64,000 nucleotides of DNA from Candidatus Zixiibacteriota bacterium (lineage in GTDB: Bacteria > Zixibacteria > MSB-5A5 > SM23-73-2). The stretch's first letter is position 1; every line of letters starts with the position of its first letter. The position numbers and the translations under genes are program-made. The stretch spans positions 27,470 to 91,469 of the forward strand of contig JAUWYR010000002.1 of NCBI GenBank assembly GCA_030615745.1, in the 5' to 3' direction. The notes beneath the pieces were generated by a model. It made no database searches. It was not told the origin of the DNA and saw nothing but the letters and a program-made list of their open reading frames with translations. Shown here in pieces: positions 1-64,000 of the stretch.

Positions 1-784
<784 letters not shown>

Positions 785-921
785 ATATCTAATCTATTAA
801 GATTATACGTAAATAGCAAGTAAATTTTCTTTAATTTTTTGTATAAAAAATATCTGTCCTGCAGGGAAAAACAACCCCCTTCTGCCTAAAAATTAGAGCC
901 TTAAATTAAAAATCCATATCT

Positions 922-970
922 GCGTATGCCGAAGGTCAAGAGACATGCATCGGAGATCAAGAGATACGCA
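922..970. repeat. Dispersed repeat family A, copy next to the dnaN stop codon
   Basis: The stretch contains GCGTATGCCGAAGGTCAAG followed by ATGCATCGGAGATCAAGAG and ends 2 bp before the dnaN stop codon. The same GCGTATGCCGAAGGTCAAG string occurs at 29981-30000 inside a coding gene, and the CAAGAGAT part recurs with GGTATCGAT in front at 6882, 7153, 30011 and 39543. It lies in the gap where recF would be expected. Confidence 0.7.
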
Positions 971-972
971 TT

Positions 973-2118
973 CTACTCCACCAGCCTTAAAGGCATCAAA
1001 AGACAGAGATATTCCTCTCCCTCTTTTTGCGGAACAGAATATATAATTCCTGCAGATACAGAAGTGGACAGCTCAAAAGTTACCTTCTCTCCTTCCATCT
1101 GCTTCAAAACATCCAGCACATAGTTGGCGTTGTATCCTATCTCCATATCTTCCCCTGTATACTCACAGGGGATAGTCTCTTTTGCCTCACCCCCAAGATC
1201 AAAATTAACCGAGGATAGTTCTAAACTCCCTCCACTTGCCCCGGCACCCCTTTTTAAACCAAACTTGACTTGATGAGTCAAAGTATTTGACAAAATTGCA
1301 ACTCTTCTAACCGTGCTGGTTAAACTCTCTATATCTGCCACAAGTTTTTTGTCGTTATCCTTGGGTATAACCTGTTCAAAATTAGGATAAGGACCCTCAA
1401 TCAAACGTGAAGATAAAATAACATCCTCGAGAGAGAAAATGATATTATTCTCACCAAATATAATCCCCACATCATATTCTTCTTCACCGATGAATCTTGT
1501 CAGAAGGTTTAGAACTTTTGGTGGTATGATCACATCCTCATGCATACCTTTTAGCTTTTTATTAATCAAAGAGATCTTTGCCAACCTATGACCATCAGTT
1601 GCAACCATCTCCATCCTGTCTCCTTTGGTTCGCCACAATACTCCATTCAAAGCCGGGCGAGTCTCATCAGTTGATACTCCAAATATAGTCTTTCTGATTA
1701 AATTAGTTAGGTCAGCTCCGTTAATCTTTATCTGTTTGGCTAAGTTCACCTGGGGCAATTTTGGAAAATCATCTTTGGGAAGACCTGATATTTTGTAAAC
1801 TCCCTTTCCGAACTTGATCTCAACACGCGTATCAGTCGAACTCACCTCGATCTCTGTCTCAGGGGCTTCCCTCACAATATCTGCGAACACTTTTGCCGGA
1901 ATTGTTATATTCCCTAACTTCTTAACATTTACAGGTAGGGTCTTTATCACAAAAGTGTCCAGATCTGTAGCAGCTAACCTAAGTTTTCCAACACCTTTTG
2001 TATTATCAGTCTCAAGCAAAATATTTGACAATACTTGAAGCGTAGTCCTGGTTGGAACTACACTTAATACACTTTGGAGCGCTTGTAATAGTTCACTTTT
2101 TGCAACAGAGAATTTCAC
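973..2118 (-). CDS. dnaN: DNA polymerase III beta sliding clamp
   Basis: The 381-residue product has the normal length and three-domain layout of the beta clamp that tethers DNA polymerase III to DNA. It begins MKFSVAKSELLQALQSV and ends with YLCLLMPLRL, the family C-terminal M-P-(M/L)-R-L tail, plus two extra residues. Conserved mid-protein segments such as ATDGHRLAKI and EGPYPNFEQVIP are present. The start is a GTG preceded by an AGGAGG sequence about 8 bp upstream. It follows dnaA on the same strand with a 234-bp gap, and a repeat-family-A copy sits directly after the stop. recF, normally next in this operon, is not there. Confidence 0.97.
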   Translation of the reverse strand: MKFSVAKSELLQALQSVLSVVPTRTTLQVLSNILLETDNTKGVGKLRLAATDLDTFVIKTLPVNVKKLGNITIPAKVFADIVREAPETEIEVSSTDTRVEIKFGKGVYKISGLPKDDFPKLPQVNLAKQIKINGADLTNLIRKTIFGVSTDETRPALNGVLWRTKGDRMEMVATDGHRLAKISLINKKLKGMHEDVIIPPKVLNLLTRFIGEEEYDVGIIFGENNIIFSLEDVILSSRLIEGPYPNFEQVIPKDNDKKLVADIESLTSTVRRVAILSNTLTHQVKFGLKRGAGASGGSLELSSVNFDLGGEAKETIPCEYTGEDMEIGYNANYVLDVLKQMEGEKVTFELSTSVSAGIIYSVPQKEGEEYLCLLMPLRLVE

Positions 2119-2352
2119 TTTATCCTCCTTATAATTTTAAATTTTTAACTTTAAATTTTAAATTAATAGTAATAGCTGTGTTAAAATGTTAACAAAGTAA
2201 TTCAATTTCCTTTAACTTTTTTTCTCATTTGAGATTAACTTCATCACCTGACAGTTTTTTTATGTTAATAAGATATTGAAATATATAACTTTTTTCAACA
2301 AGAATTAACTAATTCTATTTTTAAACAGACCTTCCACATTTTTTTAACCTAT

Positions 2353-3696
2353 TTATCCATATAAGGAATTTATAATTTCATCAACTTTAAGTTTGAAATC
2401 TTGGTCCTTTTTAATATTTTCTGCAACAAGATTACATGAGTGAATTACAGTTGAATGATCCCTTCCACCGAATTTAAGACCGATAGACTTCAAGGAGAAA
2501 TCAGTAAGATTTCTACAAAGATACATCGCCACCTGCCTGGCCCAGCAGATCTCCTGAGTCTTTCTTTTGGAACATAAAAGTTCTGGAGACAGCTTAAAAT
2601 ATTCACCGACCTTTTTCTGAATATCCTCAATCGATATTTTTTTACTCTCATTTCTTATAGTATCTTTCAAAACATCCTTTGCTAATTCCAAAGTAAGCTC
2701 TTTTTGGTGAAGAGAACAATAGGCTAAAAGGCGTATCAATGACCCCTCCAGTTCCCTTATATTGGAGGTTACATTGTCAGCTAAAAAACCAGCGACATCA
2801 TCAGGTATAGTTATATTATCAGACTCAGTTTTCTTTTTAATTATAGCTATTCTTGTTTCCAGATCAGGTGGTTGGATGTCGGTCACCAGACCCCAGCCGA
2901 ATCTTGAAAGAAGCCTCTCTTCTAATCCTTTGATCTCTTTGAGTGGTCGGTCTGAGGTTAAAACGATCTGCTTACTACTCTGGTATAGTGCATTAAATGT
3001 GTGGAAGAATTGAACCTGAGTGCTCTCCTTTCCGGTGAAGAACTGAATGTCGTCCAAAAGCAGGAGGTCCACACTTCGATAAAAATGGACAAAATCCTGA
3101 AGGGTTGATGCCCCAATTGATGATATGAAGTCGTTGGTGAACTTCTCGCTTGTGACATATAAAACCTTTGCATCTTTTTTAAAATCTTTCACAAAATGTC
3201 CAATAGCCTGAACCAGATGTGTCTTGCCCAAGCCAACACCTCCATAGATGTAAAGTGGGTTGAATTTGGTTTTTCCTGGGGCTTCAGCAACTGCCATAGC
3301 AGCCGCGTGTGCAAACTGATTGTTCTCCCCTACAACGAAGCTCTCAAAAGTGTATTTTGGATTTAAGATTGTGCTTTGCTCGGAAGATAGATTTAAATCC
3401 CTTTTTTTTGAATTAAAGGATATCTCTGTTTGATGACCTCCTAACTCATTTCTTATGCACAAAGATAGGTTCAATTTTTCATTAGTTATCTTTTGGACAG
3501 CTTCCTTTATCAAATGTGAATAATGTTCCTCAAGCCACTCAGCAACGAATTTGTTCGGGACTGCGACCTTCAAAGAACTGTCATTGCTTGGAAGCCCTTT
3601 AGTGGGCTTTAACCAGGTTAGAAAGCTTTGTCTCTTTATCTTGGTGCTCAAATAATTAAGACATTCATCCCAGATTTTCACACTGTCTATAGGCAT
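2353..3696 (-). CDS. dnaA: Chromosomal replication initiator DnaA
   Basis: The 447-residue protein is full length. Domain I is at 1-70 (IWDECLNYLSTKIKRQSFLTWLKP), a short linker follows, then the AAA+ domain with Walker A GGVGLGKT at residues 152-159, Walker B LLLLDDIQFF and sensor motif LTSDRP. Domain IV carries the DNA-binding signature GGRDHSTVIHSC near the C-terminus. It unwinds oriC by binding DnaA boxes and is placed just beside the AT-rich, DnaA-box-containing region 3697-4200. Start is the ATG giving MPIDSVKIW; only a weak AAGAAG ribosome-binding site precedes it. Confidence 0.98.
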   Translation of the reverse strand: MPIDSVKIWDECLNYLSTKIKRQSFLTWLKPTKGLPSNDSSLKVAVPNKFVAEWLEEHYSHLIKEAVQKITNEKLNLSLCIRNELGGHQTEISFNSKKRDLNLSSEQSTILNPKYTFESFVVGENNQFAHAAAMAVAEAPGKTKFNPLYIYGGVGLGKTHLVQAIGHFVKDFKKDAKVLYVTSEKFTNDFISSIGASTLQDFVHFYRSVDLLLLDDIQFFTGKESTQVQFFHTFNALYQSSKQIVLTSDRPLKEIKGLEERLLSRFGWGLVTDIQPPDLETRIAIIKKKTESDNITIPDDVAGFLADNVTSNIRELEGSLIRLLAYCSLHQKELTLELAKDVLKDTIRNESKKISIEDIQKKVGEYFKLSPELLCSKRKTQEICWARQVAMYLCRNLTDFSLKSIGLKFGGRDHSTVIHSCNLVAENIKKDQDFKLKVDEIINSLYG

Positions 3697-4200
3697 AGCG
3701 AACTTCTTTTAAAGTTAAACTTAAATATCGACACCTTTTCCACAATTGTGGGGAAAAGATAACTCTTTTATTTACATATAATTAGGTGATTCTATTTAGA
3801 AAAATAAAAAGTTTTCCACAAAAGAGTTACAAATCAGGCAAATTTTATCTTTTGTGGCACAACCACTTAAAAAACCACCCTCGACTTTCCACATCTTATT
3901 AACAGACTTTAACTTACACTCATCTTTTCACAAAGGTAAATCCGAAAAAACTTTTGTCAAGAGATTTTATTAAATTACTTTAAAAAAATTTTAACCTTTT
4001 AAGAAAACAACTGTTAGAAAGCCCACGAAAAAATATTTAAATAAAAACATTTTCACTTTTAAAAAATTCAAAAAAAAGAAAAAACCCAATCCATCTTCTT
4101 AGAAATTAAAATGATATAGTTTTGGCTTTTCAAAACATTATTAATATAACTAATAAAGCTTCATTTTCAAAACTCCATTAAAAGAGTTTTTTCGATTTTG
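3697..4200. other. Probable oriC region upstream of dnaA
   Basis: This gene-free AT-rich stretch lies between divergently oriented replication and ribosomal-protein genes. It contains DnaA-box-like 9-mers TTTTCCACA at 3736-3744 and 3812-3820, CTTTCCACA at 3885-3893 and a facing TTGTGGGGAA at 3746-3755, so the first pair forms a small inverted repeat. From about 3950 to 4200 the sequence is almost wholly A/T, suitable as an unwinding element. The boxes differ at one base from the TTATCCACA consensus. Placement beside dnaA and the divergence of transcription support oriC; no GC-skew calculation was possible. Confidence 0.6.
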
Positions 4201-4313
4201 CTGATTAGAGTATCTCCATTGTGCAGAGAGCACTTACATCGTCCCTCTCTGGTTCGAATTCCGAGCTCGTCGAGTATTAGTTGGATGCTTATCAGATTTT
4301 TTAGTTTTCTAAA

Positions 4314-4478
4314 TCAATCTTCATTCAAAATCTGTTTGATCTGCGAGATAATCACAGGTTTCATTTTCTCGATCTTATCCCGCAAGTTTTTTTCTTCTTC
4401 CAGGTCATCGTAATTGGGAACAAAGGTCACTTTATAGCCATTTTCTTCTTTAGTGACGGGAATCTGCAGAATAGCCAT
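4314..4478 (-). CDS. Small hypothetical protein (54 aa)
   Basis: This short ORF begins ATG at 4476-4478, with GGGAGGTGAAAG directly upstream as a good ribosome-binding site, and reads MAILQIPVTKEENGYKVTF with an acidic middle (DDLEEEKNLRDK) and a hydrophobic-polar C-terminus. It starts 3 bp after the stop of the DUF5659 gene on the same strand, so the two are almost certainly co-translated. I do not recognise the family. The length, the charged sequence and pairing with DUF5659 suggest an accessory-element gene of unknown role. Confidence 0.6.
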   Translation of the reverse strand: MAILQIPVTKEENGYKVTFVPNYDDLEEEKNLRDKIEKMKPVIISQIKQILNED

Positions 4479-4481
4479 CTT

Positions 4482-4745
4482 TCACCTCCCTTCTTTTGTT
4501 TTTTGCTTTAATTTTTGAACCACAAAAGTTGCTGATTTCAGGGATTGGAATGCCTCAAAAAGTCTTATTGTGGAGACAGTTTGTGATCCGTTGTAGAATC
4601 CCAGGATTACCTCTTGGGAGGGAGCAGGTTCAAAAATGAAGGTCTTTCGACCCGCTCCATTATCTTGGATATCCTTGAGAGTGGAATATCCTGAGGCGAT
4701 TAAAAAAGAAGCGAAAAACAAGTCGGTGGTCTCGTAATGGTTCAT
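4482..4745 (-). CDS. DUF5659 domain protein
   Basis: The 87-residue product starts MNHYETTDLFFASFLIASGY and continues with FIFEPAPSQEVILGFYNGS, the layout of the DUF5659 family, which is small, of unknown function and often seen in phage-like or integrated elements. It is followed 3 bp later by a 54-residue partner gene. Upstream of its start, a terminator-like hairpin at 4792-4829 separates it from the next gene on the strand, so it should have its own promoter in the 50-bp gap, which I could not pick out. Family assignment is from memory of the motif and is moderately secure. Confidence 0.6.
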   Translation of the reverse strand: MNHYETTDLFFASFLIASGYSTLKDIQDNGAGRKTFIFEPAPSQEVILGFYNGSQTVSTIRLFEAFQSLKSATFVVQKLKQKTKEGR

Positions 4746-4791
4746 ATCATCTTTTGTTTTTCTTCATCACGTTCATCCTGCTTTCAAAAAC

Positions 4792-4829
4792 AAAAAATCC
4801 CTGTAAAGATTTTATAATCCTTACAGGGA
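4792..4829 (-). terminator. Rho-independent terminator after the 354-aa gene
   Basis: On the minus strand TCCCTGTAA pairs with TTACAGGGA across a 14-nt loop (4798-4829), and a run of T residues follows (4797-4792). It lies about 80 bp beyond the stop of the gene ending at 4908. Confidence 0.75.
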
Positions 4830-4907
4830 AAAATCTATAGCCCCTCTTGTGAAAAGTCAAAGACGCTACAAGATTCTTAGAGAATCCCCAGGAAAATCAA
4901 ACTGCTT

Positions 4908-5972
4908 TTATATTTCCTCCTTTTCGACCTTGTCAAATGCCATGAAAGGATATCTGCGACTGCCTTTCACCTTTGGCACCATTACCATGTTCTTAATGTC
5001 CTTTTCCATCCGCTTTATTGCCTTCTTTATGACATCCACAAAAGGAACCGGAGATTTCATCACCTTTCCTCTTTCGTTTCTGCTCTGGCCAGTGATATAA
5101 AAGCTTCTCTCATCTTCAAAGTCCTGTGCGTATTTTGGAGACAGAAAACCAGATTTTACTTCTCTAATCAAGGCAAAATCATCTAACTCTTTCCCTTTCC
5201 TATCTTCTTTGCTGATCTCTTTCTTAATTCCTCTGATAACCAACAAATCGATATCTTCAGGATGCAATTCAGCCCAGATTTTGGCTATTTCTGATGGTCT
5301 GAGTTTGCACTCTTTAGCCAAATCGTACCAACACAAATCTCTATTAAAATTTGTTCTACCTTCCCTTTTGCCCCAGAACTCATTTTGCAATTCCTCAATT
5401 CTTTTCCATTTCGCTCGAATATCTTCGAGCGTTGTCCACTCGTTTATACGTATCTCAAGCCATATTCGCCCCGTTTCGTCGTTCCAAGTATACCTAATTT
5501 CTGCAGGATCGCTCAGATAAATAGACAAAGAATCGATCTTTCCGTCCCACCTGTGACCGATATCCCAACGTCTGCAGAAGTCTTCCCATTTGAAAGTGTA
5601 TTGTTGAAACACTATACCTTTGTTCCAAATCCTTTCATGCAAATTCCTAGGGTTGTAATACTGTTGACAGTCTAGATCTTCAGCGTCTTTAAAATATCTG
5701 TCCTTTGGCTTCCGGCCTCTGCATTTCCTGGTCTTGGGATAGTCTAATCTTAGCCATAGATTCTCTTCAGACTCTTCTTCGAGTTTCTCCCTATAGCGCA
5801 AATCATAGTGAAACTTCTTCAATTCAAAAAAAGTGCCTCCTCCCAATCTCTTGGCAATCCCCTTTAATTCCTCCAGAAATGTCTTATTTCTTGCTAACAA
5901 CTCCGCCCGTTGAACTCTTTTATCAGAGATTTGGCGATGTTTTTCCAATATCTTCTTTACTTTCTCGTCCAC
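4908..5972 (-). CDS. Hypothetical accessory protein (354 aa)
   Basis: This gene starts with a GTG at 5970-5972 preceded by GAGGAAAAG and encodes a soluble, highly charged, Trp-rich protein with no signal peptide or membrane segment. The N-terminal 60 residues are Lys/Glu-rich and probably helical (KVKKILEKHRQISDKRVQRAELL). A segment near residue 220, WYDLAKECKLRPSEIAKIW, looks like a helix-turn-helix, suggesting DNA binding, but this is only a pattern match. It sits alone between a terminator and the rpmH promoter region, in the accessory block inserted between dnaA and rpmH. I do not recognise a family; a mobile-element replication or regulatory role is possible but unsupported. Confidence 0.65.
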   Translation of the reverse strand: MDEKVKKILEKHRQISDKRVQRAELLARNKTFLEELKGIAKRLGGGTFFELKKFHYDLRYREKLEEESEENLWLRLDYPKTRKCRGRKPKDRYFKDAEDLDCQQYYNPRNLHERIWNKGIVFQQYTFKWEDFCRRWDIGHRWDGKIDSLSIYLSDPAEIRYTWNDETGRIWLEIRINEWTTLEDIRAKWKRIEELQNEFWGKREGRTNFNRDLCWYDLAKECKLRPSEIAKIWAELHPEDIDLLVIRGIKKEISKEDRKGKELDDFALIREVKSGFLSPKYAQDFEDERSFYITGQSRNERGKVMKSPVPFVDVIKKAIKRMEKDIKNMVMVPKVKGSRRYPFMAFDKVEKEEI

Positions 5973-6329
5973 CTTTTCCTCACATTTTCAATACCAAAAT
6001 ATAGCAATTCAAAACCCAAAAATCAACTAAATTTGTTGAAGTGACCGACCTATTTTCCCATAAAAAGAGAACAAGGCGAAAGCATAATCCCAAAAATCGC
6101 CTTTGGAAAATCTAAGGATAAGACACACAAAGGGGTTCCTTTGTCCCTGTTGATAGGGGTATGGGGTGGGCATACCCCCTACCCCCCTGTTTCAATTTTG
6201 TTTCAAATCCACTTATGTTTTCTTACGTTTTTATGGGTTATGGTGGGTTCAGTGAATATAAGCTATCTTATGTCTTTCTTTCTAACAGCAAGCAATTCGA
6301 GAACTTGAGATGCCCCCCCTTAATTTTCC
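5973..6329. other. Gene-free stretch between the accessory gene and rpmH
   Basis: I see no convincing ORF here. A strong hairpin GGGGTATG/CATACCCC occupies about 6156-6178, and a smaller AAAGG/CCTTT one lies before it at about 6130-6142. The rest is mixed AT-rich sequence. The hairpins may mark one boundary of the accessory block or act as transcription barriers before rpmH. Confidence 0.4.
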
Positions 6330-6358
6330 TTGACTAAAAAATTGAATGTTTTATTTTA
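6330..6358 (+). promoter_or_regulatory. Probable rpmH promoter
   Basis: TTGACT at 6330-6335 is followed after 17 bp by ATTTTA at 6353-6358 (or TATTTT after 16 bp), about 30 bp before the rpmH start. The -35 matches the TTGAC(A/T) form seen at other promoters in this window; the -10 is weaker. Confidence 0.5.
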
Positions 6359-6385
6359 ACTTTCGTAGTCAAAAGGAGATGAAAG

Positions 6386-6538
6386 ATGAAAAGAACTTAT
6401 CAACCTTCGAGGATCAAAAGGCTTAGAGACCATGGGTTCAGAAAAAGGATGTCAACCAAAGGGGGAAGGAAAATCTTGAATAGAAGAAGGGCTAAAAAAA
6501 GAAAGAGACTCACTGTCCAAGTCACCACAAAAAGATGA
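6386..6538 (+). CDS. rpmH: 50S ribosomal protein L34
   Basis: The 50-residue product [18 protein letters not shown] continues with [11 protein letters not shown] and a Lys/Arg-rich tail, which is the complete L34 sequence pattern. An AAAGGAGATGAAAG ribosome-binding region precedes the ATG. Its stop codon overlaps the ATG of rnpA (ATGA), the usual tight coupling in rpmH-rnpA operons near the origin. Confidence 0.97.
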
Positions 6539-6906
6539 TGAAATCCGAAGGATTCATAGAAAAAGAGGGCTTTCCTAAAGAGATAAGGATTAAAAAGGAT
6601 TTAGAATTCAAAGAGGTCATAAAAAAAGGGGAAAAGAAAATTGGAGAAAAATTAATTTTATTCATACTTAAAAAAGATAACACTTCTTTGAAGTTTGGTA
6701 TAAGGGTCGACAAAACCATTAAAAAAGCTACGAAAAGAAACAGAATAAAAAGGATTATAAGGGAGATTCTGAGAAAGAGCAAGGATAAATTTTTACCTGG
6801 TGAGAGGGTAGTGATTGTCTATAAATCTTTGGAAGAAAACGTAAAATTAAAAGAGCTTCAAAAAGATTTCGATAATTTAGTCGGTATCGATCAAGAGATG
6901 AGATGA
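6535..6906 (+). CDS. rnpA: Ribonuclease P protein component
   Basis: The protein binds RNase P RNA and helps trim tRNA 5' leaders. The family signature [16 protein letters not shown] (the RNR motif) lies at about residues 65-80, and [16 protein letters not shown] matches the conserved N-terminal strand. Length is normal at 122-123 residues. Two adjacent ATGs (6535 and 6538) can start it; the first overlaps the rpmH stop. Both ends are odd: the first codons carry the TCCGAAGGATTCATAGA repeat (KSEGFIE) and the last codons carry GGTATCGATCAAGAGATG (VGIDQEM), so dispersed repeats have rewritten both termini. The stop overlaps the yidD start. Confidence 0.92.
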
Positions 6907-7136
6907 GAAATTTTAAATTTAAAAAAGCCTTGATGGTTTTTATTATTACATTGATAAAGTTTTATCAGATAAGCTTTAGATTCCTTTTTCCCCCCAGCTG
7001 TAGGTTTTATCCATCTTGCTCCGAGTACTCTATTTCAGCTTTGAAAAAATATGGTTTTTTAAAGGGAGGGTGGCTGGTGGTAAAAAGAATCATCAGGTGT
7101 AATCCCTTTAATCCGGGCGGATATGACCCAGTATAA
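6903..7136 (+). CDS. yidD: Membrane protein insertion efficiency factor YidD
   Basis: The 77-residue product contains the full YidD pattern: [20 protein letters not shown], then [13 protein letters not shown] and a C-terminal [13 protein letters not shown]. Two conserved cysteines (SCRFYPSC) are present. It is thought to help YidC/Sec insert proteins at the inner membrane. The ATG overlaps the end of rnpA, and yidC follows after 33 bp, so rpmH-rnpA-yidD-yidC form one operon. Confidence 0.95.
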
Positions 7137-7152
7137 ATTTTTAAGATAAAAA

Positions 7153-7171
7153 TCGGTATCGATCAAGAGAT
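7153..7171 (+). repeat. Repeat family A copy at the yidC start codon
   Basis: TCGGTATCGATCAAGAGAT occupies these bases and its final AT is the start of the yidC ATG. The same string ends rnpA 270 bp upstream (6882-6899). The AAGAGA inside it is the only candidate ribosome-binding site for yidC. Confidence 0.75.
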
Positions 7172-8831
7172 GGACAGAAGAACCCTTTTAGCTTTTATAT
7201 TAATCGGACTTATTTTAGTCCTTTACCCTTTATATGTCGACCTTATCACTGGCGGGAAAAAAAGGACCTTGCCAGAAAGAAAAGATAGGGTCGAGTATGA
7301 TACCACCAGTGCTGTCATAGACACATTTCCCGGAGAAGAGATCGCTGAAAGGGAGTTAGCTTTCCCTTTTGTGGAAGATACATCTTTGGAGGAGAAAAAA
7401 GTTTTGGTCGAAACCGATCTATACGAGGCTGAGTTTACTACCAGAGGGGGTAACCTTGTTCGCTTTATCCTCAAAAAATATAAGTATTCAGATGATAGTA
7501 ATATCCAGCTTGTTCCTCAAAATCGATTCGAAGCTTTAAACATTGAATTTCCAGATGCGGGGATTGATTTCTCAAATTTGGTTTTTCAGGTCGAAAAAGA
7601 AAATGTCTTTGTGAATGAAATAAACCTAAAAGATTCTTTAGTATTCATACACAAGACTTTTGATGGCGTTCTTTTTAAAAAAAGTTTCATTTTTTACCAT
7701 AATAAATACCATATTGACTTAGAGTTCGAAAGCTCTGGTCTTGATATGGGAAGGCACTATCTTTTGAGCTGGAAGCCCGGGCTACAGGTTACCGAGAAAA
7801 ATTTCAAGGAAGATTTGGGACATTTTGCAGCTTACGCCAAGATGGGAGATGAAATAGCTAAAATAAACAAATTCAGACAGCCTAAGGGTTCTTCTGTTGG
7901 AATTTTAGATGAGTCTCGTTCTGGAAAGACCAAATGGATTGTAACCAGAAGTAAATACTTTTTAGCTTCGATCATACCTACATCGAAGGTTGCCTCTGGT
8001 TTTGTGGCTAAAGGGGAAAGGGAAAGAGAAGTTGAGGATGATGTCACTCTGGAAAGCAAAAGAATAGGGGTAGCTTTAAAGATGCCTATAGAACAGAGAG
8101 ACTATTTGAAAGATAGCTTTGTGGTTTATATTGGTCCACTCGATTATCATATTTTAAAAGGGTATAAGATTGGACTGGAAAATATCGTGGATTTGGGCTG
8201 GAAAATCATTCGTCCGTTTTCTATTTTTGTTTTGTGGATTTTTTCAAATCTTTTTAAGATCTTAGGTAATTATGGACTGGTGATTATCTTTTTCACTTTG
8301 GGGATGAAGGTTTTGTTTCATCCTTTGACTCGTAAATCGGTCAAAGCCACCCATAAGATGCAGGAGATTCAGCCCCTTATGGCTCAGCTTAAGGAGAGAT
8401 ATAAAAAAGACCCTCAGAGGCTCAATAAGGAGATGATGAAGCTTTACAAGGAGCGAGGGGTCAATCCTCTTGGGGGGTGTTTGCCCCTTATTTTCCAGAT
8501 GCCTTTATTCTATTCTCTTTTTGTGGTCTGCAGGAGCACAATTGAGTTAAGAGGAGCTAAATTTATTTTCTGGTTAAAAGACCTCTCCCAGATGGACCCC
8601 TATTATGTTCTTCCTATTGTGATGGCTGTTACGATGTTTTTGCAACAGAAGATGACCATAAAAGACCCGAAGCAGATGGCTTTGGTCTATTTTATGCCCA
8701 TTTTGTTCTTTTTTATGTTCAAAAGTTTTCCCGCGGGGCTGACTTTGTACTGGACCTTTTTTAATATATTTTCCCTTGTCGAACAGTATTATATAAAATG
8801 GAAGACCAAGCCTCAGCCAGCTCCAGTGTAA
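7170..8831 (+). CDS. yidC: Membrane protein insertase YidC
   Basis: The 553-residue protein has an N-terminal membrane anchor (LLAFILIGLILVLYPLYV), a large periplasmic domain of about 320 residues and the conserved C-terminal core beginning near residue 340. That core shows HPLTRKSVKATHKMQEIQP, the cytoplasmic hairpin LMAQLKERYKKDPQRLN and GCLPLIFQMPLFYSLF. The large periplasmic domain is the Gram-negative form of the family. It inserts membrane proteins alone or with Sec. The start lies inside a dispersed repeat (GGTATCGATCAAGAGATG). It ends 10 bp before the truncated mnmE copy, the normal yidC-mnmE neighbourhood. Confidence 0.97.
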   Translation: MDRRTLLAFILIGLILVLYPLYVDLITGGKKRTLPERKDRVEYDTTSAVIDTFPGEEIAERELAFPFVEDTSLEEKKVLVETDLYEAEFTTRGGNLVRFILKKYKYSDDSNIQLVPQNRFEALNIEFPDAGIDFSNLVFQVEKENVFVNEINLKDSLVFIHKTFDGVLFKKSFIFYHNKYHIDLEFESSGLDMGRHYLLSWKPGLQVTEKNFKEDLGHFAAYAKMGDEIAKINKFRQPKGSSVGILDESRSGKTKWIVTRSKYFLASIIPTSKVASGFVAKGEREREVEDDVTLESKRIGVALKMPIEQRDYLKDSFVVYIGPLDYHILKGYKIGLENIVDLGWKIIRPFSIFVLWIFSNLFKILGNYGLVIIFFTLGMKVLFHPLTRKSVKATHKMQEIQPLMAQLKERYKKDPQRLNKEMMKLYKERGVNPLGGCLPLIFQMPLFYSLFVVCRSTIELRGAKFIFWLKDLSQMDPYYVLPIVMAVTMFLQQKMTIKDPKQMALVYFMPILFFFMFKSFPAGLTLYWTFFNIFSLVEQYYIKWKTKPQPAPV

Positions 8832-8841
8832 TTACAAGGAA

Positions 8842-9048
8842 ATGAAAGAGTCTTTTAGTTATATTTCCCAAAAAGATGATACCATAGTGGCTATAAGCAC
8901 CCCATTAGGCACAGGTGGATTAGGTGTTGTCAGAATCAGCGGCAAAGAAACATTTTCTATAGCTGTGCTCCTGCTGGATGTTATCATCCAGCAGGACGGG
9001 AAGACGGATGATAACATCCGTCCAAGAGCAGAGATTTTGGGATATTAA
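8842..9048 (+). pseudogene. Truncated 5' copy of mnmE
   Basis: The first 41 residues (DDTIVAISTPLG, GGLGVVRISGKETF) align without gaps with the start of the complete MnmE encoded at 10243, with about 60-65% identity. After SIAV the frame runs into two palindromes and stops, so only the first part of the tetrahydrofolate-binding N-domain remains. It has its own AAGGA ribosome-binding site and sits in the normal mnmE place directly after yidC. It is probably the remnant of the original mnmE, displaced when the radical SAM gene and a second, intact mnmE arrived, or one arm of an old duplication. Confidence 0.8.
8971..9022. repeat. Pair of related palindromes ending the mnmE fragment
   Basis: CTGCTGGATG/CATCCAGCAG (8971-8994) and GACGGATG/CATCCGTC (9003-9022) are two hairpins with the same GGATG-4nt-CATCC core, TTAT in the first loop and ATAA in the second. 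They begin exactly where similarity to MnmE stops. Confidence 0.8.
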
Positions 9049-9079
9049 AAGACTGGAATTTGATTGAAGGGATAAATAA

Positions 9080-10072
9080 ATGTCGAATCGAGTTTTAACT
9101 AAAAGTAAAATCTCTATAACACCAAAAGTTAAGTATGAGGAATACCTTCTTATAAATGGGAAAAGACAAGTTTTAGTTGAACGGGTAAATGATGGCTCGA
9201 TAATTAAACGTTTTGACAAGACTCCTTTACCTGAAAAAGCTACTGATGTTATCTGCCCGCATTTTCTTGAGTTGAAATGGGCTTACGGTTGTCCTTTTGA
9301 TTGTAGCTGGTGCTATCTTAAAGGGACCTTCAGATTTAGACCAGAAGGGATAAAACCAGCATTTAAGCCTCTGGAGAAAATTAAATCACATGTTGAGGCT
9401 TTTCTCGAACAAGTGGATACCCCGGAGATACTTAATACCGGTGAGATTGCAGATAGCCTGATGAAAGAGGATAAAATCTCTCCTTTCTCTAAGTTTATCA
9501 TCTCAATGTTTCAAAGACAAAATATTCATAAGGTTCTTTTTGTAACCAAATCAACTAATATAAAAAATCTTTTAGAGATATCCTCTAAGGGACAGGTTAT
9601 AATAAGTTTTAGCCTGAATGCAATACCTGCTGCGGAGAAGTGGGAAAAGAAAGCACCCCCTGTTAGCAAAAGGTTGGAGGCGGCAAGTAAACTTTACCAG
9701 GCAGGTTATGAAGTAAGAATAAGGATCGATCCCATTGTGCCGATTGATAATTGGCAGAGGTATTATTTACAACTCATAGATAAGATATTCTCAAAATTCA
9801 AACCATCACGAATTACCTTAGGAACTTTACGAGGACTTCAAAGCACACTTAATGGTACAAAAGACCATTCTTGGGTACATTTTCTAAAGGAAAAATCTAA
9901 CTGGGGAAAGAAGATTGACTTTACTACAAGATACAACTTGTATAAAACCATAATGAAACACCTTAGGGAAAACTTGAGCTACTCCGAGGTTGCCTTATGC
10001 AAGGAAACAATGGCAATGTGGGGAAAATTAGGAATGGACTGGCAAAACATAAGGTGTAATTGTATCTGGTAG
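9080..10072 (+). CDS. Radical SAM protein, spore photoproduct lyase (SPL)-like family
   Basis: The 330-residue protein carries the radical SAM cluster motif CPFDCSWC (CxxxCxxC) at about residues 75-82, after WAYG and before YLKGTFRFRP, the arrangement seen in SplB-like proteins. Further conserved-looking blocks are VTKSTN, IISFSLNA and VRIRIDPIVP, consistent with a TIM-barrel. Spore photoproduct lyase repairs thymine dimers in spores, but many homologues occur in non-sporing bacteria with unknown substrates, so repair is only a suggestion. It lies between a truncated and a complete mnmE, an insertion into an otherwise standard operon. ATG 9080 has only a weak ribosome-binding site (AAGGGATAAAT). 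Confidence 0.8.
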   Translation: MSNRVLTKSKISITPKVKYEEYLLINGKRQVLVERVNDGSIIKRFDKTPLPEKATDVICPHFLELKWAYGCPFDCSWCYLKGTFRFRPEGIKPAFKPLEKIKSHVEAFLEQVDTPEILNTGEIADSLMKEDKISPFSKFIISMFQRQNIHKVLFVTKSTNIKNLLEISSKGQVIISFSLNAIPAAEKWEKKAPPVSKRLEAASKLYQAGYEVRIRIDPIVPIDNWQRYYLQLIDKIFSKFKPSRITLGTLRGLQSTLNGTKDHSWVHFLKEKSNWGKKIDFTTRYNLYKTIMKHLRENLSYSEVALCKETMAMWGKLGMDWQNIRCNCIW

Positions 10073-10242
10073 GAGTATTTCTTGAAGAACAGAAACGAGT
10101 ATAACCTTCATCGACGACCCTTTTCACTGCGTAGATAATCAAGAGAGCTTTTAGATAAATCAAAAAAGAAATTGAAGAGTTTATTGAAGAAAAAGATAAT
10201 TAAAACATCTCCTGATCAGCGTTTTTAATGCAAGAGAACCAA

Positions 10243-11646
10243 ATGAAAAAAAATTTCAAGTCGACATCTCTGGATGAAGATACTATTGCTGCTATCTCCA
10301 CACCACTGGGAGAAGGTGGATTAGGTGTTGTCAGGATCAGCGGCAGGGAGGCTTTCGTGATAGCTGATAAGATATTCAGGGGTAAAGTTAAGCCCTCAAA
10401 GGCACCCTCCCACACAGTTCACTATGGTAAGGTGGTTGTTCTGAATACAGATGAGGAGATAGATGAGGTTTTGTTAACTGTTATGCATCCGCCTAAAACT
10501 TATACTAAAGAACCTTTGGTGGAGATAAGCTCTCATGGAAGTTCTTTTATCTTGTATAAGATTTTAAATCAGGCAAAAGAGGCTGGAGCAAGATTGGCCA
10601 ATCCGGGAGAGTTCACCTTAAGAGCCTTTTTAAATGGGAGAATTGACTTAGCTCAGGCTGAGGCAGTGGCTGAGTTGATAAAAGCTAAGACTGATTTGAG
10701 TCTGAAAGTTGCTCTTTCACATCTCAAAGGAGAGCTATCTTTTAAACTCAATTCATTTCGAGAAAATCTGATTGAGATCTTAGCTAACTTAGAAGTTCAG
10801 ATCGACTTTCCTGAGGAGGATTTAGAGCCAAAGGATAAAGAATATATCTTAAAAGAGTTAGATAATATCAAAGGTGGTATCGATAAGTTATTGGATACAT
10901 ACGATGAAGGCAAGATTCTAAAGGATGGATTAAGGGTAGTGATAGTTGGAAAGCCGAATGTTGGTAAGTCCAGCCTTTTGAATGCTTTATTAAAGGAGGA
11001 AAGGGCAATTGTAACACCAGTTCCAGGAACAACAAGGGATGTGATATCAGAAGATGCTAATTTCAAAGGTGTTCCAGTAAGACTTTTTGATACAGCTGGT
11101 TTTAGAGTATCTAAAGATACAATTGAGGCAGAAGGGATAAAAAGGACAAAGCTTGAGATAGGAAAAGCAGATATGATCTTGTGGGTAGTGGATGCTTCCA
11201 GTGGTCTTGATAAAGATGAGCTCGAATTGGAAAAGCAGATCGAAAGTTTCAAGCATGTGGTGGTATTAAATAAGATAGATTTAGGCTCTGAGGATTCGAT
11301 TTCAAAGCTTTTGGATAGATTTGAAAATAAAATCTACAAAGAAATATGCGCGATAAAAAGAGAGGGAATTGAAGATTTGATTGACGCAGTTGCAAAAGAA
11401 GCCATAACTTTTGATAGGGATGCAAATGGCGATGTGGTCTTATCCAATTTTCGTCACAAAGATGCTTTGCTAAGGTCAAAGGAGGGCTTATCAAAGGCAA
11501 AAAAATCTTTAACTGAAAAGTTAAGCCTTGAGTTTATTGCCTTAGATTTAAGAATAGCCTTAGATGCCATAGGTGAGATAATAGGAAAAACAGTAACAGA
11601 GGATATTTTGAATAAGATATTCTCAGATTTCTGCGTTGGGAAATAG
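10243..11646 (+). CDS. mnmE: tRNA modification GTPase MnmE
   Basis: With MnmG this enzyme makes the 5-carboxymethylaminomethyl group on wobble uridines. It has an N-terminal folate-binding domain (EDTIAAISTPLG, NPGEFTLRAFLNGRIDLAQAEAV), a helical region and an inserted G domain with GKPNVGKSSLLN, GTTRD, DTAGFR and NKID. The C-terminus is FCVGK, the family's essential CxGK ending. I prefer the ATG at 10243 (MKKNFK) over the in-frame ATG at 10228 because it aligns with the start of the truncated copy at 8842. The partner mnmG lies two genes downstream. Confidence 0.96.
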   Translation: MKKNFKSTSLDEDTIAAISTPLGEGGLGVVRISGREAFVIADKIFRGKVKPSKAPSHTVHYGKVVVLNTDEEIDEVLLTVMHPPKTYTKEPLVEISSHGSSFILYKILNQAKEAGARLANPGEFTLRAFLNGRIDLAQAEAVAELIKAKTDLSLKVALSHLKGELSFKLNSFRENLIEILANLEVQIDFPEEDLEPKDKEYILKELDNIKGGIDKLLDTYDEGKILKDGLRVVIVGKPNVGKSSLLNALLKEERAIVTPVPGTTRDVISEDANFKGVPVRLFDTAGFRVSKDTIEAEGIKRTKLEIGKADMILWVVDASSGLDKDELELEKQIESFKHVVVLNKIDLGSEDSISKLLDRFENKIYKEICAIKREGIEDLIDAVAKEAITFDRDANGDVVLSNFRHKDALLRSKEGLSKAKKSLTEKLSLEFIALDLRIALDAIGEIIGKTVTEDILNKIFSDFCVGK

Positions 11647-11691
11647 AAGGGAATTACAGCGTTCAAATTTATCCAATAAGATGAAAAAGTT

Positions 11692-14055
11692 ATGTTAAAA
11701 AAGATTGATCTCTTTATTTGCCTGATTATCTTTTTGCTTTTAAAATTTAACTTATGTTTTTCTCAAAATAATGTAATTGAGGATGGATTAAAACTATACG
11801 AAAAGCTTAAAGGTCTGAGTTTAGATGATTCGAAAATAGCAGAAGTAGTTGATTTATCTATTAAAAAAGATGTTGCTACTTTTAATTTAAATAGAGGGAA
11901 GATATATTTTTTAAAGCCTTTTTTGGAGAAAATCACAGGTTTTGTTTTCATCGGAGAGGGGACATTTGAGTTTACCCCGCCTACTGAGATCGAGAAATAT
12001 CAATTGGAAAGGTTTACCAAAACAAGAAAGTTGAATCTGAAGTTTACCCAAGCTTATTTCAGATTTACAGACAACACCGTAGAGGAATTCGAAGGCAAAT
12101 TACGATTAGCCTCAGGAGAGATTGAAAGTAGAGCAAAAAAGATTTTAAAGGATGGGCAAAAAAGGGCTTTGAGGAAATTAAAAGAGAATTTGAATGTTAG
12201 GATTTTAAAAGACCTTTGTGAAGAATCTTCAAATGGATTTTTCTACTGTGATATTTTTCCTAAAGATGAAAGTAGGGTGTTTTTCAGCTATTACCCAGAT
12301 GAGTTTGAGGAAGTATTATTGAAAAGAGAGAGTCCGGGTGAAATAAGCCAGACAGATGTTGTTTGTTCATTTCATAAAAAATCCGAAGGACTCTTCGAGA
12401 AGGATTATGAGAAAAGATTCCCAACAGATGAAACGGATGAAACAGATGATAAGGATGAAATAAGGATTGAAAATTATAAGATGGATGTTAAGATAAAGGC
12501 TTCAGGTGAACTGGAAGCAGAGGTGGAGATAGCTCTTATCCCTCTTTTAGATGGGATTAGGGTTTTGAAATTCTATTTAAGTGATAAACTTAAAGTAAAA
12601 GAGGTAAAGGACGAAAATGGAGATTCTTTGGGTTTTATTCGTGAGAAAAATCTTTACGACCTTTTTGTGATTTTACAAAAGCCTTTGGAAAAAGAAAAAA
12701 AACTTAAGCTTTTCTTTAAATATTCAGGAGATGTCTTGGACCAGAACTGGTATGGGGATTATTATATAAAATCGACGACTTACTGGTATCCGAGGTATGG
12801 GTATTTTACCAGGTCAAGTTATGATTTAACTTTCCGAACGCCCGAACAGTATAAGTTCGTCTCCATTGGAAAGAAGAAAAAAGAGAAAAAAGAGGGTGAG
12901 TATCTTATAACTTCATGGAAAGAGGATTTTCCAGTATCAGTTGCATCTTTTAACATGGGTAACTTCGATATATACGAGATGAAACATAAGGGTTTGCCAG
13001 ATGTGAAAGTCTTTTATGTAGAGGAAAGCCACAGGAGATTTACTCAGGATTTTAACAGATATCTGGCTAAGTATGATCTTTCAGCTGACATAATGACACG
13101 TGGCGCTCATATGAAGGAGAATATCGGTGCGGATGTTACAAACAGTATAAATTTCTTTCAAAAAACATATGGAAAGCTCCCCTTTTCCAAGATCGCGGCA
13201 ACTGAGATCCCGGCATCTTATGGTCAGGGCTTTCCGGGTCTTTTACATCTTTCCTGGGGAAGTTTTCAAAAGGAGGAGGAGTTCAAGCTTGAAGCATTCA
13301 GAGCACACGAGGTCTCCCATCAGTGGTGGGGTCATATAGTTGGCTGGAAAACATATCATGACCTCTGGTTATGCGAAGGTTTTGCTGAGTATTCTGGTTT
13401 ATGGTTTGCCCAGCTTTCAACCAAGGATAACAAAAAATTTTTCACGGAGCTCGAATCTTTTAGAAAGGATATTTTAGGAAAAGGGAATCCTTACTCAGAT
13501 GGTTCAAAAGCAGGTCCTTTGTGGCTCGGATACCGGCTCGATTCCTCAAAATCAAAAGACTACGTAACCTTGGTATATGAGAAAGGTGCTTATATTTTGC
13601 ATATGTTGAGGAATATGATGATCGATTTTTCAAATTTCAGCGATGATAAATTCAAAGACATGATGAAGGATTTTGTTAAAACCTATTATGGTAAAGATGC
13701 GAGCACCGGGGATTTCAAAAAGATAGTTGATAAACATACAGGCGAGGATATGTCCTGGTTTTTCGACCAGTGGGTTTACGGCACTGAGATTCCAAAATAC
13801 ACTTATTCATATTCAATAGACAATGTTGATAATAAATTTCAAGTTACCATCAGGGTTAAGCAAAAGAATGTTTCACCCAACTTCAAGATGCCGGTTCCTA
13901 TTGTAGTTGTTTTTAAAGATGAATCATATTCTATATTCAGGATAATGGTTGACAAGCCAAAAGATGAGATTAAATTACCTTTGGTGGAAAAAGAGGTAAA
14001 AGAGGTTGTTTTCAATCCTTTTCATTCGGTTTTGTGTGAGGTGGAAAAAGAGTAG
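11692..14055 (+). CDS. M1-family zinc aminopeptidase, secreted
   Basis: The 787-residue protein has a signal peptide (LFICLIIFLLLKFNLCFSQ) and a gluzincin centre HEVSHQWWG near residue 540 followed 18 residues later by the Glu of LCEGFAEY, giving HExxH-x18-E. The upstream ASYGQGFPGLLHLSW stretch occupies the place of the GAMEN exopeptidase motif, though in a divergent form, so strict aminopeptidase activity is not assured. The N-terminal 220 residues are unrelated to the classical M1 fold. Between them lie two dispersed repeats translated in frame: KSEGLFEK from TCCGAAGGACTCTTCGAG and the acidic TDETDETDDKDE run from the GATGAAACGGATGAAACAG repeat. Confidence 0.88.
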   Translation: MLKKIDLFICLIIFLLLKFNLCFSQNNVIEDGLKLYEKLKGLSLDDSKIAEVVDLSIKKDVATFNLNRGKIYFLKPFLEKITGFVFIGEGTFEFTPPTEIEKYQLERFTKTRKLNLKFTQAYFRFTDNTVEEFEGKLRLASGEIESRAKKILKDGQKRALRKLKENLNVRILKDLCEESSNGFFYCDIFPKDESRVFFSYYPDEFEEVLLKRESPGEISQTDVVCSFHKKSEGLFEKDYEKRFPTDETDETDDKDEIRIENYKMDVKIKASGELEAEVEIALIPLLDGIRVLKFYLSDKLKVKEVKDENGDSLGFIREKNLYDLFVILQKPLEKEKKLKLFFKYSGDVLDQNWYGDYYIKSTTYWYPRYGYFTRSSYDLTFRTPEQYKFVSIGKKKKEKKEGEYLITSWKEDFPVSVASFNMGNFDIYEMKHKGLPDVKVFYVEESHRRFTQDFNRYLAKYDLSADIMTRGAHMKENIGADVTNSINFFQKTYGKLPFSKIAATEIPASYGQGFPGLLHLSWGSFQKEEEFKLEAFRAHEVSHQWWGHIVGWKTYHDLWLCEGFAEYSGLWFAQLSTKDNKKFFTELESFRKDILGKGNPYSDGSKAGPLWLGYRLDSSKSKDYVTLVYEKGAYILHMLRNMMIDFSNFSDDKFKDMMKDFVKTYYGKDASTGDFKKIVDKHTGEDMSWFFDQWVYGTEIPKYTYSYSIDNVDNKFQVTIRVKQKNVSPNFKMPVPIVVVFKDESYSIFRIMVDKPKDEIKLPLVEKEVKEVVFNPFHSVLCEVEKE

Positions 14056-14106
14056 GTCAAAAACTTCTTATGTTAGTCAAGGGTGCTCTCACACTTGACC
14101 ATATGA

Positions 14107-14260
14107 GGATCGGGGTAAGGTACCCCGATCCAACAAGAATGGACAGATAAGTCTTTAAAGTTGGTTCGGGAATTGCCTGTCCGGCCAGGAAATTCCCGAA
14201 CCTAAGATTCCTGCGGGAAATCCCCCGCCTTTGGCGGGGTCTTGACGACAATTCCCGCAG
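14107..14260. repeat. Cluster of three palindromic elements before mnmG
   Basis: GGATCGGGGTA/TACCCCGATCC (14107-14131), GGTTCGGGAATT/AATTCCCGAACC enclosing GCCTGTCCGGCCAGG (14163-14202), and CTGCGGGAA/TTCCCGCAG enclosing CCCCGCC-TTT-GGCGGGG (14211-14260) follow one another. Similar GCGGGAA-type and CCCCGCC-type elements recur at 31550, 39729, 56100 and 58091. Confidence 0.85.
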
Positions 14261-14317
14261 AAACAAAACAAATTGTTTTAGGATTTCGTAGAGCATATTA
14301 AAACTCGCTAAGAAGTA

Positions 14318-16180
14318 ATGATCACCTACGAGGAAAAATTTGACATAATAGTTGTTGGAGCTGGGCATGCAGGGTGTGAGGCGGCTTTGGCTTGTGCGCG
14401 GATGGGGTGCAAGACTTTGCTTTTGACCTCGAATAAGGAGACCATTGCCCAGATGTCCTGCAATCCTGCTGTTGGTGGACTGGCTAAGGGTCAGCTGGTT
14501 AAGGAGATCGATGCACTAGGCGGAGAGATGGGTTTTATAACTGATAAAGCAGGAATACAGTTCAAGACTTTGAATAAGAAAAAAGGACCTGCTGTTTGGT
14601 CTTCTCGGGCTCAATGTGATAGAGTCTTATATAGAGTTTATATGAGAGAATCCTTAGAAAATCAGAAAAATTTATGGCTTAAACAGGCGATAGTCACAGA
14701 GGTTCTTATTGATAATGGAAAGGCAAAAGGGATTTTGACAAATATAAATAGTGCTTATTTATCCGATGTTGTCATTTTGGTTTGCGGGACTTTTTTAAAT
14801 GGATTGATTCATATAGGCTTAGAAAACTTCCCCGCCGGAAGGGCAGGTGAGTTTCCTTCTTTGACCTTATCAGATAAGCTTAAAGAATATGGATTTGAAG
14901 TAGGAAGATTAAAAACAGGAACACCTCCGAGATTAGATGGAAAAACAATAGATTTTTCCAAAACAATTCCTCAATATGGTGATGAAAATCCTAAGCCCTT
15001 TTCTCTAAAAACAAAAAAACTGCCAGAAAGGCATTATCTATGCCATTTGACACATACAAATGGAGAGACTCATAAGATAATATTAGCAAATTTGGACAGG
15101 TCACCACTATATAGTGGAGTAATAAAAGGAATTGGCCCAAGATATTGCCCTTCCATCGAGGATAAGGTTGTAAAATTCAGGGGAAAACCAAGACATCAGC
15201 TATTCTTAGAACCTGAAGGTGAAAATACAACAGAATATTATGTCAATGGTTTTGCAACATCTTTATCTGAAGATGTTCAATTAAAAGCGATAAGAACAGT
15301 TTCCGGTTTGGAAAAAGTTGAGATGACACGTCCAGGATACGCAATAGAATACGATTTTTTCCCTCCCACTCAATTGAATCCAACACTGGAGACGAAATTG
15401 GTTGAAAACCTCTTCTTTGCCGGTCAGATAAATGGAACCTCGGGTTACGAGGAAGCAGGTGCTCAGGGGATAATGGCTGGAATAAATGCGGTCTTGAAAT
15501 TGAGAAAAAAACCACCTTTTGTTTTAAAGAGGTGCGAAGCTTATATCGGGGTTTTAATCGATGATCTGGTCACAAAAGGGACAAAAGAGCCATATCGTAT
15601 GTTCACCTCCAGAGCAGAGCATAGATTGGTCTTAAGAGAGGATAATGCAGATCAGAGATTGCTCGAATACGGCTATAAGTTCGGTTTGGTCTCAGAAAAG
15701 ATATACCTTGAGTTCAAAAAGAGGAAGGGAATAATAGAAAATGAGAAGAAGAGATTAAAAAAGGTGAAAGTCTCGGTTTCTGTGTTTGGTAAGTTAACAG
15801 AGGATATGGAAAATCACAAAAGGGTTTCTTTAGCCTATGCTTTGAAAATCCCGGATATAACTTACAAAGACCTTGCTAAAATTGATAAGGATTCAAAAGA
15901 GGTTCCTCAAAGGATTGCTGAGCAGGTTGAGTTAGAAATAAAGTATGAGGGATATATCAAAAGGCAAAACCAGGAGATTGAGAAGTTCAAGCGATTAGAA
16001 TCGATGCTCATACCCCCGGATTTCAAGTATGATGAACTTACCGGTTTCAAGCATGAAGCAAAAGAAAAGCTCAAAGATGTTAATCCGATCTCAGTTGGTC
16101 AAGCATCCAGGATTTCCGGTGTTTCACCAGGCGATATTGCGGTTTTGATGGTTCATTTAAAGAAGTTTTTATCGAAATGA
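14318..16180 (+). CDS. mnmG: tRNA uridine 5-carboxymethylaminomethyl modification enzyme MnmG
   Basis: This 620-residue FAD enzyme is the MnmE partner. The dinucleotide fold appears at once as VVGAGHAGCEAALACARMG, followed by SCNPAVGGLAKGQLVKEIDALGG, the MnmG signature, and later GLKTGTPPRLDG-like RLKTGTPPRLDG, the region with the catalytic-site cysteine-rich segment, and LFFAGQINGTSGYEEAGAQG. The C-terminal MnmE-binding helical region ends with ISGVSPGDIAVLMVHLKK. Length is normal. It is separated from the M1 peptidase by a palindromic repeat cluster. Confidence 0.97.
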   Translation: MITYEEKFDIIVVGAGHAGCEAALACARMGCKTLLLTSNKETIAQMSCNPAVGGLAKGQLVKEIDALGGEMGFITDKAGIQFKTLNKKKGPAVWSSRAQCDRVLYRVYMRESLENQKNLWLKQAIVTEVLIDNGKAKGILTNINSAYLSDVVILVCGTFLNGLIHIGLENFPAGRAGEFPSLTLSDKLKEYGFEVGRLKTGTPPRLDGKTIDFSKTIPQYGDENPKPFSLKTKKLPERHYLCHLTHTNGETHKIILANLDRSPLYSGVIKGIGPRYCPSIEDKVVKFRGKPRHQLFLEPEGENTTEYYVNGFATSLSEDVQLKAIRTVSGLEKVEMTRPGYAIEYDFFPPTQLNPTLETKLVENLFFAGQINGTSGYEEAGAQGIMAGINAVLKLRKKPPFVLKRCEAYIGVLIDDLVTKGTKEPYRMFTSRAEHRLVLREDNADQRLLEYGYKFGLVSEKIYLEFKKRKGIIENEKKRLKKVKVSVSVFGKLTEDMENHKRVSLAYALKIPDITYKDLAKIDKDSKEVPQRIAEQVELEIKYEGYIKRQNQEIEKFKRLESMLIPPDFKYDELTGFKHEAKEKLKDVNPISVGQASRISGVSPGDIAVLMVHLKKFLSK

Positions 16181-16216
16181 GAGTTGATTCAATGTTAATC
16201 GATTTGTTACCCTATT

Positions 16217-16293
16217 TGTCATTGCGAGCGTTAGCGAAGCAATCTCATCAAACTCAAAAGATTGCTTCGGGACTTTCGCCCCCCGCAATGACA
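16217..16293. repeat. Dispersed repeat family C (TGTCATTGCGAG)
   Basis: TGTCATTGCGAG ... GAAGCAATCTC pairs with GATTGCTTCGGGA ... CGCAATGACA, forming a long imperfect hairpin. Related elements occur at 43789-43870 and 60277-60346. Confidence 0.85.
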
Positions 16294-16348
16294 GGCTAAA
16301 ATATGCGGAAGCATCAAGAGATAATGTTATTTTGGAAACATTTCACCA

Positions 16349-16494
16349 GAGCCATAAAGGATCCCTGGTCGGGCAGGCAATGTGGGTTAAATAAGCCCCA
16401 CCTTATGGGCAAGGTGGGGATACGATGATATTTTGCGTAGCGGAGGGTTTATCCCTCCGATGCAGAGCCATAAAGGCTCCCTGGCCGGACAGGC
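16349..16494. repeat. Two direct copies of an AGAGCCATAAAGG...CAGGC repeat
   Basis: AGAGCCATAAAGGATCCCTG with GTCGGGCAGGC (16349-16378) is repeated as AGAGCCATAAAGGCTCCCTG with GCCGGACAGGC (16464-16494). Between them are GCCCCACCTTATGGGCAAGGTGGG and GGAGGGTTTATCCCTCC hairpins. The CCTGGCCGG(G/A)CAGGC core also appears inverted at 14175-14189 and inside pyrK at 48421-48436. No gene lies between mnmG and rsmG. Confidence 0.8.
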
Positions 16495-16523
16495 TGCTAC
16501 GCGATTAATTAGATTAGCTTAAT

Positions 16524-16539
16524 TGTTTCACGTGAAACA
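16524..16539. promoter_or_regulatory. parS: parS centromere site
   Basis: TGTTTCACGTGAAACA is a perfect 16-bp palindrome identical to the widely conserved bacterial parS sequence bound by ParB. It lies about 14 bp upstream of the rsmG start and 1.5 kb from parB, in the usual origin-proximal position. Confidence 0.95.
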
Positions 16540-16552
16540 AACTTATCTCTTG

Positions 16553-17206
16553 ATGGGTACCCATCTCAAAAAATTTCAAAAAGCCTGTAAATCTCTTGAA
16601 ATAGAGCTGACCGAGGAGCATTTAGATAAATTCAAACTATATTCAAAAGAACTTGCAAAGTGGAATGAAAAAATTAATCTTATCTCAAGAAAATCTGATA
16701 CACCAAAAGATATTTATAGACATTTCCTCGATTCCCTTTTAATACTCAATGCTATAAAGATTCCTTTTCAAACGAATTTATTAGATTTAGGCTCAGGAGC
16801 AGGCTTTCCAGGCCTCCCTTTAAAAATCTTAAGAAAAGATATATTTTTGATCCTCTTAGAATCAAAAAGGAAAAAGGCTTTTTTTCTCGAACATATAGTT
16901 GACATCTTAAACCTAAAAAATACAAATGTGATAAACCAGAGAGCAGAAGAGTTGAGCTTAAATTCAGATTATATTGAAAAATATGATTTGACAACAGCAA
17001 GATTATTAGGGAAATTAGATAAGATAACCAAAATTGCTCACTCTTTTTTAAAAGTCGGAGGACTTTTAGTCTGCTATAAAGGAAAATCAGTTGAAGAGGA
17101 GTTAAAAAAACTCTCAAAAGACTTTGAGCTTGAAAAGAAATTCCTTTACGAAAACTCTGTGTTTGGCTTGCAAAGAAATTTGATTATTTTAAAAAAAATC
17201 AAATAA
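16553..17206 (+). CDS. rsmG: 16S rRNA (guanine-N7) methyltransferase RsmG
   Basis: This enzyme methylates G527 of 16S rRNA with SAM. The SAM-binding motif LLDLGSGAGFPGLPLKIL is clear near residue 80, preceded by KWNEKINLISRKSD and HFLDSLLIL, both family hallmarks. An in-frame TTG at 16523 would place the start inside parS, so I prefer the ATG at 16553 (MGTHLKKFQKAC), giving 217 residues, the usual length. No strong ribosome-binding site precedes it. It stands in the normal mnmG-rsmG-parA-parB order. Confidence 0.93.
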   Translation: MGTHLKKFQKACKSLEIELTEEHLDKFKLYSKELAKWNEKINLISRKSDTPKDIYRHFLDSLLILNAIKIPFQTNLLDLGSGAGFPGLPLKILRKDIFLILLESKRKKAFFLEHIVDILNLKNTNVINQRAEELSLNSDYIEKYDLTTARLLGKLDKITKIAHSFLKVGGLLVCYKGKSVEEELKKLSKDFELEKKFLYENSVFGLQRNLIILKKIK

Positions 17207-17211
17207 ACTTC

Positions 17212-17240
17212 TTGCTTTTTCAAAAAAAATATTTTATAAA
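17212..17240 (+). promoter_or_regulatory. Probable parAB promoter
   Basis: TTGCTT at 17212-17217 and TATAAA at 17235-17240 are separated by 17 bp, 30 bp upstream of the parA start, in the short gap after rsmG. Confidence 0.5.
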
Positions 17241-17269
17241 AATGAAAACTTATAAAGCGAGAGGAAATT

Positions 17270-18046
17270 TTGGCGAAGGTTATTGCTATTGCCAATCAGA
17301 AAGGGGGAATGGGAAAGACCACAACAGCGGTAAACCTCTCAGCCTGCTTTGCCATTTCGGAGAAAAAAACCCTTTTGGTGGATTGTGACCCTCAGGCTAA
17401 TGCAACAAGTGGATTGGGGATTGATAAAAACAATCTGAGAATCTCTGTCTACGATGTCCTGATAGAAAAGCTACCAGCACAAGATGCTATATTGAAAACA
17501 GAGCTCCCACTTTTGGAGATTTTACCCTCCAATATCAATTTAGTTGGAGCAGAGATTGAGCTGGTGAATGTTACGGGTAGGGAAAAAAGATTGAGATCCA
17601 AACTTGAGCCTTTGAAAAATCTTTATGATTTTATCTTATTAGATACTCCTCCCTCTTTAGGTCTTTTAACCATAAATACCTTAACTTCTGCTGATTCCGT
17701 TTTAATCCCTATCCAGTGCGAATATTATGCATTGGAAGGTTTGGGTCAACTTCTGAATACAATATCTCTGGTTAAAAAAAATTTAAATTCTAACCTCGAA
17801 ATCGAGGGTGTCCTTTTAACTATGTATGACTTAAGGCTCAATTTATCAAAGCAGGTTGCAGAAGAGGCGAAAAAGTATTTTGGAGATAAAATTTTTAATA
17901 CGGTTATTAAAAGGAATGTCAGATTATCAGAGGCTCCGAGTTTTGGCAAGCCTATTATATTATATGACATCCAATCAACCGGAGCTTTTAACTATATAAA
18001 ATTAGCAAAGGAGATCTTAGACCATGACCAGGCAAGCATTGGGTAG
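17270..18046 (+). CDS. parA: Chromosome-partitioning ATPase ParA (Soj)
   Basis: The 258-residue protein has the deviant Walker A motif [14 protein letters not shown] at residues 11-24, a switch [13 protein letters not shown] and Walker [12 protein letters not shown], all typical of short chromosomal ParA proteins. It drives origin segregation together with ParB at parS. The start is a TTG (17270) with GAGG 7 bp upstream. It overlaps parB by 23 bp, implying translational coupling. Confidence 0.97.
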
Positions 18047-18869
18047 AGGGATCGAGGCTTTAATACCCAAGGAATCAGATTTTTTAAAAAAGAAAGATTT
18101 GATAGAAATAGAGGTTGAAAAGATAAAGCCAAATCCCTATCAGCCAAGAGAAAGTTTTGATGAAAAAAGGCTTTCAGGGTTAGCTGAGTCTATAAAGGAA
18201 AAGGGTATGATTCAGCCGGTGGTTGTGAGGAAAAAACAAGATGGGTTTGAAATTGTTGCTGGGGAGAGGAGACTTCGCGCTGCAAAGTCGATCGGGCTAA
18301 AATTGATCCCAGCTATAATAATGGAAGGACTTTCAAAGCAGTCGATGCTTGAATTGACCCTGGTGGAGAATGTTCAAAGAGAGGATTTAAATCCAATTGA
18401 GGAGGCAAAAGGATATAAAAGACTTCTTGAGGAGTGTGGATTAACCCAAAAAGAGCTATCTAAAAGGGTTGGAAAAGACCGCTCATCAATTGCTAACACC
18501 TTGAGACTGTTAAACTTACCTGAGGAAGTGCAAAACCTAATTTTATCTGATATAATTTCAGAAGGTCATGCAAGAGCCATTTTGGCATTATCTACGCCAA
18601 AAGAGCAGATAAATTTAGCGAAAATAATCAAAGAATTATCCCTTTCTGTAAGAGAGACCGAAGAATTGGTTTATAGGAAAAAGAAAAAAATCTCCCCAAA
18701 AAATAAAAGACCAAAACTTTCTTCTGAGCTAAAAGATTTAGAAGAAAGATTGATAAAATTTTTTGGCACAAAGGTTAAAATCGTAAAAGGAAAAAAAAGG
18801 GGCAAAATTGAAATAGAGTTCTTTTCAGAAAAAGAGTTAGAGCGGATTTTAGAGCTTTTGAATATTTAG
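18024..18869 (+). CDS. parB: Chromosome-partitioning protein ParB
   Basis: The 281-residue protein has the ParB N-terminal CTPase region with [11 protein letters not shown] and [13 protein letters not shown], then the helix-turn-helix [24 protein letters not shown], and a Lys-rich linker leading to a C-terminal dimerisation segment. It begins [14 protein letters not shown], the conserved ParB start that recruits ParA. It binds the perfect parS 1.5 kb upstream. It overlaps the end of parA. Confidence 0.97.
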
Positions 18870-18889
18870 GTAGAGAAAGGATTTTAGAT

Positions 18890-19771
18890 TTGTCAGTTGC
18901 AAAAATCAAAAACATCTTTAAAAAGCTAAAGGAGGGAAAATACTTACACATAATGCTTTTGCCCGATGGTAAAAAGGGTCTAAGGTTCAAAATATCTTTG
19001 AAATTAGCCTATTTTTTAGCCTTTTTAATCGGTTTATTCCTAATATTTGTGATGGTTCTGGTGATATCTTATGGAAAGGTTTTTTATAAAGCCCTTCAGG
19101 CAAAATCATTAGCTTTGGAGAACAGACGCCTTTCCGAATATAACGCTAAAGTGACAGAGCTTGAAAAACAGTTAAAAGCTTACAGAAGTTTTATCCAAAA
19201 AATTGGAAAGTTAGCCGGGGTAGAATATCCAACAAAAAATGAGCCAAACATAGATTATAAAAAGGATTTCTACACAATGTTGGAGGAGGCAAGTTCTGAT
19301 AGTAAAAGTTTTAATAAGTTTGACTTTTTTGGTCGATTGCGAAAGTCATATATTAACCCTTTTTTTGAGGATTTCATACCGAGAGGTTTCCCAGTGGGGG
19401 GTTGGATAACAAAGGGTTTTGTGGAAAAAAAAGAGAAGTTGGGTGTGGAACACCCTGGAGTGGATATAGCATGTAAGGAGGGAACAGAGGTGAAAGCGAC
19501 TGCTTGGGGGTGGGTAAAATTTGCTGGCTGGGACCCGGAATACGGGAATCTTTTAATCTTAGAACATCGAGAAGGTTATTCAACATTTTATGGTCATAAC
19601 AAAAAGCTAAAAGTTTTAGAGGGTGAATTTGTTGAGAGGGAAAAAGTGATTGCCCTATCAGGGAACACCGGAAGGAGTTCTGCTCCCCATCTTCATTATG
19701 AGATCAGAAAAGATGGGGTGCCAGTCGACCCAAAAAACTTTTTAACTATAGAGGAAAAAGATGAAAAATAA
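18890..19771 (+). CDS. M23-family peptidoglycan endopeptidase, membrane anchored
   Basis: The 293-residue protein has one N-terminal transmembrane segment (LAYFLAFLIGLFLIFVMVLVI), a coiled coil at about 70-110 and a C-terminal LytM/M23 domain. Zinc-site motifs are HPGVDIACKEG and HLHYEIRKDG, with YGHNKKL between. Start is a TTG (18890) with AAGGA upstream. The stop overlaps the bactofilin gene by 11 bp. A pairing of M23 peptidase with bactofilin is common and suggests that the cytoskeletal polymer localises cell-wall cutting; here the pair also follows parAB. Confidence 0.9.
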   Translation: MSVAKIKNIFKKLKEGKYLHIMLLPDGKKGLRFKISLKLAYFLAFLIGLFLIFVMVLVISYGKVFYKALQAKSLALENRRLSEYNAKVTELEKQLKAYRSFIQKIGKLAGVEYPTKNEPNIDYKKDFYTMLEEASSDSKSFNKFDFFGRLRKSYINPFFEDFIPRGFPVGGWITKGFVEKKEKLGVEHPGVDIACKEGTEVKATAWGWVKFAGWDPEYGNLLILEHREGYSTFYGHNKKLKVLEGEFVEREKVIALSGNTGRSSAPHLHYEIRKDGVPVDPKNFLTIEEKDEK

Positions 19772-20144
19772 AAAAGGAGAAGGAGAGTTGAACACCATTA
19801 TCGGGAAAGGGACAATTTTTGAAGGAACCCTTACTGTTCAAAGTGGATTAAGGATTGATGGGACAGTCAAGGGAAAGGTTTCTGGTGCCGATACAATATC
19901 AATTGGGGAAGATGGGAAACTCGAAGCTGACCTTAATGCAAAAATAATAATTGTTGGTGGGAACGTGACAGGTAATATTTTTGCAAAGGAGAAAATTGAG
20001 CTTCAACCTAATTCCGTTGTCACTGGAGATTTGACAACTAAAAGCCTTGTTGTTGAGGAGGGTGCGATCTTTTGTGGAAAATGCAATATGAAAGAGGAAA
20101 AGTATAGTCAAAAAAAGTCCGAAGGATCTTCTGATTGTGGATAA
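19761..20144 (+). CDS. Bactofilin
   Basis: The 127-residue protein is a polymer-forming cytoskeletal protein: NTIIGKGTIFEGTLTVQSGLRIDGTVKGKV starts the right-handed beta-helix with its regular hydrophobic-glycine spacing, continuing to about residue 108. Bactofilins form membrane-associated filaments that position wall enzymes. It overlaps the upstream M23 peptidase gene. The C-terminal KKSEGSSDCG tail is encoded by a TCCGAAGGATCTT dispersed-repeat fragment, and the stop codon lies in a DnaA-box-like sequence (GTGGATAAC). Confidence 0.93.
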   Translation: MKNKKGEGELNTIIGKGTIFEGTLTVQSGLRIDGTVKGKVSGADTISIGEDGKLEADLNAKIIIVGGNVTGNIFAKEKIELQPNSVVTGDLTTKSLVVEEGAIFCGKCNMKEEKYSQKKSEGSSDCG

Positions 20145-20232
20145 CTAAAAGATTGTGTTGAAAAGATGTTAATTGTTTTATTATCAACGAGTTAGCTTAA
20201 TGAATTGACCGTTTTCAGCTTAGTTATCCACA
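20137..20232. promoter_or_regulatory. Inverted pair of perfect DnaA boxes
   Basis: TGTGGATAA (20137-20145) and TTATCCACA (20224-20232) are exact consensus DnaA boxes facing each other. The matching arms extend to 14 bp (TTGTGGATAACTAA and TTAGTTATCCACAA) across about 75 bp of AT-rich sequence in the gap after bactofilin. Confidence 0.65.
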
Positions 20233-20324
20233 AAATTTAAAGGTAACTTTTTAAGATGATTTAACTTAAACCAAGCTAAAAAAACCTTTTGATTAAGTGG
20301 TAAACAGAATCGATTGAAGTACCT

Positions 20325-21038
20325 ATGCTTGAGATGAAATTGCCAATTTTTGGAACAATATTTTTTATTTTAGGTCTTTTTTTCTTATTATATCTTTTTG
20401 TAAGGATTTTGCGTCCAATTCTTCAGAAGAACAAAAAAAGTAAAAGAAGAGTCAACTCTCAATCGAGTGTAGTTGATTCATCTTTATTTATTATTGCTTT
20501 GGTTTTTCTTTTATTTTCCTGGTTTTTTTTCTGGACTGGAAGGTCATTAAGAGGATTTCATACATTTTATCCCCAAACTCAGGTTGGAGAAATGGAAGTG
20601 ATTCCGGAGACTCAAACCGCCTCAAGGTTAGTTTTAACCTTTTTCGGGTCAAATGGGAAAAGTTATATCCAAAGCCTTTTCATCTCCGGGGACAAATTGC
20701 GGATCGAGGCTGAATATTTGAATTTTAAACCCTGGGTAAAAGGATTAGGGGTTTATCCTTGTTACAAGATAGTTAGAATAAATGTTCTGGATATATCTGA
20801 TCCCAAATTAGGTGAGGGTGAAGTTAAATCAATAATATCCGAAGGATTTCCGAAGGACTCTTCGAGCATAGAATTTGAGCTTTTAGAGGGAGGGACTGAT
20901 CTATTTTTTTGGACTGAAAAGTTCGATAAGGTCTTACCCTGGGTACAGACAAAGGTTTTGAAAAGCGAATATTTTTCTATTGCTCAACAAGTGGTAAAAA
21001 AGATTTACATCACAGAAGAAAAGATCGACTTAAGCTAA
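20325..21038 (+). CDS. Uncharacterised membrane protein (237 aa)
   Basis: Two transmembrane segments lie at the N-terminus (IFGTIFFILGLFFLLYLFV and a second near residue 60, LFIIALVFLLFSWFFF), followed by an extracytoplasmic domain of about 160 residues with SLFISGDKLRIEAEYLNFKP as its most distinctive block. This resembles a poorly characterised family sometimes labelled as efflux related without evidence; I would not assign transport. Near residue 170 the sequence ISEGFPKDSSSI is encoded by two fused copies of the TCCGAAGGA repeat, an in-frame insertion. It stands alone between the bactofilin gap and the moxR promoter. Confidence 0.65.
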   Translation: MLEMKLPIFGTIFFILGLFFLLYLFVRILRPILQKNKKSKRRVNSQSSVVDSSLFIIALVFLLFSWFFFWTGRSLRGFHTFYPQTQVGEMEVIPETQTASRLVLTFFGSNGKSYIQSLFISGDKLRIEAEYLNFKPWVKGLGVYPCYKIVRINVLDISDPKLGEGEVKSIISEGFPKDSSSIEFELLEGGTDLFFWTEKFDKVLPWVQTKVLKSEYFSIAQQVVKKIYITEEKIDLS

Positions 21039-21163
21039 ATTACTACAACTTAGGCTTTTTTCTTCATGGTAAGTTTCAGTTTTTCATCTGTTTCATCTGT
21101 TTAATCTGTTGGGATTTTTTCATCTTTTGGCAATCTTTTATCTTCTCCGTATATATAATTGAG

Positions 21164-21192
21164 TTGACAATTAGAACCCATTGAATTAATTT
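21164..21192 (+). promoter_or_regulatory. Probable moxR promoter
   Basis: TTGACA at 21164-21169 and TAATTT at 21187-21192 are 17 bp apart, 65 bp upstream of the moxR start. Confidence 0.5.
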
Positions 21193-21256
21193 AAAAATGG
21201 GTTAAGTTTTGGGTTTTTTTGACTTTTTACCCGAAAAAAGTTTTTCTGGAGGAATA

Positions 21257-22267
21257 ATGGCTGAACAAAAGATTGAGAAAAAAGACATTGAGGCAGTAGA
21301 GAAGTTAAAAGAGGCAAGGGATAGAATAAAAAATGAGATAAAAAAAGTAATTATCGGGCAGGAAAAAGTTATTGATGAGCTATTGATTGCTCTTTTGTCC
21401 AATGGGCATTGTCTTTTGATAGGTGTTCCCGGGTTAGCTAAGACACTTTTGATCTCCACAATAGCTAAGATTTTAGACTTAAAGTTCTCAAGAATTCAGT
21501 TCACCCCTGACCTTATGCCCTCGGATATCACAGGAACTGATATAATTCAGGAAAATGTAACAACTGGGGAAAGGTCTTTCAGATTTGTAAAGGGTCCCAT
21601 CTTTGCTAATATAATTTTGGCAGATGAGATCAACAGAACCCCTCCCAAAACTCAGTCAGCTTTACTTCAGGCGATGCAGGAGCATGAGGTCACAGCAGGT
21701 GGGACAACCTATAAGTTGTCTGAACCCTTCTTTGTTCTGGCAACTCAGAATCCTATTGAGCAGGAGGGGACATATCCATTGCCAGAAGCTCAACTCGATA
21801 GATTTATGTTCAATGTCTATATAGATTATCCTTCAGAGGAGGAGGAAAATCTGATTGTCAAGACCACCACCTCTGCATATTCCTGGGATCTAAAAAAGGT
21901 GATGGGAGCAGATGAGATAGTAAGATTACAGAAGCTTGCAAGAAGGGTTCCGGTGTCTGACCACGTGATAAACTATGCGGTAAGACTTGCTCGAAGCACC
22001 AGACCTAATCCATCAAATTCTTTTGAATATATCAAAAACTGGATTAGCTGGGGAACAGGACCAAGAGCATCCCAGTATATGATCTTAGGTGCAAAGATCA
22101 TGGCGATCCTGGATGGAAGATATACTCCATCAGTTGATGATGTGAGAGGAGTAGCACGCCCGGTTATGCGACACCGGATCGTAACAAGCTTCAATGCGGA
22201 GGCAGATGGAGTCGGGACACTGGATATAATAAATAAGTTGTTGGAAGATGTTAAAGAAAAGGGATAA
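21257..22267 (+). CDS. MoxR-family AAA+ ATPase
   Basis: The protein has Walker A GVPGLAKT, the MoxR-typical FSRIQFTPDLMPSDITG, Walker B ILADEINRTPPKTQ and sensor ATQNPIEQEGTYPLPEAQLDRF. MoxR ATPases act as chaperones for VWA-domain proteins; DUF58 and BatA-like VWA genes lie downstream at 25497 and 29327. An open frame extends to 21209, but the ATG at 21257 has TGGAGGAATA just upstream and gives MAEQKIEKKD, so it is chosen, leaving 336 residues. The usual adjacent DUF58 gene is displaced by a restriction-modification cassette. Confidence 0.94.
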   Translation: MAEQKIEKKDIEAVEKLKEARDRIKNEIKKVIIGQEKVIDELLIALLSNGHCLLIGVPGLAKTLLISTIAKILDLKFSRIQFTPDLMPSDITGTDIIQENVTTGERSFRFVKGPIFANIILADEINRTPPKTQSALLQAMQEHEVTAGGTTYKLSEPFFVLATQNPIEQEGTYPLPEAQLDRFMFNVYIDYPSEEEENLIVKTTTSAYSWDLKKVMGADEIVRLQKLARRVPVSDHVINYAVRLARSTRPNPSNSFEYIKNWISWGTGPRASQYMILGAKIMAILDGRYTPSVDDVRGVARPVMRHRIVTSFNAEADGVGTLDIINKLLEDVKEKG

Positions 22268-22298
22268 ATAAATTGTAAAAGTTACACAGGAGGTGAAG

Positions 22299-22709
22299 GT
22301 GAGGTTGAAAATTTGTAATTTAATTTTTTTCGTATTTTTGATTTTTACTTTTTTAATTTTTAACTATTCTACACCTTATGCTCAAAAGTTGGGCTTCAAA
22401 AAAATCACCAATGAAGTCTCTTTATATCAGAACCGTTACGATGATTTTCTAAATGCGGGGCAGACCTTTCAGTTGGTCTGTATAAACAGTTTCCGGCTTT
22501 TGACCTGGTTTAATTTGGAGATAACCTGGGATTTGAATTATGATTTAGAGAAAGAGGATAAATTCACCCATTATGTTGAAGTAGGTATAGTCAAAGAGCT
22601 TTTACCTCACTTCAGCGTAAACTACCAGAGAATACATGGCACCTTTATAGGGCCCTGGCGCAAAAGTTCTGCGCCTGTAAATCAGGTAGGGATAAGATAT
22701 TCTTTTTAA
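22299..22709 (+). CDS. Small exported, outer-membrane-like protein
   Basis: The protein starts with a clear signal peptide (LIFFVFLIFTFLIFNYSTPYAQ) and is then built of alternating hydrophobic residues, NLEITWDLNYDLEK and HYVEVGIVKELLPHFSVNYQR, ending in GIRYSF with an aromatic last residue, as in small outer-membrane beta-barrels. The GTG at 22299 is preferred to the GTG at 22293 because AGGAGG at 22288-22293 would overlap the latter. It follows moxR by 31 bp and is probably co-transcribed. No specific family is recognised. Confidence 0.6.
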   Translation: MRLKICNLIFFVFLIFTFLIFNYSTPYAQKLGFKKITNEVSLYQNRYDDFLNAGQTFQLVCINSFRLLTWFNLEITWDLNYDLEKEDKFTHYVEVGIVKELLPHFSVNYQRIHGTFIGPWRKSSAPVNQVGIRYSF

Positions 22710-22771
22710 GAAGAGGCGATTAGGATGAGAAGAGGGTTCAGCGAATAGAGCGGTTTTTAATTAATAAGTTT

Positions 22772-24118
22772 ATGGTGACAAAGATTAAAAATAAGTCTAA
22801 AGCAAAAACTCAGAAAGCGGTCTCGGTTAAAACTAAGAGAAGTAGAAAAAAAACGAGTTATAAACTGGCTAATTTTAGAGAGTGTCTGCTTGGAGAAAAG
22901 CCGATTACATATGCTATAGATAGAAAAAAGATAAAGAAGTTAGAATTGACGCTTATTCCAAATATACAGTTCATATATGAATTAGCCTTAGCGAGATTTG
23001 AGTTGAGAGCATTAGGCGCAGATTTTGAGGTTGTTAATAATCTGAGGTCGTTCAATGTATTAAATGATGTTGATGAAGATTTTCTGTGCAGACGCTTGGC
23101 ATATTTTGAAAATGTAGGTTCACGAAAAACTGATTACTATTGCCTTCAGCAATACAATATAACACGTTCTGTCAATCAATATCTCACTCACTGGATTTAT
23201 CCTTATAAAGGTAAGTATCATCCTCAGATGATTAGAGCATTGTTGAATATTATAGGGATAAAAGAAGGTGAAACGGTACTGGACCCGTTCATAGGAAGCG
23301 GAACTACGGCAGTAGAGTGTCAGATATTTGGGATAAATTGTATAGGTATAGATGTTTCTCCATTGTGTGTTCTTATTAGTAAAGTAAAGACGGAATCAAT
23401 TTATGCGTTGGATGAAATAGCTAAAAATATTAGCAGTGTAAAACCTAATAAAATTGTTCTCAATCAAGGTGATATTTTTGCTGAAACAGAAATAGTCAAG
23501 ATAGGTAATGACCGAGTAGAGAATTTCTTCACGATGGCTGAAATGATTGCGCATAGTGATAATAGTCGCAGAGGTAAAAATTTCGAAAAATCCTTTTATG
23601 AAAATGAGAGGAAGATGATAGCATCTATAAAAGATTTCAAAAGTGCTGTGGAGAGATTCAATTTAAGATTGGGGAAAATGCGAATTGAAGAGGGAGATGC
23701 ACGAAGTTTGAATATTAAATCGAACTCAATCGATGGAATTATTACCTCTCCTCCTTATTCAATTGCATTGAATTATGTTGAAAACGATGCGCATTCTCTT
23801 GAAGCATTAGGGTATGATTTAAAAAGAATAAAAGATGATTTTATAGGAGTTAGAGGAACAGGGTTTAAAAAATTTGAACTTTACTATGATGACATGTATA
23901 AATCAATCCAAGAAATGCATAGGGTTTTGAAAAAGGGTAGATATTGTGTAATTGTTATTGGAAATGTTACTTTTCAAGGAAAAGAGATAGATACAGCCAA
24001 TAAAATAATTAGTTTTTGTCGAGATGTTGGTTTTAAATATGTCAAGAAGATAGAAAAAATCATTTATGGATTATATAATGTGATGCAAAAGGAATATATC
24101 TTAATTTTCAAAAAGTGA
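22772..24118 (+). CDS. Site-specific DNA methyltransferase (SPPY type)
   Basis: The 448-residue protein has a very basic N-terminal 30 residues, then IYPYKGKYHPQMI and the SAM-binding motif DPFIGSGTT at residues 171-179, with the catalytic TSPPYS near residue 325. SPPY is characteristic of N4-cytosine methylation, though some N6-adenine enzymes use it. The order SAM motif then catalytic motif, separated by about 145 residues, places the probable target-recognition region between them. Two genes downstream lies a PD-(D/E)XK nuclease, so this is the protective half of a restriction-modification system. The target sequence cannot be read from the protein. Confidence 0.88.
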   Translation: MVTKIKNKSKAKTQKAVSVKTKRSRKKTSYKLANFRECLLGEKPITYAIDRKKIKKLELTLIPNIQFIYELALARFELRALGADFEVVNNLRSFNVLNDVDEDFLCRRLAYFENVGSRKTDYYCLQQYNITRSVNQYLTHWIYPYKGKYHPQMIRALLNIIGIKEGETVLDPFIGSGTTAVECQIFGINCIGIDVSPLCVLISKVKTESIYALDEIAKNISSVKPNKIVLNQGDIFAETEIVKIGNDRVENFFTMAEMIAHSDNSRRGKNFEKSFYENERKMIASIKDFKSAVERFNLRLGKMRIEEGDARSLNIKSNSIDGIITSPPYSIALNYVENDAHSLEALGYDLKRIKDDFIGVRGTGFKKFELYYDDMYKSIQEMHRVLKKGRYCVIVIGNVTFQGKEIDTANKIISFCRDVGFKYVKKIEKIIYGLYNVMQKEYILIFKK

Positions 24119-24148
24119 GAGAGTTGCAACGTTTTACAGGAGGTTACA

Positions 24149-24541
24149 ATGCCGTTTATCACTCGGGCCAGAAATTTTGTAGATAATCCACAACCCGATC
24201 ACGCATCGCATCCTCGATTTCCGGTTATGGTTGAAACCGTTCGCTATTTGCTCGACTGTGCTATTGGAATAGAGAATGCAGTTTCAACTAACGAGATAAT
24301 AGATTTTCTACATGGAGCTGGGCACGATATAGACAGGGAAACATGGCAGATTGAGGTTTTAGGATATCTAAGAGATAATGGAATATTCATTGGTTCCAGC
24401 GGACAGAGAGGTATGTTTCTTATTCGAGACCAAAACGATGCAAGGGAAGCACGGAACTTTATCCGTAACAGGATCGAAAGAGAAAGACAAAGATTATCGG
24501 CTTTGGAGAATTTAATGGGAGAAGCAGGATGGACAATTTAA
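24149..24541 (+). CDS. Small winged-helix-like protein of the R-M cassette
   Basis: The 130-residue protein has AGGAGG ahead of its ATG and lies between methyltransferase and nuclease genes. Residues 28-90 (PVMVETVRYLLDCAIG, STNEIIDFLHGAGHDIDRETWQIEVLGYLRDNG, FIGSSGQRGMFLI) follow a winged-helix pattern with a final beta-wing, and the C-terminus is an Arg/Glu-rich helix. I do not recognise a named family. A controller protein or a DNA-binding subunit of the restriction enzyme are the obvious possibilities, both inferred from position. Confidence 0.6.
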   Translation: MPFITRARNFVDNPQPDHASHPRFPVMVETVRYLLDCAIGIENAVSTNEIIDFLHGAGHDIDRETWQIEVLGYLRDNGIFIGSSGQRGMFLIRDQNDAREARNFIRNRIERERQRLSALENLMGEAGWTI

Positions 24542-24579
24542 AGAGAAGTATTGAATAGAAAACAACAAGTTTTGCAATT

Positions 24580-25233
24580 ATGGAAGAAGATTATATTAAA
24601 CAGTTGGAAGCCACGATTTCAAAATTCATGGCTCCTATAAAGAATATACCTTTCCCCGTAGCGATAAAAGCCCTATCAGGTTACAAGGTGATCGCATTCG
24701 ATAAAAGCTCTAAAGAAGACTGTAGACTATTGGACAAACTGAAGACTGCCGCTCGAAGTGCTGGGGAAAAGGCTAAACAGGTAGGATTTGAGAGGAACAG
24801 ACCTAACGAGGTTGGGAATGATATTGAACCTTATGTGAAGAAAGCCTTATCTGATGTAGGGTTGAAGGCGGAAACACCAAGAAATGTCAAAGGTAAAAGG
24901 CAAGGTCTGGCTTACCCGGACATAGAAATTACAGAGCCTAATGGGAGAATTACTTACTTAGAATGCAAAACCTACAACATAAAAAACATTGCTACCAGCC
25001 AACGAGCTTTCTATTTTTCACCTTCAGTAAAAATTACTAATGATGCAAGGCATCTTTTACTAAGTTACCAAATTGAGCGAATACGAAGGCAAGAGAAAAC
25101 AATATTTGTGCCTGTGCATTGGCGTATTTATACTATTGATGATCTTCTGGTCTCAGTAAAACACGAATTCAATGCGAGCAATCGTGATATGTATAGAGAG
25201 GAAGCACTCTTGGTAGAGGGTTCAATAATATAG
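24580..25233 (+). CDS. Putative type II restriction endonuclease, PD-(D/E)XK fold
   Basis: The 217-residue protein carries YPDIEI with PD at residues 113-114 and, 14 residues later, YLECKTY with E128 and K130, giving the PD-x13-ExK catalytic core. An upstream conserved-looking acidic helix, NEVGNDIEPYVKKAL, would be the first core helix with E83 or E77. No membrane segment. Its place two genes after an SPPY methyltransferase supports restriction activity. Recognition specificity is unknown, and no clear named subfamily was recognised. Confidence 0.75.
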   Translation: MEEDYIKQLEATISKFMAPIKNIPFPVAIKALSGYKVIAFDKSSKEDCRLLDKLKTAARSAGEKAKQVGFERNRPNEVGNDIEPYVKKALSDVGLKAETPRNVKGKRQGLAYPDIEITEPNGRITYLECKTYNIKNIATSQRAFYFSPSVKITNDARHLLLSYQIERIRRQEKTIFVPVHWRIYTIDDLLVSVKHEFNASNRDMYREEALLVEGSII

Positions 25234-25241
25234 TAAATAAT

Positions 25242-25454
25242 ATGGTCAAGGATAAAAGAATAAAAAAAATCATAAAAGATATTGCAAAAAAGATTGTGAA
25301 GGAGTATAAGCCGGAAAAGATTATTTTTTTGCCTCTTATATTTACTGGGAATAGAGTTTTGCCTATTCCCCCTGATAGGTCGGGCACGCTTGCCCGACAA
25401 GAGATTCAATGCGGGGCTGGGAGCCCCGCCTATCATCAGGAGATGAAAAAATAG
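25242..25454 (+). pseudogene. Disrupted nucleotidyltransferase (MNT-like) gene start
   Basis: The first 28 residues, ending KIVKEYKPEKIIF, match the N-terminal helix of minimal nucleotidyltransferases, which would continue with LFGSYARG and a DxD pair. Here the frame instead passes into LPLIFTGNRVLP and then a GC-rich palindromic repeat (about 25370-25440), so the catalytic GS and Asp residues are absent. It follows the nuclease by 8 bp. It is best read as a wrecked antitoxin-type gene cut by a repeat, not a functional protein. Confidence 0.55.
25366..25440. repeat. GC-rich composite palindrome
   Basis: CCTGATAGG at the left and CCTATCATCAGG at the right enclose GTCGGGCACGCTTGCCCGAC and GCGGGGCTGGGAGCCCCGC, two nested hairpins. 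It terminates the nucleotidyltransferase-like frame. Confidence 0.8.
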
Positions 25455-25496
25455 AAAGAATGTCGGGTATAATACTATGATTAATAAGAGCTATTT

Positions 25497-26408
25497 ATGA
25501 ATGAAAATTCGAATAATTTTTCCTATCGAAGGTTTTTAAAACCGGATGTGGTCTCTAAACTATCCGGAATTGAGATAAAGGCGAGATTGGTGGTGGAGGG
25601 GTTTATCGCTGGTCTGCACAGGTCTCCTTATCACGGGTTCTCTGTTGAGTTCGCAGAACATCGTCAGTATATGCCAGGAGACCCGATAAGAAATATCGAC
25701 TGGAGGGTCTATGCTAAATCTGACAGATACTTTGTCAAAGAATTCGAGGAGGAAACTAATTTAAAAGCCTATATTCTGCTCGATACCTCCGGGTCTATGG
25801 GGTATAAGTCCAATGGAATCCATAAATTAGAATATAGCTTATATCTTTCAGCCTCCTTAGCCTATCTTATGCTTAAACAAAGGGACTCAGTTGGCCTGGT
25901 CGTATTTGATGAGCATATAAGAAAATATATACCTCCTAAATCAACTATGAGCCATCTTCATAACCTTTTAAAAGAGCTGGATAGATTAGAGCCATCGAAA
26001 ACGACTAATATAAGCTCAACTTTACATGAGATGGCTGAAAGGATTAAAAGAAGGGGGCTTATTATTGTTATCTCAGATTTACTTGATGATCCGGATCTTG
26101 TAATAAATGGATTAAAGCATTTCCGACACAAAAAACATGAGGTTATAGTTTTTCATATCTTGGACCCAAAAGAGAGAGATTTCGGTTTTCCAAGGGAGGC
26201 AATTTTTAAGGACTTGGAAACCGGTGAGGAGATTTTGACCTCTCCCTGGCAGATAAGAAAAGATTATAAACAAAAGCTTGAGCAAATAATTAAAAGATAC
26301 ACTCTCGAGTGCAGGGAAAGTATAATCGATTATGTTCTTTTAGATACCTCTGTTCCATATGATATCGCTTTATTTTCTTATCTGAGCAAAAGGAAAAGAC
26401 TTTTTTGA
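25497..26408 (+). CDS. DUF58 / VWA-like protein
   Basis: The 303-residue protein has the DUF58 signature GDPIRNIDWRVYAKSDRYFVKEFEEE near residue 60-85 and a VWA-type metal site LLDTSGSMGYKS near residue 95. No signal peptide or membrane span. Such proteins partner with MoxR ATPases; the matching moxR lies 3.2 kb upstream, the two being separated by an inserted restriction-modification cassette. A BatA-like gene lies 2.9 kb downstream. Confidence 0.9.
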   Translation: MNENSNNFSYRRFLKPDVVSKLSGIEIKARLVVEGFIAGLHRSPYHGFSVEFAEHRQYMPGDPIRNIDWRVYAKSDRYFVKEFEEETNLKAYILLDTSGSMGYKSNGIHKLEYSLYLSASLAYLMLKQRDSVGLVVFDEHIRKYIPPKSTMSHLHNLLKELDRLEPSKTTNISSTLHEMAERIKRRGLIIVISDLLDDPDLVINGLKHFRHKKHEVIVFHILDPKERDFGFPREAIFKDLETGEEILTSPWQIRKDYKQKLEQIIKRYTLECRESIIDYVLLDTSVPYDIALFSYLSKRKRLF

Positions 26409-26449
26409 GAGTAAGTTGTTAGTTGTTAGTTTTTAGTGGTTAGTTTGGT

Positions 26450-26480
26450 GTTGTTGCTGCATTTTAAATGCAGCAACAAC
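26450..26480. repeat. Perfect 15-bp hairpin between DUF58 and nfo
   Basis: GTTGTTGCTGCATTT and AAATGCAGCAACAAC pair with a 1-nt centre. Outside it, TTAGTTGTTAGTTTTTAG on the left faces CTAACAACTAATAACC on the right, so the whole gap 26412-26562 forms an outer inverted repeat. No T-run follows the hairpin, so it is not an obvious terminator. Confidence 0.75.
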
Positions 26481-26571
26481 AAGAGAGAGCAAATTGTTAG
26501 TGATTAGTGGTTTTTAATTTTTTTACTAACAACTAATAACCAACAACTAAAAACCAAAAACGAAGTTTTTC

Positions 26572-27414
26572 ATGATTCTTTTAGGTGCGCACACCTCAAT
26601 TGGTGGTGGGGTTTTCAAAGCACTCTTAAGAGGAAAGGAGCTTGAGTGCACAACTATCCAGATATTTACCAAGAACGCTAACCAGTGGTATACAAAAGAG
26701 CTCAAAATTGAGGATATTGAAAAATTTAAAAAGACTCAAAAAGAAACAGGGATAAAACCAGTGGTTGCGCATAATTCATATTTGATTAATATTGGCTCAA
26801 AAGATAAAGACTTGTTGAAAAAATCACAGGAATCACTTCTTTTAGAGCTTACCCGAACAGAGAAATTAGGCTTACAATATCTTGTTATGCATCCTGGTTC
26901 AAATCCTGATGAAAAAGATGGAATAAAAAGGATAGCAAATTCTTTAAATTGGGTTCACCAGAAAACTCCTCAATATAAGGCTATAATCTGTTTGGAGACA
27001 ACTGCTGGACAGGGAAACACTTTTGGGTGGAGATTTGAGCAATTAGCTCAAATTATTGAATTAGTTGAAGAAAAAGGCAGATTAGGCGTTTGTTATGACA
27101 CCGCACACACCTTTGCTGGAGGCTATGATATAAGGGATAAGAAAGCTTATGATGAGACCTTCAGAGAGTTCAATAAGATTATTGGACGAAAAAGGATAAA
27201 GGTTATCCATTTAAACGACTCAAAAAAAGGTTTGGGAACAAGGGTTGATAGACATGAGCATATCGGAAAAGGCTTTATAGGTTTGGTCGCTTTTGAAATC
27301 TTAATGAATGATTCAAAGTTTGAAAAGATTCCAAAGATAATCGAGACCCCAAAAATTGAAGATTGGGATAGGATAAATTTGAAATTGTTAAAGAGTTTGG
27401 TGAAAAATAAATAA
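26572..27414 (+). CDS. nfo: Endonuclease IV
   Basis: The 280-residue protein cleaves DNA at abasic sites using three zinc ions in a TIM barrel. Family motifs appear in order: GAHTSIGGG, VAHNSYLINIGS, CLETTAGQG, CYDTAHTFAGGYDI, HLNDSK and RVDRHEHIGKG, which contain the metal-binding His, Glu and Asp residues. Length is standard. Its stop is followed at once by the ATG of the TPR gene. It is unrelated in function to the MoxR/Bat cluster around it. Confidence 0.97.
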   Translation: MILLGAHTSIGGGVFKALLRGKELECTTIQIFTKNANQWYTKELKIEDIEKFKKTQKETGIKPVVAHNSYLINIGSKDKDLLKKSQESLLLELTRTEKLGLQYLVMHPGSNPDEKDGIKRIANSLNWVHQKTPQYKAIICLETTAGQGNTFGWRFEQLAQIIELVEEKGRLGVCYDTAHTFAGGYDIRDKKAYDETFREFNKIIGRKRIKVIHLNDSKKGLGTRVDRHEHIGKGFIGLVAFEILMNDSKFEKIPKIIETPKIEDWDRINLKLLKSLVKNK

Positions 27415-29319
27415 ATGAAAAAGCTCTTTTTATTTTTCCTCATTTTATTCTTTTTATGCACATCTTTTACCTTTTCATACCAATCTCTTGATGCATACGC
27501 ATATATTCAGTTGAAAATAATGGTGGAGGAGGGTAGTGAAAAAGACTCTTCAGGTTTTCAGCTTATAGACCAAAGAAAAATGATTTTAAAAGAGGGAAAA
27601 GAGAATTTCTGTTTTTTAGGGAATTTCACCCTTTATGTAACTCCGACAATAATCGAGGATAAAATCTTTTTATCAGTTGAGCTTTATACCTTGGGACCTC
27701 AAGTTCAAAAGATCTCAAAGGAGCTTTTAACATCTTCAGGTGAGCTTTTGGAATTTGGTAGGGTGAGGGTCAAAGAAGATAGGGTCTTTCGGGTCTGGAT
27801 TTCTCCTTCTTTGTGGAATGTAGGAAAAAGAATTGATTGGTGCGACTTTTCACCAAAAGATCCGGATGATTTTTATTCTGAGGTGAGTATTCATTATACA
27901 TTCTATTGTATGAAAAATTCCTTGGCAGATTTTCACTGGCTTAAAAACAAGGATTTTTTGGAGAAAGTTTATAAAAAGCACAAGAAATCCTGGATGTTTT
28001 CCTACCCTGAGAAAATAGATTATTTTCTTTCCCCCTGTTATCTATCAGGGGTGGGATGGGATTTTCGGTTCGAAAGCGCTCTGGATCCAGTTAAAAATAG
28101 CGTATTTGTTGTCTATAACAAAGAAAAAAAAGGGCTCTTCTCACCTTTTGCAATGGAGTTGCTTTATTACAGGTATTGGGGTTATGCTCCGAAGTTTATA
28201 GTAGAAGGACTTGCTGGAGAAAGAGATTTAGCTCACTTTTATGCCAAAAAACTTAAAAAGAAGAAAAACTTAATTCCTTTAAAAAAGCTTATATTATCAA
28301 AAGATTATAGAAGCTATCCGAAAGATTTGGCTTTTTATTCCGCCTCATCCTTTGTGAGTTTTTTGATTGAGAAATACGGGCAGGGTGAGTTCAAAAAATT
28401 TTATAATGAGGTTACTGACCTCACATTGGATGAAGTCCTTTTTTCAATTTATAAAAAAAACATTTGCGAATTAGAAGCTGAGTGGCACAATTTTTTGGAT
28501 GAATACTCTCCTTCTGCCTGGAAACTATTGGAATTCGCAACAACTAAATTATCCTATAATGAGTATGACCAGGCAATAGTTCTTTTAAAAGATGCGCTTG
28601 AGCATATAAGCGAAGAAGACATTCTCACACCTTTGTATCATCTTACCAATGCTTATTTTATGGCTGGCAGATACTCAGATGCGAAAGAAAGTGTTAATAA
28701 AATGCTTGAGATAAAACCAGAAGAACCAGAGCTATGGAATGCCTTAGGTAATAATTATTTTTTTGATGGAGAGGACTCTTTGGCAAAAAAAGCTTTTTTT
28801 AAAGCCTTAGAACTCGCTCCTGATTATGGTGATTGTTACTTTAAGTTGGGCAAAATTTCTCTAAGACAAAAAGATTTTGGGAATGCTATAACTTATTTTT
28901 CAGAGGCAGAAAGTTTAGCAGGGAATTTATTGGATTTAATTGAGGTTAATCTCTGTTTTGGCGAAGTATATGATTTTTTATGCGATGATAGTCTGAAAAA
29001 CGATAAATACAAAAAAGCCTTAGATTATTCAAAAAGGTTTACTAAAAACGCACCGGAAAGTCCTCTTTCTTATCTTAAGATGGGTGAATCCTTTTTAGGA
29101 TTAGGCGATCTTGGTTCTGCTATAGATTATCTGAATACAGCTTTGTTTTTGGAGAGAAGACCCAACCTGTTAGGCGAAATCTATTTAGCCTTGGGCAAAG
29201 CTTATCAAAAAAAAGGCGATCTGTCTATGGCTAAAACCCTTTACAAAAAAGTTCTTTACACAACTTCAAACAAAAAAGATTTAGAAGAGGCTAAGAAATC
29301 TTTAAAAGATTTGGATTAG
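27415..29319 (+). CDS. Exported TPR protein with a degenerate peptidase-MA-like domain
   Basis: The 634-residue protein has a signal peptide (LFLFFLILFFLCTSFTFSYQ). The middle, from about residue 225, shows MELLYYRYWGYAPKFIVEGLAG and FYSASSFVSFLIEKYGQGEFKKFY, the layout of gluzincin-like MA domains, but no HExxH is present, so catalysis is unlikely. From about residue 375 to the end there are TPR units (ELWNALGNNYFFDGEDSLAK, YLALGKAYQKKGDLSMAK). It is followed by the BatA-like gene with an 8-bp gap and probably acts with it at the envelope; that is inferred from position. Confidence 0.75.
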   Translation: MKKLFLFFLILFFLCTSFTFSYQSLDAYAYIQLKIMVEEGSEKDSSGFQLIDQRKMILKEGKENFCFLGNFTLYVTPTIIEDKIFLSVELYTLGPQVQKISKELLTSSGELLEFGRVRVKEDRVFRVWISPSLWNVGKRIDWCDFSPKDPDDFYSEVSIHYTFYCMKNSLADFHWLKNKDFLEKVYKKHKKSWMFSYPEKIDYFLSPCYLSGVGWDFRFESALDPVKNSVFVVYNKEKKGLFSPFAMELLYYRYWGYAPKFIVEGLAGERDLAHFYAKKLKKKKNLIPLKKLILSKDYRSYPKDLAFYSASSFVSFLIEKYGQGEFKKFYNEVTDLTLDEVLFSIYKKNICELEAEWHNFLDEYSPSAWKLLEFATTKLSYNEYDQAIVLLKDALEHISEEDILTPLYHLTNAYFMAGRYSDAKESVNKMLEIKPEEPELWNALGNNYFFDGEDSLAKKAFFKALELAPDYGDCYFKLGKISLRQKDFGNAITYFSEAESLAGNLLDLIEVNLCFGEVYDFLCDDSLKNDKYKKALDYSKRFTKNAPESPLSYLKMGESFLGLGDLGSAIDYLNTALFLERRPNLLGEIYLALGKAYQKKGDLSMAKTLYKKVLYTTSNKKDLEEAKKSLKDLD

Positions 29320-29326
29320 AGATTAT

Positions 29327-31462
29327 ATGTTAGGTTTTTTAAATCCCTTAATTTTACTTGCCACTCCAGCTACATTGATACCGCTTCTTATCCACATATT
29401 TAATCGCAGGAGATTAAAGAAGTTAGATTTCAGCTCGATTCAGCTTTTAAAATCTTTTGAGAAGACCAAGCTTAAAAGGATAAGATTAAAGGAGCTTCTT
29501 CTTCTTTTATTGCGCTGTTTGATAATCTTTTTAGTTGTGATGGCATTTGCTCGCCCTACCTGGAAAGGTAGCTTAGAGACTTTTGGCTCTTCTGCACAGA
29601 CATCCGCAGTGATTTTACTCGATAACTCTTTTAGCACAAAATTCGAGACCAAAGAAGGCAGCATTTTTGAGATTGGCAAAAAAAGGGCAAAAGAACTTTT
29701 AACTATTTTTGGAGAAAAAGATGAAATTAGCCTGGTTGTTTTCAACTCTGAGTTAGAGCTTTTGACCTCTGAGCCGAGTTCAGATATAAAAGCTTTAAAA
29801 AACTTGATAAAAGAGGTCTCTTCATCTTTTTTCTCGACTGATATAAAAAAAGCATTGTCTTTTGCAAAGGAAAGACTGAAAAGCTCAAAGAATCTTAACA
29901 AGGAGATATATCTTTTATCAGACCTTCAAAGAGCTGGATGGTTGGGCAAAAATTTATCTTCTATCGGTGATGAGAGTATGCGTATGCCGAAGGTCAAGAG
30001 ACATCAAGAGATCGGTATCGATCAAGAGATAAGGTTATATGTGGTTGGGTTGTGGGAGGAGAAGAAAAAAAATGTTGGGATAGTCAAAACAGGTTTTGGG
30101 GAAGAGTTAATCCTCAAAAACAGGCCCTTCAGGTTAAATGCTAAACTCCGTAATTTTTCCCAAGAACCACAAAAAGACCTTTTGGTGGCTTTGTATTTAG
30201 ATAAAAAAAGGGTGAGTCAGACAGACATTGTTCTTGAGCCTCAAAGCGACTTTGATTTAGGATTTGTTCAATCGGAGGACGATGTTGGACTGCATCACGG
30301 TTTTTTCGAGATAGAGGATGATGAGCTTTTAGTTGATAACAGAAGATATTTTGTCTTTTATGTTCCTGAAAAAATTAAAGTCTTAATTTTAGGTGAAAAT
30401 TTAGGTGATAACTATTATCTCAATTTAGCATTAAACCCAACTGAGGAGAAAAATTGGCACTTTGAGATCAACTCAACCACCTTGAAATCATTTAAAAAGC
30501 CATCATTTTCCGAATATGATGTTGTTATTTTATCCAATGTGAAAAGTTTAAACTCAAGTCAATTAAATAACTTAGAGACTTTTATAAAAAGTGGTGGTGG
30601 TCTTGTTTTAGGGTTGAATAAAAAAATCGATTTCGAATTTTATAACCAGAAGATAATGAGTAAATTTTTTGGCACAAAGATTTCAAAAATTAACTCCTCA
30701 AAAAAGAAAGGATTTTTCCCTTTGGGCAAAATAGATTTTGACCATCCTATATTTCAGGTATACAAAGATGAAAAGGAAATCCCTATGGTCAAATTCTACT
30801 ATTATTTCGATTGCCCCGAGAAAAGAGGTTTAAAAGTTTTAGTTAGATTGAGAAACGAAAAGCCAATTCTTTTGGAGAAAAGCTATGGCTTAGGTAAAAT
30901 TTTAGTTTTTTTGAGTTCCTTTGACTCAGATGGAAATGATTTAGTCCTGCACACTTTCTTTGTTCCTTTTGTTCATCGCTGTGTTGAATATCTGAGCAAA
31001 ACTCGGTTCAGTCTGGGATTTGATAAAGATCTTTTAGTGGGAACTAAAATCGAAAGGGAGCTTGACCCATCCTTTTTTGGAAAAAAGATCAAATTGGTTG
31101 AGCCTCAAAAAAAAGAATTTTTTTTAAAACCAGATTTTGTTCAACAAAAATTGAAAGTGAGAACACCCAAAACCTCTTTGCCAGGGATATATTCTATATT
31201 AGCTGATAGCTTAACTGTTGACCGGTTCGCTCTGAATGTGGACCCTTCGGAGTCCGATTTAGAGGTTTTAAAAGATAAGGAGATAAAAAAGATATTAAAA
31301 GGGTGGAACATAATCTTTATAAATCCTCAAGATGACATTTTAGAGAGGATAAAAAGTTCACGTTACGGAAGGGAGTTGGGAAAAGTTTTTTTGTGGTCAG
31401 CCTTTTTCCTTTTGTTTTTGGAGCTTTTTTTATCGAGGACAAAAGGAGAAGAAAAGTATTAA
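29327..31462 (+). CDS. BatA-like protein with N-terminal membrane domain and VWA domain
   Basis: The N-terminus FLNPLILLATPATLIPLLIHIF with RRRLKKLDFSSIQLLK and a second span LLLLLRCLIIFLVVMAFARP is the aerotolerance-regulator N-terminal domain. A VWA domain follows (VILLDNSFSTKFE, about residues 95-250), then a glutamine-amidotransferase-like segment (VVILSNVKSLNSSQLNNLETF, GGGLVLG) and a C-terminal span FLWSAFFLLFLELFL. It probably works with the MoxR and DUF58 proteins upstream. At about residue 220 the sequence MRMPKVKRHQEIGIDQEIR is encoded by a copy of repeat family A, an in-frame insertion in the VWA region. Confidence 0.85.
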   Translation: MLGFLNPLILLATPATLIPLLIHIFNRRRLKKLDFSSIQLLKSFEKTKLKRIRLKELLLLLLRCLIIFLVVMAFARPTWKGSLETFGSSAQTSAVILLDNSFSTKFETKEGSIFEIGKKRAKELLTIFGEKDEISLVVFNSELELLTSEPSSDIKALKNLIKEVSSSFFSTDIKKALSFAKERLKSSKNLNKEIYLLSDLQRAGWLGKNLSSIGDESMRMPKVKRHQEIGIDQEIRLYVVGLWEEKKKNVGIVKTGFGEELILKNRPFRLNAKLRNFSQEPQKDLLVALYLDKKRVSQTDIVLEPQSDFDLGFVQSEDDVGLHHGFFEIEDDELLVDNRRYFVFYVPEKIKVLILGENLGDNYYLNLALNPTEEKNWHFEINSTTLKSFKKPSFSEYDVVILSNVKSLNSSQLNNLETFIKSGGGLVLGLNKKIDFEFYNQKIMSKFFGTKISKINSSKKKGFFPLGKIDFDHPIFQVYKDEKEIPMVKFYYYFDCPEKRGLKVLVRLRNEKPILLEKSYGLGKILVFLSSFDSDGNDLVLHTFFVPFVHRCVEYLSKTRFSLGFDKDLLVGTKIERELDPSFFGKKIKLVEPQKKEFFLKPDFVQQKLKVRTPKTSLPGIYSILADSLTVDRFALNVDPSESDLEVLKDKEIKKILKGWNIIFINPQDDILERIKSSRYGRELGKVFLWSAFFLLFLELFLSRTKGEEKY
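29981..30030 (+). repeat. Repeat family A, composite copy inside the BatA-like gene
   Basis: CGTATGCCGAAGGTCAAGAG is followed by ACATCAAGAGATC and GGTATCGATCAAGAGAT. The copy joins the two halves seen separately elsewhere (922-970 and 7153-7171) and keeps the reading frame open. Confidence 0.8.
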
Positions 31463-31495
31463 ATAAAAAATGGGGTTGTTGCCGAAGTCTACAAA

Positions 31496-31579
31496 TGTCA
31501 CCCTGAACGAAGTGAAGGGTCTTTTATTTCGTGGGAAAAATGAGATTCTTCCCCCGCCAAAGGCGGGGTCAGAATGACA
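31496..31579. repeat. Dispersed repeat family D (TGTCACCCTGAACG...AGAATGACA)
   Basis: TGTCACCCTGAACGAAGTGA with GGGTCTT begins it and GGCGGGGTCAGAATGACA ends it, with AGATTCTTC and the CCCCGCC-AAA-GGCGGGG hairpin between. Outside, TGGGGTTGTTGCC and TGGGGTTGAGCAACAGCC form flanks. This type of element is widespread in environmental genomes. Confidence 0.8.
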
Positions 31580-31603
31580 CAATGGGGTTGAGCAACAGCC
31601 CAA

Positions 31604-32812
31604 ATGTCGCGGATGTTGAGTAAAAAAAGCTTTGATTTTAAAGATAGATATGCTTTAAGGTTAAATGTGCTTGAACCATATCTTTTCTGTAAGTTGGCTG
31701 AAGCGAAAAAGAGGTCAAAAAAAGAATTAATCGATTTAGGTGCAGGAGACCCTGACCTTTTCCCTCCAAAAAAGATAATTGAAACTATAAAAAAGGAGGC
31801 TTTAAAACCAGAAAATCATCGCCATCCTGTTTATGAGGGTATTTGGGAGCTGAAGGAAGCCATAGTTGAGTGGTTTTATCAAAGATTCAGGGTGAAACTT
31901 GATCCTAAAAAAGAGGTTTTGGTCTTAGCTGGTTCAAAAGAGGGTCTTGGTCTTATAAGCTGGGCTATTTTGAATCGAGGTGAGGAGGCTTTAGTTCCTG
32001 ATCCAGGATATCCGATCTACAGAAGGTCTGTTCTACTTTGTGGTGGCAAGCCAGTTTTTTTCCCTCTCTTAGAAAAGAATGATTGGCTTTTAGATTTTGA
32101 AAAAATAAAGATTGGACCAAAGACCAAGCTTTTATTTCTAAATTATCCTCATAATCCGACTGGAGCGGTTCTGGATTCAGATTTTTTTGAAAAAATATAT
32201 TCTTTTGCTAAAAAAAACCAGATTATTGTGTGTAATGATATGGCATATTCGGAAATCACTTTCGATGGTTACATCTCCCCGAGCTTTTTGCAGATAAAAG
32301 GTGCAAAAAATCTCTGTCTTGAGTTTTATTCATTTTCCAAGACCTATTCTATGAGCGGATGGAGGCTTGGATTTGTGGTGGGGAATAGAGATTTGATCGA
32401 TGCGCTATTTAAGGTTAAGGTTACTTCTAACTCAGGAGTTTTTCACCTGATTCAGAAGGCGGGAATAACAGCTTTGAGACTTCCAAAAAAAGAGGTCGAA
32501 AAGATAAAAGAGATTTATCAGAAGAGGAGAGATATTTTAACTGATGGATTGATGAGGCTTGGTTGGAAGGTGAAAAGACCGAAAGGGACGATCTACCTCT
32601 GGGCAAAGATTCCGAATTTTTCTTCTAAAAAAAGAGATTCAAAAAAGTTCTGTTTGAATCTGCTCAAAAAAAAAGGAATTTTAACCACACCGGGCGCAGG
32701 CTTTGGTGAAAACGGGGAGGGATGGGTTCGTTTTTCCCTGACCACTAAAGTTGAAAATATAAATCGGGCTTTGAAAAGAATGGAAAAATTTGATTTTCAG
32801 GAGTTAAATTGA
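31604..32812 (+). CDS. PLP-dependent aminotransferase, class I/II
   Basis: The 402-residue protein has the fold-type I pattern: DLGAGDPDLFPPKKII, LAGSKEGLGL, LNYPHNPTGAV, NDMAYSEITFDG and the PLP-lysine motif SFSKTYSMSGWRLGF. The overall style resembles LL-diaminopimelate and related aminotransferases (VYEGIWELKEAIVEW), but the substrate cannot be decided. The start may be ATG 31604 or the nearby ATG 31613; neither has a strong ribosome-binding site. Its stop overlaps the TTG start of murQ, so the two are coupled. Confidence 0.9.
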   Translation: MSRMLSKKSFDFKDRYALRLNVLEPYLFCKLAEAKKRSKKELIDLGAGDPDLFPPKKIIETIKKEALKPENHRHPVYEGIWELKEAIVEWFYQRFRVKLDPKKEVLVLAGSKEGLGLISWAILNRGEEALVPDPGYPIYRRSVLLCGGKPVFFPLLEKNDWLLDFEKIKIGPKTKLLFLNYPHNPTGAVLDSDFFEKIYSFAKKNQIIVCNDMAYSEITFDGYISPSFLQIKGAKNLCLEFYSFSKTYSMSGWRLGFVVGNRDLIDALFKVKVTSNSGVFHLIQKAGITALRLPKKEVEKIKEIYQKRRDILTDGLMRLGWKVKRPKGTIYLWAKIPNFSSKKRDSKKFCLNLLKKKGILTTPGAGFGENGEGWVRFSLTTKVENINRALKRMEKFDFQELN

Positions 32813-33723
32813 GCAAAAAAGTTTTTGAGGAGATAAAAAGCTTAATCACAGAAAGTCCTAATCCAGAGACCGAAAATATCGATTCAAAATCGACCAAAAA
32901 GATTTTAGAGTTGATAAACAAAGAGGACCAGAAGATAGCAAAAGAGGTAAAAAAAACAATACCACAGATAGTAAAGGGTGTTGACCTTATTGTGTCATCA
33001 CTTAAGGGCGGTGGGAGACTTTTTTATATAGGTGCCGGGACAAGTGGAAGGCTTGGAGTCCTGGATTCTGCTGAGTGTCCCCCCACTTTCGGAACAGACC
33101 CAAAAAAGATTTCGGGGATAATAGCTGGAGGATATAAAACCTTAGTCAGGTCAAAAGAGGGAGTGGAGGATGACTTCTCCTCTGGTGAGGAGGATTTGAA
33201 AAAGAGAAATCTAAATAAATGCGATGTGGTCGTTGGAATAGCTGCTTCCAGAAGAACACCTTATGTCTTAGGTGCTTTAAAATATGCTAAAAAAATTAAA
33301 GCTAAAACCATTTTTTTGTTCTGTAATCCCTCGTCTCAACTTGAAATCAAGCCCGATGTTGTTATCTCCCCTGTTTTGGGCCCGGAGGTTATCGCTGGCT
33401 CCACTCGAATGAAGGCAGGGACAGCACAGAAGCTTATTTTAAATATGCTCTCAACCTGTGCTATGATTAAGCTCGGGAAAGTCTATAAAAATTTAATGGT
33501 AGACCTCCAGGCAAAAAGCAAAAAGCTTGAAGAACGCTCCAAAAGGATAATAATGATTTTAACTGGTTTGGATTATGAAAAAGCAGGAGTGTATCTGAAA
33601 AAGGCTGATGGAAAAGTGAAAAAAGCTTTGTTGATGATTCTGGCTAAAGTCGATAAAAAGGAAGCGGAAAAGAGATTGAAAAAATCTATGGGCTTTGTGA
33701 GGGAAGCTTTGGAAGAAAAGTAA
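32809..33723 (+). CDS. murQ: N-acetylmuramic acid 6-phosphate etherase
   Basis: The 304-residue SIS-domain protein contains GAGTSGRLGVLDSAECPPTFG (shown in part as GTSGRLGVLDSAECPPTFG), with catalytic Glu of SAEC, then VVGIAASRRTPYVLGAL and AGSTRMKAGTAQKLILN, all MurQ hallmarks. It opens the lactyl ether of MurNAc-6-phosphate in peptidoglycan recycling. Start is TTG at 32809 within the aminotransferase stop (TTGA). No other recycling genes are in the window. The direct repeat bounding the restriction island begins just after its stop codon. Confidence 0.95.
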   Translation: MSKKVFEEIKSLITESPNPETENIDSKSTKKILELINKEDQKIAKEVKKTIPQIVKGVDLIVSSLKGGGRLFYIGAGTSGRLGVLDSAECPPTFGTDPKKISGIIAGGYKTLVRSKEGVEDDFSSGEEDLKKRNLNKCDVVVGIAASRRTPYVLGALKYAKKIKAKTIFLFCNPSSQLEIKPDVVISPVLGPEVIAGSTRMKAGTAQKLILNMLSTCAMIKLGKVYKNLMVDLQAKSKKLEERSKRIIMILTGLDYEKAGVYLKKADGKVKKALLMILAKVDKKEAEKRLKKSMGFVREALEEK

Positions 33724-33725
33724 AA

Positions 33726-33743
33726 AATCCCGATTTAAAAAGA
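33726..33743. repeat. Left boundary repeat of the restriction island
   Basis: AATCCCGATTTAAAAAGA here matches ATTCCCGATTTAAAAAAAGA at 39266-39285 (13 bp TCCCGATTTAAAA exact). The copies lie in the same orientation on either side of the mod-res-nuclease block. Confidence 0.6.
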
Positions 33744-33845
33744 AAAGGTATTTATGGTATTATCTCCCCATCTCCAACCATTTTTAACCTTAAAAGTATC
33801 TCCATCAATTACTTCGCTCACCGTAAATTCTGCCTTCGCCCCCCT
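33735..33845 (-). pseudogene. Fragment of a second SNase-like gene
   Basis: The minus strand reads AKAEFTVSEVIDGDTFKVKN before reaching a stop, which is the start of a thermonuclease domain (VIDGDTF is its first strand and active-site Asp). It continues directly from the intact SNase gene in another frame. The remaining domain, including the RxxGxDAPE part, is missing, apparently lost at the island edge. Confidence 0.65.
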
Positions 33846-34116
33846 ATTGTTTTATTTTTTTCTGCATTTTCTTATTTACAGATTCACGGCCTAAGTAGAC
33901 ATTGGCGACTGCTCTGCCATATTTATCACGACTAACAGTATCAATTCTTACTTCCTCTCCCTCAATCATCCTACTAAGAGCCTCTTTTGTTTTAGCAGAA
34001 CCACGCTGTCCTTTCTCTGGGGCATCTACATTCGCAAGCCTTACAGGGTTCTTTCGGCTGGCTGTTTCAAATGTATCGCCATCGATAATCTTTGTAACTT
34101 TTTCCTTTCTTGCCAT
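33844..34116 (-). CDS. SNase-like (thermonuclease) nuclease
   Basis: The 90-residue product has the staphylococcal nuclease-type pattern: VTKIIDGDTF, VRLANVDAPEKGQRG with the active-site Arg and Asp, and DKYGRAVANVYLG. It lacks a signal peptide, so it should act inside the cell. The ATG at 34114-34116 is chosen because AAAGGAG precedes it by 8 bp; an in-frame ATG at 34137 lies in the end of res. It starts 17 bp after the res stop, so it is the third gene of the mod-res operon. The protein is short for a full OB-fold domain and ends soon after the last core motif. Confidence 0.8.
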   Translation of the reverse strand: MARKEKVTKIIDGDTFETASRKNPVRLANVDAPEKGQRGSAKTKEALSRMIEGEEVRIDTVSRDKYGRAVANVYLGRESVNKKMQKKIKQ

Positions 34117-34133
34117 TATTTTACTCCTTTCTA

Positions 34134-36962
34134 TCAAATAAATAATGTTCCTTGGGCTTGGGCGATGATTTGATCACAAAGTCCCTGGCATAAAGGAACG
34201 AGTGCCTCAAATCCTAATCCCTGGTTATTCTTAAATAACCCTTCCGATAATAATAGATATTCCCACATCTGAGGTTGACTATAATCAGATGGAGAGAAAA
34301 CTGTTGAAGCCTGCTCACACCACGCCATCGCTGCTCGCACTTTTACTGCCACATTCGGACTACCTATGTCTTTGTCGGCTTTTGTTTCTACCAAATACAT
34401 TTTATCTTTTGTTTTTACAATAAAGTCTACTTCGTAATTTCTCAAAATACCTGTATGGTCTCGATATGTTATCTTCAATCTATGTCGCCTATCCAGTTTG
34501 GAATAGGAAAGAACTTCTGTTGAAGGATTAAGAATCTTAAGCATGAAATCTCGTTCAAAACCACCGCCTTTAATTTGGTAGCCAATCCGGGGATAGATAC
34601 TTTTATCAGTCTCTACAGATTTACTTTCTCTAACCATGACTCTTGGGACTTCCGACAGTTTCCCCCATACACCTTTTACCTCATATTTGTATCCTTCGAT
34701 TAATTTCACGATTGCTTGATTAATAGTTTGAACAATATGGTCATAGACAAGAATGTAATTCAAAACCGAGTAGTTCTCCTGCTTAGTAAAGTCGACAGAT
34801 TCACCAAAACAATAATCCGTAACATAATCATCTATAAGCTGGGCGATTTCTGCCTGCTTTGCAGTAAGAATTGATTCTTTACCTCTTGTCGCTACTGCTC
34901 TGGATGCTTGTCTCAGGAAATATGAATAATCAAAATACTCATTATCCAGTTTCCATGTCTTTGTTTTTTTACCGCTTTCCACATGTATTTCCTGAATTAT
35001 CAATTTTGAAAGCCAATTTTTCAGTTGCTGAAAATCACCGCTATATTTAGGAAGGCTACTAATGTCTATTTGTGAAAGTTCCGGCATGCGTCCTTCATCG
35101 AAAACTTGAATCGGCCAAGCAATATCATATTCCTTAATTCTTTCTGTTACTGCATCGACTGGCATTATATCACCAGTAGAAGTTGTACCACTGGAATCAC
35201 CACCACCTATGATGTATCCTTCTTGTTTCAGGCTCTCATAGAACTCACGGAATCTTGGATGTTCAACAACAAAAAGAAAGTCTAAAGAGTTGGAAGGTAT
35301 CTTATTTTTTCGGATTTCAAGGAAGGCTTCTTTCTTTGCTTCCTGCAATTCGGGGAAACCATATCCAGGGAACATAAGTCTCAAACCTCTCCCTACAATC
35401 TGCTCTAAAAGAAGATCTGCCTCAGTTGCCCTTAAAACCACAGTTACACAGATATTGTTTTTGTCAAACCCTTCCCGCAGCATCAGCACAGAGACAACCA
35501 CCCTGAGCGAATCATCATCAATATCAATTCTATCAAGCCTTTTCCTAGCGTTTTCCAGAGTGGTGCCGTGCCTCGCCTCGGTAAGGTCAGAGTGAATTAC
35601 CATTACTTGGTCATCATCATAGTAGTTTCCATTCTCATCAGTTAGTGTGGCGAAATGGTCTTTGGTCAAATCTGCAACTCTTGTGTCTTCACATAGCACC
35701 ATCATTACAGGTTTTTTCTCAAGTCCTTTTTGCTTAAACTCCGAAGCTAATTGTTCCAGTTTCAAACGACCGATTTCCAAGAGAAGTTTCTGACCAGCAG
35801 AAAGAGACTTAATTTCACCACGTCGATGTCCCCCTTCAGGCTCGTATCTCTCTGCCCGAAAGTCAAGATCATCCAATGACTCACCGCCAATAGACTGACG
35901 CTCTTCCAGAAAGAGTTGTTTAACTAACATATCCTGCATTGCTGTTCTCAACTCGTAGTCATAGACAATATGAGGAAAGTATTCTCTCTTCTCAGCACTT
36001 CCATAAAATGGAGTTGCCGAGTAGTCTATTTGGATAAATGGTCCAAAGCCATCTTCGTGACGTTCTTTTAATCTCTCGTAAAGTGCATTCATAAACTGGC
36101 GCCAGACCAATTCTTCTCCAGTAGCAGTTTTTTTTCCATGAACATGATGAGCCTCGTCATTCATTACAATCAGATCAGGATATTGTGAAAGAAAATCGAG
36201 GATAATTTCCCCTCGGGGCATCTCCTCCACATCCTCACCAGTATACTGAGCCCAGAGATTCTGGGCACCGGTCTTAAGGCGAAACTGCTGCCAGTTTGTA
36301 ATATAGACAAAAGGACCATCCGGAGGAGTTGTGTTGGAATTAACATCTTGCGGTTCAAATATCTCCCAATGGAATCTATCTCTCCAACGTGCTCCTTCTG
36401 GCATAAATAAAGAAAGTTTATAATCAGAGGTCTCTGGATTTCGATTCCCGGTTTTAAGGTCTCTCTTACCTCTAAAAGAATCAAGTAGTCGATCCAAGAC
36501 TTCACGTCCTGGGGTAACTACCAGAAAACGAAAAGAATAATTACCTTTTTCGTCATTTATCTTATTGAAATACTGCCAGATAAGTAAAGCCGCCAAGACC
36601 CAGGTTTTGCCTGAACCTGTTGCCATTTTTACAGCATATTTTGGAAACGATATAGTTTCAACTTCCTGTTTTAAGGGAAGGTGTAGGTAAAGTGTTTCGG
36701 GTGCTACTCGTTCAAAAAGTCCCTGCAAATTTCCTGGATTTAATATCTCATAACAATAGACTATTGTCTCAATTGCTTGCTTTTGACAGGGGTAAAAACA
36801 TTCTCCACCCTCTGCATCCCGATTAAACCAGTAATTAAAAAGTTCAAGTGTAGTCTGGGTAATACCCGGCCAACCCTCGTCAACCCAGGCTTTAACCTCT
36901 CCTTCTAGGACTTGAGCTAAATACATCTGAGAAAAAGCTTCGTTATCTTTTTTCTTAACCAT
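34134..36962 (-). CDS. Type III-like restriction enzyme Res subunit (helicase-nuclease)
   Basis: The 942-residue protein is an SF2 helicase fused to a nuclease. Walker A is MATGSGKT at residues 113-120, the Walker B box is NDEAHH, motif III is DYSATPF and motif VI is EQIVGRGLRL. Near residue 850, YEVDFIVKTKDKMYLVETKAD provides the D-x-ExK-type nuclease centre used by type III Res proteins. It starts 8 bp after the end of mod, so the two form an operon. It would cut DNA with the Mod subunit's unmodified sites. Confidence 0.9.
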   Translation of the reverse strand: MVKKKDNEAFSQMYLAQVLEGEVKAWVDEGWPGITQTTLELFNYWFNRDAEGGECFYPCQKQAIETIVYCYEILNPGNLQGLFERVAPETLYLHLPLKQEVETISFPKYAVKMATGSGKTWVLAALLIWQYFNKINDEKGNYSFRFLVVTPGREVLDRLLDSFRGKRDLKTGNRNPETSDYKLSLFMPEGARWRDRFHWEIFEPQDVNSNTTPPDGPFVYITNWQQFRLKTGAQNLWAQYTGEDVEEMPRGEIILDFLSQYPDLIVMNDEAHHVHGKKTATGEELVWRQFMNALYERLKERHEDGFGPFIQIDYSATPFYGSAEKREYFPHIVYDYELRTAMQDMLVKQLFLEERQSIGGESLDDLDFRAERYEPEGGHRRGEIKSLSAGQKLLLEIGRLKLEQLASEFKQKGLEKKPVMMVLCEDTRVADLTKDHFATLTDENGNYYDDDQVMVIHSDLTEARHGTTLENARKRLDRIDIDDDSLRVVVSVLMLREGFDKNNICVTVVLRATEADLLLEQIVGRGLRLMFPGYGFPELQEAKKEAFLEIRKNKIPSNSLDFLFVVEHPRFREFYESLKQEGYIIGGGDSSGTTSTGDIMPVDAVTERIKEYDIAWPIQVFDEGRMPELSQIDISSLPKYSGDFQQLKNWLSKLIIQEIHVESGKKTKTWKLDNEYFDYSYFLRQASRAVATRGKESILTAKQAEIAQLIDDYVTDYCFGESVDFTKQENYSVLNYILVYDHIVQTINQAIVKLIEGYKYEVKGVWGKLSEVPRVMVRESKSVETDKSIYPRIGYQIKGGGFERDFMLKILNPSTEVLSYSKLDRRHRLKITYRDHTGILRNYEVDFIVKTKDKMYLVETKADKDIGSPNVAVKVRAAMAWCEQASTVFSPSDYSQPQMWEYLLLSEGLFKNNQGLGFEALVPLCQGLCDQIIAQAQGTLFI

Positions 36963-36970
36963 AGTATCTC

Positions 36971-38965
36971 CTACACTTCAATTGTTGCTCCTGCATCGTT
37001 ACCAAAGATATCTACTACACGCACAGCAATGGTTCTCTTTTTTTTCTTATCTAATGTTTCTGTTGCTGCAGTTGGCACTGTTTTAGCTTTTTTACCATTA
37101 CCTCTAAATGCTTGCCACCCGCTTTTGAAAGTAAATCCATCATAATCCCAATCAACTGCCCAGTAATCTATTAATACGGCAAAATTATCCTTGGCAAGTT
37201 TCATTAGTGCATTGTAAGTCTCTTGTTCTTTCTTTGATGTATGGCTAACGGGGATATCCATCAACACATATCGCTTTATGGCAAGCCTTATCTGAACCTT
37301 TCCGTCTTCTAAGTCTTTCATCTCTGGCTCATTCATCCGCAGATAAGGTCTTTCATAAAAACGCACCTTGTCAGCAAGTGCTTCAATATCTTCTTCAGTT
37401 TTGGCTTTCTTAAGGTAATCATATATGTCTGGAGGAATATCCCGGCTCTCAATTTGAACTTTCAATTTATCTCTTAAGGCACTCTTACGGGACTCTAATG
37501 CTTGATGGTAATTATATTCATAATCCCAGCCAAGTATAACTAATCTTCTGTAACCTCTGCCGTCTAATTTTTGTGCCTGAAGTGCAAGCTCTTCTGCTTT
37601 CTTTGCAGTAATGGGGCGGTCGGGATAACCAACATATATCAATTCCTCAATGTCATTTACCTTACGAACACCAAGACCGCTTGTTTTATCTCTCGGAGTT
37701 GCACCGTAAAGTTTCAGAATCAGATGTTGCATCTCCCAGATTCTACCGCCAGTAAGATAAATCATTTCTCGCTGATAATTGCCGATATTTTCAATTAGAA
37801 ATGGCTTTGCCTGCTGTTCCACAAGACGAGCACGAGTTACCTGAATTCCAACTTTACCAAGTTCACAACCGATCCAGCGACGATTAAGTTTTTCTGCAAC
37901 AGCAAGGGTAGTACCTGAACCGGAGAAGAAGTCGGCAACAAGGTCGCTTTCGTTAGATGAGGCTTTGAGGATGCGTTCAAGAAGTGCAGAGGGCTTTTGG
38001 GTGTTGAATCCCGTATTCTCTGATGCACTGGCAGCCAAACCCAACGAGGCGATGTCATCCCACACGTCAGCAAGTTTCTTGTGACGGATGACATTTCCCT
38101 GTTCATCGGTGTGAACGAAGTGCTTTATCCTTATTTTCCCGCTTGACGTTCTTAGAACTCTTCCTTCGGCTTCTAATCTTCTTACGCTTTCCGCGGAATA
38201 GTCGCCTTTTGGAGTTGTATAGAAATATCTACCTTGATCATCCCGACGGTAATGAGTTTTCGCCAACGGTTCTTTTTTCTCAAAGTACATCTCTCCACCA
38301 AACACAGCGTCTGCATCCTTAGCGTATCTCAATATTATGTCGTGTTTCGTTGCAAACCGAACTGGGCTTGGAGACTGAGGACCTTCATACCGCCATACAA
38401 CTTCGTTCAGAAAGTTAGCCTTGCCAAAGATTTCGTCTAAGACTACCTTCACATAGTGCCCAACGTGCCACGCAATGTGTAAGTATAGGCTCCCATCTTC
38501 CGCCAGCAATCGTTTCATAAGCTGCAACCTTGGATAAAGCATATCAAGATAAGAATCAGTGCCACCTGCCCAGGTATCTTTGTAGGCAAGGCGTTCAATC
38601 ACAGAGGGTTCTTTAGTAAACTCATTCCCTTCTATTGTCATCTTGTGAGAATAATCTGCTTTGCTGTCAAAAGGCGGGTCAATATAGATAAGATTTATTT
38701 TCCCTTCATACCCTTGTGCAAGAAGTGCCTGCATTGCCAGAAGATTATCGCCCCAAATAAGACGATTCATTTTTTGCTTATCAATGTCTTCTTCGCCAAA
38801 TAAACCGTCTCGGAAAGATAGAGGAAGTTGTCCAGCTTGCTGGGGATTAGGAATTACCACCTCTGCAGTTTGAAATTCTATATCTTTTGGGTTAGGAGCT
38901 CTTCTGGGTTTCGTATCCCACACTAACCTTGCAGAATCTTTTTTTCTATGTTGATTATTAGCCAT
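36971..38965 (-). CDS. Type III-like DNA methyltransferase (Mod)
   Basis: The 664-residue protein has catalytic IYIDPPFDSK (DPPF at residues 96-99) and, about 250 residues later, the SAM motif DFFSGSGTTLAVAEKLNRRWIG. This catalytic-first order is the beta class used by type III Mod proteins, which methylate adenine. The sequence KADYSHKMT and ESVIERLAY... KDTW pattern is typical of the family; DPPF replaces the commoner DPPY. It is the first gene of the mod-res-SNase operon. A 41-codon truncated HTH gene precedes it on the same strand. Confidence 0.9.
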   Translation of the reverse strand: MANNQHRKKDSARLVWDTKPRRAPNPKDIEFQTAEVVIPNPQQAGQLPLSFRDGLFGEEDIDKQKMNRLIWGDNLLAMQALLAQGYEGKINLIYIDPPFDSKADYSHKMTIEGNEFTKEPSVIERLAYKDTWAGGTDSYLDMLYPRLQLMKRLLAEDGSLYLHIAWHVGHYVKVVLDEIFGKANFLNEVVWRYEGPQSPSPVRFATKHDIILRYAKDADAVFGGEMYFEKKEPLAKTHYRRDDQGRYFYTTPKGDYSAESVRRLEAEGRVLRTSSGKIRIKHFVHTDEQGNVIRHKKLADVWDDIASLGLAASASENTGFNTQKPSALLERILKASSNESDLVADFFSGSGTTLAVAEKLNRRWIGCELGKVGIQVTRARLVEQQAKPFLIENIGNYQREMIYLTGGRIWEMQHLILKLYGATPRDKTSGLGVRKVNDIEELIYVGYPDRPITAKKAEELALQAQKLDGRGYRRLVILGWDYEYNYHQALESRKSALRDKLKVQIESRDIPPDIYDYLKKAKTEEDIEALADKVRFYERPYLRMNEPEMKDLEDGKVQIRLAIKRYVLMDIPVSHTSKKEQETYNALMKLAKDNFAVLIDYWAVDWDYDGFTFKSGWQAFRGNGKKAKTVPTAATETLDKKKKRTIAVRVVDIFGNDAGATIEV

Positions 38966-38990
38966 AGTAATCTCCCTACTTTTTAGTCCT

Positions 38991-39116
38991 TTAGATATTC
39001 TTAATATTTTTCAAGCCAATTTTATCAGCCATTTCCAACTGAGCAAATTGTCCTTGAGTAAGGTCAAGCTTTTTCCTGAGTTCTTTAATCAAATTTGATA
39101 CATCTTTATTTTTCAT
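38991..39116 (-). pseudogene. Truncated XRE-type helix-turn-helix gene
   Basis: The 41-residue frame reads SNLIKELRKKLDLTQGQFAQ, the first two helices of an XRE/Cro HTH, then LEMADKIGLKNIKNI and stop. The second half of the recognition helix and the rest of the domain are absent, so it is probably a remnant of a controller gene for the adjacent mod-res operon. It ends 25 bp before the mod ATG. No good ribosome-binding site is visible. Confidence 0.55.
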
Positions 39117-39265
39117 GACTGTACTCGAGACAATATTCAACGTATAAGATTCTATGAAGTATTATATAGAATTTTAATGCAAAGTCAAAACTTTTTGTTT
39201 TGGTTGTCAATAGGGGCTAAAGGAGCAAGTGATATTGTCCGTGCTTCTAGATGTAATACGTGAAA

Positions 39266-39285
39266 ATTCCCGATTTAAAAAAAGA
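39266..39285. repeat. Right boundary repeat of the restriction island
   Basis: ATTCCCGATTTAAAAAAAGA matches the left copy after murQ (33726-33743) in the same orientation and lies 5 bp before the DUF2007 gene start. Confidence 0.6.
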
Positions 39286-39290
39286 TAATA

Positions 39291-39539
39291 ATGGGAAAAC
39301 AAAAAGGCAGACCAATAAAATATGTTCCTTTGAGAACCCTTCCTTCACGGCTTTATGCTTTGATGTTGAAGGAAGCATTAGCAAAACATAAAATTCCATC
39401 GATAGTCAAAGGTGATGATGTGGGGATTATGTTAGGCAGTTATTCTACCACCTCCCCGGTTGAGGTTTCCATCTGGGTTCCTGAAAAGGACAAAAAAAGA
39501 TGTGAAGAGATAGCTGATCAGATGTTCGACCATATATGA
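39291..39539 (+). CDS. DUF2007-like small protein
   Basis: The 82-residue product contains LKEALAKHKIPSIVKGDDVG and VSIWVPEKDKKRCEEI, the pattern of the DUF2007 / putative signal-transducing family: a ferredoxin-like fold with an (I/V)PxxxxG turn and a WVPE(E/K)D strand. Function of the family is not established. It follows the right repeat of the restriction island, and without the island it would be 30 bp downstream of murQ, probably in the same operon. A terminator follows at 39582. Confidence 0.75.
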   Translation: MGKQKGRPIKYVPLRTLPSRLYALMLKEALAKHKIPSIVKGDDVGIMLGSYSTTSPVEVSIWVPEKDKKRCEEIADQMFDHI

Positions 39540-39542
39540 TTT

Positions 39543-39561
39543 TCGGTATCGATCAAGAGAT
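39543..39561 (+). repeat. Repeat family A copy after the DUF2007 gene
   Basis: TCGGTATCGATCAAGAGAT, identical to the copies at 6882 and 7153. Confidence 0.75.
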
Positions 39562-39581
39562 TTGTTCTTTTTCTGGTCAAA

Positions 39582-39608
39582 GCCCCGTTTTTAATCGGGG
39601 TTTTTTTA
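39582..39608 (+). terminator. Rho-independent terminator
   Basis: GCCCCG and CGGGG(T) pair across TTTTTAAT and a run of seven T residues follows. It closes the murQ-DUF2007 transcription unit. Confidence 0.85.
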
Positions 39609-39728
39609 TTTTAGATAATACAAAAAATAGGATAAATACCGATAATAAAATGAAGAGTAAGCAGTAGACAGTAGGCAGATGAGATTTTTGGAGTGTCAAG
39701 CTTTAGCTTGACTGGATAGTGGCTCTTG

Positions 39729-39759
39729 TTAGTGCGGGAAATCCAATTCCCGCACTAAC
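39729..39759. repeat. GTGCGGGAA palindrome
   Basis: TTAGTGCGGGAA and TTCCCGCACTAA form a hairpin in the gap before the HEAT-repeat gene. It belongs with the GCGGGAA elements at 14211 and 58091. Confidence 0.8.
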
Positions 39760-39787
39760 ATAAACATATTCTCAAAATAGTGTTTTT

Positions 39788-41503
39788 ATGGAAGAGTTAG
39801 AGATCAAAAAAGAAAGGCTCGAAAAGGAACAAGAGATAAACGAAGCAAAAAAGCTTTTGGATTTTTTTCTAAAAGCTTTGAAAAACATAATGATCTATCC
39901 TGAGGATAATCCTATCCCTTTTGAATTCAAAAAAGGTCTTTACAAAAAATTCAAAGATTTTTTAGAAAAAAATGGTGAATTTAAAATTCAGGTCGATTCA
40001 ACCAATCTTTTATATCAAAATGAAGTGATCTATCATGATCAATCAAAAGATGTGCGTATGCATCAAGAGAAAAGCATCGCTTTCTTTATATATAGAGATG
40101 GTATAAGGGAGATAAAATTTGAGATGGGTCTTCCTGAGAAGGAGTTGAACTCTTTTTTAGAAATATTAAAATTAGTAGTAAAAAGGCTTGTGCCAGAGGA
40201 TGATCTGGTAACTTTATTATGGGGCAAAGACTTTAATTTCATAAAATATGAGGTAGTGGATGAAATTTTAGCTGAGGAGCTTTCTTATTCCACTCAGGTT
40301 TTTTCTCAGCCCGACTTCGAGAAGCTATATCACTCCGAGATAGACCTTCCTGAAACAGAAGAGGAGAAAAAAGTTAAGGGGGAAAAGGTTAAAATCTTTG
40401 TAGAAAATATCAAAGCATTTGCAGAAGGAGAAATAACTGATCTTAACAAGCTTTTAGCTATGGATCAAAAATATCACCCTTTGGAGGCAACCATCTCTGT
40501 TTTTATTGAGATTCTGAATCAGGAAGAGCTTCCAGACTTTTATGAAATGGTGGGTCTGATCGAAAAAGGATTGGATTTGCTTATAGAGACATACGATTTC
40601 GCTTCTACTTATAAGATAATTGAGGCGATCAAGCAGGTGGAGCAGAGGTTTTCAGGGATTTCGAAAGAGAGGTCCGAGAGATTGAAGATTGCAGTAGAAA
40701 GGGCAGGTGATAAAAGAAGGATAGAGATTATTGGCGAGATACTTAACCGGGAAAAGAAAGTTGACCTTTTTTCTGTTCAGGATTATCTTTGTTCCCTTTA
40801 TTGGAATTCCATCTCAAATTTAATTAATATTTTGGGGGAGTTAAAGACCTTTTCAGCACGAAAGATGGTTTGTCGAGTATTGGAGAAATTCGGCAGGGAA
40901 AATCTCGAGTTGGTGGGAAAGGGAGTATTTGATTCCCGCTGGTATGTTGTGAGAAATATTTTATGGGTCTTAGGTGAGATTGAAGATAGGAGAGGGGTCG
41001 AATTTGTAAATTTTGCCCTAAAACATGAAGATGTCAGGGTTCGCAGGGAAGCGATCAGGATTTTGGAAAAAATTGGAGATTCTAACTCTGGCACTGCTTT
41101 AATTCCTCTTTTGGATTATGATTTTAATAAAATTCGCATAATGGCAGTTAAGCTTTTAGCCAAATGGAAGGTCAAAGAGGCTATAAAACCTTTGCTGGAG
41201 ATAGCTGAAAAGAAGGAGTTTCATAATATAGATATTGAGGAGAAAAAGGAGCTGCTTTTAGCTTTAGCAATAATTGGCCGAGACGAAATAATACCCTTTT
41301 TTAGAAAGCTTTTGAGGAAAAGGGCTTTTTTTAATCGGGAAAAAAAGATCGAAACTAAAATCCTGGCGATAAAAGCCCTGGGAGCATTAAATTTTTTAAA
41401 GGCAAAAAATTTATTGACGGAGATTAAAACCAAAAGGAATAAGACCTTAAAGGAAGCATCAGCTAAGGCCTTAGCAAAATTAGAGTTGCTACCAAAAATT
41501 TAG
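39788..41503 (+). CDS. HEAT-repeat protein
   Basis: The 571-residue cytoplasmic-looking protein has an unrecognised N-terminal half and C-terminal HEAT units from about residue 370: WYVVRNILWVLGEIEDRRG, VRVRREAIRILEKIGDSNS and IRIMAVKLLAKWKVKEAIKPLLE. Such repeats are protein-binding scaffolds. Near residue 90, VRMHQEKS is encoded by a GTGCGTATGCATCAAGAGA fragment of repeat family A. It is 14 bp upstream of an HD-GYP protein whose N-terminal half is similarly arranged (helical domain with IKTAQIYEQN versus LKNIMIYPEDN), so the two are likely partners in one signalling unit. Confidence 0.8.
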   Translation: MEELEIKKERLEKEQEINEAKKLLDFFLKALKNIMIYPEDNPIPFEFKKGLYKKFKDFLEKNGEFKIQVDSTNLLYQNEVIYHDQSKDVRMHQEKSIAFFIYRDGIREIKFEMGLPEKELNSFLEILKLVVKRLVPEDDLVTLLWGKDFNFIKYEVVDEILAEELSYSTQVFSQPDFEKLYHSEIDLPETEEEKKVKGEKVKIFVENIKAFAEGEITDLNKLLAMDQKYHPLEATISVFIEILNQEELPDFYEMVGLIEKGLDLLIETYDFASTYKIIEAIKQVEQRFSGISKERSERLKIAVERAGDKRRIEIIGEILNREKKVDLFSVQDYLCSLYWNSISNLINILGELKTFSARKMVCRVLEKFGRENLELVGKGVFDSRWYVVRNILWVLGEIEDRRGVEFVNFALKHEDVRVRREAIRILEKIGDSNSGTALIPLLDYDFNKIRIMAVKLLAKWKVKEAIKPLLEIAEKKEFHNIDIEEKKELLLALAIIGRDEIIPFFRKLLRKRAFFNREKKIETKILAIKALGALNFLKAKNLLTEIKTKRNKTLKEASAKALAKLELLPKI

Positions 41504-41517
41504 TTAAATCTTTTACC

Positions 41518-42990
41518 ATGGGAAAAGAGACTTCAACAAAATCTTCAGATAAAAAGTTTTTAGATAGACAAGAAGAAACCCTTCTTCAGAAAGGGAAAGA
41601 GCTTGTAAGTCAGCTTCATGCCTCGATAAAAACTGCGCAAATTTATGAGCAAAATAACGAGATGTTTATAAAGCAAAGCAGAAAACTTTTTGATCTGATA
41701 TCGGAGCTTATTCAAAAAGAAGGGGAGATATTGTTGGTCTCAAAAGAGGGGTATTTGTTTTTAAACGATCTTAGGTTGAAATTCGATTTGGAAAAATATG
41801 CGGGAAGTAAATTTATAATGGAGATTTTTGAGAGATTTGATATGGAAAAAATTTCAATTGAGGAGGGGGTCACATCGAGTGAACTCGACAGCTTCGTTTA
41901 TCTTTTTGGTCATCTGAATCCTGAAGAAAAGGACATCTTCGATCTTTTCGAGGAAAAGATTCACAAGCTTGGTATATCCCATATAAAAGTTGAGAGGATA
42001 CCTCTTTTCAAAAAGGAGTCTTATAAGAAGTCCTTGCAAGAAAACAAAAGATTAGCAAAAAAGACTTTTTTCAACGCAGTAACAGTTGTCAGGGAGGCTA
42101 TGTCGAGTTTGGAATCTCGCAAGACAGTCAACATCGTCAGGGTTAAAAGGATGGTTCAATCTTTGGTCGATTTGATAATGGAGGATGAGGGAACTTTTTT
42201 GGAGTTAACTGCTCTTAAAAATTTCGATGAATATACTTATATACATTCAGCAGATGTATGTGTTTTATCCATTATGTGTGGTGTGAGATTAGGACTTGAG
42301 AAAAATAAATTATGTGAGCTTGGTTTTGCCGCTTTATTTCATGATCTGGGGAAGGTCAGACTCCCCTATGAATTGATTAATAAGCCTGCTGAATACGATG
42401 ACTCCGAATGGGTCCAGATAAGGCGTCATCCTGAGTTGGGGGTCAAGACAATTTTATCCTTTCGGAGACTCGATGACTACTCGATGAGAGCAATATTGGT
42501 TGCTTTTGAGCATCACCTAAATCTGGATTTGTCCGGATATCCAAAGGTTTCAAAAAAAAGGGATTTGAATCTTTTCTCAAGAATAGTGAGCATCGCCGAT
42601 GCTTATGATGCTATGACCTCAGGAAGGGTATATATTAAAACATCATACTCCCCGGATGAGACTTTGAAAAGAATGTTTTATCGCTCTGGTATCTTTTATG
42701 ATCCGGTATTGCTTAAGGTTTTCATAAACGTTGTAGGGGTATATCCGGTGGGCACTCTGGTTGTTTTAGATACCGGGGAGATAGGGGTAGTATGTGGTAT
42801 TAACTCGGAGGATTTAGCCCGTCCCAGAGTTAAAATAATTGCGGACAGATACGGTGAAAAAAAGGAATATAAGGTGGTGGACTTAAGGAAATTCGATGAG
42901 ACAAGAAACGAATACCACTTTTCAATTGTGCAAACTTTAGACCCGCAAAGATACAAAATCGACATCTCACAATATCTTGCAGTCGAGTGA
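41518..42990 (+). CDS. HD-GYP domain phosphodiesterase
   Basis: The 490-residue protein has an uncharacterised N-terminal half and a C-terminal HD-GYP domain: IHSADVCVLSIMCG, FHDLGKVRLPYEL, RRHPELGVKTIL, the HH of EHHLNLDLSGYP and SIADAYDAMTSGR. The GYP signature is intact although HHExxDG is replaced by HHLNLDLS. These domains hydrolyse cyclic di-GMP or related dinucleotides. No membrane segments are seen. It pairs with the upstream HEAT protein. The protein closes with about 65 residues of beta-rich sequence (YPVGTLVVLDTGEIGVV), commonly found after HD-GYP domains. Confidence 0.93.
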   Translation: MGKETSTKSSDKKFLDRQEETLLQKGKELVSQLHASIKTAQIYEQNNEMFIKQSRKLFDLISELIQKEGEILLVSKEGYLFLNDLRLKFDLEKYAGSKFIMEIFERFDMEKISIEEGVTSSELDSFVYLFGHLNPEEKDIFDLFEEKIHKLGISHIKVERIPLFKKESYKKSLQENKRLAKKTFFNAVTVVREAMSSLESRKTVNIVRVKRMVQSLVDLIMEDEGTFLELTALKNFDEYTYIHSADVCVLSIMCGVRLGLEKNKLCELGFAALFHDLGKVRLPYELINKPAEYDDSEWVQIRRHPELGVKTILSFRRLDDYSMRAILVAFEHHLNLDLSGYPKVSKKRDLNLFSRIVSIADAYDAMTSGRVYIKTSYSPDETLKRMFYRSGIFYDPVLLKVFINVVGVYPVGTLVVLDTGEIGVVCGINSEDLARPRVKIIADRYGEKKEYKVVDLRKFDETRNEYHFSIVQTLDPQRYKIDISQYLAVE

Positions 42991-43099
42991 TAATATTACC
43001 AGAGTCTCATTTTGATTTTTGGTCAGTTTCTGTGCAAAAAAAAGGAATTCCCAACAGAAAAAGCAGATTACGAAAATGTGAGGGATGCAATAAAAATTT

Positions 43100-43630
43100 T
43101 TAGAAATTATAATTTATTAAAAGATTAATTCTTTTATCGTAAGGTTGTAAAGCTAACCCCACCTCCAAATCCTTCATCTTTATCTTATCGAAATTGTAAA
43201 GGTGAGCGTCCACATAAGCATCAAACATGCTTATAAAAATTATTCCTGATACGACCCATAAATATAGGTTTCTTGTGTCACGATGATACTGATAGAGGTC
43301 AAACTGGTAGAGGGAATCTACAAAGTTTTTGGCGTTTTTAAAATTTTTTTCGGATTTGTCAGTTTTTATCCATTCGTCCAAGGCTAAGATGATATAGCTT
43401 GTCTCAAATCCGAAGGCTACTATCGCTTTTAGATATTTTTCGTTATAAAACTGCCCCCATCCAGGAAAAGTAACTGACCTTAATAATGCTCCCATTGGTG
43501 ATTTATGCTTTAAAGTGCTATCACAGGACGCAAAAAAGATTTTTTTTTCATTTTTGGCAAAGACCTTTTGAAAAGAAAAGAGGCTTAAAATTATAAGTGT
43601 GTTCAGAAAAAAAATTATCATTTTTTTCAT
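43100..43630 (-). CDS. DUF5683 membrane protein
   Basis: The product has a signal peptide (MIIFFLNTLIILSLFSFQKVFA), followed by RSVTFPGWGQFYNEKYLKA, the DUF5683 hallmark PGxGQ(F/I)YN, and a predicted span at NLYLWVVSGIIFISMFDAYVDAHL with the conserved DAYVDAHLxxFD. Function is unknown; the family is frequent in Bacteroidetes-type genomes. The start MKKMIIFF at 43630 is preferred to the longer frame at 43666 because it puts the signal peptide at the N-terminus. It is divergent from the sirtuin gene. Confidence 0.8.
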   Translation of the reverse strand: MKKMIIFFLNTLIILSLFSFQKVFAKNEKKIFFASCDSTLKHKSPMGALLRSVTFPGWGQFYNEKYLKAIVAFGFETSYIILALDEWIKTDKSEKNFKNAKNFVDSLYQFDLYQYHRDTRNLYLWVVSGIIFISMFDAYVDAHLYNFDKIKMKDLEVGLALQPYDKRINLLINYNF

Positions 43631-43788
43631 TTCTTCAAAAGATAGATTCTTATCCCAAAAAAACAAGCGATTTTTATCCGGTTCATTTCGTCATAAATGG
43701 AAAACCCTTCACTCTAAGAATATAACTGAAAGCAACGTATCTGGTAAAAATTATAAAATGATAATGCGGGCTTCCAGCCCTCAAAAGA

Positions 43789-43870
43789 GAGATTGCTTCG
43801 TCCCGATTTCATCGGAACTCGCAATGACGTCTTCCTTTGTCATTGCGAGCCGAAGGCGTGGCAATCTCTG
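43789..43870. repeat. Two inverted copies of repeat family C
   Basis: GAGATTGCTTCGTCCCGATT ... CTCGCAATGACG is followed by TCATTGCGAGCCGAAGG ... GGCAATCTC, the same element in opposite orientation. It lies in the DUF5683-cobB gap. Confidence 0.85.
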
Positions 43871-43907
43871 ACGGAAATAAGAGTTTTTCAGACCAATCTA
43901 AAAAAAC

Positions 43908-43936
43908 TTGACTTCACTTTGACCAATTCGTATATA
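43908..43936 (+). promoter_or_regulatory. Promoter of the sirtuin gene with a very short leader
   Basis: TTGACT (43908-43913) and TATATA (43931-43936) are 17 bp apart. The expected start of transcription is only about 6 nt before the ATG at 43949, so the GGAG at 43943-43946 would be at the very 5' end of the mRNA. Confidence 0.6.
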
Positions 43937-43948
43937 TTATTTGGAGTT

Positions 43949-44704
43949 ATGAAGTTAGAGATTTCTGAGAAACTGCAATCGAGGCTGGTTCCTGAGACAA
44001 AAGTTGTGGTTTTAACAGGAGCAGGAATTTCAGCTGAGAGTGGAGTCCCCACTTTCAGGGGTAAAGAGGGCTTGTGGAAGAAGTTCCGGCCAGAGGAGCT
44101 GGCTACATTTGAGGCTTTTATGGCTAATCCCAAACTTGTGTGGGAATGGTATCAATACAGAAGAAAACTCTTGGAGCAGGTTAAGCCCAATTTGGGGCAT
44201 AAAGCTTTAGTCGATTTTCAAAAGTTTTTTAAAGGTTTCACATTGATAACTCAGAACGTTGATGGTCTTCACCAAAAAGCTGGCTCTTTTGATATAGTCG
44301 AACTTCATGGTAATATAAAAAGGAACAGATGCATAAGTTGCGGAAAGATATTTGAAAGCTTAAAGAATTTAAAAGAGAAAAACCCTCCTTTATGTGATTG
44401 CGGAGGTAGAATTCGTCCGGATGTAGTGTGGTTCGGAGAGATGCTTCCTCAGGATGCTTTACAAAAGGCTTTTTTTGTATCATCAAACTGCGAGTTGTTC
44501 TTCTCAATTGGGACCTCTGCTGTGGTTCATCCTGCTGCTTCCCTTCCAATTATGGCTAAAAGAGGTGGCGCATATCTTATTGAGGTTAATATCGAGCCTA
44601 CTGAGCTTTCCTTTATCACAGATGAGAAGTTATTGGGTAAAGCAGGAGAAATCCTGCCTGAGATTGTGAAGCTCTTCAGAAAAAATTCGCAAAAAGATAT
44701 GTAG
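43949..44704 (+). CDS. cobB: NAD-dependent protein deacylase (sirtuin)
   Basis: The protein removes acyl groups from lysines using NAD. Signatures: LTGAGISAESGVPTFRG, TQNVDGLHQKAGS, catalytic His in LHGNIKRNRC, a zinc ribbon with RCISCGKIF and LCDCGGRIRPDVVWFGE, and FSIGTSAVVHPAASLP. An open frame extends upstream to 43793, but it is repeat sequence; the ATG at 43949 with GGAGTT upstream gives MKLEISEK and about 251 residues, the normal size. Confidence 0.95.
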   Translation: MKLEISEKLQSRLVPETKVVVLTGAGISAESGVPTFRGKEGLWKKFRPEELATFEAFMANPKLVWEWYQYRRKLLEQVKPNLGHKALVDFQKFFKGFTLITQNVDGLHQKAGSFDIVELHGNIKRNRCISCGKIFESLKNLKEKNPPLCDCGGRIRPDVVWFGEMLPQDALQKAFFVSSNCELFFSIGTSAVVHPAASLPIMAKRGGAYLIEVNIEPTELSFITDEKLLGKAGEILPEIVKLFRKNSQKDM

Positions 44705-44732
44705 GTCGAATTTCTGAATTCGACTAAAAGTT

Positions 44733-45617
44733 ATGAAGGCAAAAGATGTAAAAGAAAAAATAGATGAAGCTTACCAGATTTTAAGATCGTGTAATCTTTG
44801 TGGTAACCTCTGTGGTGTTAATAGATTGAATGGTCAAAAAGGAAGATGTAAAGCTGCAGGTGAGCTTATGGTCTCAAGCCAAAACATCCACTTCGGGGAG
44901 GAACCACCTATTTCAGGAAAAAGGGGCTCTGGTAATATATTTTTCACCTGGTGCAGTCTGAGATGTCTTTATTGTCAGAATTATCCCATAAGCCAGCTCG
45001 GAGTGGGAAGGGTTGTAACTTCACAAGAGTTGGCAGAGATGATGATCTATCTTGAGAAAAAAGGATGCCATAATGTGAATTTAGTGACTCCCACACATTT
45101 TATCCCCCAGATAATAGAGGGTGTATCAAAAGCAAAGGATATGGGTTTTCATCTGCCTTTGGTCTATAACACCTCAGGGTATGAGACCAAATCCGCCCTA
45201 AAACTCTTAGAGGGGATAATCGATATATATCTTGTGGATATGAGATACTCAGATAATGGGATAGCAAATACTCTATCCCAGGCAAAAAATTATACCAGGG
45301 TCAACCGGGATGCGGTCAAAACAATGTATTCACAGGTCGGGAACTTAAAAATAAAAGATGGTCTGGCTACCCAGGGAGTGATAATAAGGCATCTTGTGCT
45401 TCCTAATAAGCTTGCCGGTTCCAAAAAGACTTTTGAGTTCATCCAGAAAAAGGTCTCAGAAAAAGCCTGGGTAAGCCTGATGATGCAGTATTTTCCTGCT
45501 TATAAGGCACTAAATTTCAGACTTTTAAAAAGAAAAACCACAAAAAAGGAATATCAAAAAGTTTTTGAGGAGTTCTTTGAAGTTGGTCTTTCCAATGGGT
45601 GGATTCAGCTTAATTGA
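44733..45617 (+). CDS. Radical SAM protein, pyruvate formate-lyase-activase-like (COG1313 type)
   Basis: The 294-residue protein starts with a Cys-rich block (SCNLCGNLCGVNRLNGQKGRCK) and then the radical SAM motif CSLRCLYCQN after FFTW. VTPTHFIPQI and YNTSGYETK are further family blocks. The arrangement matches a group of uncharacterised activase-like proteins; the glycyl-radical or other substrate is unknown. The end of this gene lies 10 bp before the downstream lipoprotein GTG, so the two genes are coupled. Confidence 0.85.
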   Translation: MKAKDVKEKIDEAYQILRSCNLCGNLCGVNRLNGQKGRCKAAGELMVSSQNIHFGEEPPISGKRGSGNIFFTWCSLRCLYCQNYPISQLGVGRVVTSQELAEMMIYLEKKGCHNVNLVTPTHFIPQIIEGVSKAKDMGFHLPLVYNTSGYETKSALKLLEGIIDIYLVDMRYSDNGIANTLSQAKNYTRVNRDAVKTMYSQVGNLKIKDGLATQGVIIRHLVLPNKLAGSKKTFEFIQKKVSEKAWVSLMMQYFPAYKALNFRLLKRKTTKKEYQKVFEEFFEVGLSNGWIQLN

Positions 45618-45627
45618 GGTGAGTAAA

Positions 45628-47613
45628 GTGCGTAAAATTTCTCTAACCTTAATTTTCTTTTTTCTTTTTACCTGCGCCTATTACAATACCTTCTACCATG
45701 CAGAAAAGCATTTTAAAAATGCTCGAAAAATTGACCGGAGCTCCGAATCGGACGCACCTAATCCTAGGGCATTCGGAGAGTATGACAATGCGATAAAGAA
45801 AGCCTCCAAGATTTTGACCTTTCATTCTAAAAGCAAATGGGTGGATGACGCCTTGTTTATGATCGGACAATGCTTTTATTATAAAGGTGAATACCTTAAA
45901 GCAGAAAGAAAATTCAAAGAGCTTATAGTTGGATTTCCCAAAAGTGATTTGGTAGAGGATAGCCACTATTTTTTAGGACTATGTTATCAAAAATTGGAGG
46001 ATCCACTCAAAGCGAAAAAACAGTTCAGCCAGATCTTGGCTGATCCCCAGAAAAAAAAGCATAAAATGGATGCTTTGTTTATGCTGGGAGAGGTCTTTTT
46101 TCAAGATGGTGAATATGATAGTGCGATTGTTCAATATCAAAGGCTTTTAAAAGAGGGTGCTGAGAAAAACATTTCGGTTAAAGCCCAGTTCAGAATAGGT
46201 GAATGTTGTTTTTTAAACCACGAATATGAAAAGGCAAAAGATGCTTTTTCTGAAATTGAAAAACTTGATCCAGACCAGGAGAGCTTATTTAAATCCAAAT
46301 TCAAGATAGGGGAATGTTTTTATCTTTTAAAAAATTATCAGAAAGGCTTGGATGAATTCCTAAATCTTTCTAAAAAGGAGGAATACTATAAATATCTTGC
46401 GGATGTAAAATTAAAGATTGCCCAGGGTTATCTTTTTTTGGACAAAATCGAGGAAGCTACAGATGAATATAAAAAAATAACAGTTGAGTATCCAAAAACA
46501 GATTGGTCAGCTGAGGCTTTTTTTCAACTTGGGCTTATCTACCAAGAAAAAATTTACGACCTTTCCAAAGCTAAGGAGATGTTCGATCTTTGTAGCAAAG
46601 AAAAACAGGGGACCACTTTAGCTAAAAGGGCTTTGGAAAAATCTGCTGACATCGCCAAGTTGGAGGAGTATCAGGCTGAGCTTTCAAAGGAGGAAACTGA
46701 GAGGTCTGTTAAGACTTTATTTCTTTTAGCTGAGGTTTATTTAACTCAGATGAACCAGCCCGATTCAGCCTTAGCTGAGTATCTTCTTTTGGCTGAAAAA
46801 TATCCAGAATCAGAGTACGCCCCTAAATCACTTTATGCAGCTGGCTGGATTTTTTTGCATTTGAAAAATGATACAACAGAGGCTCAAAAACTTCACAGAA
46901 GAATTTTAAAAGAATATCCGAAATCCGATTATGCCAAGTTAGCTTCACAATTATCGGAGTCTTTTCCTGATACCTTAGAATATCCAGAAGATATCTATTT
47001 AGAAGCTGAGCGCCTTCTTTTTGAAGAAGGGAAAATTGACTCTGCTTTAAGTTTGCTTAAAAAGATTACCGAAAAATATCCTGAAAGCGCCTATGCAGCT
47101 AAATCCCGGTATACTTTAGCCTGGGTAATTGAGAATTTTAAGAATACTGGTGATAGCAGTGCTATTTTCGCCTATCAGGAGGTAATAGAGAAAAATCCAG
47201 ACTCGGAATATGCTGAGTTTGCCAAAATCAGGCTGGGCTTAAAAAAACAAAAAAAAGAACCCGAAGCACCACCGGCTACTCAACCCGATACTACAGATAC
47301 AACAGAAGCGGAAGCTCCCTCAGCTTTTGAGGCAGGGATACCCTTTGCTCCCACTCCGATAAAAAAGGAGCCTTTCGTCTATCCTGAGGAGATGGTAGAT
47401 TTAAACATACGGACGAAAGTGAGGTTCAAAATCAAAATTGAGATGGATGGGAAGGTAAGCGATACTCAAATTTTGAATCCCTCAGGTTATTATGATATAG
47501 ACGATGCTGCAACACAGGCTGCTCTTTCTACCATGTTCAGCCCGGATAGCATAGAGGTTATCCTTTTACCGGGATGGTTTTTGTATGATGTGGAGGTGAA
47601 ACCTCCAGAATAA
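45628..47613 (+). CDS. TPR lipoprotein with TonB-type C-terminal domain
   Basis: The GTG at 45628, after TTGAGGTGAG, gives a lipoprotein signal peptide ending at the lipobox LFTC, followed by YYNTFYHAEKHFKNA, a start seen in envelope TPR proteins of FCB-type genomes. About a dozen TPR-like units follow (DALFMIGQCFYYKGEYLKAE, ADVKLKIAQGYLFLDKIEEAT). The last 90 residues, VRFKIKIEMDGKVSDTQILN with ATQAALSTMFSP, form a TonB C-terminal-like domain after a Pro/Thr-rich linker. It is probably anchored in the outer membrane. A longer frame starting at 45565 overlaps the preceding gene and lacks support. A CTCCGAAT/ATTCGGAG inverted repeat lies in frame at 45741-45778. Confidence 0.82.
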   Translation: MRKISLTLIFFFLFTCAYYNTFYHAEKHFKNARKIDRSSESDAPNPRAFGEYDNAIKKASKILTFHSKSKWVDDALFMIGQCFYYKGEYLKAERKFKELIVGFPKSDLVEDSHYFLGLCYQKLEDPLKAKKQFSQILADPQKKKHKMDALFMLGEVFFQDGEYDSAIVQYQRLLKEGAEKNISVKAQFRIGECCFLNHEYEKAKDAFSEIEKLDPDQESLFKSKFKIGECFYLLKNYQKGLDEFLNLSKKEEYYKYLADVKLKIAQGYLFLDKIEEATDEYKKITVEYPKTDWSAEAFFQLGLIYQEKIYDLSKAKEMFDLCSKEKQGTTLAKRALEKSADIAKLEEYQAELSKEETERSVKTLFLLAEVYLTQMNQPDSALAEYLLLAEKYPESEYAPKSLYAAGWIFLHLKNDTTEAQKLHRRILKEYPKSDYAKLASQLSESFPDTLEYPEDIYLEAERLLFEEGKIDSALSLLKKITEKYPESAYAAKSRYTLAWVIENFKNTGDSSAIFAYQEVIEKNPDSEYAEFAKIRLGLKKQKKEPEAPPATQPDTTDTTEAEAPSAFEAGIPFAPTPIKKEPFVYPEEMVDLNIRTKVRFKIKIEMDGKVSDTQILNPSGYYDIDDAATQAALSTMFSPDSIEVILLPGWFLYDVEVKPPE

Positions 47614-47672
47614 AAAGATCACCTTTTGAACCAGACTGATTAAGATATTTTTGCGTATCCATTCATACGAAA

Positions 47673-48500
47673 ATGGTTTTTCAAAAAAAAGTTAAGTTAA
47701 TCTCATCTGAAAAGCTCACCAGTGATCTCTTCAGATTGAGGTTTTTTTGTCCAGAGGTCGCAAAGGGTGCAAAGCCTGGAAATTTCGCTCATATCCGGAT
47801 AAGCCAGAATACTACTCCCCTTTTGAGGAGGGCTTTCAGTATTTTTGATGTCGATTTGAAAAAGAAGACATTCGATATTCTTTTCAAAGTTGTAGGGTTG
47901 GGAACAAAGATTTTGTCTGAGAAAAAAAAGGGGGAGAGTTTAGATGTTTTAGGACCTTTAGGAAACAGTTTTCTTATTTCATCAAAAGAGCAAAATTTAG
48001 TTCTGGTAGCTGGTGGAATGGGAATCGCACCTCTTATGTTTTTAGCTTCTTATCTGGTTAAAAGTGAAAAAATCAAGCGGGAAAAAATTAGCTTTTTATA
48101 TGGGGAAAAGACAAAAAACAACTTTGTTTGTTTGGGTCAGCTTAAAAAGTTAGGGGTAAAAACGGTTCTCACAACAGAGGATGGCACAAAAGGTTTTAAA
48201 GGTAAAGTGACAGATCTTTTTTTAAAGCGAAGAATTAAACTTGGAATTGGGAAAAATTGTTTTATCTATTCTTGCGGTCCACAAAAGATGATGAAAAAGA
48301 TGTCTGAGCTCTCAAAAAAATATGATCTTTTCTGTCAGCTTTCTTTGGAAACTCATATGCCCTGCGGTTTAGGAGCTTGCTTCGGATGTGTGGTTAAATA
48401 TATAAAAAATGATACCACTCCCCTGGCCGGGCAGGCAACTTATAAAAGAATCTGTGTGGATGGACCGATATTTGATGCAAGAGAGGTTGAGCTTGATTGA
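47673..48500 (+). CDS. pyrK: Dihydroorotate dehydrogenase electron-transfer subunit
   Basis: The 275-residue FAD/NAD(P) and 2Fe-2S protein passes electrons between dihydroorotate dehydrogenase B and NAD. It shows RRAFSIFDVD for FAD binding, GGMGIAPLMFLA and the cluster motif CGLGACFGCVVK. The C-terminus YKRICVDGPIFDAREV matches PyrK. Between the cluster and this tail, DTTPLAGQAT is encoded by the CCCTGGCCGGGCAGGC repeat, an in-frame insertion absent from usual PyrK proteins. It overlaps pyrD by 8 bp. Confidence 0.94.
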   Translation: MVFQKKVKLISSEKLTSDLFRLRFFCPEVAKGAKPGNFAHIRISQNTTPLLRRAFSIFDVDLKKKTFDILFKVVGLGTKILSEKKKGESLDVLGPLGNSFLISSKEQNLVLVAGGMGIAPLMFLASYLVKSEKIKREKISFLYGEKTKNNFVCLGQLKKLGVKTVLTTEDGTKGFKGKVTDLFLKRRIKLGIGKNCFIYSCGPQKMMKKMSELSKKYDLFCQLSLETHMPCGLGACFGCVVKYIKNDTTPLAGQATYKRICVDGPIFDAREVELD

Positions 48501-49410
48501 CCTAAAGGTAAAAATTGGGAAAATAATATTTAAAAATTCGGTCCTTGTTGCCTCCGGCACTTTTGGATATGGTGAGGAGTATTCAGAGCTTTTCGATTTA
48601 AACAGATTAGGTGGGATAATCACCAAATCTGTTACCTTAAATCCCAGAGAGGGAAACCCACCCCCGAGAACCTGTGAGACCCCATCAGGAATGCTCAACT
48701 CCATCGGTCTGGCTAACATCGGGATTGAAAAGTTCATCCAAGAAAAACTTCCCTTTTTGAGGAAATTTAATACCAGAATTATAGTTAACGTTGCCGGAAG
48801 CACCGTGGATGAATATCTTCAGGTGGTGGAGAAGTTAAATAGGGCAAAAGGGGTCGATATGCTGGAGATAAATATCTCCTGTCCCAATGTAGTTGAGGGT
48901 GGTATGGTTTTTGGCTCGGACCCTGAGTGTGCTTTCAGATGTGTAAAGTCTATAAGGAAAGCAACAGATTATCCCTTGGTGACTAAATTGACTCCTAATG
49001 TTAGGGATATAGGTGAGATAGCCTTAGCAGTTGAGGATGCAGGCTCAGATTGTGTTTCACTTATAAACACTTTAGTTGGGATGGCAATCGATTCTAAGAC
49101 AAAAAAACCTCTTTTAGCAAATATTACAGGTGGTCTTTCTGGTCCTGCTATAAAACCAGTGGCTTTGGCTATGGTCTGGAAAGTTGCCCAAAAGGTTAAA
49201 ATTCCAGTTGTGGGAATAGGTGGCATTACAAACACTGAGGATGCTTTGGAATTTTTACTGGCTGGAGCATCCTTGATTCAAGTGGGGACTTCTAATTTTA
49301 TAGACCCACAAACCGCTATTAAAATTATTGAGGGGTTGAAAAATTATTGTAAGGGAAATAAAATCTCAAAAATAAAAAGTCTTATAGGAAAATTGAAGAT
49401 CGGAGATTGA
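48493..49410 (+). CDS. pyrD: Dihydroorotate dehydrogenase B, catalytic subunit
   Basis: The class 1B flavoprotein oxidises dihydroorotate in pyrimidine synthesis. NSVLVASGTFGYGEEY opens it; NISCPNVVEGG carries the cysteine used as catalytic base in class 1 enzymes; GGLSGPAIKPVAL and GIGGITNTEDALEFLLAGAS bind FMN. The TTG at 48493 (MIDLKVKIGKIIFKN) is chosen over a longer frame because it begins with the conserved first strand and overlaps the pyrK stop. It gives 305 residues, the family norm. pyrF follows after 5 bp. Confidence 0.95.
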   Translation: MIDLKVKIGKIIFKNSVLVASGTFGYGEEYSELFDLNRLGGIITKSVTLNPREGNPPPRTCETPSGMLNSIGLANIGIEKFIQEKLPFLRKFNTRIIVNVAGSTVDEYLQVVEKLNRAKGVDMLEINISCPNVVEGGMVFGSDPECAFRCVKSIRKATDYPLVTKLTPNVRDIGEIALAVEDAGSDCVSLINTLVGMAIDSKTKKPLLANITGGLSGPAIKPVALAMVWKVAQKVKIPVVGIGGITNTEDALEFLLAGASLIQVGTSNFIDPQTAIKIIEGLKNYCKGNKISKIKSLIGKLKIGD

Positions 49411-49415
49411 GAAAT

Positions 49416-50228
49416 ATGAAATTTATTGAAAAATTAAAAAAAATCTCTCAGAAAAACAACTCACTTCTCTGTGTTGGTTTGGATACCGATATAAAAAAGA
49501 TTCCTCTTTTTTTACATAAAGAGGATGACCCTGTTTTCTCTTTTAATAAAAAAATAATCGATTCCACATCTGATTTAGTCTGCGCATATAAGCCCAACAT
49601 CGCATTTTATGAGGCTTTAGAAGAAAAAGGATGGGAGAGTTTAAAAAAAACAACAGATTATATTCCAACTGATATACCTGTGATCTTGGATGCTAAAAGA
49701 GGAGATATCGGCAATACCGCCAAAATGTATGCAATCGCATTTTTTGAAAAGTTGAAAGTGGATGCTGTTACATTAAATCCTTATTTGGGTGAGGATGCTA
49801 TAAATCCTTTTCTGGAATACGATGATAAATTGTCATTTATCCTCTGTCTAACCTCTAACAAATCCGCAGACGATTTCCAGTTGAGAAAAATCGATGGAAA
49901 GCCTTTATACCAATTGGTGGCTGAAAAAGTCTTAGAGTGGAACAAAAAACAAAACTGTGGGTTGGTTGTGGGCGCAACATATCCTGAGCAGCTAAAGAAA
50001 ATAAGGGAGATTGTTCCGAATTTACCAATCCTCATCCCTGGCGTAGGAGCACAAGAAGGAGATTTAGAGTCAACAGTTAAATTTGGAACAGATAAAGATG
50101 GAAATTTAGCTATTATAAATTCATCCAGAGGGATAATCTACGCATCAGTGAATGAAGATTTCGCAGATGCGGCAAGGGAAAAGGCAAAAAAGCTAAAAGA
50201 TACGATAAATCTTTTCCGCAAAAAGTAG
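49416..50228 (+). CDS. pyrF: Orotidine 5'-phosphate decarboxylase (PyrF type 2)
   Basis: The protein makes UMP from OMP. LLCVGLDTDIKK, AYKPNIAFYEALEEKGW, the catalytic LDAKRGDIGNTAKMY and LIPGVGAQEGD are the motifs of the longer type 2 family, and the 270-residue length agrees. The ATG at 49416 with CGGAG upstream is preferred to an in-frame TTG at 49407. It completes a pyrK-pyrD-pyrF operon. Confidence 0.96.
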   Translation: MKFIEKLKKISQKNNSLLCVGLDTDIKKIPLFLHKEDDPVFSFNKKIIDSTSDLVCAYKPNIAFYEALEEKGWESLKKTTDYIPTDIPVILDAKRGDIGNTAKMYAIAFFEKLKVDAVTLNPYLGEDAINPFLEYDDKLSFILCLTSNKSADDFQLRKIDGKPLYQLVAEKVLEWNKKQNCGLVVGATYPEQLKKIREIVPNLPILIPGVGAQEGDLESTVKFGTDKDGNLAIINSSRGIIYASVNEDFADAAREKAKKLKDTINLFRKK

Positions 50229-50237
50229 GGGATTCTT

Positions 50238-51854
50238 ATGAAATTAGTAACTTCTGAACAGATGAGAAATATTGACAAGAAAACAATTACGGGAGTGAAA
50301 ATCCCTGGTCTGGAGCTGATGGAGAAAGCAGGGAGAGGTTCTGCAGAGGTGGCAAAAGAGATGCTTGGGGGTGAGGTGGAAGGTAAGAAGGTTTTGATCT
50401 TCTGTGGTAGAGGAAATAACGGTGGGGATGGATTTGTTGTGGGGAGGTATCTTTCTCAGTGGAAAGCAGATGTCTCCTTCTATCTTTTAGCTAAAAAAAA
50501 TGATTTGAAAGGTGATGCAAAGACCAATTTAGAAAAAGCTGAGAGACTAAATTTGCCCATCTATGAGATTCTGAATGAGAAGGATTTGCCAAAAATAAAA
50601 GATACTTATTTGATAGTGGATGCGATCTTCGGAACAGGTTTCAAAGGAAAAGCAGAAGGGTTGGATTATGAGGTGATAAAATTCATCAATGAGTCTGACT
50701 CCTCTGTTTTAGCTATCGATGTCCCCTCAGGACTGAATGCTGATAACGGAGAGATTGAAGGTATATGTGTGAAAGCTAAAAGCACAGCCACAATGGGTTT
50801 ACCCAAAATAGGTCATTTTTTCCATCCAGGAAAAGACTTTTCTGGAAAGGTAAAAGTCATAGATATAGGTGTTCCTGAGGATGTGATAGATGAAGAGAAT
50901 ATAAATCTGAATGTGATAACAAAAAAGATGGTATTGGCTTTACTTCCCCAAAGAGCAGGTGATGCTTACAAAGGGAGCTGCGGCAGGGTTGTCTTGATCG
51001 CCGGGTCAACCGGAATGACTGGTGCAGCAGCCTTAGCATCCTTGTCCTGTTTAAGGGTGGGAGCCGGGATGGCTATTTTGGGTCTGCCTAAGACCTTAAA
51101 TGATATAATGGAGACAAAGTTAACTGAGGTTATGACCGAACCTCTGCCGGATGTGAGAAAAAAGGGTGCTTTAGCTTTAAGAGGTCTTGGTGAGATAAAT
51201 CAACTTTTGAAATGGGGAGATTGCCTGGCTTTGGGACCAGGATTAGGTCAGCACTTCGAAACAATTGAGTTAGTTAGAAGATTGGTCAAAAAGACCAATT
51301 TGCCAACAATAGTTGATGCAGATGGTCTGAATGCTTTAGCCAAAGATAGCTCCATTTTAAAAGAGATAGACCTGCCTTTGATTTTAACACCCCATATTGG
51401 TGAGCTACAGAGATTGATCGATGTTCCCTTAGAGGAGATTGCAAAGGATAGGATAAAGTATGCGATAGAGTCTGCCAAGGAGTTCAACTGCATTTTAGTT
51501 TTCAAAGGTGCTCCAACGATTGTCGCTTTTCCAAAAGGTGAAGCTTTTGTTAATTCAACTGGAAATGCTGGGATGGCAACCGCAGGGTCAGGGGATGTTT
51601 TAACCGGGATAATAATCGGACTTTTAGCTCAACTCCTTTTCGATGAAAAAAGAAAAGATGAAGATAAGATGAATTTAATGTTAGATTCAGCCAAAAGTGG
51701 AGTTTTCATCCATGGCTTAGCCGGGGATTTAGCTAAAGATGAGAAGGGTGAGATGGGGATGATAGCCGGGGATATAATGGAGAAGATACCAGAGGCTTTG
51801 AGAAAGCTGTCAATGGTCAACGGATCGAGCGGTCAACGGATGAAACGGATTTAG
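50238..51854 (+). CDS. nnr: Bifunctional NAD(P)H-hydrate repair enzyme
   Basis: The 538-residue fusion contains an N-terminal epimerase domain (LMEKAGRGSAEVA, FCGRGNNGGDGFVVGRYL, DVPSGLNADNGE) and a C-terminal ADP/ATP-dependent dehydratase of ribokinase fold (RVVLIAGSTGMTGAAALAS, LTPHIGELQRL, GNAGMATAGSGDVLTGII). Together they repair hydrated NAD(P)H. It starts 9 bp after pyrF. The last residues (MVNGSSGQRMKRI) are encoded by the first copy of the GGATGAAACGGAT repeat, so its original end has been replaced. Confidence 0.95.
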   Translation: MKLVTSEQMRNIDKKTITGVKIPGLELMEKAGRGSAEVAKEMLGGEVEGKKVLIFCGRGNNGGDGFVVGRYLSQWKADVSFYLLAKKNDLKGDAKTNLEKAERLNLPIYEILNEKDLPKIKDTYLIVDAIFGTGFKGKAEGLDYEVIKFINESDSSVLAIDVPSGLNADNGEIEGICVKAKSTATMGLPKIGHFFHPGKDFSGKVKVIDIGVPEDVIDEENINLNVITKKMVLALLPQRAGDAYKGSCGRVVLIAGSTGMTGAAALASLSCLRVGAGMAILGLPKTLNDIMETKLTEVMTEPLPDVRKKGALALRGLGEINQLLKWGDCLALGPGLGQHFETIELVRRLVKKTNLPTIVDADGLNALAKDSSILKEIDLPLILTPHIGELQRLIDVPLEEIAKDRIKYAIESAKEFNCILVFKGAPTIVAFPKGEAFVNSTGNAGMATAGSGDVLTGIIIGLLAQLLFDEKRKDEDKMNLMLDSAKSGVFIHGLAGDLAKDEKGEMGMIAGDIMEKIPEALRKLSMVNGSSGQRMKRI

Positions 51855-51890
51855 CGGATAATCTGTTTAATCAGTTAAATCCGTTGATGG
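51837..51890. repeat. Repeat family E, left copy flanking the GxxExxY gene
   Basis: CGGATGAAACGGATTTAGCG ... TTAAATCCGTTGATGG is a 54-bp imperfect palindrome. The copy at 52316-52369 differs at only a few positions. Confidence 0.85.
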
Positions 51891-51903
51891 TCTTTTGTTA
51901 ATT

Positions 51904-52311
51904 ATGAACAAGAGTATACCTCATCAAGAACTCACTTACAAAATTATTGGAGCGGCAATGGCGGTTTATAATGAGTTGGGTCCTGGATACAAGGAAGAAA
52001 TCTATCAGAAAGCTTTAAAAGTAGAGCTTTCCTCTAATAACATTTCTTTTGAACCTCAGAAAGCGCTATCTATCATATTTAAGGGAACTCAGGTGGGGCT
52101 ACACTTTTTAGATTTTTTGGTTGAAGATAAGGTGGTTGTGGAAATTAAAGCTTTATCACGTTTGGATAATTCTTGCGAGGCTCAAGTTATATCCTATCTC
52201 AAAGCCAGCGGATGTGAGGTAGGATTGTTGATAAATTTTGGAGAGGAAGAATTGATTTACAAAAGGATATTGCCGCCAAAGAAGATAAAAGATAAACGGT
52301 TAGCTGATTAG
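51904..52311 (+). CDS. GxxExxY family protein
   Basis: The 135-residue product begins SIPHQELTYKIIGAAMAVYN and contains GPGYKEEIYQKAL, the defining GxxExxY motif, then FLDFLVEDKVVVEIKAL, which looks like a D-x-ExK nuclease-like core (VEDKVVVEIKA). The family is related to PD-(D/E)XK nucleases; the function is not established. It is flanked on both sides by 54-bp repeats of family E and lies between unrelated housekeeping genes, which suggests that gene and repeats travel together. The ATG at 51904 is chosen over a TTG at 51895. Confidence 0.88.
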   Translation: MNKSIPHQELTYKIIGAAMAVYNELGPGYKEEIYQKALKVELSSNNISFEPQKALSIIFKGTQVGLHFLDFLVEDKVVVEIKALSRLDNSCEAQVISYLKASGCEVGLLINFGEEELIYKRILPPKKIKDKRLAD

Positions 52312-52315
52312 TCAG

Positions 52316-52369
52316 CGGATGAAACGGATTGAGCGGAAAATCCGTTTAATCTGCTAAATCCGTTGAGCG
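52316..52369. repeat. Repeat family E, right copy flanking the GxxExxY gene
   Basis: CGGATGAAACGGATTGAGCG ... CTAAATCCGTTGAGCG is the same length and orientation as the left copy at 51837-51890. Confidence 0.85.
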
Positions 52370-52390
52370 TTTTAAATCAAAGAAGAAAAA

Positions 52391-53587
52391 ATGAGAGAAG
52401 AGATTTCTGAAAGAATCAAAAAAATAACTGACCAGCTTTTTCCAAAATTGGTAAAGCTAAGAAGGGAGTTTCATCAATATCCTGAATTAGCTTACAAAGA
52501 GTTTGAAACATCAAAAAGGATTACAAGAGAATTAAAAAAACTAAGACTTGAAGTTAAAACCAAAGTTGCTAAAACTGGAGTTGTTGGTTTGTTAAAAGGT
52601 TCAAAAGGTGGCAAAACTGTTGCTCTGCGTGCTGATATGGATGCACTGCCTTTGGTTGAGCAAACCAACCTGCCCTACAAATCAAAAAACAAAGGTGTTA
52701 TGCATGCCTGTGGACATGATCTGCACATGAGTTGCGTTTTAGGTTCTGCTATGGTTCTAACTAAATTAAAAGACAAGTTATCTGGAAATGTTAAATTCAT
52801 CTTTCAGCCTTCTGAGGAAGTTGGACCCGGAGGGGCTAAGCCTATGATAGAGGAAAAAGTTTTGGAAAACCCTAAAGTTGATGGGATTTTTTCTCTGCAT
52901 TCTGACTCCTCTATCCCTGTTGGGAAAGTAGGTATAAAATTTGGACCTATGATGGCTCAAGCTGATAGCTTTGATTTAGCTATAATTGGTAAAGGTGGTC
53001 ATGGGGCCAGACCACAAGATGGGGTGGATGCTATAGTGGTTGCCTCACAGGTGGTCTCTTCTTTGCAGACTATTGCCTCAAGAAAAATAAATCCAACCTG
53101 TCCAGTAGTTGTATCTATTGGACAAATAGAGGGTGGGACTGCCCGTAACATCATATGTGATAAAGTGATATTAAAAGGAACTGTGCGCAGTTTAGAAAAG
53201 AATGTGGCAAAAAAGGCTCCCATTCTGATAAAAGAGATAACCTCTGGTATAGTTAAATCTTTTGGCGCAGATTTCGAATTCCATTATAGCCCCGGTTATC
53301 CAGTTTTGATAAATGACCCCAAGATGACAGATTTGGCTAAAAAAGCAATAGAGTTGCTTTATGGCAAAGATAAAGTTTATAAGATTTTAAATCCTATGAT
53401 GGGAGCAGAAGATTTTGCATATTTTCTTCAAAAAATACCCGGCACAATGATGAGATTAGGTATAAGGAATGAGAAAAAGAAAGCGATCTATCCCTGGCAT
53501 CACCCTAAATTTAGAGTGGACGAAGATGCGATAAAGGTTGGCACTGCGGTTTTGAGCCAGTGTGTCTTGAATTTTTTATCAGGTTAA
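52391..53587 (+). CDS. M20-family amidohydrolase
   Basis: The 398-residue metallohydrolase has RREFHQYPELAYKE, LRADMDALPLVEQTNLPY, HACGHDLHMS and MMGAEDFAYFLQKIPG, the pattern of the amidohydrolase branch of M20 (hippurate or N-acyl-amino-acid hydrolase type). The Cys of HACGHD and the His residues bind metals. The GKGGHGARPQDGVDAI segment begins the dimerisation domain. The substrate is unknown. It is 10 bp upstream of the propeller protein gene. Confidence 0.92.
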   Translation: MREEISERIKKITDQLFPKLVKLRREFHQYPELAYKEFETSKRITRELKKLRLEVKTKVAKTGVVGLLKGSKGGKTVALRADMDALPLVEQTNLPYKSKNKGVMHACGHDLHMSCVLGSAMVLTKLKDKLSGNVKFIFQPSEEVGPGGAKPMIEEKVLENPKVDGIFSLHSDSSIPVGKVGIKFGPMMAQADSFDLAIIGKGGHGARPQDGVDAIVVASQVVSSLQTIASRKINPTCPVVVSIGQIEGGTARNIICDKVILKGTVRSLEKNVAKKAPILIKEITSGIVKSFGADFEFHYSPGYPVLINDPKMTDLAKKAIELLYGKDKVYKILNPMMGAEDFAYFLQKIPGTMMRLGIRNEKKKAIYPWHHPKFRVDEDAIKVGTAVLSQCVLNFLSG

Positions 53588-53596
53588 GAAATTGAT

Positions 53597-55090
53597 ATGA
53601 AACTTAGCATAAAGACTCTATTTCTTTTTTGGTTTTTAGTTTTACTTTCACCTGATCCTTTGTATTCAGCCAAAGGTCATTACTATCCAGGTGACTGGAT
53701 AAGTTATTCTGTTTTCAGATTTATAACCTGCATTGCAAAGGATTTCGAACATATCTATTTCGGGACAACCGGGGGTGTTACCCGCTACCATATATACCAA
53801 AAGTCGTGGGAGCCACCCTTTACCACCTCGGATGGGCTTCTGGATAACAGAATCAGAAAGATTGCCTATGATCCATCTATAGATGAGTTGTGGTTTGACA
53901 CCCCCTCTGGAGTATCTGTCTACACCCCTGTTTTCGAGGAATGGTATTTTGGGGGTGACTTTCCAGATAGTCTGGTTAAAAATAAAAATGATAAAAATCC
54001 AAAACCACCCTTCCCTCAGCTTTTGATGGAATTCGGATATGCATTTTATCCTGAAGGCTATATCACCGACTTAAAACTTAACCGCTACCAGGTTACCGAT
54101 TATCTTTTGGATGATTGGGATAACCTCTGGATCGGAACCTGGGGACTGAACGCAGGGGTTGCGGATTTACGCTATTCAGAGCTGGAGATGTTTGAATATG
54201 GTCTTTATCAAAAGGATGTGAAAGCTATAATTTTAGATGGCGATCATATCTGGTTTGGAGGTAAAAGATTATATCCTTTTGAAAATGGAATAACAAGGTT
54301 TGACAGAAAAGAAAAATCCTGGGATTATTTCGAGGAGCAAAAGACTTCTGGATTAGAATCTGCACAAATTAACGTTATAGAGGCTGATTCAGATTATGTG
54401 TGGTTTGGCACAGATTTTGGTTTAGCAAGATACGATAAAGAGAAAAATCTCTTTAGATTTTACGATACTTTTAATGGTTTAAGAGATGATAGAATAACCT
54501 CTTTAAGATCTGATGGGCAAATTCTCTGGATCGGAACAGGTAGTGGTCTTAACTTCTTCTGGCTCAAAAAAGATTCTATCGGGACTATCGAAGACCCTTT
54601 AGTAAAAAATGTTCACATTAATACTATTGATGTGGAAAAAAACTATCTCTGGGTGGGAACTGACTGGGGAGTTTTTCGAATGAACAAAAATAATGGAGAA
54701 TGGTTCAGATTTTCAACCCCGGATGGAATGCTTAACTCACAGATAAATCACATTTTAAAAAAAGAGGATATGCTCTGGTTTACCACATCTTATGGAATCT
54801 TAGGATATGACACTCAAACTGGTGAAAGGGAAATCATAAGGGGTGGGTTTGATTTTCCAGGGAATGATCCAAAAAAACTTGCCACAGACGATAGAAATAT
54901 CTGGGTGGCTACCTATTATGGAGTCTGGAAGATGGACAGAAATACTAAAGTATGGAGGCTTTATACAACAGAGGATGGTCTTTTAGATGATGATGTGCAG
55001 GATTTAGTTTTGGATAAAGATTATATCTGGTTCGGAACCCCGGAGGGCGCAACGAGATTTTTCTGGAACAATCCTAAAAGAATAGATTAG
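53597..55090 (+). CDS. Exported beta-propeller protein (two-component-regulator propeller type)
   Basis: The 497-residue protein has a signal peptide (TLFLFWFLVLLSPDPLYSA) and about ten repeats of the form LWFGTxxGVxRYD (YIWFGTPEGATRF, YLWVGTDWGVFRM, YVWFGTDFGLARYDKEK). These form a propeller in the periplasmic part of hybrid sensor kinases, but here the protein ends without a membrane or kinase domain. An extracellular or periplasmic sensing or binding role is likely. Its stop is directly followed by thiL (TAGATG). Confidence 0.85.
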   Translation: MKLSIKTLFLFWFLVLLSPDPLYSAKGHYYPGDWISYSVFRFITCIAKDFEHIYFGTTGGVTRYHIYQKSWEPPFTTSDGLLDNRIRKIAYDPSIDELWFDTPSGVSVYTPVFEEWYFGGDFPDSLVKNKNDKNPKPPFPQLLMEFGYAFYPEGYITDLKLNRYQVTDYLLDDWDNLWIGTWGLNAGVADLRYSELEMFEYGLYQKDVKAIILDGDHIWFGGKRLYPFENGITRFDRKEKSWDYFEEQKTSGLESAQINVIEADSDYVWFGTDFGLARYDKEKNLFRFYDTFNGLRDDRITSLRSDGQILWIGTGSGLNFFWLKKDSIGTIEDPLVKNVHINTIDVEKNYLWVGTDWGVFRMNKNNGEWFRFSTPDGMLNSQINHILKKEDMLWFTTSYGILGYDTQTGEREIIRGGFDFPGNDPKKLATDDRNIWVATYYGVWKMDRNTKVWRLYTTEDGLLDDDVQDLVLDKDYIWFGTPEGATRFFWNNPKRID

Positions 55091-56080
55091 ATGAGATTAG
55101 AGAATATAGGTGAGTTCGGTCTTATCGAGCTTTTCAGAAAATCGTTTCCTTCAAAAAATAAAAGAGTGATATTAGGATTAGGGGATGATTGTGCGGTGTT
55201 AAAAACCAATCCCAAAAAGTTTTTGCTTTTTACCACAGATTCTATGATGGAGAAAGTCCATTTTGACCTGAATTATTTTACCTGGGAACAAATCGGCAAA
55301 AAGGCGATTGTATCAAATATAAGTGATATTTCCGCTATGGGTGGAGAGCCAATATCTTGTTTGGTCTCTTTAGGTCTTCCAAAAAAGATGAAAACAGATG
55401 ATGTTTTAAAATTGTATTCTGGAATGAATAAGATAGCAAAACTTTTTAGATTCTCAATCTCAGGTGGAGATGTATTTCTCTCAGATAAAATTGTGATAAC
55501 TATTGCCCTTTTAGGAGAGGTTAAGCCTTCATTTTTGAAAAAAAGGTCAGGTGCAAAAACAGGCGACCTTTTATGCGTAACCGGAGAGCTCGGCGAATCT
55601 CAAGCAGGATTAGAGCTATTGAAAAAATATAAAAAACTTACAAAGTTTCCCTTGAATAAAGAGATACTCAGGAAACACTTAAATCCTTCTCCCCGGTTAA
55701 AAGAGTCAAAAATTTTAGTTAGAAATTTAAAAGTCACATCTATGATAGATATATCCGATGGTCTTTTAGGTGACCTTTTCCATATATTAGAGGAAAGCAA
55801 AGTTGGCGCAATACTTTTTAAGGAAAAAATTCCTGTAAGCAAAAGGGTAAAAAAAATTACACACCTTTTAAAAAATTCACCCCTACACTATGCCCTTCAT
55901 TCAGGTGAGGAATATGAGCTTTTGTTTACTATTAAGAGAAAAGATATCGAATCGCTGAAAAAACTGAAGATTAAAGTATCAGTTATTGGAGAGATCACGG
56001 ATAAACTAAAAAAGATTGAGATGGTTGATAAGAGAGGGAAGAAAAGGGTTTTGAAAAAGAGGGGGTATGTGCATTTTTAA
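55091..56080 (+). CDS. thiL: Thiamine-monophosphate kinase
   Basis: The 329-residue protein phosphorylates thiamine phosphate to thiamine pyrophosphate. Family motifs are GLGDDCAVLKT, TTDSMMEKVHFDL, KAIVSNISDISAMGGEP and SISGGDVFLS with its ATP and metal-binding Asp residues, and MIDISDGLLGDLFHI. Length is normal. It directly follows the propeller gene. A ThiD2-like gene at 61526 is the other thiamine gene in the window. Confidence 0.95.
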   Translation: MRLENIGEFGLIELFRKSFPSKNKRVILGLGDDCAVLKTNPKKFLLFTTDSMMEKVHFDLNYFTWEQIGKKAIVSNISDISAMGGEPISCLVSLGLPKKMKTDDVLKLYSGMNKIAKLFRFSISGGDVFLSDKIVITIALLGEVKPSFLKKRSGAKTGDLLCVTGELGESQAGLELLKKYKKLTKFPLNKEILRKHLNPSPRLKESKILVRNLKVTSMIDISDGLLGDLFHILEESKVGAILFKEKIPVSKRVKKITHLLKNSPLHYALHSGEEYELLFTIKRKDIESLKKLKIKVSVIGEITDKLKKIEMVDKRGKKRVLKKRGYVHF

Positions 56081-56096
56081 TAATTGGAGTGTAAAG

Positions 56097-56112
56097 CCCC
56101 GCCTAAGGCGGA
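56097..56112. repeat. Short CCCCGCC-TAA-GGCGG palindrome
   Basis: CCCCGCCTAAGGCGGA lies in the thiL-dockerin gene gap. It is a reduced form of the CCCCGCC hairpins at 14222 and 31551. Confidence 0.6.
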
Positions 56113-56238
56113 ATCTACGACTTCAGCTTTACTTTGCTCTTTTTCGTGTTTTTCACTGGCAAATAATAACTTACGAGGGTGTCTGAGATTAAAAGGACGG
56201 CTTAGAGGCAATTTTTTCTGTTTTTAAGTGGTTTTTGC

Positions 56239-56267
56239 TTGACTTTTACTAATCCTTGAGTTATGTT
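56239..56267 (+). promoter_or_regulatory. Promoter of the first dockerin-repeat gene
   Basis: TTGACT (56239-56244) and TATGTT (56262-56267) are 17 bp apart. The same hexamers and spacing are kept in the duplicated copy (58243-58271), whereas bases downstream differ, supporting a real promoter. The leader is about 85 nt and ends in AGGAGG. Confidence 0.75.
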
Positions 56268-56358
56268 TAGATAGAATTCCTAAGAATTTCAGGTTTTGGG
56301 TTTTTTTATAGTTTTTGGCACAATGATATTTTTCTAACCCTTTAACCCAGGAGGTAAA

Positions 56359-57906
56359 ATGAAGAAAGGACTTCTTATGGTGGTAATCTTTCTTTGTCTG
56401 AGCTTGCCGGCTTTTGCCCAGGACACCCTGCTGTGGAGCCGCACCTACGGGGGGAGTTCTTTTGACGATGGCCATTCTGTCCAGCAGACCACAGATGGGG
56501 GGTATATAGTGTCGGGATGTTCAGAGTCTTTTGGTACCGGCCCCGGTGATGTCTATCTGATCAAGACGGACTCTCTCGGTGACACCCTGTGGAGCCGCAC
56601 CTACGGGGGCAATGCCCCTGTATGGGATTGGGGCTATTCTGTCCAGCAGACCACAGATGGGGGGTATATAGTGGTGGGAGCTACACAGTCTTTTGGTGCC
56701 GGCGAGTGGGATGTCTATCTGATCAAAACCGATTCCAGCGGTGACACCCTGTGGACCCGCACCTACGGGGGCAGTGGAATAGACTGGGGCTATTCTGTCC
56801 AGCAGACCACAGATGGGGGGTATATAGTGGCAGGAGGGACGACCTTTCTTGGTGCCGGCTTTACCGATGTCTATCTGATCAAGACCAACTCCCTCGGCGA
56901 CACCCTGTGGACCCGCACCTGCGGGGGGGGTAACTATGATGTGGGCTGGTCTGTCCAGCAGACCGCAGATGGGGGGTACATAGTGACGGGGAGGACAGAA
57001 TCTTTTGGTGCCGTCAACAATGTTGTCTATCTGATCAAGACCGTCTGCCTCGGCGACACCCTGTGGACCCGCACCTACGGGGGAAGTGGCGAGGATCAGG
57101 GCTGGTTTGTCCAGCAGACCACAGATGGGGGGTATATAGTGGCAGGAGAGACAGGGTCTTTTGGTGCCGGCAATGCGGATGCCTATCTGATCAAGACCGA
57201 CTCCCTCGGCGACACCCTGTGGAGCTGCACCTACGGAGGCAGTGGCGGTGATTGGGGCTATTCTGTGCAGCAGACCACAGATGGGGGGTATATAGTGGCG
57301 GGAGAGACAAGGTCTTTTGGTGCCGGCGCGTACGATGCCTATCTGATCAAGACCGACTCCCTGGGTGACACCCTGTGGAGCCGCACCTACGGGGGCCCCT
57401 ATAATTATTTGGCTTACGCACGAACCTTTGTCCAGCAGACCACAGATGGGGGGTATATAGTGTCGGGACGGACATTATCTTTTGGTGCCGGCGGTTACGA
57501 CGTCATGCTCACCAAGTTTGACTCCCTGGGGAACAGCTGTATCGGAAAGTTTGTCTCATCTACTGTTATGAGTGTTTCTCCCACAGTTACCAGCCCAGCC
57601 ACGGTGGTAGATACACCTGCCACCATAGTCACCAGCCCTACGGAGACAGTGACATCGCCTGCCACTGAAGTTACGACCGTGTGTGTGCTCATCTGCGGCG
57701 ACGTCAATGGAGATGGAGGTATAAACTTATCAGATGTAATCTATTTAGCAAACTATTTGCTTAAAAGCGGAGACCCACCAGACCCAATTTATCTAGCTAA
57801 TCCCAATGGGGATGGAGTAATAAACTTGGCTGACGTCATATACTTAGCCAACTACTTGATTAAAAGTGGTCCTGCTCCGTATGGTTGTGGAAACTATGGA
57901 CAGTAA
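56359..57906 (+). CDS. Secreted repeat protein with C-terminal dockerin-like domain, copy 1
   Basis: The 515-residue protein has a signal peptide (GLLMVVIFLCLSLPAFAQ), seven repeats of about 52 residues (DTLWSRTYGG ... SVQQTTDGGYIV ... DVYLIKTDSLG), a linker rich in TSPAT, and a C-terminal type I dockerin-like domain with two calcium loops, DVNGDGGINLSD and NPNGDGVINLAD. The repeats are likely beta-propeller blades. The domain may anchor the protein or bind a cohesin, but no cohesin gene is in the window. Codon use is clearly GC-richer than the neighbours, and the repeats are nearly identical at DNA level. Strong AGGAGG upstream. Confidence 0.85.
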   Translation: MKKGLLMVVIFLCLSLPAFAQDTLLWSRTYGGSSFDDGHSVQQTTDGGYIVSGCSESFGTGPGDVYLIKTDSLGDTLWSRTYGGNAPVWDWGYSVQQTTDGGYIVVGATQSFGAGEWDVYLIKTDSSGDTLWTRTYGGSGIDWGYSVQQTTDGGYIVAGGTTFLGAGFTDVYLIKTNSLGDTLWTRTCGGGNYDVGWSVQQTADGGYIVTGRTESFGAVNNVVYLIKTVCLGDTLWTRTYGGSGEDQGWFVQQTTDGGYIVAGETGSFGAGNADAYLIKTDSLGDTLWSCTYGGSGGDWGYSVQQTTDGGYIVAGETRSFGAGAYDAYLIKTDSLGDTLWSRTYGGPYNYLAYARTFVQQTTDGGYIVSGRTLSFGAGGYDVMLTKFDSLGNSCIGKFVSSTVMSVSPTVTSPATVVDTPATIVTSPTETVTSPATEVTTVCVLICGDVNGDGGINLSDVIYLANYLLKSGDPPDPIYLANPNGDGVINLADVIYLANYLIKSGPAPYGCGNYGQ

Positions 57907-57965
57907 ACGGTAAACGGAAAACGGAAAACAGTAAACAGAAAACAGTAAGAGATGAAAGAAATTCA

Positions 57966-58005
57966 AAAGTTGGGGCAGAGGTTTAACCCCTGTCCCAGCT
58001 TTTGT
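57966..58005 (+). terminator. Terminator after dockerin copy 1
   Basis: AGTTGGGGCAGAGG pairs with CCCCTGTCCCAGCT (one mismatch or wobble) across TTTAA, followed by TTTTG. The second gene has the matching hairpin at 59951. Confidence 0.7.
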
Positions 58006-58238
58006 GACCGCACTTAATTAGTTGCGTCAGGAGCTACTCCTGATGGTTGAAAAGTAAACATAAATGTTTACACTCCATACAACTCTTCGTTGGTGCGGGA
58101 ATTGTCGTCAAGACCCGTTCCGGGGATTTCCCGCACCCCAACTAAACTTGGTGTTTTTCACCAAAAGATAATAAATAGTGCAATGTCTAAGATTGAAAGG
58201 ATGATTTAGAGGCAATTTTTTCTGTTTTTAAGTGGTTT
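58006..58238. other. Gene-free gap between the two dockerin genes
   Basis: No gene is seen. A TCAGGAG-CTA-CTCCTGA hairpin lies at 58027-58043, and a TGGTGCGGGAA/TTCCCGCACCCCA element at 58091-58138 contains an internal ACCCGTTCCGGGG. From about 58200 the sequence repeats the upstream region of the first gene. Confidence 0.7.
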
Positions 58239-58242
58239 TTGC

Positions 58243-58271
58243 TTGACTTTTACTAATCCTTAAACTATCTT
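58243..58271 (+). promoter_or_regulatory. Promoter of the second dockerin-repeat gene
   Basis: TTGACT (58243-58248) and TATCTT (58266-58271) with 17 bp between, in the duplicated leader that is otherwise diverged by several substitutions from copy 1. Confidence 0.75.
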
Positions 58272-58363
58272 TATATAAAGTTCCCAAAGATTTCAGTTTT
58301 TGGTTTTTTTTATAGTTTTTGGCGCAATGATATTTTTTCTAACTCTTTAACTCAGGAGGTAAA

Positions 58364-59899
58364 ATGAAGAAAGGACTTCTTATGGTGGTAATCTTTCTTT
58401 GTCTGAGCTTGCCGGCTTTTGCCCAGGACACCCTGCTGTGGACCCGCACCTACGGGGGCAGTTCTTATGATGAGGGCTATTTTGTCCAGCAGACCACAGA
58501 TGGGGGGTATATAGTGGTGGGAAGGACATACTCTTTTGGTGCCGGCGGTGGTGATTTCTATCTGATCAAGACCAACTCAACAGGCGACACTTTATGGACC
58601 CGCACCTACGGGGGGAGTAACGATGAGTGGGGCCATTCTGTCCAGCAGACCACAGATGAGGGGTATATAGTGGCGGGAGTCACATGGTCTTTCGGTGCCG
58701 GCGGCTCGGATGTCTATCTGATCAAGACGAACTCAACAGGTGACACTCTGTGGACCCGCACCTACGGGGGCAGTTCTTCTGATGAGGGCTGGGTTGTCCA
58801 GCAGACCACAGATGGGGGGTATATAGTGACGGGATACACATCTTTTGGCACCGGCGGTGGTGATGTCTATCTGATCAAGACCGACTCAACCGGCGACACC
58901 CTGTGGACCCGCACCTACGGGGGCAGTAGCGGTGATTGGGGCATTTCTGTCCAGCAGACCACAGATGGGGGGTATATAGTGACGGGAGCCACACGGTCTT
59001 TTGGTGCCGGCAGTAGGGATTTCTATCTGATCAAGACCGACTCAACAGGCGACACCCTGTGGACCCGCACTTATGGAGGTAGCAATTATGAGCACGGCTG
59101 GGCTGTCCAGCAGACCACAGATGGGGGGTATATAGTGATGGGTGGGACAGGATCTTTTGGTGCCGGCGGTTACGATGCCTATTTGATCAAGACCAATTCA
59201 ACGGGCGACACCCTGTGGACCCGCACCTACGGGGGCAGCAATGATGATTGGGGCAATTCTGTCCAGCTGACCACAGATGGAGGGTACATAGTGGCGGGAG
59301 TGACATGGTCTTTTGGTGCCGGGCAAGAGGAAGTCTATCTGATCAAGACCGACTCCCTCGGCGACACCCTGTGGAGCCGCACTTACGGGAAGAGTTATGA
59401 TGATGGGTTGACTTGGGTCCAGCAGACCACAGATGGAGGATACATAGTGTTGGCATGGACAAGGTCTTTTGGTGCCGGCGGTTCGGAGGATGTCATGCTC
59501 ACCAAGTTGGATTCATTGGGGAACACCTGTATCGGAAAGTTTGTCTCATCTACTGTTATGAGTGTTTCTCCCACAGTTACCAGCCCAGCCACAGAGGTAA
59601 CCTCCCCTGCCACTGAAGTCACCAGCCCCCCGACGATAGTGACATCGCCTGCCACTCAAGTCACGACAGTGTGTGTGCTCATCTGCGGCGACGTCAATGG
59701 AGATGGAGGTATAAACTTATCAGATGTAATCTATTTAGCAAACTATTTGCTTAAAAGCGGAGACCCACCACCAGACCCAATTTATCGAGCTAATCCCAAT
59801 GGAGATGGAGTAATAAACTTGGCTGACGTCATATACTTAGCCAACTATTTGATTAAAGGTGGACCTGCTCCGTATGGTTGTGGAAACTACCAACCTTAG
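58364..59899 (+). CDS. Secreted repeat protein with C-terminal dockerin-like domain, copy 2
   Basis: The 511-residue protein is a paralogue of the gene at 56359: the signal peptide and first 30 residues are identical, there are again seven repeats, and the C-terminal 65 residues (DVNGDGGINLSD, NPNGDGVINLAD) are nearly identical. The middle repeats differ, with NSTGDTLWTRTYGG favoured over DSLGDTLWSRTYGG. It arose by tandem duplication including promoter and terminator. Base composition is GC-rich as in copy 1. The DxDxDG calcium loops suggest extracellular use. Confidence 0.85.
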   Translation: MKKGLLMVVIFLCLSLPAFAQDTLLWTRTYGGSSYDEGYFVQQTTDGGYIVVGRTYSFGAGGGDFYLIKTNSTGDTLWTRTYGGSNDEWGHSVQQTTDEGYIVAGVTWSFGAGGSDVYLIKTNSTGDTLWTRTYGGSSSDEGWVVQQTTDGGYIVTGYTSFGTGGGDVYLIKTDSTGDTLWTRTYGGSSGDWGISVQQTTDGGYIVTGATRSFGAGSRDFYLIKTDSTGDTLWTRTYGGSNYEHGWAVQQTTDGGYIVMGGTGSFGAGGYDAYLIKTNSTGDTLWTRTYGGSNDDWGNSVQLTTDGGYIVAGVTWSFGAGQEEVYLIKTDSLGDTLWSRTYGKSYDDGLTWVQQTTDGGYIVLAWTRSFGAGGSEDVMLTKLDSLGNTCIGKFVSSTVMSVSPTVTSPATEVTSPATEVTSPPTIVTSPATQVTTVCVLICGDVNGDGGINLSDVIYLANYLLKSGDPPPDPIYRANPNGDGVINLADVIYLANYLIKGGPAPYGCGNYQP

Positions 59900-59950
59900 G
59901 CGGTAAACGGAAAACGGTAAACAGAAAACAGTAAGAGATGAAAGAAATTC

Positions 59951-59989
59951 AAAAGTTGGGGCAGAGTCTAACTCCTGCCTCAGCTTTTG
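59951..59989 (+). terminator. Terminator after dockerin copy 2
   Basis: AGTTGGGGCAGAG and CTCCTGCCTCAGCT form the stem and TTTT follows; same position relative to the gene as in copy 1. Confidence 0.65.
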
Positions 59990-60535
59990 TGACCGCACTT
60001 AATTAGTTGCGTCAGGAGCTACTCCTGATGGTTGGATGGTGTCGGGACGAGGTCCCGACACAACTTGAAAAAGTGATTTCCAATCTTCTGGTTTATTAGT
60101 GGGAATAAAAATTTTATTCATAATGAGTCTCCTATTGAGAATTTTCGATAACTCGTTCATATCTTAAGTTCGTAGGTACATACCTCTGGCTTTAGTCTTT
60201 TTTCATTAACCATCGGGCGACCACAAGGGGCTCCCCTACGTATTAGTGTAATGTCCCACAAATAGCTTTACTATCCTGTCATTCCTAAGCTTTGCGAGGA
60301 ATCTCGGCAAGAGATTGCTTCGTCCCACGTGGGCTCGCAATGACAGTGTAAAGAAATGTTAGAGACACTACATTAGGTTTATTTTTTGGTAAACAAAGAA
60401 GCATTTATAGGAATATCAGGAGTTACCTCCTGACACCCATTCCGTAAAGTTAAAACATAAAAAAGATTTGCTTAATCTTTTTCATCCGCTCAATCCGTTG
60501 AAAGTAAGCTCTTTTATATATTTTTTTAAATTTTT
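59990..60535. other. Gene-free stretch rich in dispersed repeats
   Basis: I find no credible gene here. It holds a TCAGGAG/CTCCTGA hairpin (about 60011-60027), a GTCGGGACGAGGTCCCGAC hairpin (about 60041-60059), a family C element with GAGATTGCTTCGTCCCACG and CTCGCAATGACAG (60277-60346), another TCAGGAG-TTAC-CTCCTGA hairpin near 60416 and a family E fragment (TTCATCCGCTCAATCCGTTG) near 60480. Confidence 0.7.
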
Positions 60536-61408
60536 TCATCTGTTGGGAATCGCCACACCATACTTTAAAAGACAATCTAACCATTCTACTGTCTGGTCCG
60601 GATGGGAGGGGAGATTGTTGTAATAGCCCCAGCCTCCATCCTCATGCTGATAATCTATTAAATGCTGGATGCACTCCTTCACCCAAGGATTATCTTTATC
60701 ATATCCAATCGAAAGAAACATCTCCAAAGGATTTTCAACAGGCTCTTTCCATCTTTCTTGGTGCTTTAAAACCGCCTCGACAGCCTTTTTGATAACTTCT
60801 GAATCAGCTCCCTCATCTGCTGAGATCAAGCCTTTCACCACCGACTCCATTGTCCACATATCAGTTTTTTGCAAATCAAAAGACCCGGTATGTGATGGCC
60901 AGCCACCCTCTTTGTTCTGCATCCTTTTCAAAAACTCAACACCTTTTTTAACCTCGGAACTTTCCTTCAACCCCGCTTCAGCCAAAGTTGTGATGACCTC
61001 TCCTGTTATCCAGGTAACAGAGTAGGTAGCGCTGAACCAGACCCACTCAGGGTCTAAAGCAGATTTTAGCTCCTCTGATTCTGACCAGCCACCATCATCT
61101 CTTTGCTTTTTCAAAAGAAAAAATCTCCCCTCCTTTATTAAACCTGAATCCTTTTTTTCACCAGCTCTTAAAAGTAGTTGGATTATATTTGTAGAATCGC
61201 AAACAGAAGATGGAGGTTTTTTCTTCTCCTCCCACCTCCCTAACCACGACCATCCACCATCTGAGTTCTGTGCCAAAATAGTCATATCATATGCCTTTTT
61301 GAATCCCAAATCATCAGTTTTATTTAATGCTACATAAAGTAATAGCTTATGATATGTCTTGCCATTTTTTAAAATATATGAGATCGGATCATATTTAAGT
61401 TTGAACAT
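60536..61408 (-). CDS. Squalene-cyclase/prenyltransferase-type repeat protein
   Basis: The 290-residue protein consists of alpha/alpha-toroid repeats with the QxxDGGW signature: LAQNSDGGWSWLG, KKQRDDGGWSESEE, MQNKEGGWPSH, YQHEDGGWGYYN. It lacks an obvious DxDD catalytic motif and is much shorter than squalene-hopene cyclases, so it is probably a non-catalytic or differently acting toroid. AGGAGG precedes the ATG. Its final codons and stop (NR then TGA) are formed by a CAACAGATGAAAAAAT repeat fragment. Confidence 0.8.
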   Translation of the reverse strand: MFKLKYDPISYILKNGKTYHKLLLYVALNKTDDLGFKKAYDMTILAQNSDGGWSWLGRWEEKKKPPSSVCDSTNIIQLLLRAGEKKDSGLIKEGRFFLLKKQRDDGGWSESEELKSALDPEWVWFSATYSVTWITGEVITTLAEAGLKESSEVKKGVEFLKRMQNKEGGWPSHTGSFDLQKTDMWTMESVVKGLISADEGADSEVIKKAVEAVLKHQERWKEPVENPLEMFLSIGYDKDNPWVKECIQHLIDYQHEDGGWGYYNNLPSHPDQTVEWLDCLLKYGVAIPNR

Positions 61409-61473
61409 CTTCTACCTCCTTGTATTTTACCTTATTACATCAGTTCAAATCTTACTTTTCCCTGCTTAATCTT

Positions 61474-61547
61474 CTTCATCCGCTCAATCCGTTCAATCCG
61501 CTGACCGTTCAATCCGTTGACAACTCTATCCGCTCAATCTGCTGACG
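61474..61547. repeat. Tandem repeat-family-E fragments
   Basis: CATCCGCTCAATCCGTTCAA, CCGCTGACCGTTCAATCCG and TATCCGCTCAATCTGCTGAC follow one another. The last part forms the stop and terminal codons of the ThiD2-like gene. Confidence 0.75.
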
Positions 61548-61945
61548 ATCTCCTTCTCCAGATCATAAACTTTGAACCTGATCTTTTTGAACTTTTCTCC
61601 AGATTCCTTCCTAACTAATTTCCCGAACTCTTCTAAGACCCGCAAAGCTTCCTCAGACCTTTTCAGATTAGCGTCAACGATCCCTTTTAATTTCCCCCTT
61701 TTTCTTTCTTCCCTACCCATCCCCTTTGCCCCCACATCCTTTTGACTATCTCTATGTAAAAGAAGTTTATCACTCTCAAAGTTCTCCCTGGCAACCTTAG
61801 TTATCCTATGCCTGAGAGATTTAAATCTTTTTGAGAGCTTCTCATCATTCAAATAAAATCTCGCTATATCCTCAACCACTCTCAACCCCTCTCGGGCACG
61901 ATTAAGATTAGCGTCCAGTATCCTGTAAATTTTTTTCTTGTTCAT
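61526..61945 (-). CDS. ThiD2-like domain protein (stand-alone)
   Basis: The 139-residue protein begins YRILDANLNRAREGLRVVED and contains FRSLRHRITK-type SLRHRITKVAREN and SQKDVGAKG, the pattern of the domain found N-terminal to thiamine-phosphate synthase in cyanobacteria and Aquifex and sometimes alone, called ThiD2. A related unit appears twice: DANLKRSEEALRVLEEFGKL in the second half repeats DANLNRAREGLRVVEDIARF. A role in HMP phosphorylation is proposed for the family. The ThiE domain is missing here. C-terminal SRLSG is encoded by a family E repeat. Confidence 0.75.
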   Translation of the reverse strand: MNKKKIYRILDANLNRAREGLRVVEDIARFYLNDEKLSKRFKSLRHRITKVARENFESDKLLLHRDSQKDVGAKGMGREERKRGKLKGIVDANLKRSEEALRVLEEFGKLVRKESGEKFKKIRFKVYDLEKEIVSRLSG

Positions 61946-61959
61946 AATTGATTAAAGAA

Positions 61960-62238
61960 CTACTCCCATCTCACCTTTTCATTACAATAGGGACAGAAGT
62001 ATGGGTCGTTCTCATAATACTTTCCGCAATAGGGACAGAGTTTTGGACCCTGATGAGACTTAAGTTTTTTCTGGAGACCGGGACGGGTTATAAGCCACAA
62101 CGGGAAAAACAATGGAAAAATTAATAACGTTCCTAAAAACCATCCGAAACAAACCCCTTTTGATTTACCTCTTTTCTGTGCATCACTATACACCCAGAAT
62201 GCTATTATAATTGAAACTAAAAGCCAGAGAATTTTCAT
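61960..62238 (-). CDS. Small membrane protein with a zinc-ribbon tail
   Basis: The 92-residue product has two hydrophobic segments (ILWLLVSIIIAFWVYSDA and FGWFLGTLLIFPLFFPLWLI) and a C-terminal zinc ribbon with CPYCGKYYEND and FCPYCNEK. VYSDAQKRGKSKG is a frequent motif between the spans in such proteins. Function is unknown. It lies 14 bp upstream of the ThiD2-like gene on the same strand. Confidence 0.75.
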   Translation of the reverse strand: MKILWLLVSIIIAFWVYSDAQKRGKSKGVCFGWFLGTLLIFPLFFPLWLITRPGLQKKLKSHQGPKLCPYCGKYYENDPYFCPYCNEKVRWE

Positions 62239-62287
62239 AATCCTAAATCTTTTAATTAATAGTATTCAAAAAACATATAGAATCGAA

Positions 62288-63391
62288 TCATTTATGAGTA
62301 AAGTTTTTATAAAACGGAGGTTTTATTATCTCCGAAGTAAATGGTTTTTCTCTTATTAGAATATCAATTTTTTCTCCAACTTTTGCAAATTCTTTAGGAA
62401 CATAGCCCAATCCAATTCCCTTCTTTAGAGAAGGAGAAAAGATTCCGCTGGTCACATTCCCGATTCTCCTACCATCTTTACAAATATCATAACCCTTACG
62501 TGGAAAACCCTTCTCTTTCAAAACGAAACAGACCAATTTCCTTTTTGTCCCTTCCTTTTTTATCTTAACAAGGACATCCTTACCTATAAAATCTCCTTTA
62601 TCCAACTTAACAACCCAACCAAGCCCAGCTTCATAAGGATTTGTTCTCTTATCTATATCGTTCCCATACAAAGCATATTTCATCTCCAGTCTCAAGGAGT
62701 CCCTTGCACCTAATCCTATTGGTTCAATCTCATATTCTTTTCCTGCATCCATTATTGAATTCCACAAATTTTCTGCATCCTCAGGTTGGATGTAGAGCTC
62801 AAATCCATCCTCACCGGTATATCCGGTTCTGGAGAAAAGCATATCCACACCCGAAATCCTGCCAGAAGTTGCCCAGTAATATCTTAATTTGCTTAAATCG
62901 AGGTCTGTGATTCTGGATAAGACCTTCTCAGCATAAGGACCCTGAATTGCCAGAAGCGCAGTTTCATCGCTTTTGTTTAAAAGCTTAACATTCCCAAAAA
63001 GATTTTCTTCCAGCCATTTGAAATCTTTATCGATATTGGAGGCATTGACCACTAACATATAATAATTGGGCACTTTATATACCAGAAGGTCATCCACAAC
63101 TCCACCTTCAGGATAGCACATACAGCTATATTGAACTTGATATGTCTCTAAATTTGCCACATCATTTGTGGTAACCTTCTGCAAAAAGGCTAAAGCACCT
63201 TTTCCATGAACCTCGAACTCGCCCATATGGGTGATGTCAAAAAGACCGACTTTTGACCTCACCTTTCTGTGTTCCTCAATTATCCCCCGAAATTGAACCG
63301 GCATCAAATACCCTGCGAATTCAATCATCTTAGCCCTATTTTTTATGTGAACATCGTAGAAAGGGGTTTTTTTGGGGGTTGTATTTTGCAT
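62288..63391 (-). CDS. gcvT: Aminomethyltransferase, glycine cleavage T protein
   Basis: The 367-residue protein transfers the aminomethyl carbon from the H protein to tetrahydrofolate. Motifs: FYDVHIKNRAKMIEFAGYLMP, FDITHMGEFEVHGKGAL, NDVANLETYQVQYS, GGVVDDLLVYK with the folate-binding Asp, and SRTGYTGEDGFELYI. PIGLGARDSLRLEMKYALYGNDI completes the signature. Length is standard. Other glycine cleavage genes are outside the window. Confidence 0.96.
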   Translation of the reverse strand: MQNTTPKKTPFYDVHIKNRAKMIEFAGYLMPVQFRGIIEEHRKVRSKVGLFDITHMGEFEVHGKGALAFLQKVTTNDVANLETYQVQYSCMCYPEGGVVDDLLVYKVPNYYMLVVNASNIDKDFKWLEENLFGNVKLLNKSDETALLAIQGPYAEKVLSRITDLDLSKLRYYWATSGRISGVDMLFSRTGYTGEDGFELYIQPEDAENLWNSIMDAGKEYEIEPIGLGARDSLRLEMKYALYGNDIDKRTNPYEAGLGWVVKLDKGDFIGKDVLVKIKKEGTKRKLVCFVLKEKGFPRKGYDICKDGRRIGNVTSGIFSPSLKKGIGLGYVPKEFAKVGEKIDILIREKPFTSEIIKPPFYKNFTHK

Positions 63392-63600
63392 AAAAACCTC
63401 AACTCTTTTTTTCTTCTTTTAAAAATAATGAATTTGAAAGAAATTGAAAGGGAAAAATTTGAAAATAATTCTTTCGGCAAGGATTTCATCTGTGCCGGCA
63501 CTTCTGCTATCAGAAAAGTCCTGAAAATCCTCAAGTTTGTCTATAAAGTTTAATCTCAGTATTCTACTTTTCAGGCCGATAATAAAAGTGTATAAATGTC

Positions 63601-63629
63601 TTGACAAATGAAAAAATAATACGTATATA
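63601..63629 (+). promoter_or_regulatory. Strong promoter of the cold-shock gene
   Basis: TTGACA (63601-63606) and TATATA (63624-63629) are 17 bp apart, close to ideal sigma-70 hexamers. The leader to the GTG start is about 115 nt. Confidence 0.8.
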
Positions 63630-63686
63630 TATTTAAGTATAGGTAGGAAGGTTAAGATAGGTTTTTGTCAGATCGAAATTATTCTG

Positions 63687-63725
63687 CCACGAAAGCTTAT
63701 TTTTGACGGCTTTCGTGGTTTTTTA
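63687..63725 (+). terminator. Terminator-like hairpin in the cold-shock gene leader
   Basis: CCACGAAAGC (63687-63696) pairs perfectly with GCTTTCGTGG (63709-63718), loop 12 nt, followed by six T residues. It lies between the promoter and the ribosome-binding site of the same gene, so it is either an attenuator or a cold-responsive leader structure. Confidence 0.75.
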
Positions 63726-63750
63726 TTTACAAAAGAAAGGAGGTGATTTT

Positions 63751-63954
63751 GTGTTACAGGGCACGGTAAAATGGTTCAATGAATCCAAAGGGTATGGATT
63801 CATCACTCCGGACGGCGGAGAAAAGGACCTGTTTGTACACTTCTCAGAAATCAACGGTGAAGGATACAAAACCCTTCAAGAAGGTGACAGAGTTAGCTTC
63901 GAGGAAGGACAGGGACAAAAAGGACCTCAGGCAAAAAACGTCGAGAAGATATAA
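63751..63954 (+). CDS. Cold-shock protein (CSD)
   Basis: The 67-residue RNA chaperone shows [20 protein letters not shown] and DLFVHFSEI, the RNP1 and RNP2 motifs of the cold-shock domain. The GTG at 63751 is chosen over the longer frame because AAAGGAGGTGAT, a full anti-Shine-Dalgarno complement, precedes it by 4-5 bp and the protein then has the standard length. It has its own strong promoter and a hairpin-containing leader. Identity as CspA-like is clear; its exact paralogue is not decided. Confidence 0.95.
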
Positions 63955-64000
63955 TTTAGAGAAACTAAAATCCTAAAATATATCGTTGGTCTACCCGAGG

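Follow-up and report, generated by a model that had tools for sequence, protein, structure and literature searches.

The GxxExxY gene and the repeats that flank it in the window (the whole 64,000-nucleotide stretch of Candidatus Zixiibacteriota DNA that was analysed) probably form a minimal mobile element of ∼0.5 kb, in which a Cas4-like nuclease would be encoded between inverted repeats that it recognises. The arrangement of the gene between repeats is general and occurs in many bacterial phyla and in some archaea. This arrangement, its generality, its association with the catalytic site, the match between repeat word and protein clade, the states of the site in other genomes and an internally deleted derivative were read directly from the DNA; the mobility and the repeat specificity of the element are what we infer.

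Organization of the window locus

The locus and the further repeat copies of the window comprise the following features.

50238..51854, + strand: upstream gene, 3' end inside the left repeat
51815..51831, + strand: extra partial unit (GGTCAACGGATCGAGC) in tandem with the left repeat
51832..51887, no strand assigned: left repeat, a palindrome of 9 bp units (AACGGATGA AACGGATTT AGCGGATAA plus reverse complement)
51904..52311, + strand: GxxExxY gene (135 amino acids), PD-(D/E)XK nuclease family, D70/E80/K82 intact
52311..52369, no strand assigned: right repeat, a 9 bp-unit palindrome of the left repeat's family
52391..53587, + strand: downstream gene, used to locate the window junction in relatives
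12423..12447, + strand: gene-less copy of repeat units (C61:39892-39916)
60484..60499, − strand: gene-less copy of repeat units
61478..61543, − strand: gene-less cluster of repeat units

A sequence-only reading had placed the gene between two near-identical repeats of the same orientation. The repeats are real: positions 51838–51887 and 52317–52366 differ at five of 50 positions (90% identity), and identity is 79% over 80 nt when the shoulders are included. Their equal orientation is only weakly defined, because each repeat is itself an imperfect palindrome, with three AACGGATNN-type units of 9 bp and then their reverse complement. The arms of the left repeat (51833–51859 and 51861–51887) are 78% complementary and those of the right repeat (52314–52330 and 52339–52355) 88%, and as single-stranded DNA both repeats fold far better than shuffled sequences (z = −4.7 for the left and −3.6 for the right). 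The left repeat extends over the 3'-terminal codons of the upstream gene and includes its stop codon (51852–51854). Identity of the repeats as a structured RNA was rejected, as 51600–52600 gave no Rfam match up to E = 1.

Repeats were mapped over the whole genome by pattern searches. With one mismatch allowed, AACGGATKRARCGGAW matched 44 + 32 times, compared with 1 + 1 for a reversed-pattern control. The 2.28 Mb genome contains ∼34 repeat clusters, of which only two, the flanks, adjoin the window gene; nearly all clusters are gene-less, as the sequence-only reading had noted for the copies scattered elsewhere. No plasmid DNA similar to the whole repeat–gene unit was found. Elsewhere in the window, an ORF at 56359–57906 has seven or more TYGGS..DWGYSVQQTTDGGYIVAG-type repeats, and its C-terminus (DVNGDGGINLSDVIYLANYLL) is dockerin-like.

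The window protein

In profile searches the full-length window protein scored 136.6 bits against TIGR04256 (GxxExxY; cut-off 35) and 131.4 bits against PF13366 (PDDEXK_3; cut-off 22), which places it in this family. The D-x-ExK-like core noted from the sequence was identified as D70, E80 and K82 (D...E-x-K), and this triad, together with a predicted restriction-endonuclease-like fold, assigns the protein to the PD-(D/E)XK superfamily. The AlphaFold2 model is confident (pLDDT 91). Its best match among solved folds is Cas4 SSO0001 (Foldseek E = 3.5e-5, Z = 10.6), followed at lower scores by RecB/λ-exonuclease types and Hjc resolvases (1gef, Z = 7.3). Cas4 and archaeal Hjc are thus the nearest solved folds, but the protein belongs to neither by sequence; Pfam Cas4 similarity is marginal and was seen in 32 of 68 GxxExxY members.

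No CRISPR context was noted around the window gene, the neighbours of which are metabolic genes: the upstream gene is presumably NAD(P)HX epimerase/dehydratase-like, and the downstream gene is one that we take to encode an M20-type amidohydrolase. Two assignments were tried and rejected: a defence system, for which PADLOC gave only a marginal Cas4b match, and phage cargo, for which there was no phage record and no confirmed IMG/VR relative.

GxxExxY loci in bacteria and archaea

In a scan over 84,980 species genomes (many of those sampled are metagenome-assembled), five seed proteins served to rank the matches by similarity, and the 80 loci obtained represent many phyla as well as Methanosarcinales archaea; 78 of them were testable. 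Repeats were called by comparing the upstream DNA with the reverse complement of the downstream DNA (inverted-flank score ≥34). Strong inverted flanking repeats were found at 43 of the 78 loci but, among 436 control ORFs taken from these contigs, at only seven (Fisher p ~1e-33). The check proposed in the sequence-only reading, whether GxxExxY genes of other genomes also lie between similar repeats, was thus clearly positive. A typical pair (locus L071) consists of CCACGAATGCACACGAATACACACAAAT 5' of the gene and its reverse complement 3' of it.

The set was widened to 149 distinct genes by the addition of paralogs and plasmid records. Recurrence of 5-mers in the flanks of this set peaked at lags of 9 (695) and 10 (494), about ten times above shuffles (∼60), and across the family the repeat units are spaced at 9 or 10 bp; the peak is absent from a catalytically dead clade (see below) and around RAYT genes. 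CC[AG]C occurs in the outermost unit of 39 of 87 repeats, compared with 4.6 in shuffles. The repeats keep their polarity (similarity 0.206 in the same orientation versus 0.161) and the median end-to-end length of the element is 525 bp. All seven plasmid-record matches, which were chosen by protein similarity only with the flanks disregarded, have repeats by eye, inverted or direct, several of them below the automatic threshold. The commonest layout is left half, gene, right half (65 of 122 triad-intact genes), although the automatic classes are indicative only and missed the imperfect palindromes of the window itself. The upstream stop codon is ≤12 nt away from the left repeat's outer edge in 41 of the 78 cases. 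Distribution is patchy, with one to seven diverse GxxExxY copies per genome.

Repeat words and protein clades

The units have one of the core words GAT, GAG, GAA, AAT or AAG. On the protein tree the core word requires ten changes, compared with a mean of 23 and a minimum of 18 after shuffling, and with 27 for host phylum over the identical rows. When protein and repeat similarity were compared for cross-phylum pairs only, three of 5000 permutations were as high (Mantel test). One supported clade combines planctomycete, myxococcal and archaeal members, all with the GAG word, and one locus of Calditrichia (L115) has two genes and two different words. Paralogs within Mongoliitalea genomes differ in word; an ortholog pair of 96% identity keeps it. 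Because repeat word and protein clade are coupled in this way, recognition of the repeats by the GxxExxY protein is supported. At another site, the sister species of the window's organism has a frameshifted GxxExxY gene with a different, CTGAAT-like word (G001:C107:20448-20788; L055, L056).

The catalytic triad

Flanking repeats were found for 98 of 122 genes with intact D70/E80/K82 and for 0 of 16 full-length genes of a triad-less paralog clade from the window's class; as this clade is one lineage, 0/16 counts as one or a few independent events. The remaining 24 triad-intact genes (about a fifth) fall below the repeat threshold, and several of them show a weaker repeat by eye. The window's genome has a second GxxExxY gene (on C54), which is without repeats and has lost the triad. 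Genes that lack flanking repeats while repeats remain abundant, which the sequence-only reading had set against its own proposal, were found only in the dead clade and among part of the 24 genes below threshold.

A triad-less GxxExxY paralog without repeats is conserved in L002 (1501-1955) and in L037–L054 of the window's class (EMK, ETK, ENK, DLS etc.); in L002, L037, L040 and L044 it adjoins a small lysine-rich H1-like ORF (MPAKKKKTVKKKKVTKKKK...). The triad-less clade looks domesticated, and the one paralog clade that looks vertically kept is the clade without repeats.

Comparison of sites in related genomes

The junction occupied in the window was found in several states. In G003, G004 and G010 it has no repeat, in G001 (same genus) one gene-less palindrome, in G007 and G009 repeats around non-coding filler, and in G000 a palindrome, a gene and a palindrome. 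This presence and absence at the same site among relatives supports the earlier suggestion of a mobile unit. In three relatives (L142, L144 and L145) an unrelated palindromic insert (GTCGGGCAAGGGTGCCCGACC...TACGTAGGCAGGGCTCCCAGCCCTGC) lies upstream of the amidohydrolase gene at this same junction.

Occupied sites at radA of Bacteroides, between fabD and fabG of Sphingomonas and at uvrA of Alloprevotella each have empty counterparts in relatives; gain and precise loss account for empty sites alike. No target-site duplication was seen at the three junctions, for which the relatives compared are diverged. The C-terminal residues of UvrA are replaced at the uvrA site, where a second genome (G215) has an element with another repeat word. 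The orthologous site of a Mongoliitalea congener is occupied by another GxxExxY gene, which is oppositely oriented and encodes a protein of 57% identity. In Microcoleus an element adjoins a derivative that retains both repeats and the first and last codons of the gene, the middle of which is missing, and other Microcoleus species have gene-less units in tandem, with three consecutive units in one genome. Decayed GxxExxY copies with stops and frameshifts were also found. Ignavibacteriales L067 (1829-2197), with an in-frame stop, and Bacteroidetes L131 (4845-5213) share the same upstream and downstream genes. L228 and L229 (G152) are tandem arrays with fixed periods of ∼143 and ∼207 bp, which contain GxxExxY-type repeat ends and other repeat families.

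The idea that repeat number depends on the presence of the gene found no support within the order of the window's genome, where G005, G007 and G001 keep 19–25 copies without an intact gene. As repeat number is not lower where the gene is missing, the repeats may persist as relics; the counts are as expected of relics and fall short of a demonstration.

Proposed mechanism

The nuclease would recognise its cognate array of 9–10 bp units, either as a duplex or as a hairpin/cruciform, and would cut there. Host repair or replication would then place a copy of the element, or of its gene-less palindromic derivatives, at a new position, in many cases precisely at a gene end, where the edge of the repeat would supply a stop codon. 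A contribution of host repair must be assumed because a lone PD-(D/E)XK enzyme hydrolyses DNA and is not, to our knowledge, able to join strands. Gene-less palindromes would survive the loss of the gene, both as relics and as MITE-like, non-autonomous copies.

Homing endonuclease genes include PD-(D/E)XK types such as I-Ssp6803I and resemble the GxxExxY genes as small nuclease genes that split a pseudo-palindromic site and are patchily spread. It is conceivable, if unlikely as the whole account, that the GxxExxY genes spread by such drive only: the palindromes would be spread by other means, the nuclease would cut gene-less ones, repair would copy the gene in and the split palindrome would protect the occupied copy. 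The gene-less palindrome of G001 lies exactly at the position of palindrome–gene–palindrome in G000, the split layout is the commonest and different genes occupy one site, all as such drive would have it. The repeat-free empty sites at uvrA, radA and fabD–fabG indicate instead that gain or loss can affect repeat and gene jointly, the internally deleted derivative, which retains both ends of the gene, is transposon-like, and the window gene stands between two complete palindromes, neither of them split. Unlike homing endonuclease genes, GxxExxY genes are not found in an intron, an intein or a conserved host gene, being intergenic and often directly after stop codons, and unlike homing sites their repeats appear and disappear with the gene and have many gene-less copies. 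Some events (G001 to G000) could be no more than homing-type spread into palindromes already present, which leaves the repeat-free empty sites unexplained.

Comparison with known systems

The proposed element shares with insertion sequences and MITEs a single gene flanked by inverted repeats, derivatives that are gene-less through internal deletion, and empty sites. It differs from insertion sequences in having no known transposase, the sole Pfam/NCBIfam match being PDDEXK_3/GxxExxY, and in inverted repeats that are periodic arrays of units. Terminal inverted repeats are present across the family; in the window, a whole palindrome forms each end.

REP/REPIN–RAYT systems (PMC3116915, PMC8266576) likewise consist of dispersed palindromic repeats, many in doublets, and of a small gene for the cognate enzyme that adjoins its own class of repeats; they also have several distinct enzyme–repeat pairs per genome and co-evolution of enzyme and repeat. 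Their enzyme is a HuH/Y1 transposase and their repeats are GTAG/CGTC-tagged hairpins, whereas the GxxExxY element has a PD-(D/E)XK nuclease and arrays of 9–10 bp units read towards the gene; GxxExxY elements, unlike REP/RAYT, occur in multiple copies that are gained and lost along with the gene. One definition given in PMC3733652 describes a REP as a GTAG- or CGTC-tagged palindrome of 20–40 bp. In the window unit these tags are absent and no Y1 (HuH) gene lies beside the repeats.

It would be quite improbable that the GxxExxY gene is mere cargo, with the repeats either mobilised by another enzyme, such as a Y1/RAYT transposase, or acting as recombination hot spots. Y1_Tnp genes were indeed present in all nine genomes tested, and repeats are abundant also where no intact GxxExxY gene is present, but the Y1_Tnp flanks are classical REP palindromes such as GTCAGGAGCCCCGCGCTCCTGAC with no 9/10 bp peak, few other ORFs have such flanks (7/436), shifts in repeat word accompany shifts in protein clade across phyla and the association with repeats depends on the catalytic triad. 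Because the Y1_Tnp palindromes differ, a RAYT/REP origin of the GxxExxY repeats was rejected in the tested genomes, so that these genomes have two repeat systems side by side, each with a different enzyme. The RAYT-like Y1_Tnp genes L365, L361, L362, L370 and L371 are flanked by classical REP palindromes as an independent repeat system.

That the repeats are regulatory or structural (terminators or chromosome architecture) beside a housekeeping GxxExxY nuclease is scarcely credible: they do lie just past stop codons (41/78 within 12 nt) and fold as hairpins, and one paralog clade looks vertically kept, but that clade is the one without repeats, the one to seven copies per genome are diverse and patchily distributed, decayed copies and same-site turnover occur, and the protein tree mixes phyla and domains.

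In the open-access literature, only two papers were found to name GxxExxY and neither connects the family with repeats, in line with the statement of the sequence-only reading that it had seen no such role assigned to the family; typical unit strings occur in none. COG4636 nucleases, a different PD-(D/E)XK family, were reported without an association with mobile elements (PMC551604).

Implications

GxxExxY is a widespread family whose function is not known, and the intergenic repeats of 9–10 bp units in bacteria are likewise unexplained; a link between them gives both a testable role. The comparisons suggest that this large family drives a widespread kind of small mobile DNA that is apparently undescribed so far. 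For the wider proposal the case is about evenly balanced: GxxExxY proteins (PF13366) may be the mobilising enzymes of an unrecognised superfamily of minimal elements in bacteria and archaea, spreading their own gene and gene-less copies, with a lone Cas4-like nuclease that would read the array of 9–10 bp units at both ends and rely on cutting and host repair for its spread. If this is true, many dispersed repeats of the 'ACACGGAT/CGCAGAT/CGCAGAG' type are GxxExxY products. It would add a class of mobile elements with a PD-(D/E)XK nuclease as the only enzyme, parallel to, yet separate from, the REP/RAYT systems of the same genomes. The clade-wise coupling of enzyme and word would offer a ready set of nuclease–DNA specificity pairs, for which the catalytically dead, apparently domesticated branch would serve as a natural control.
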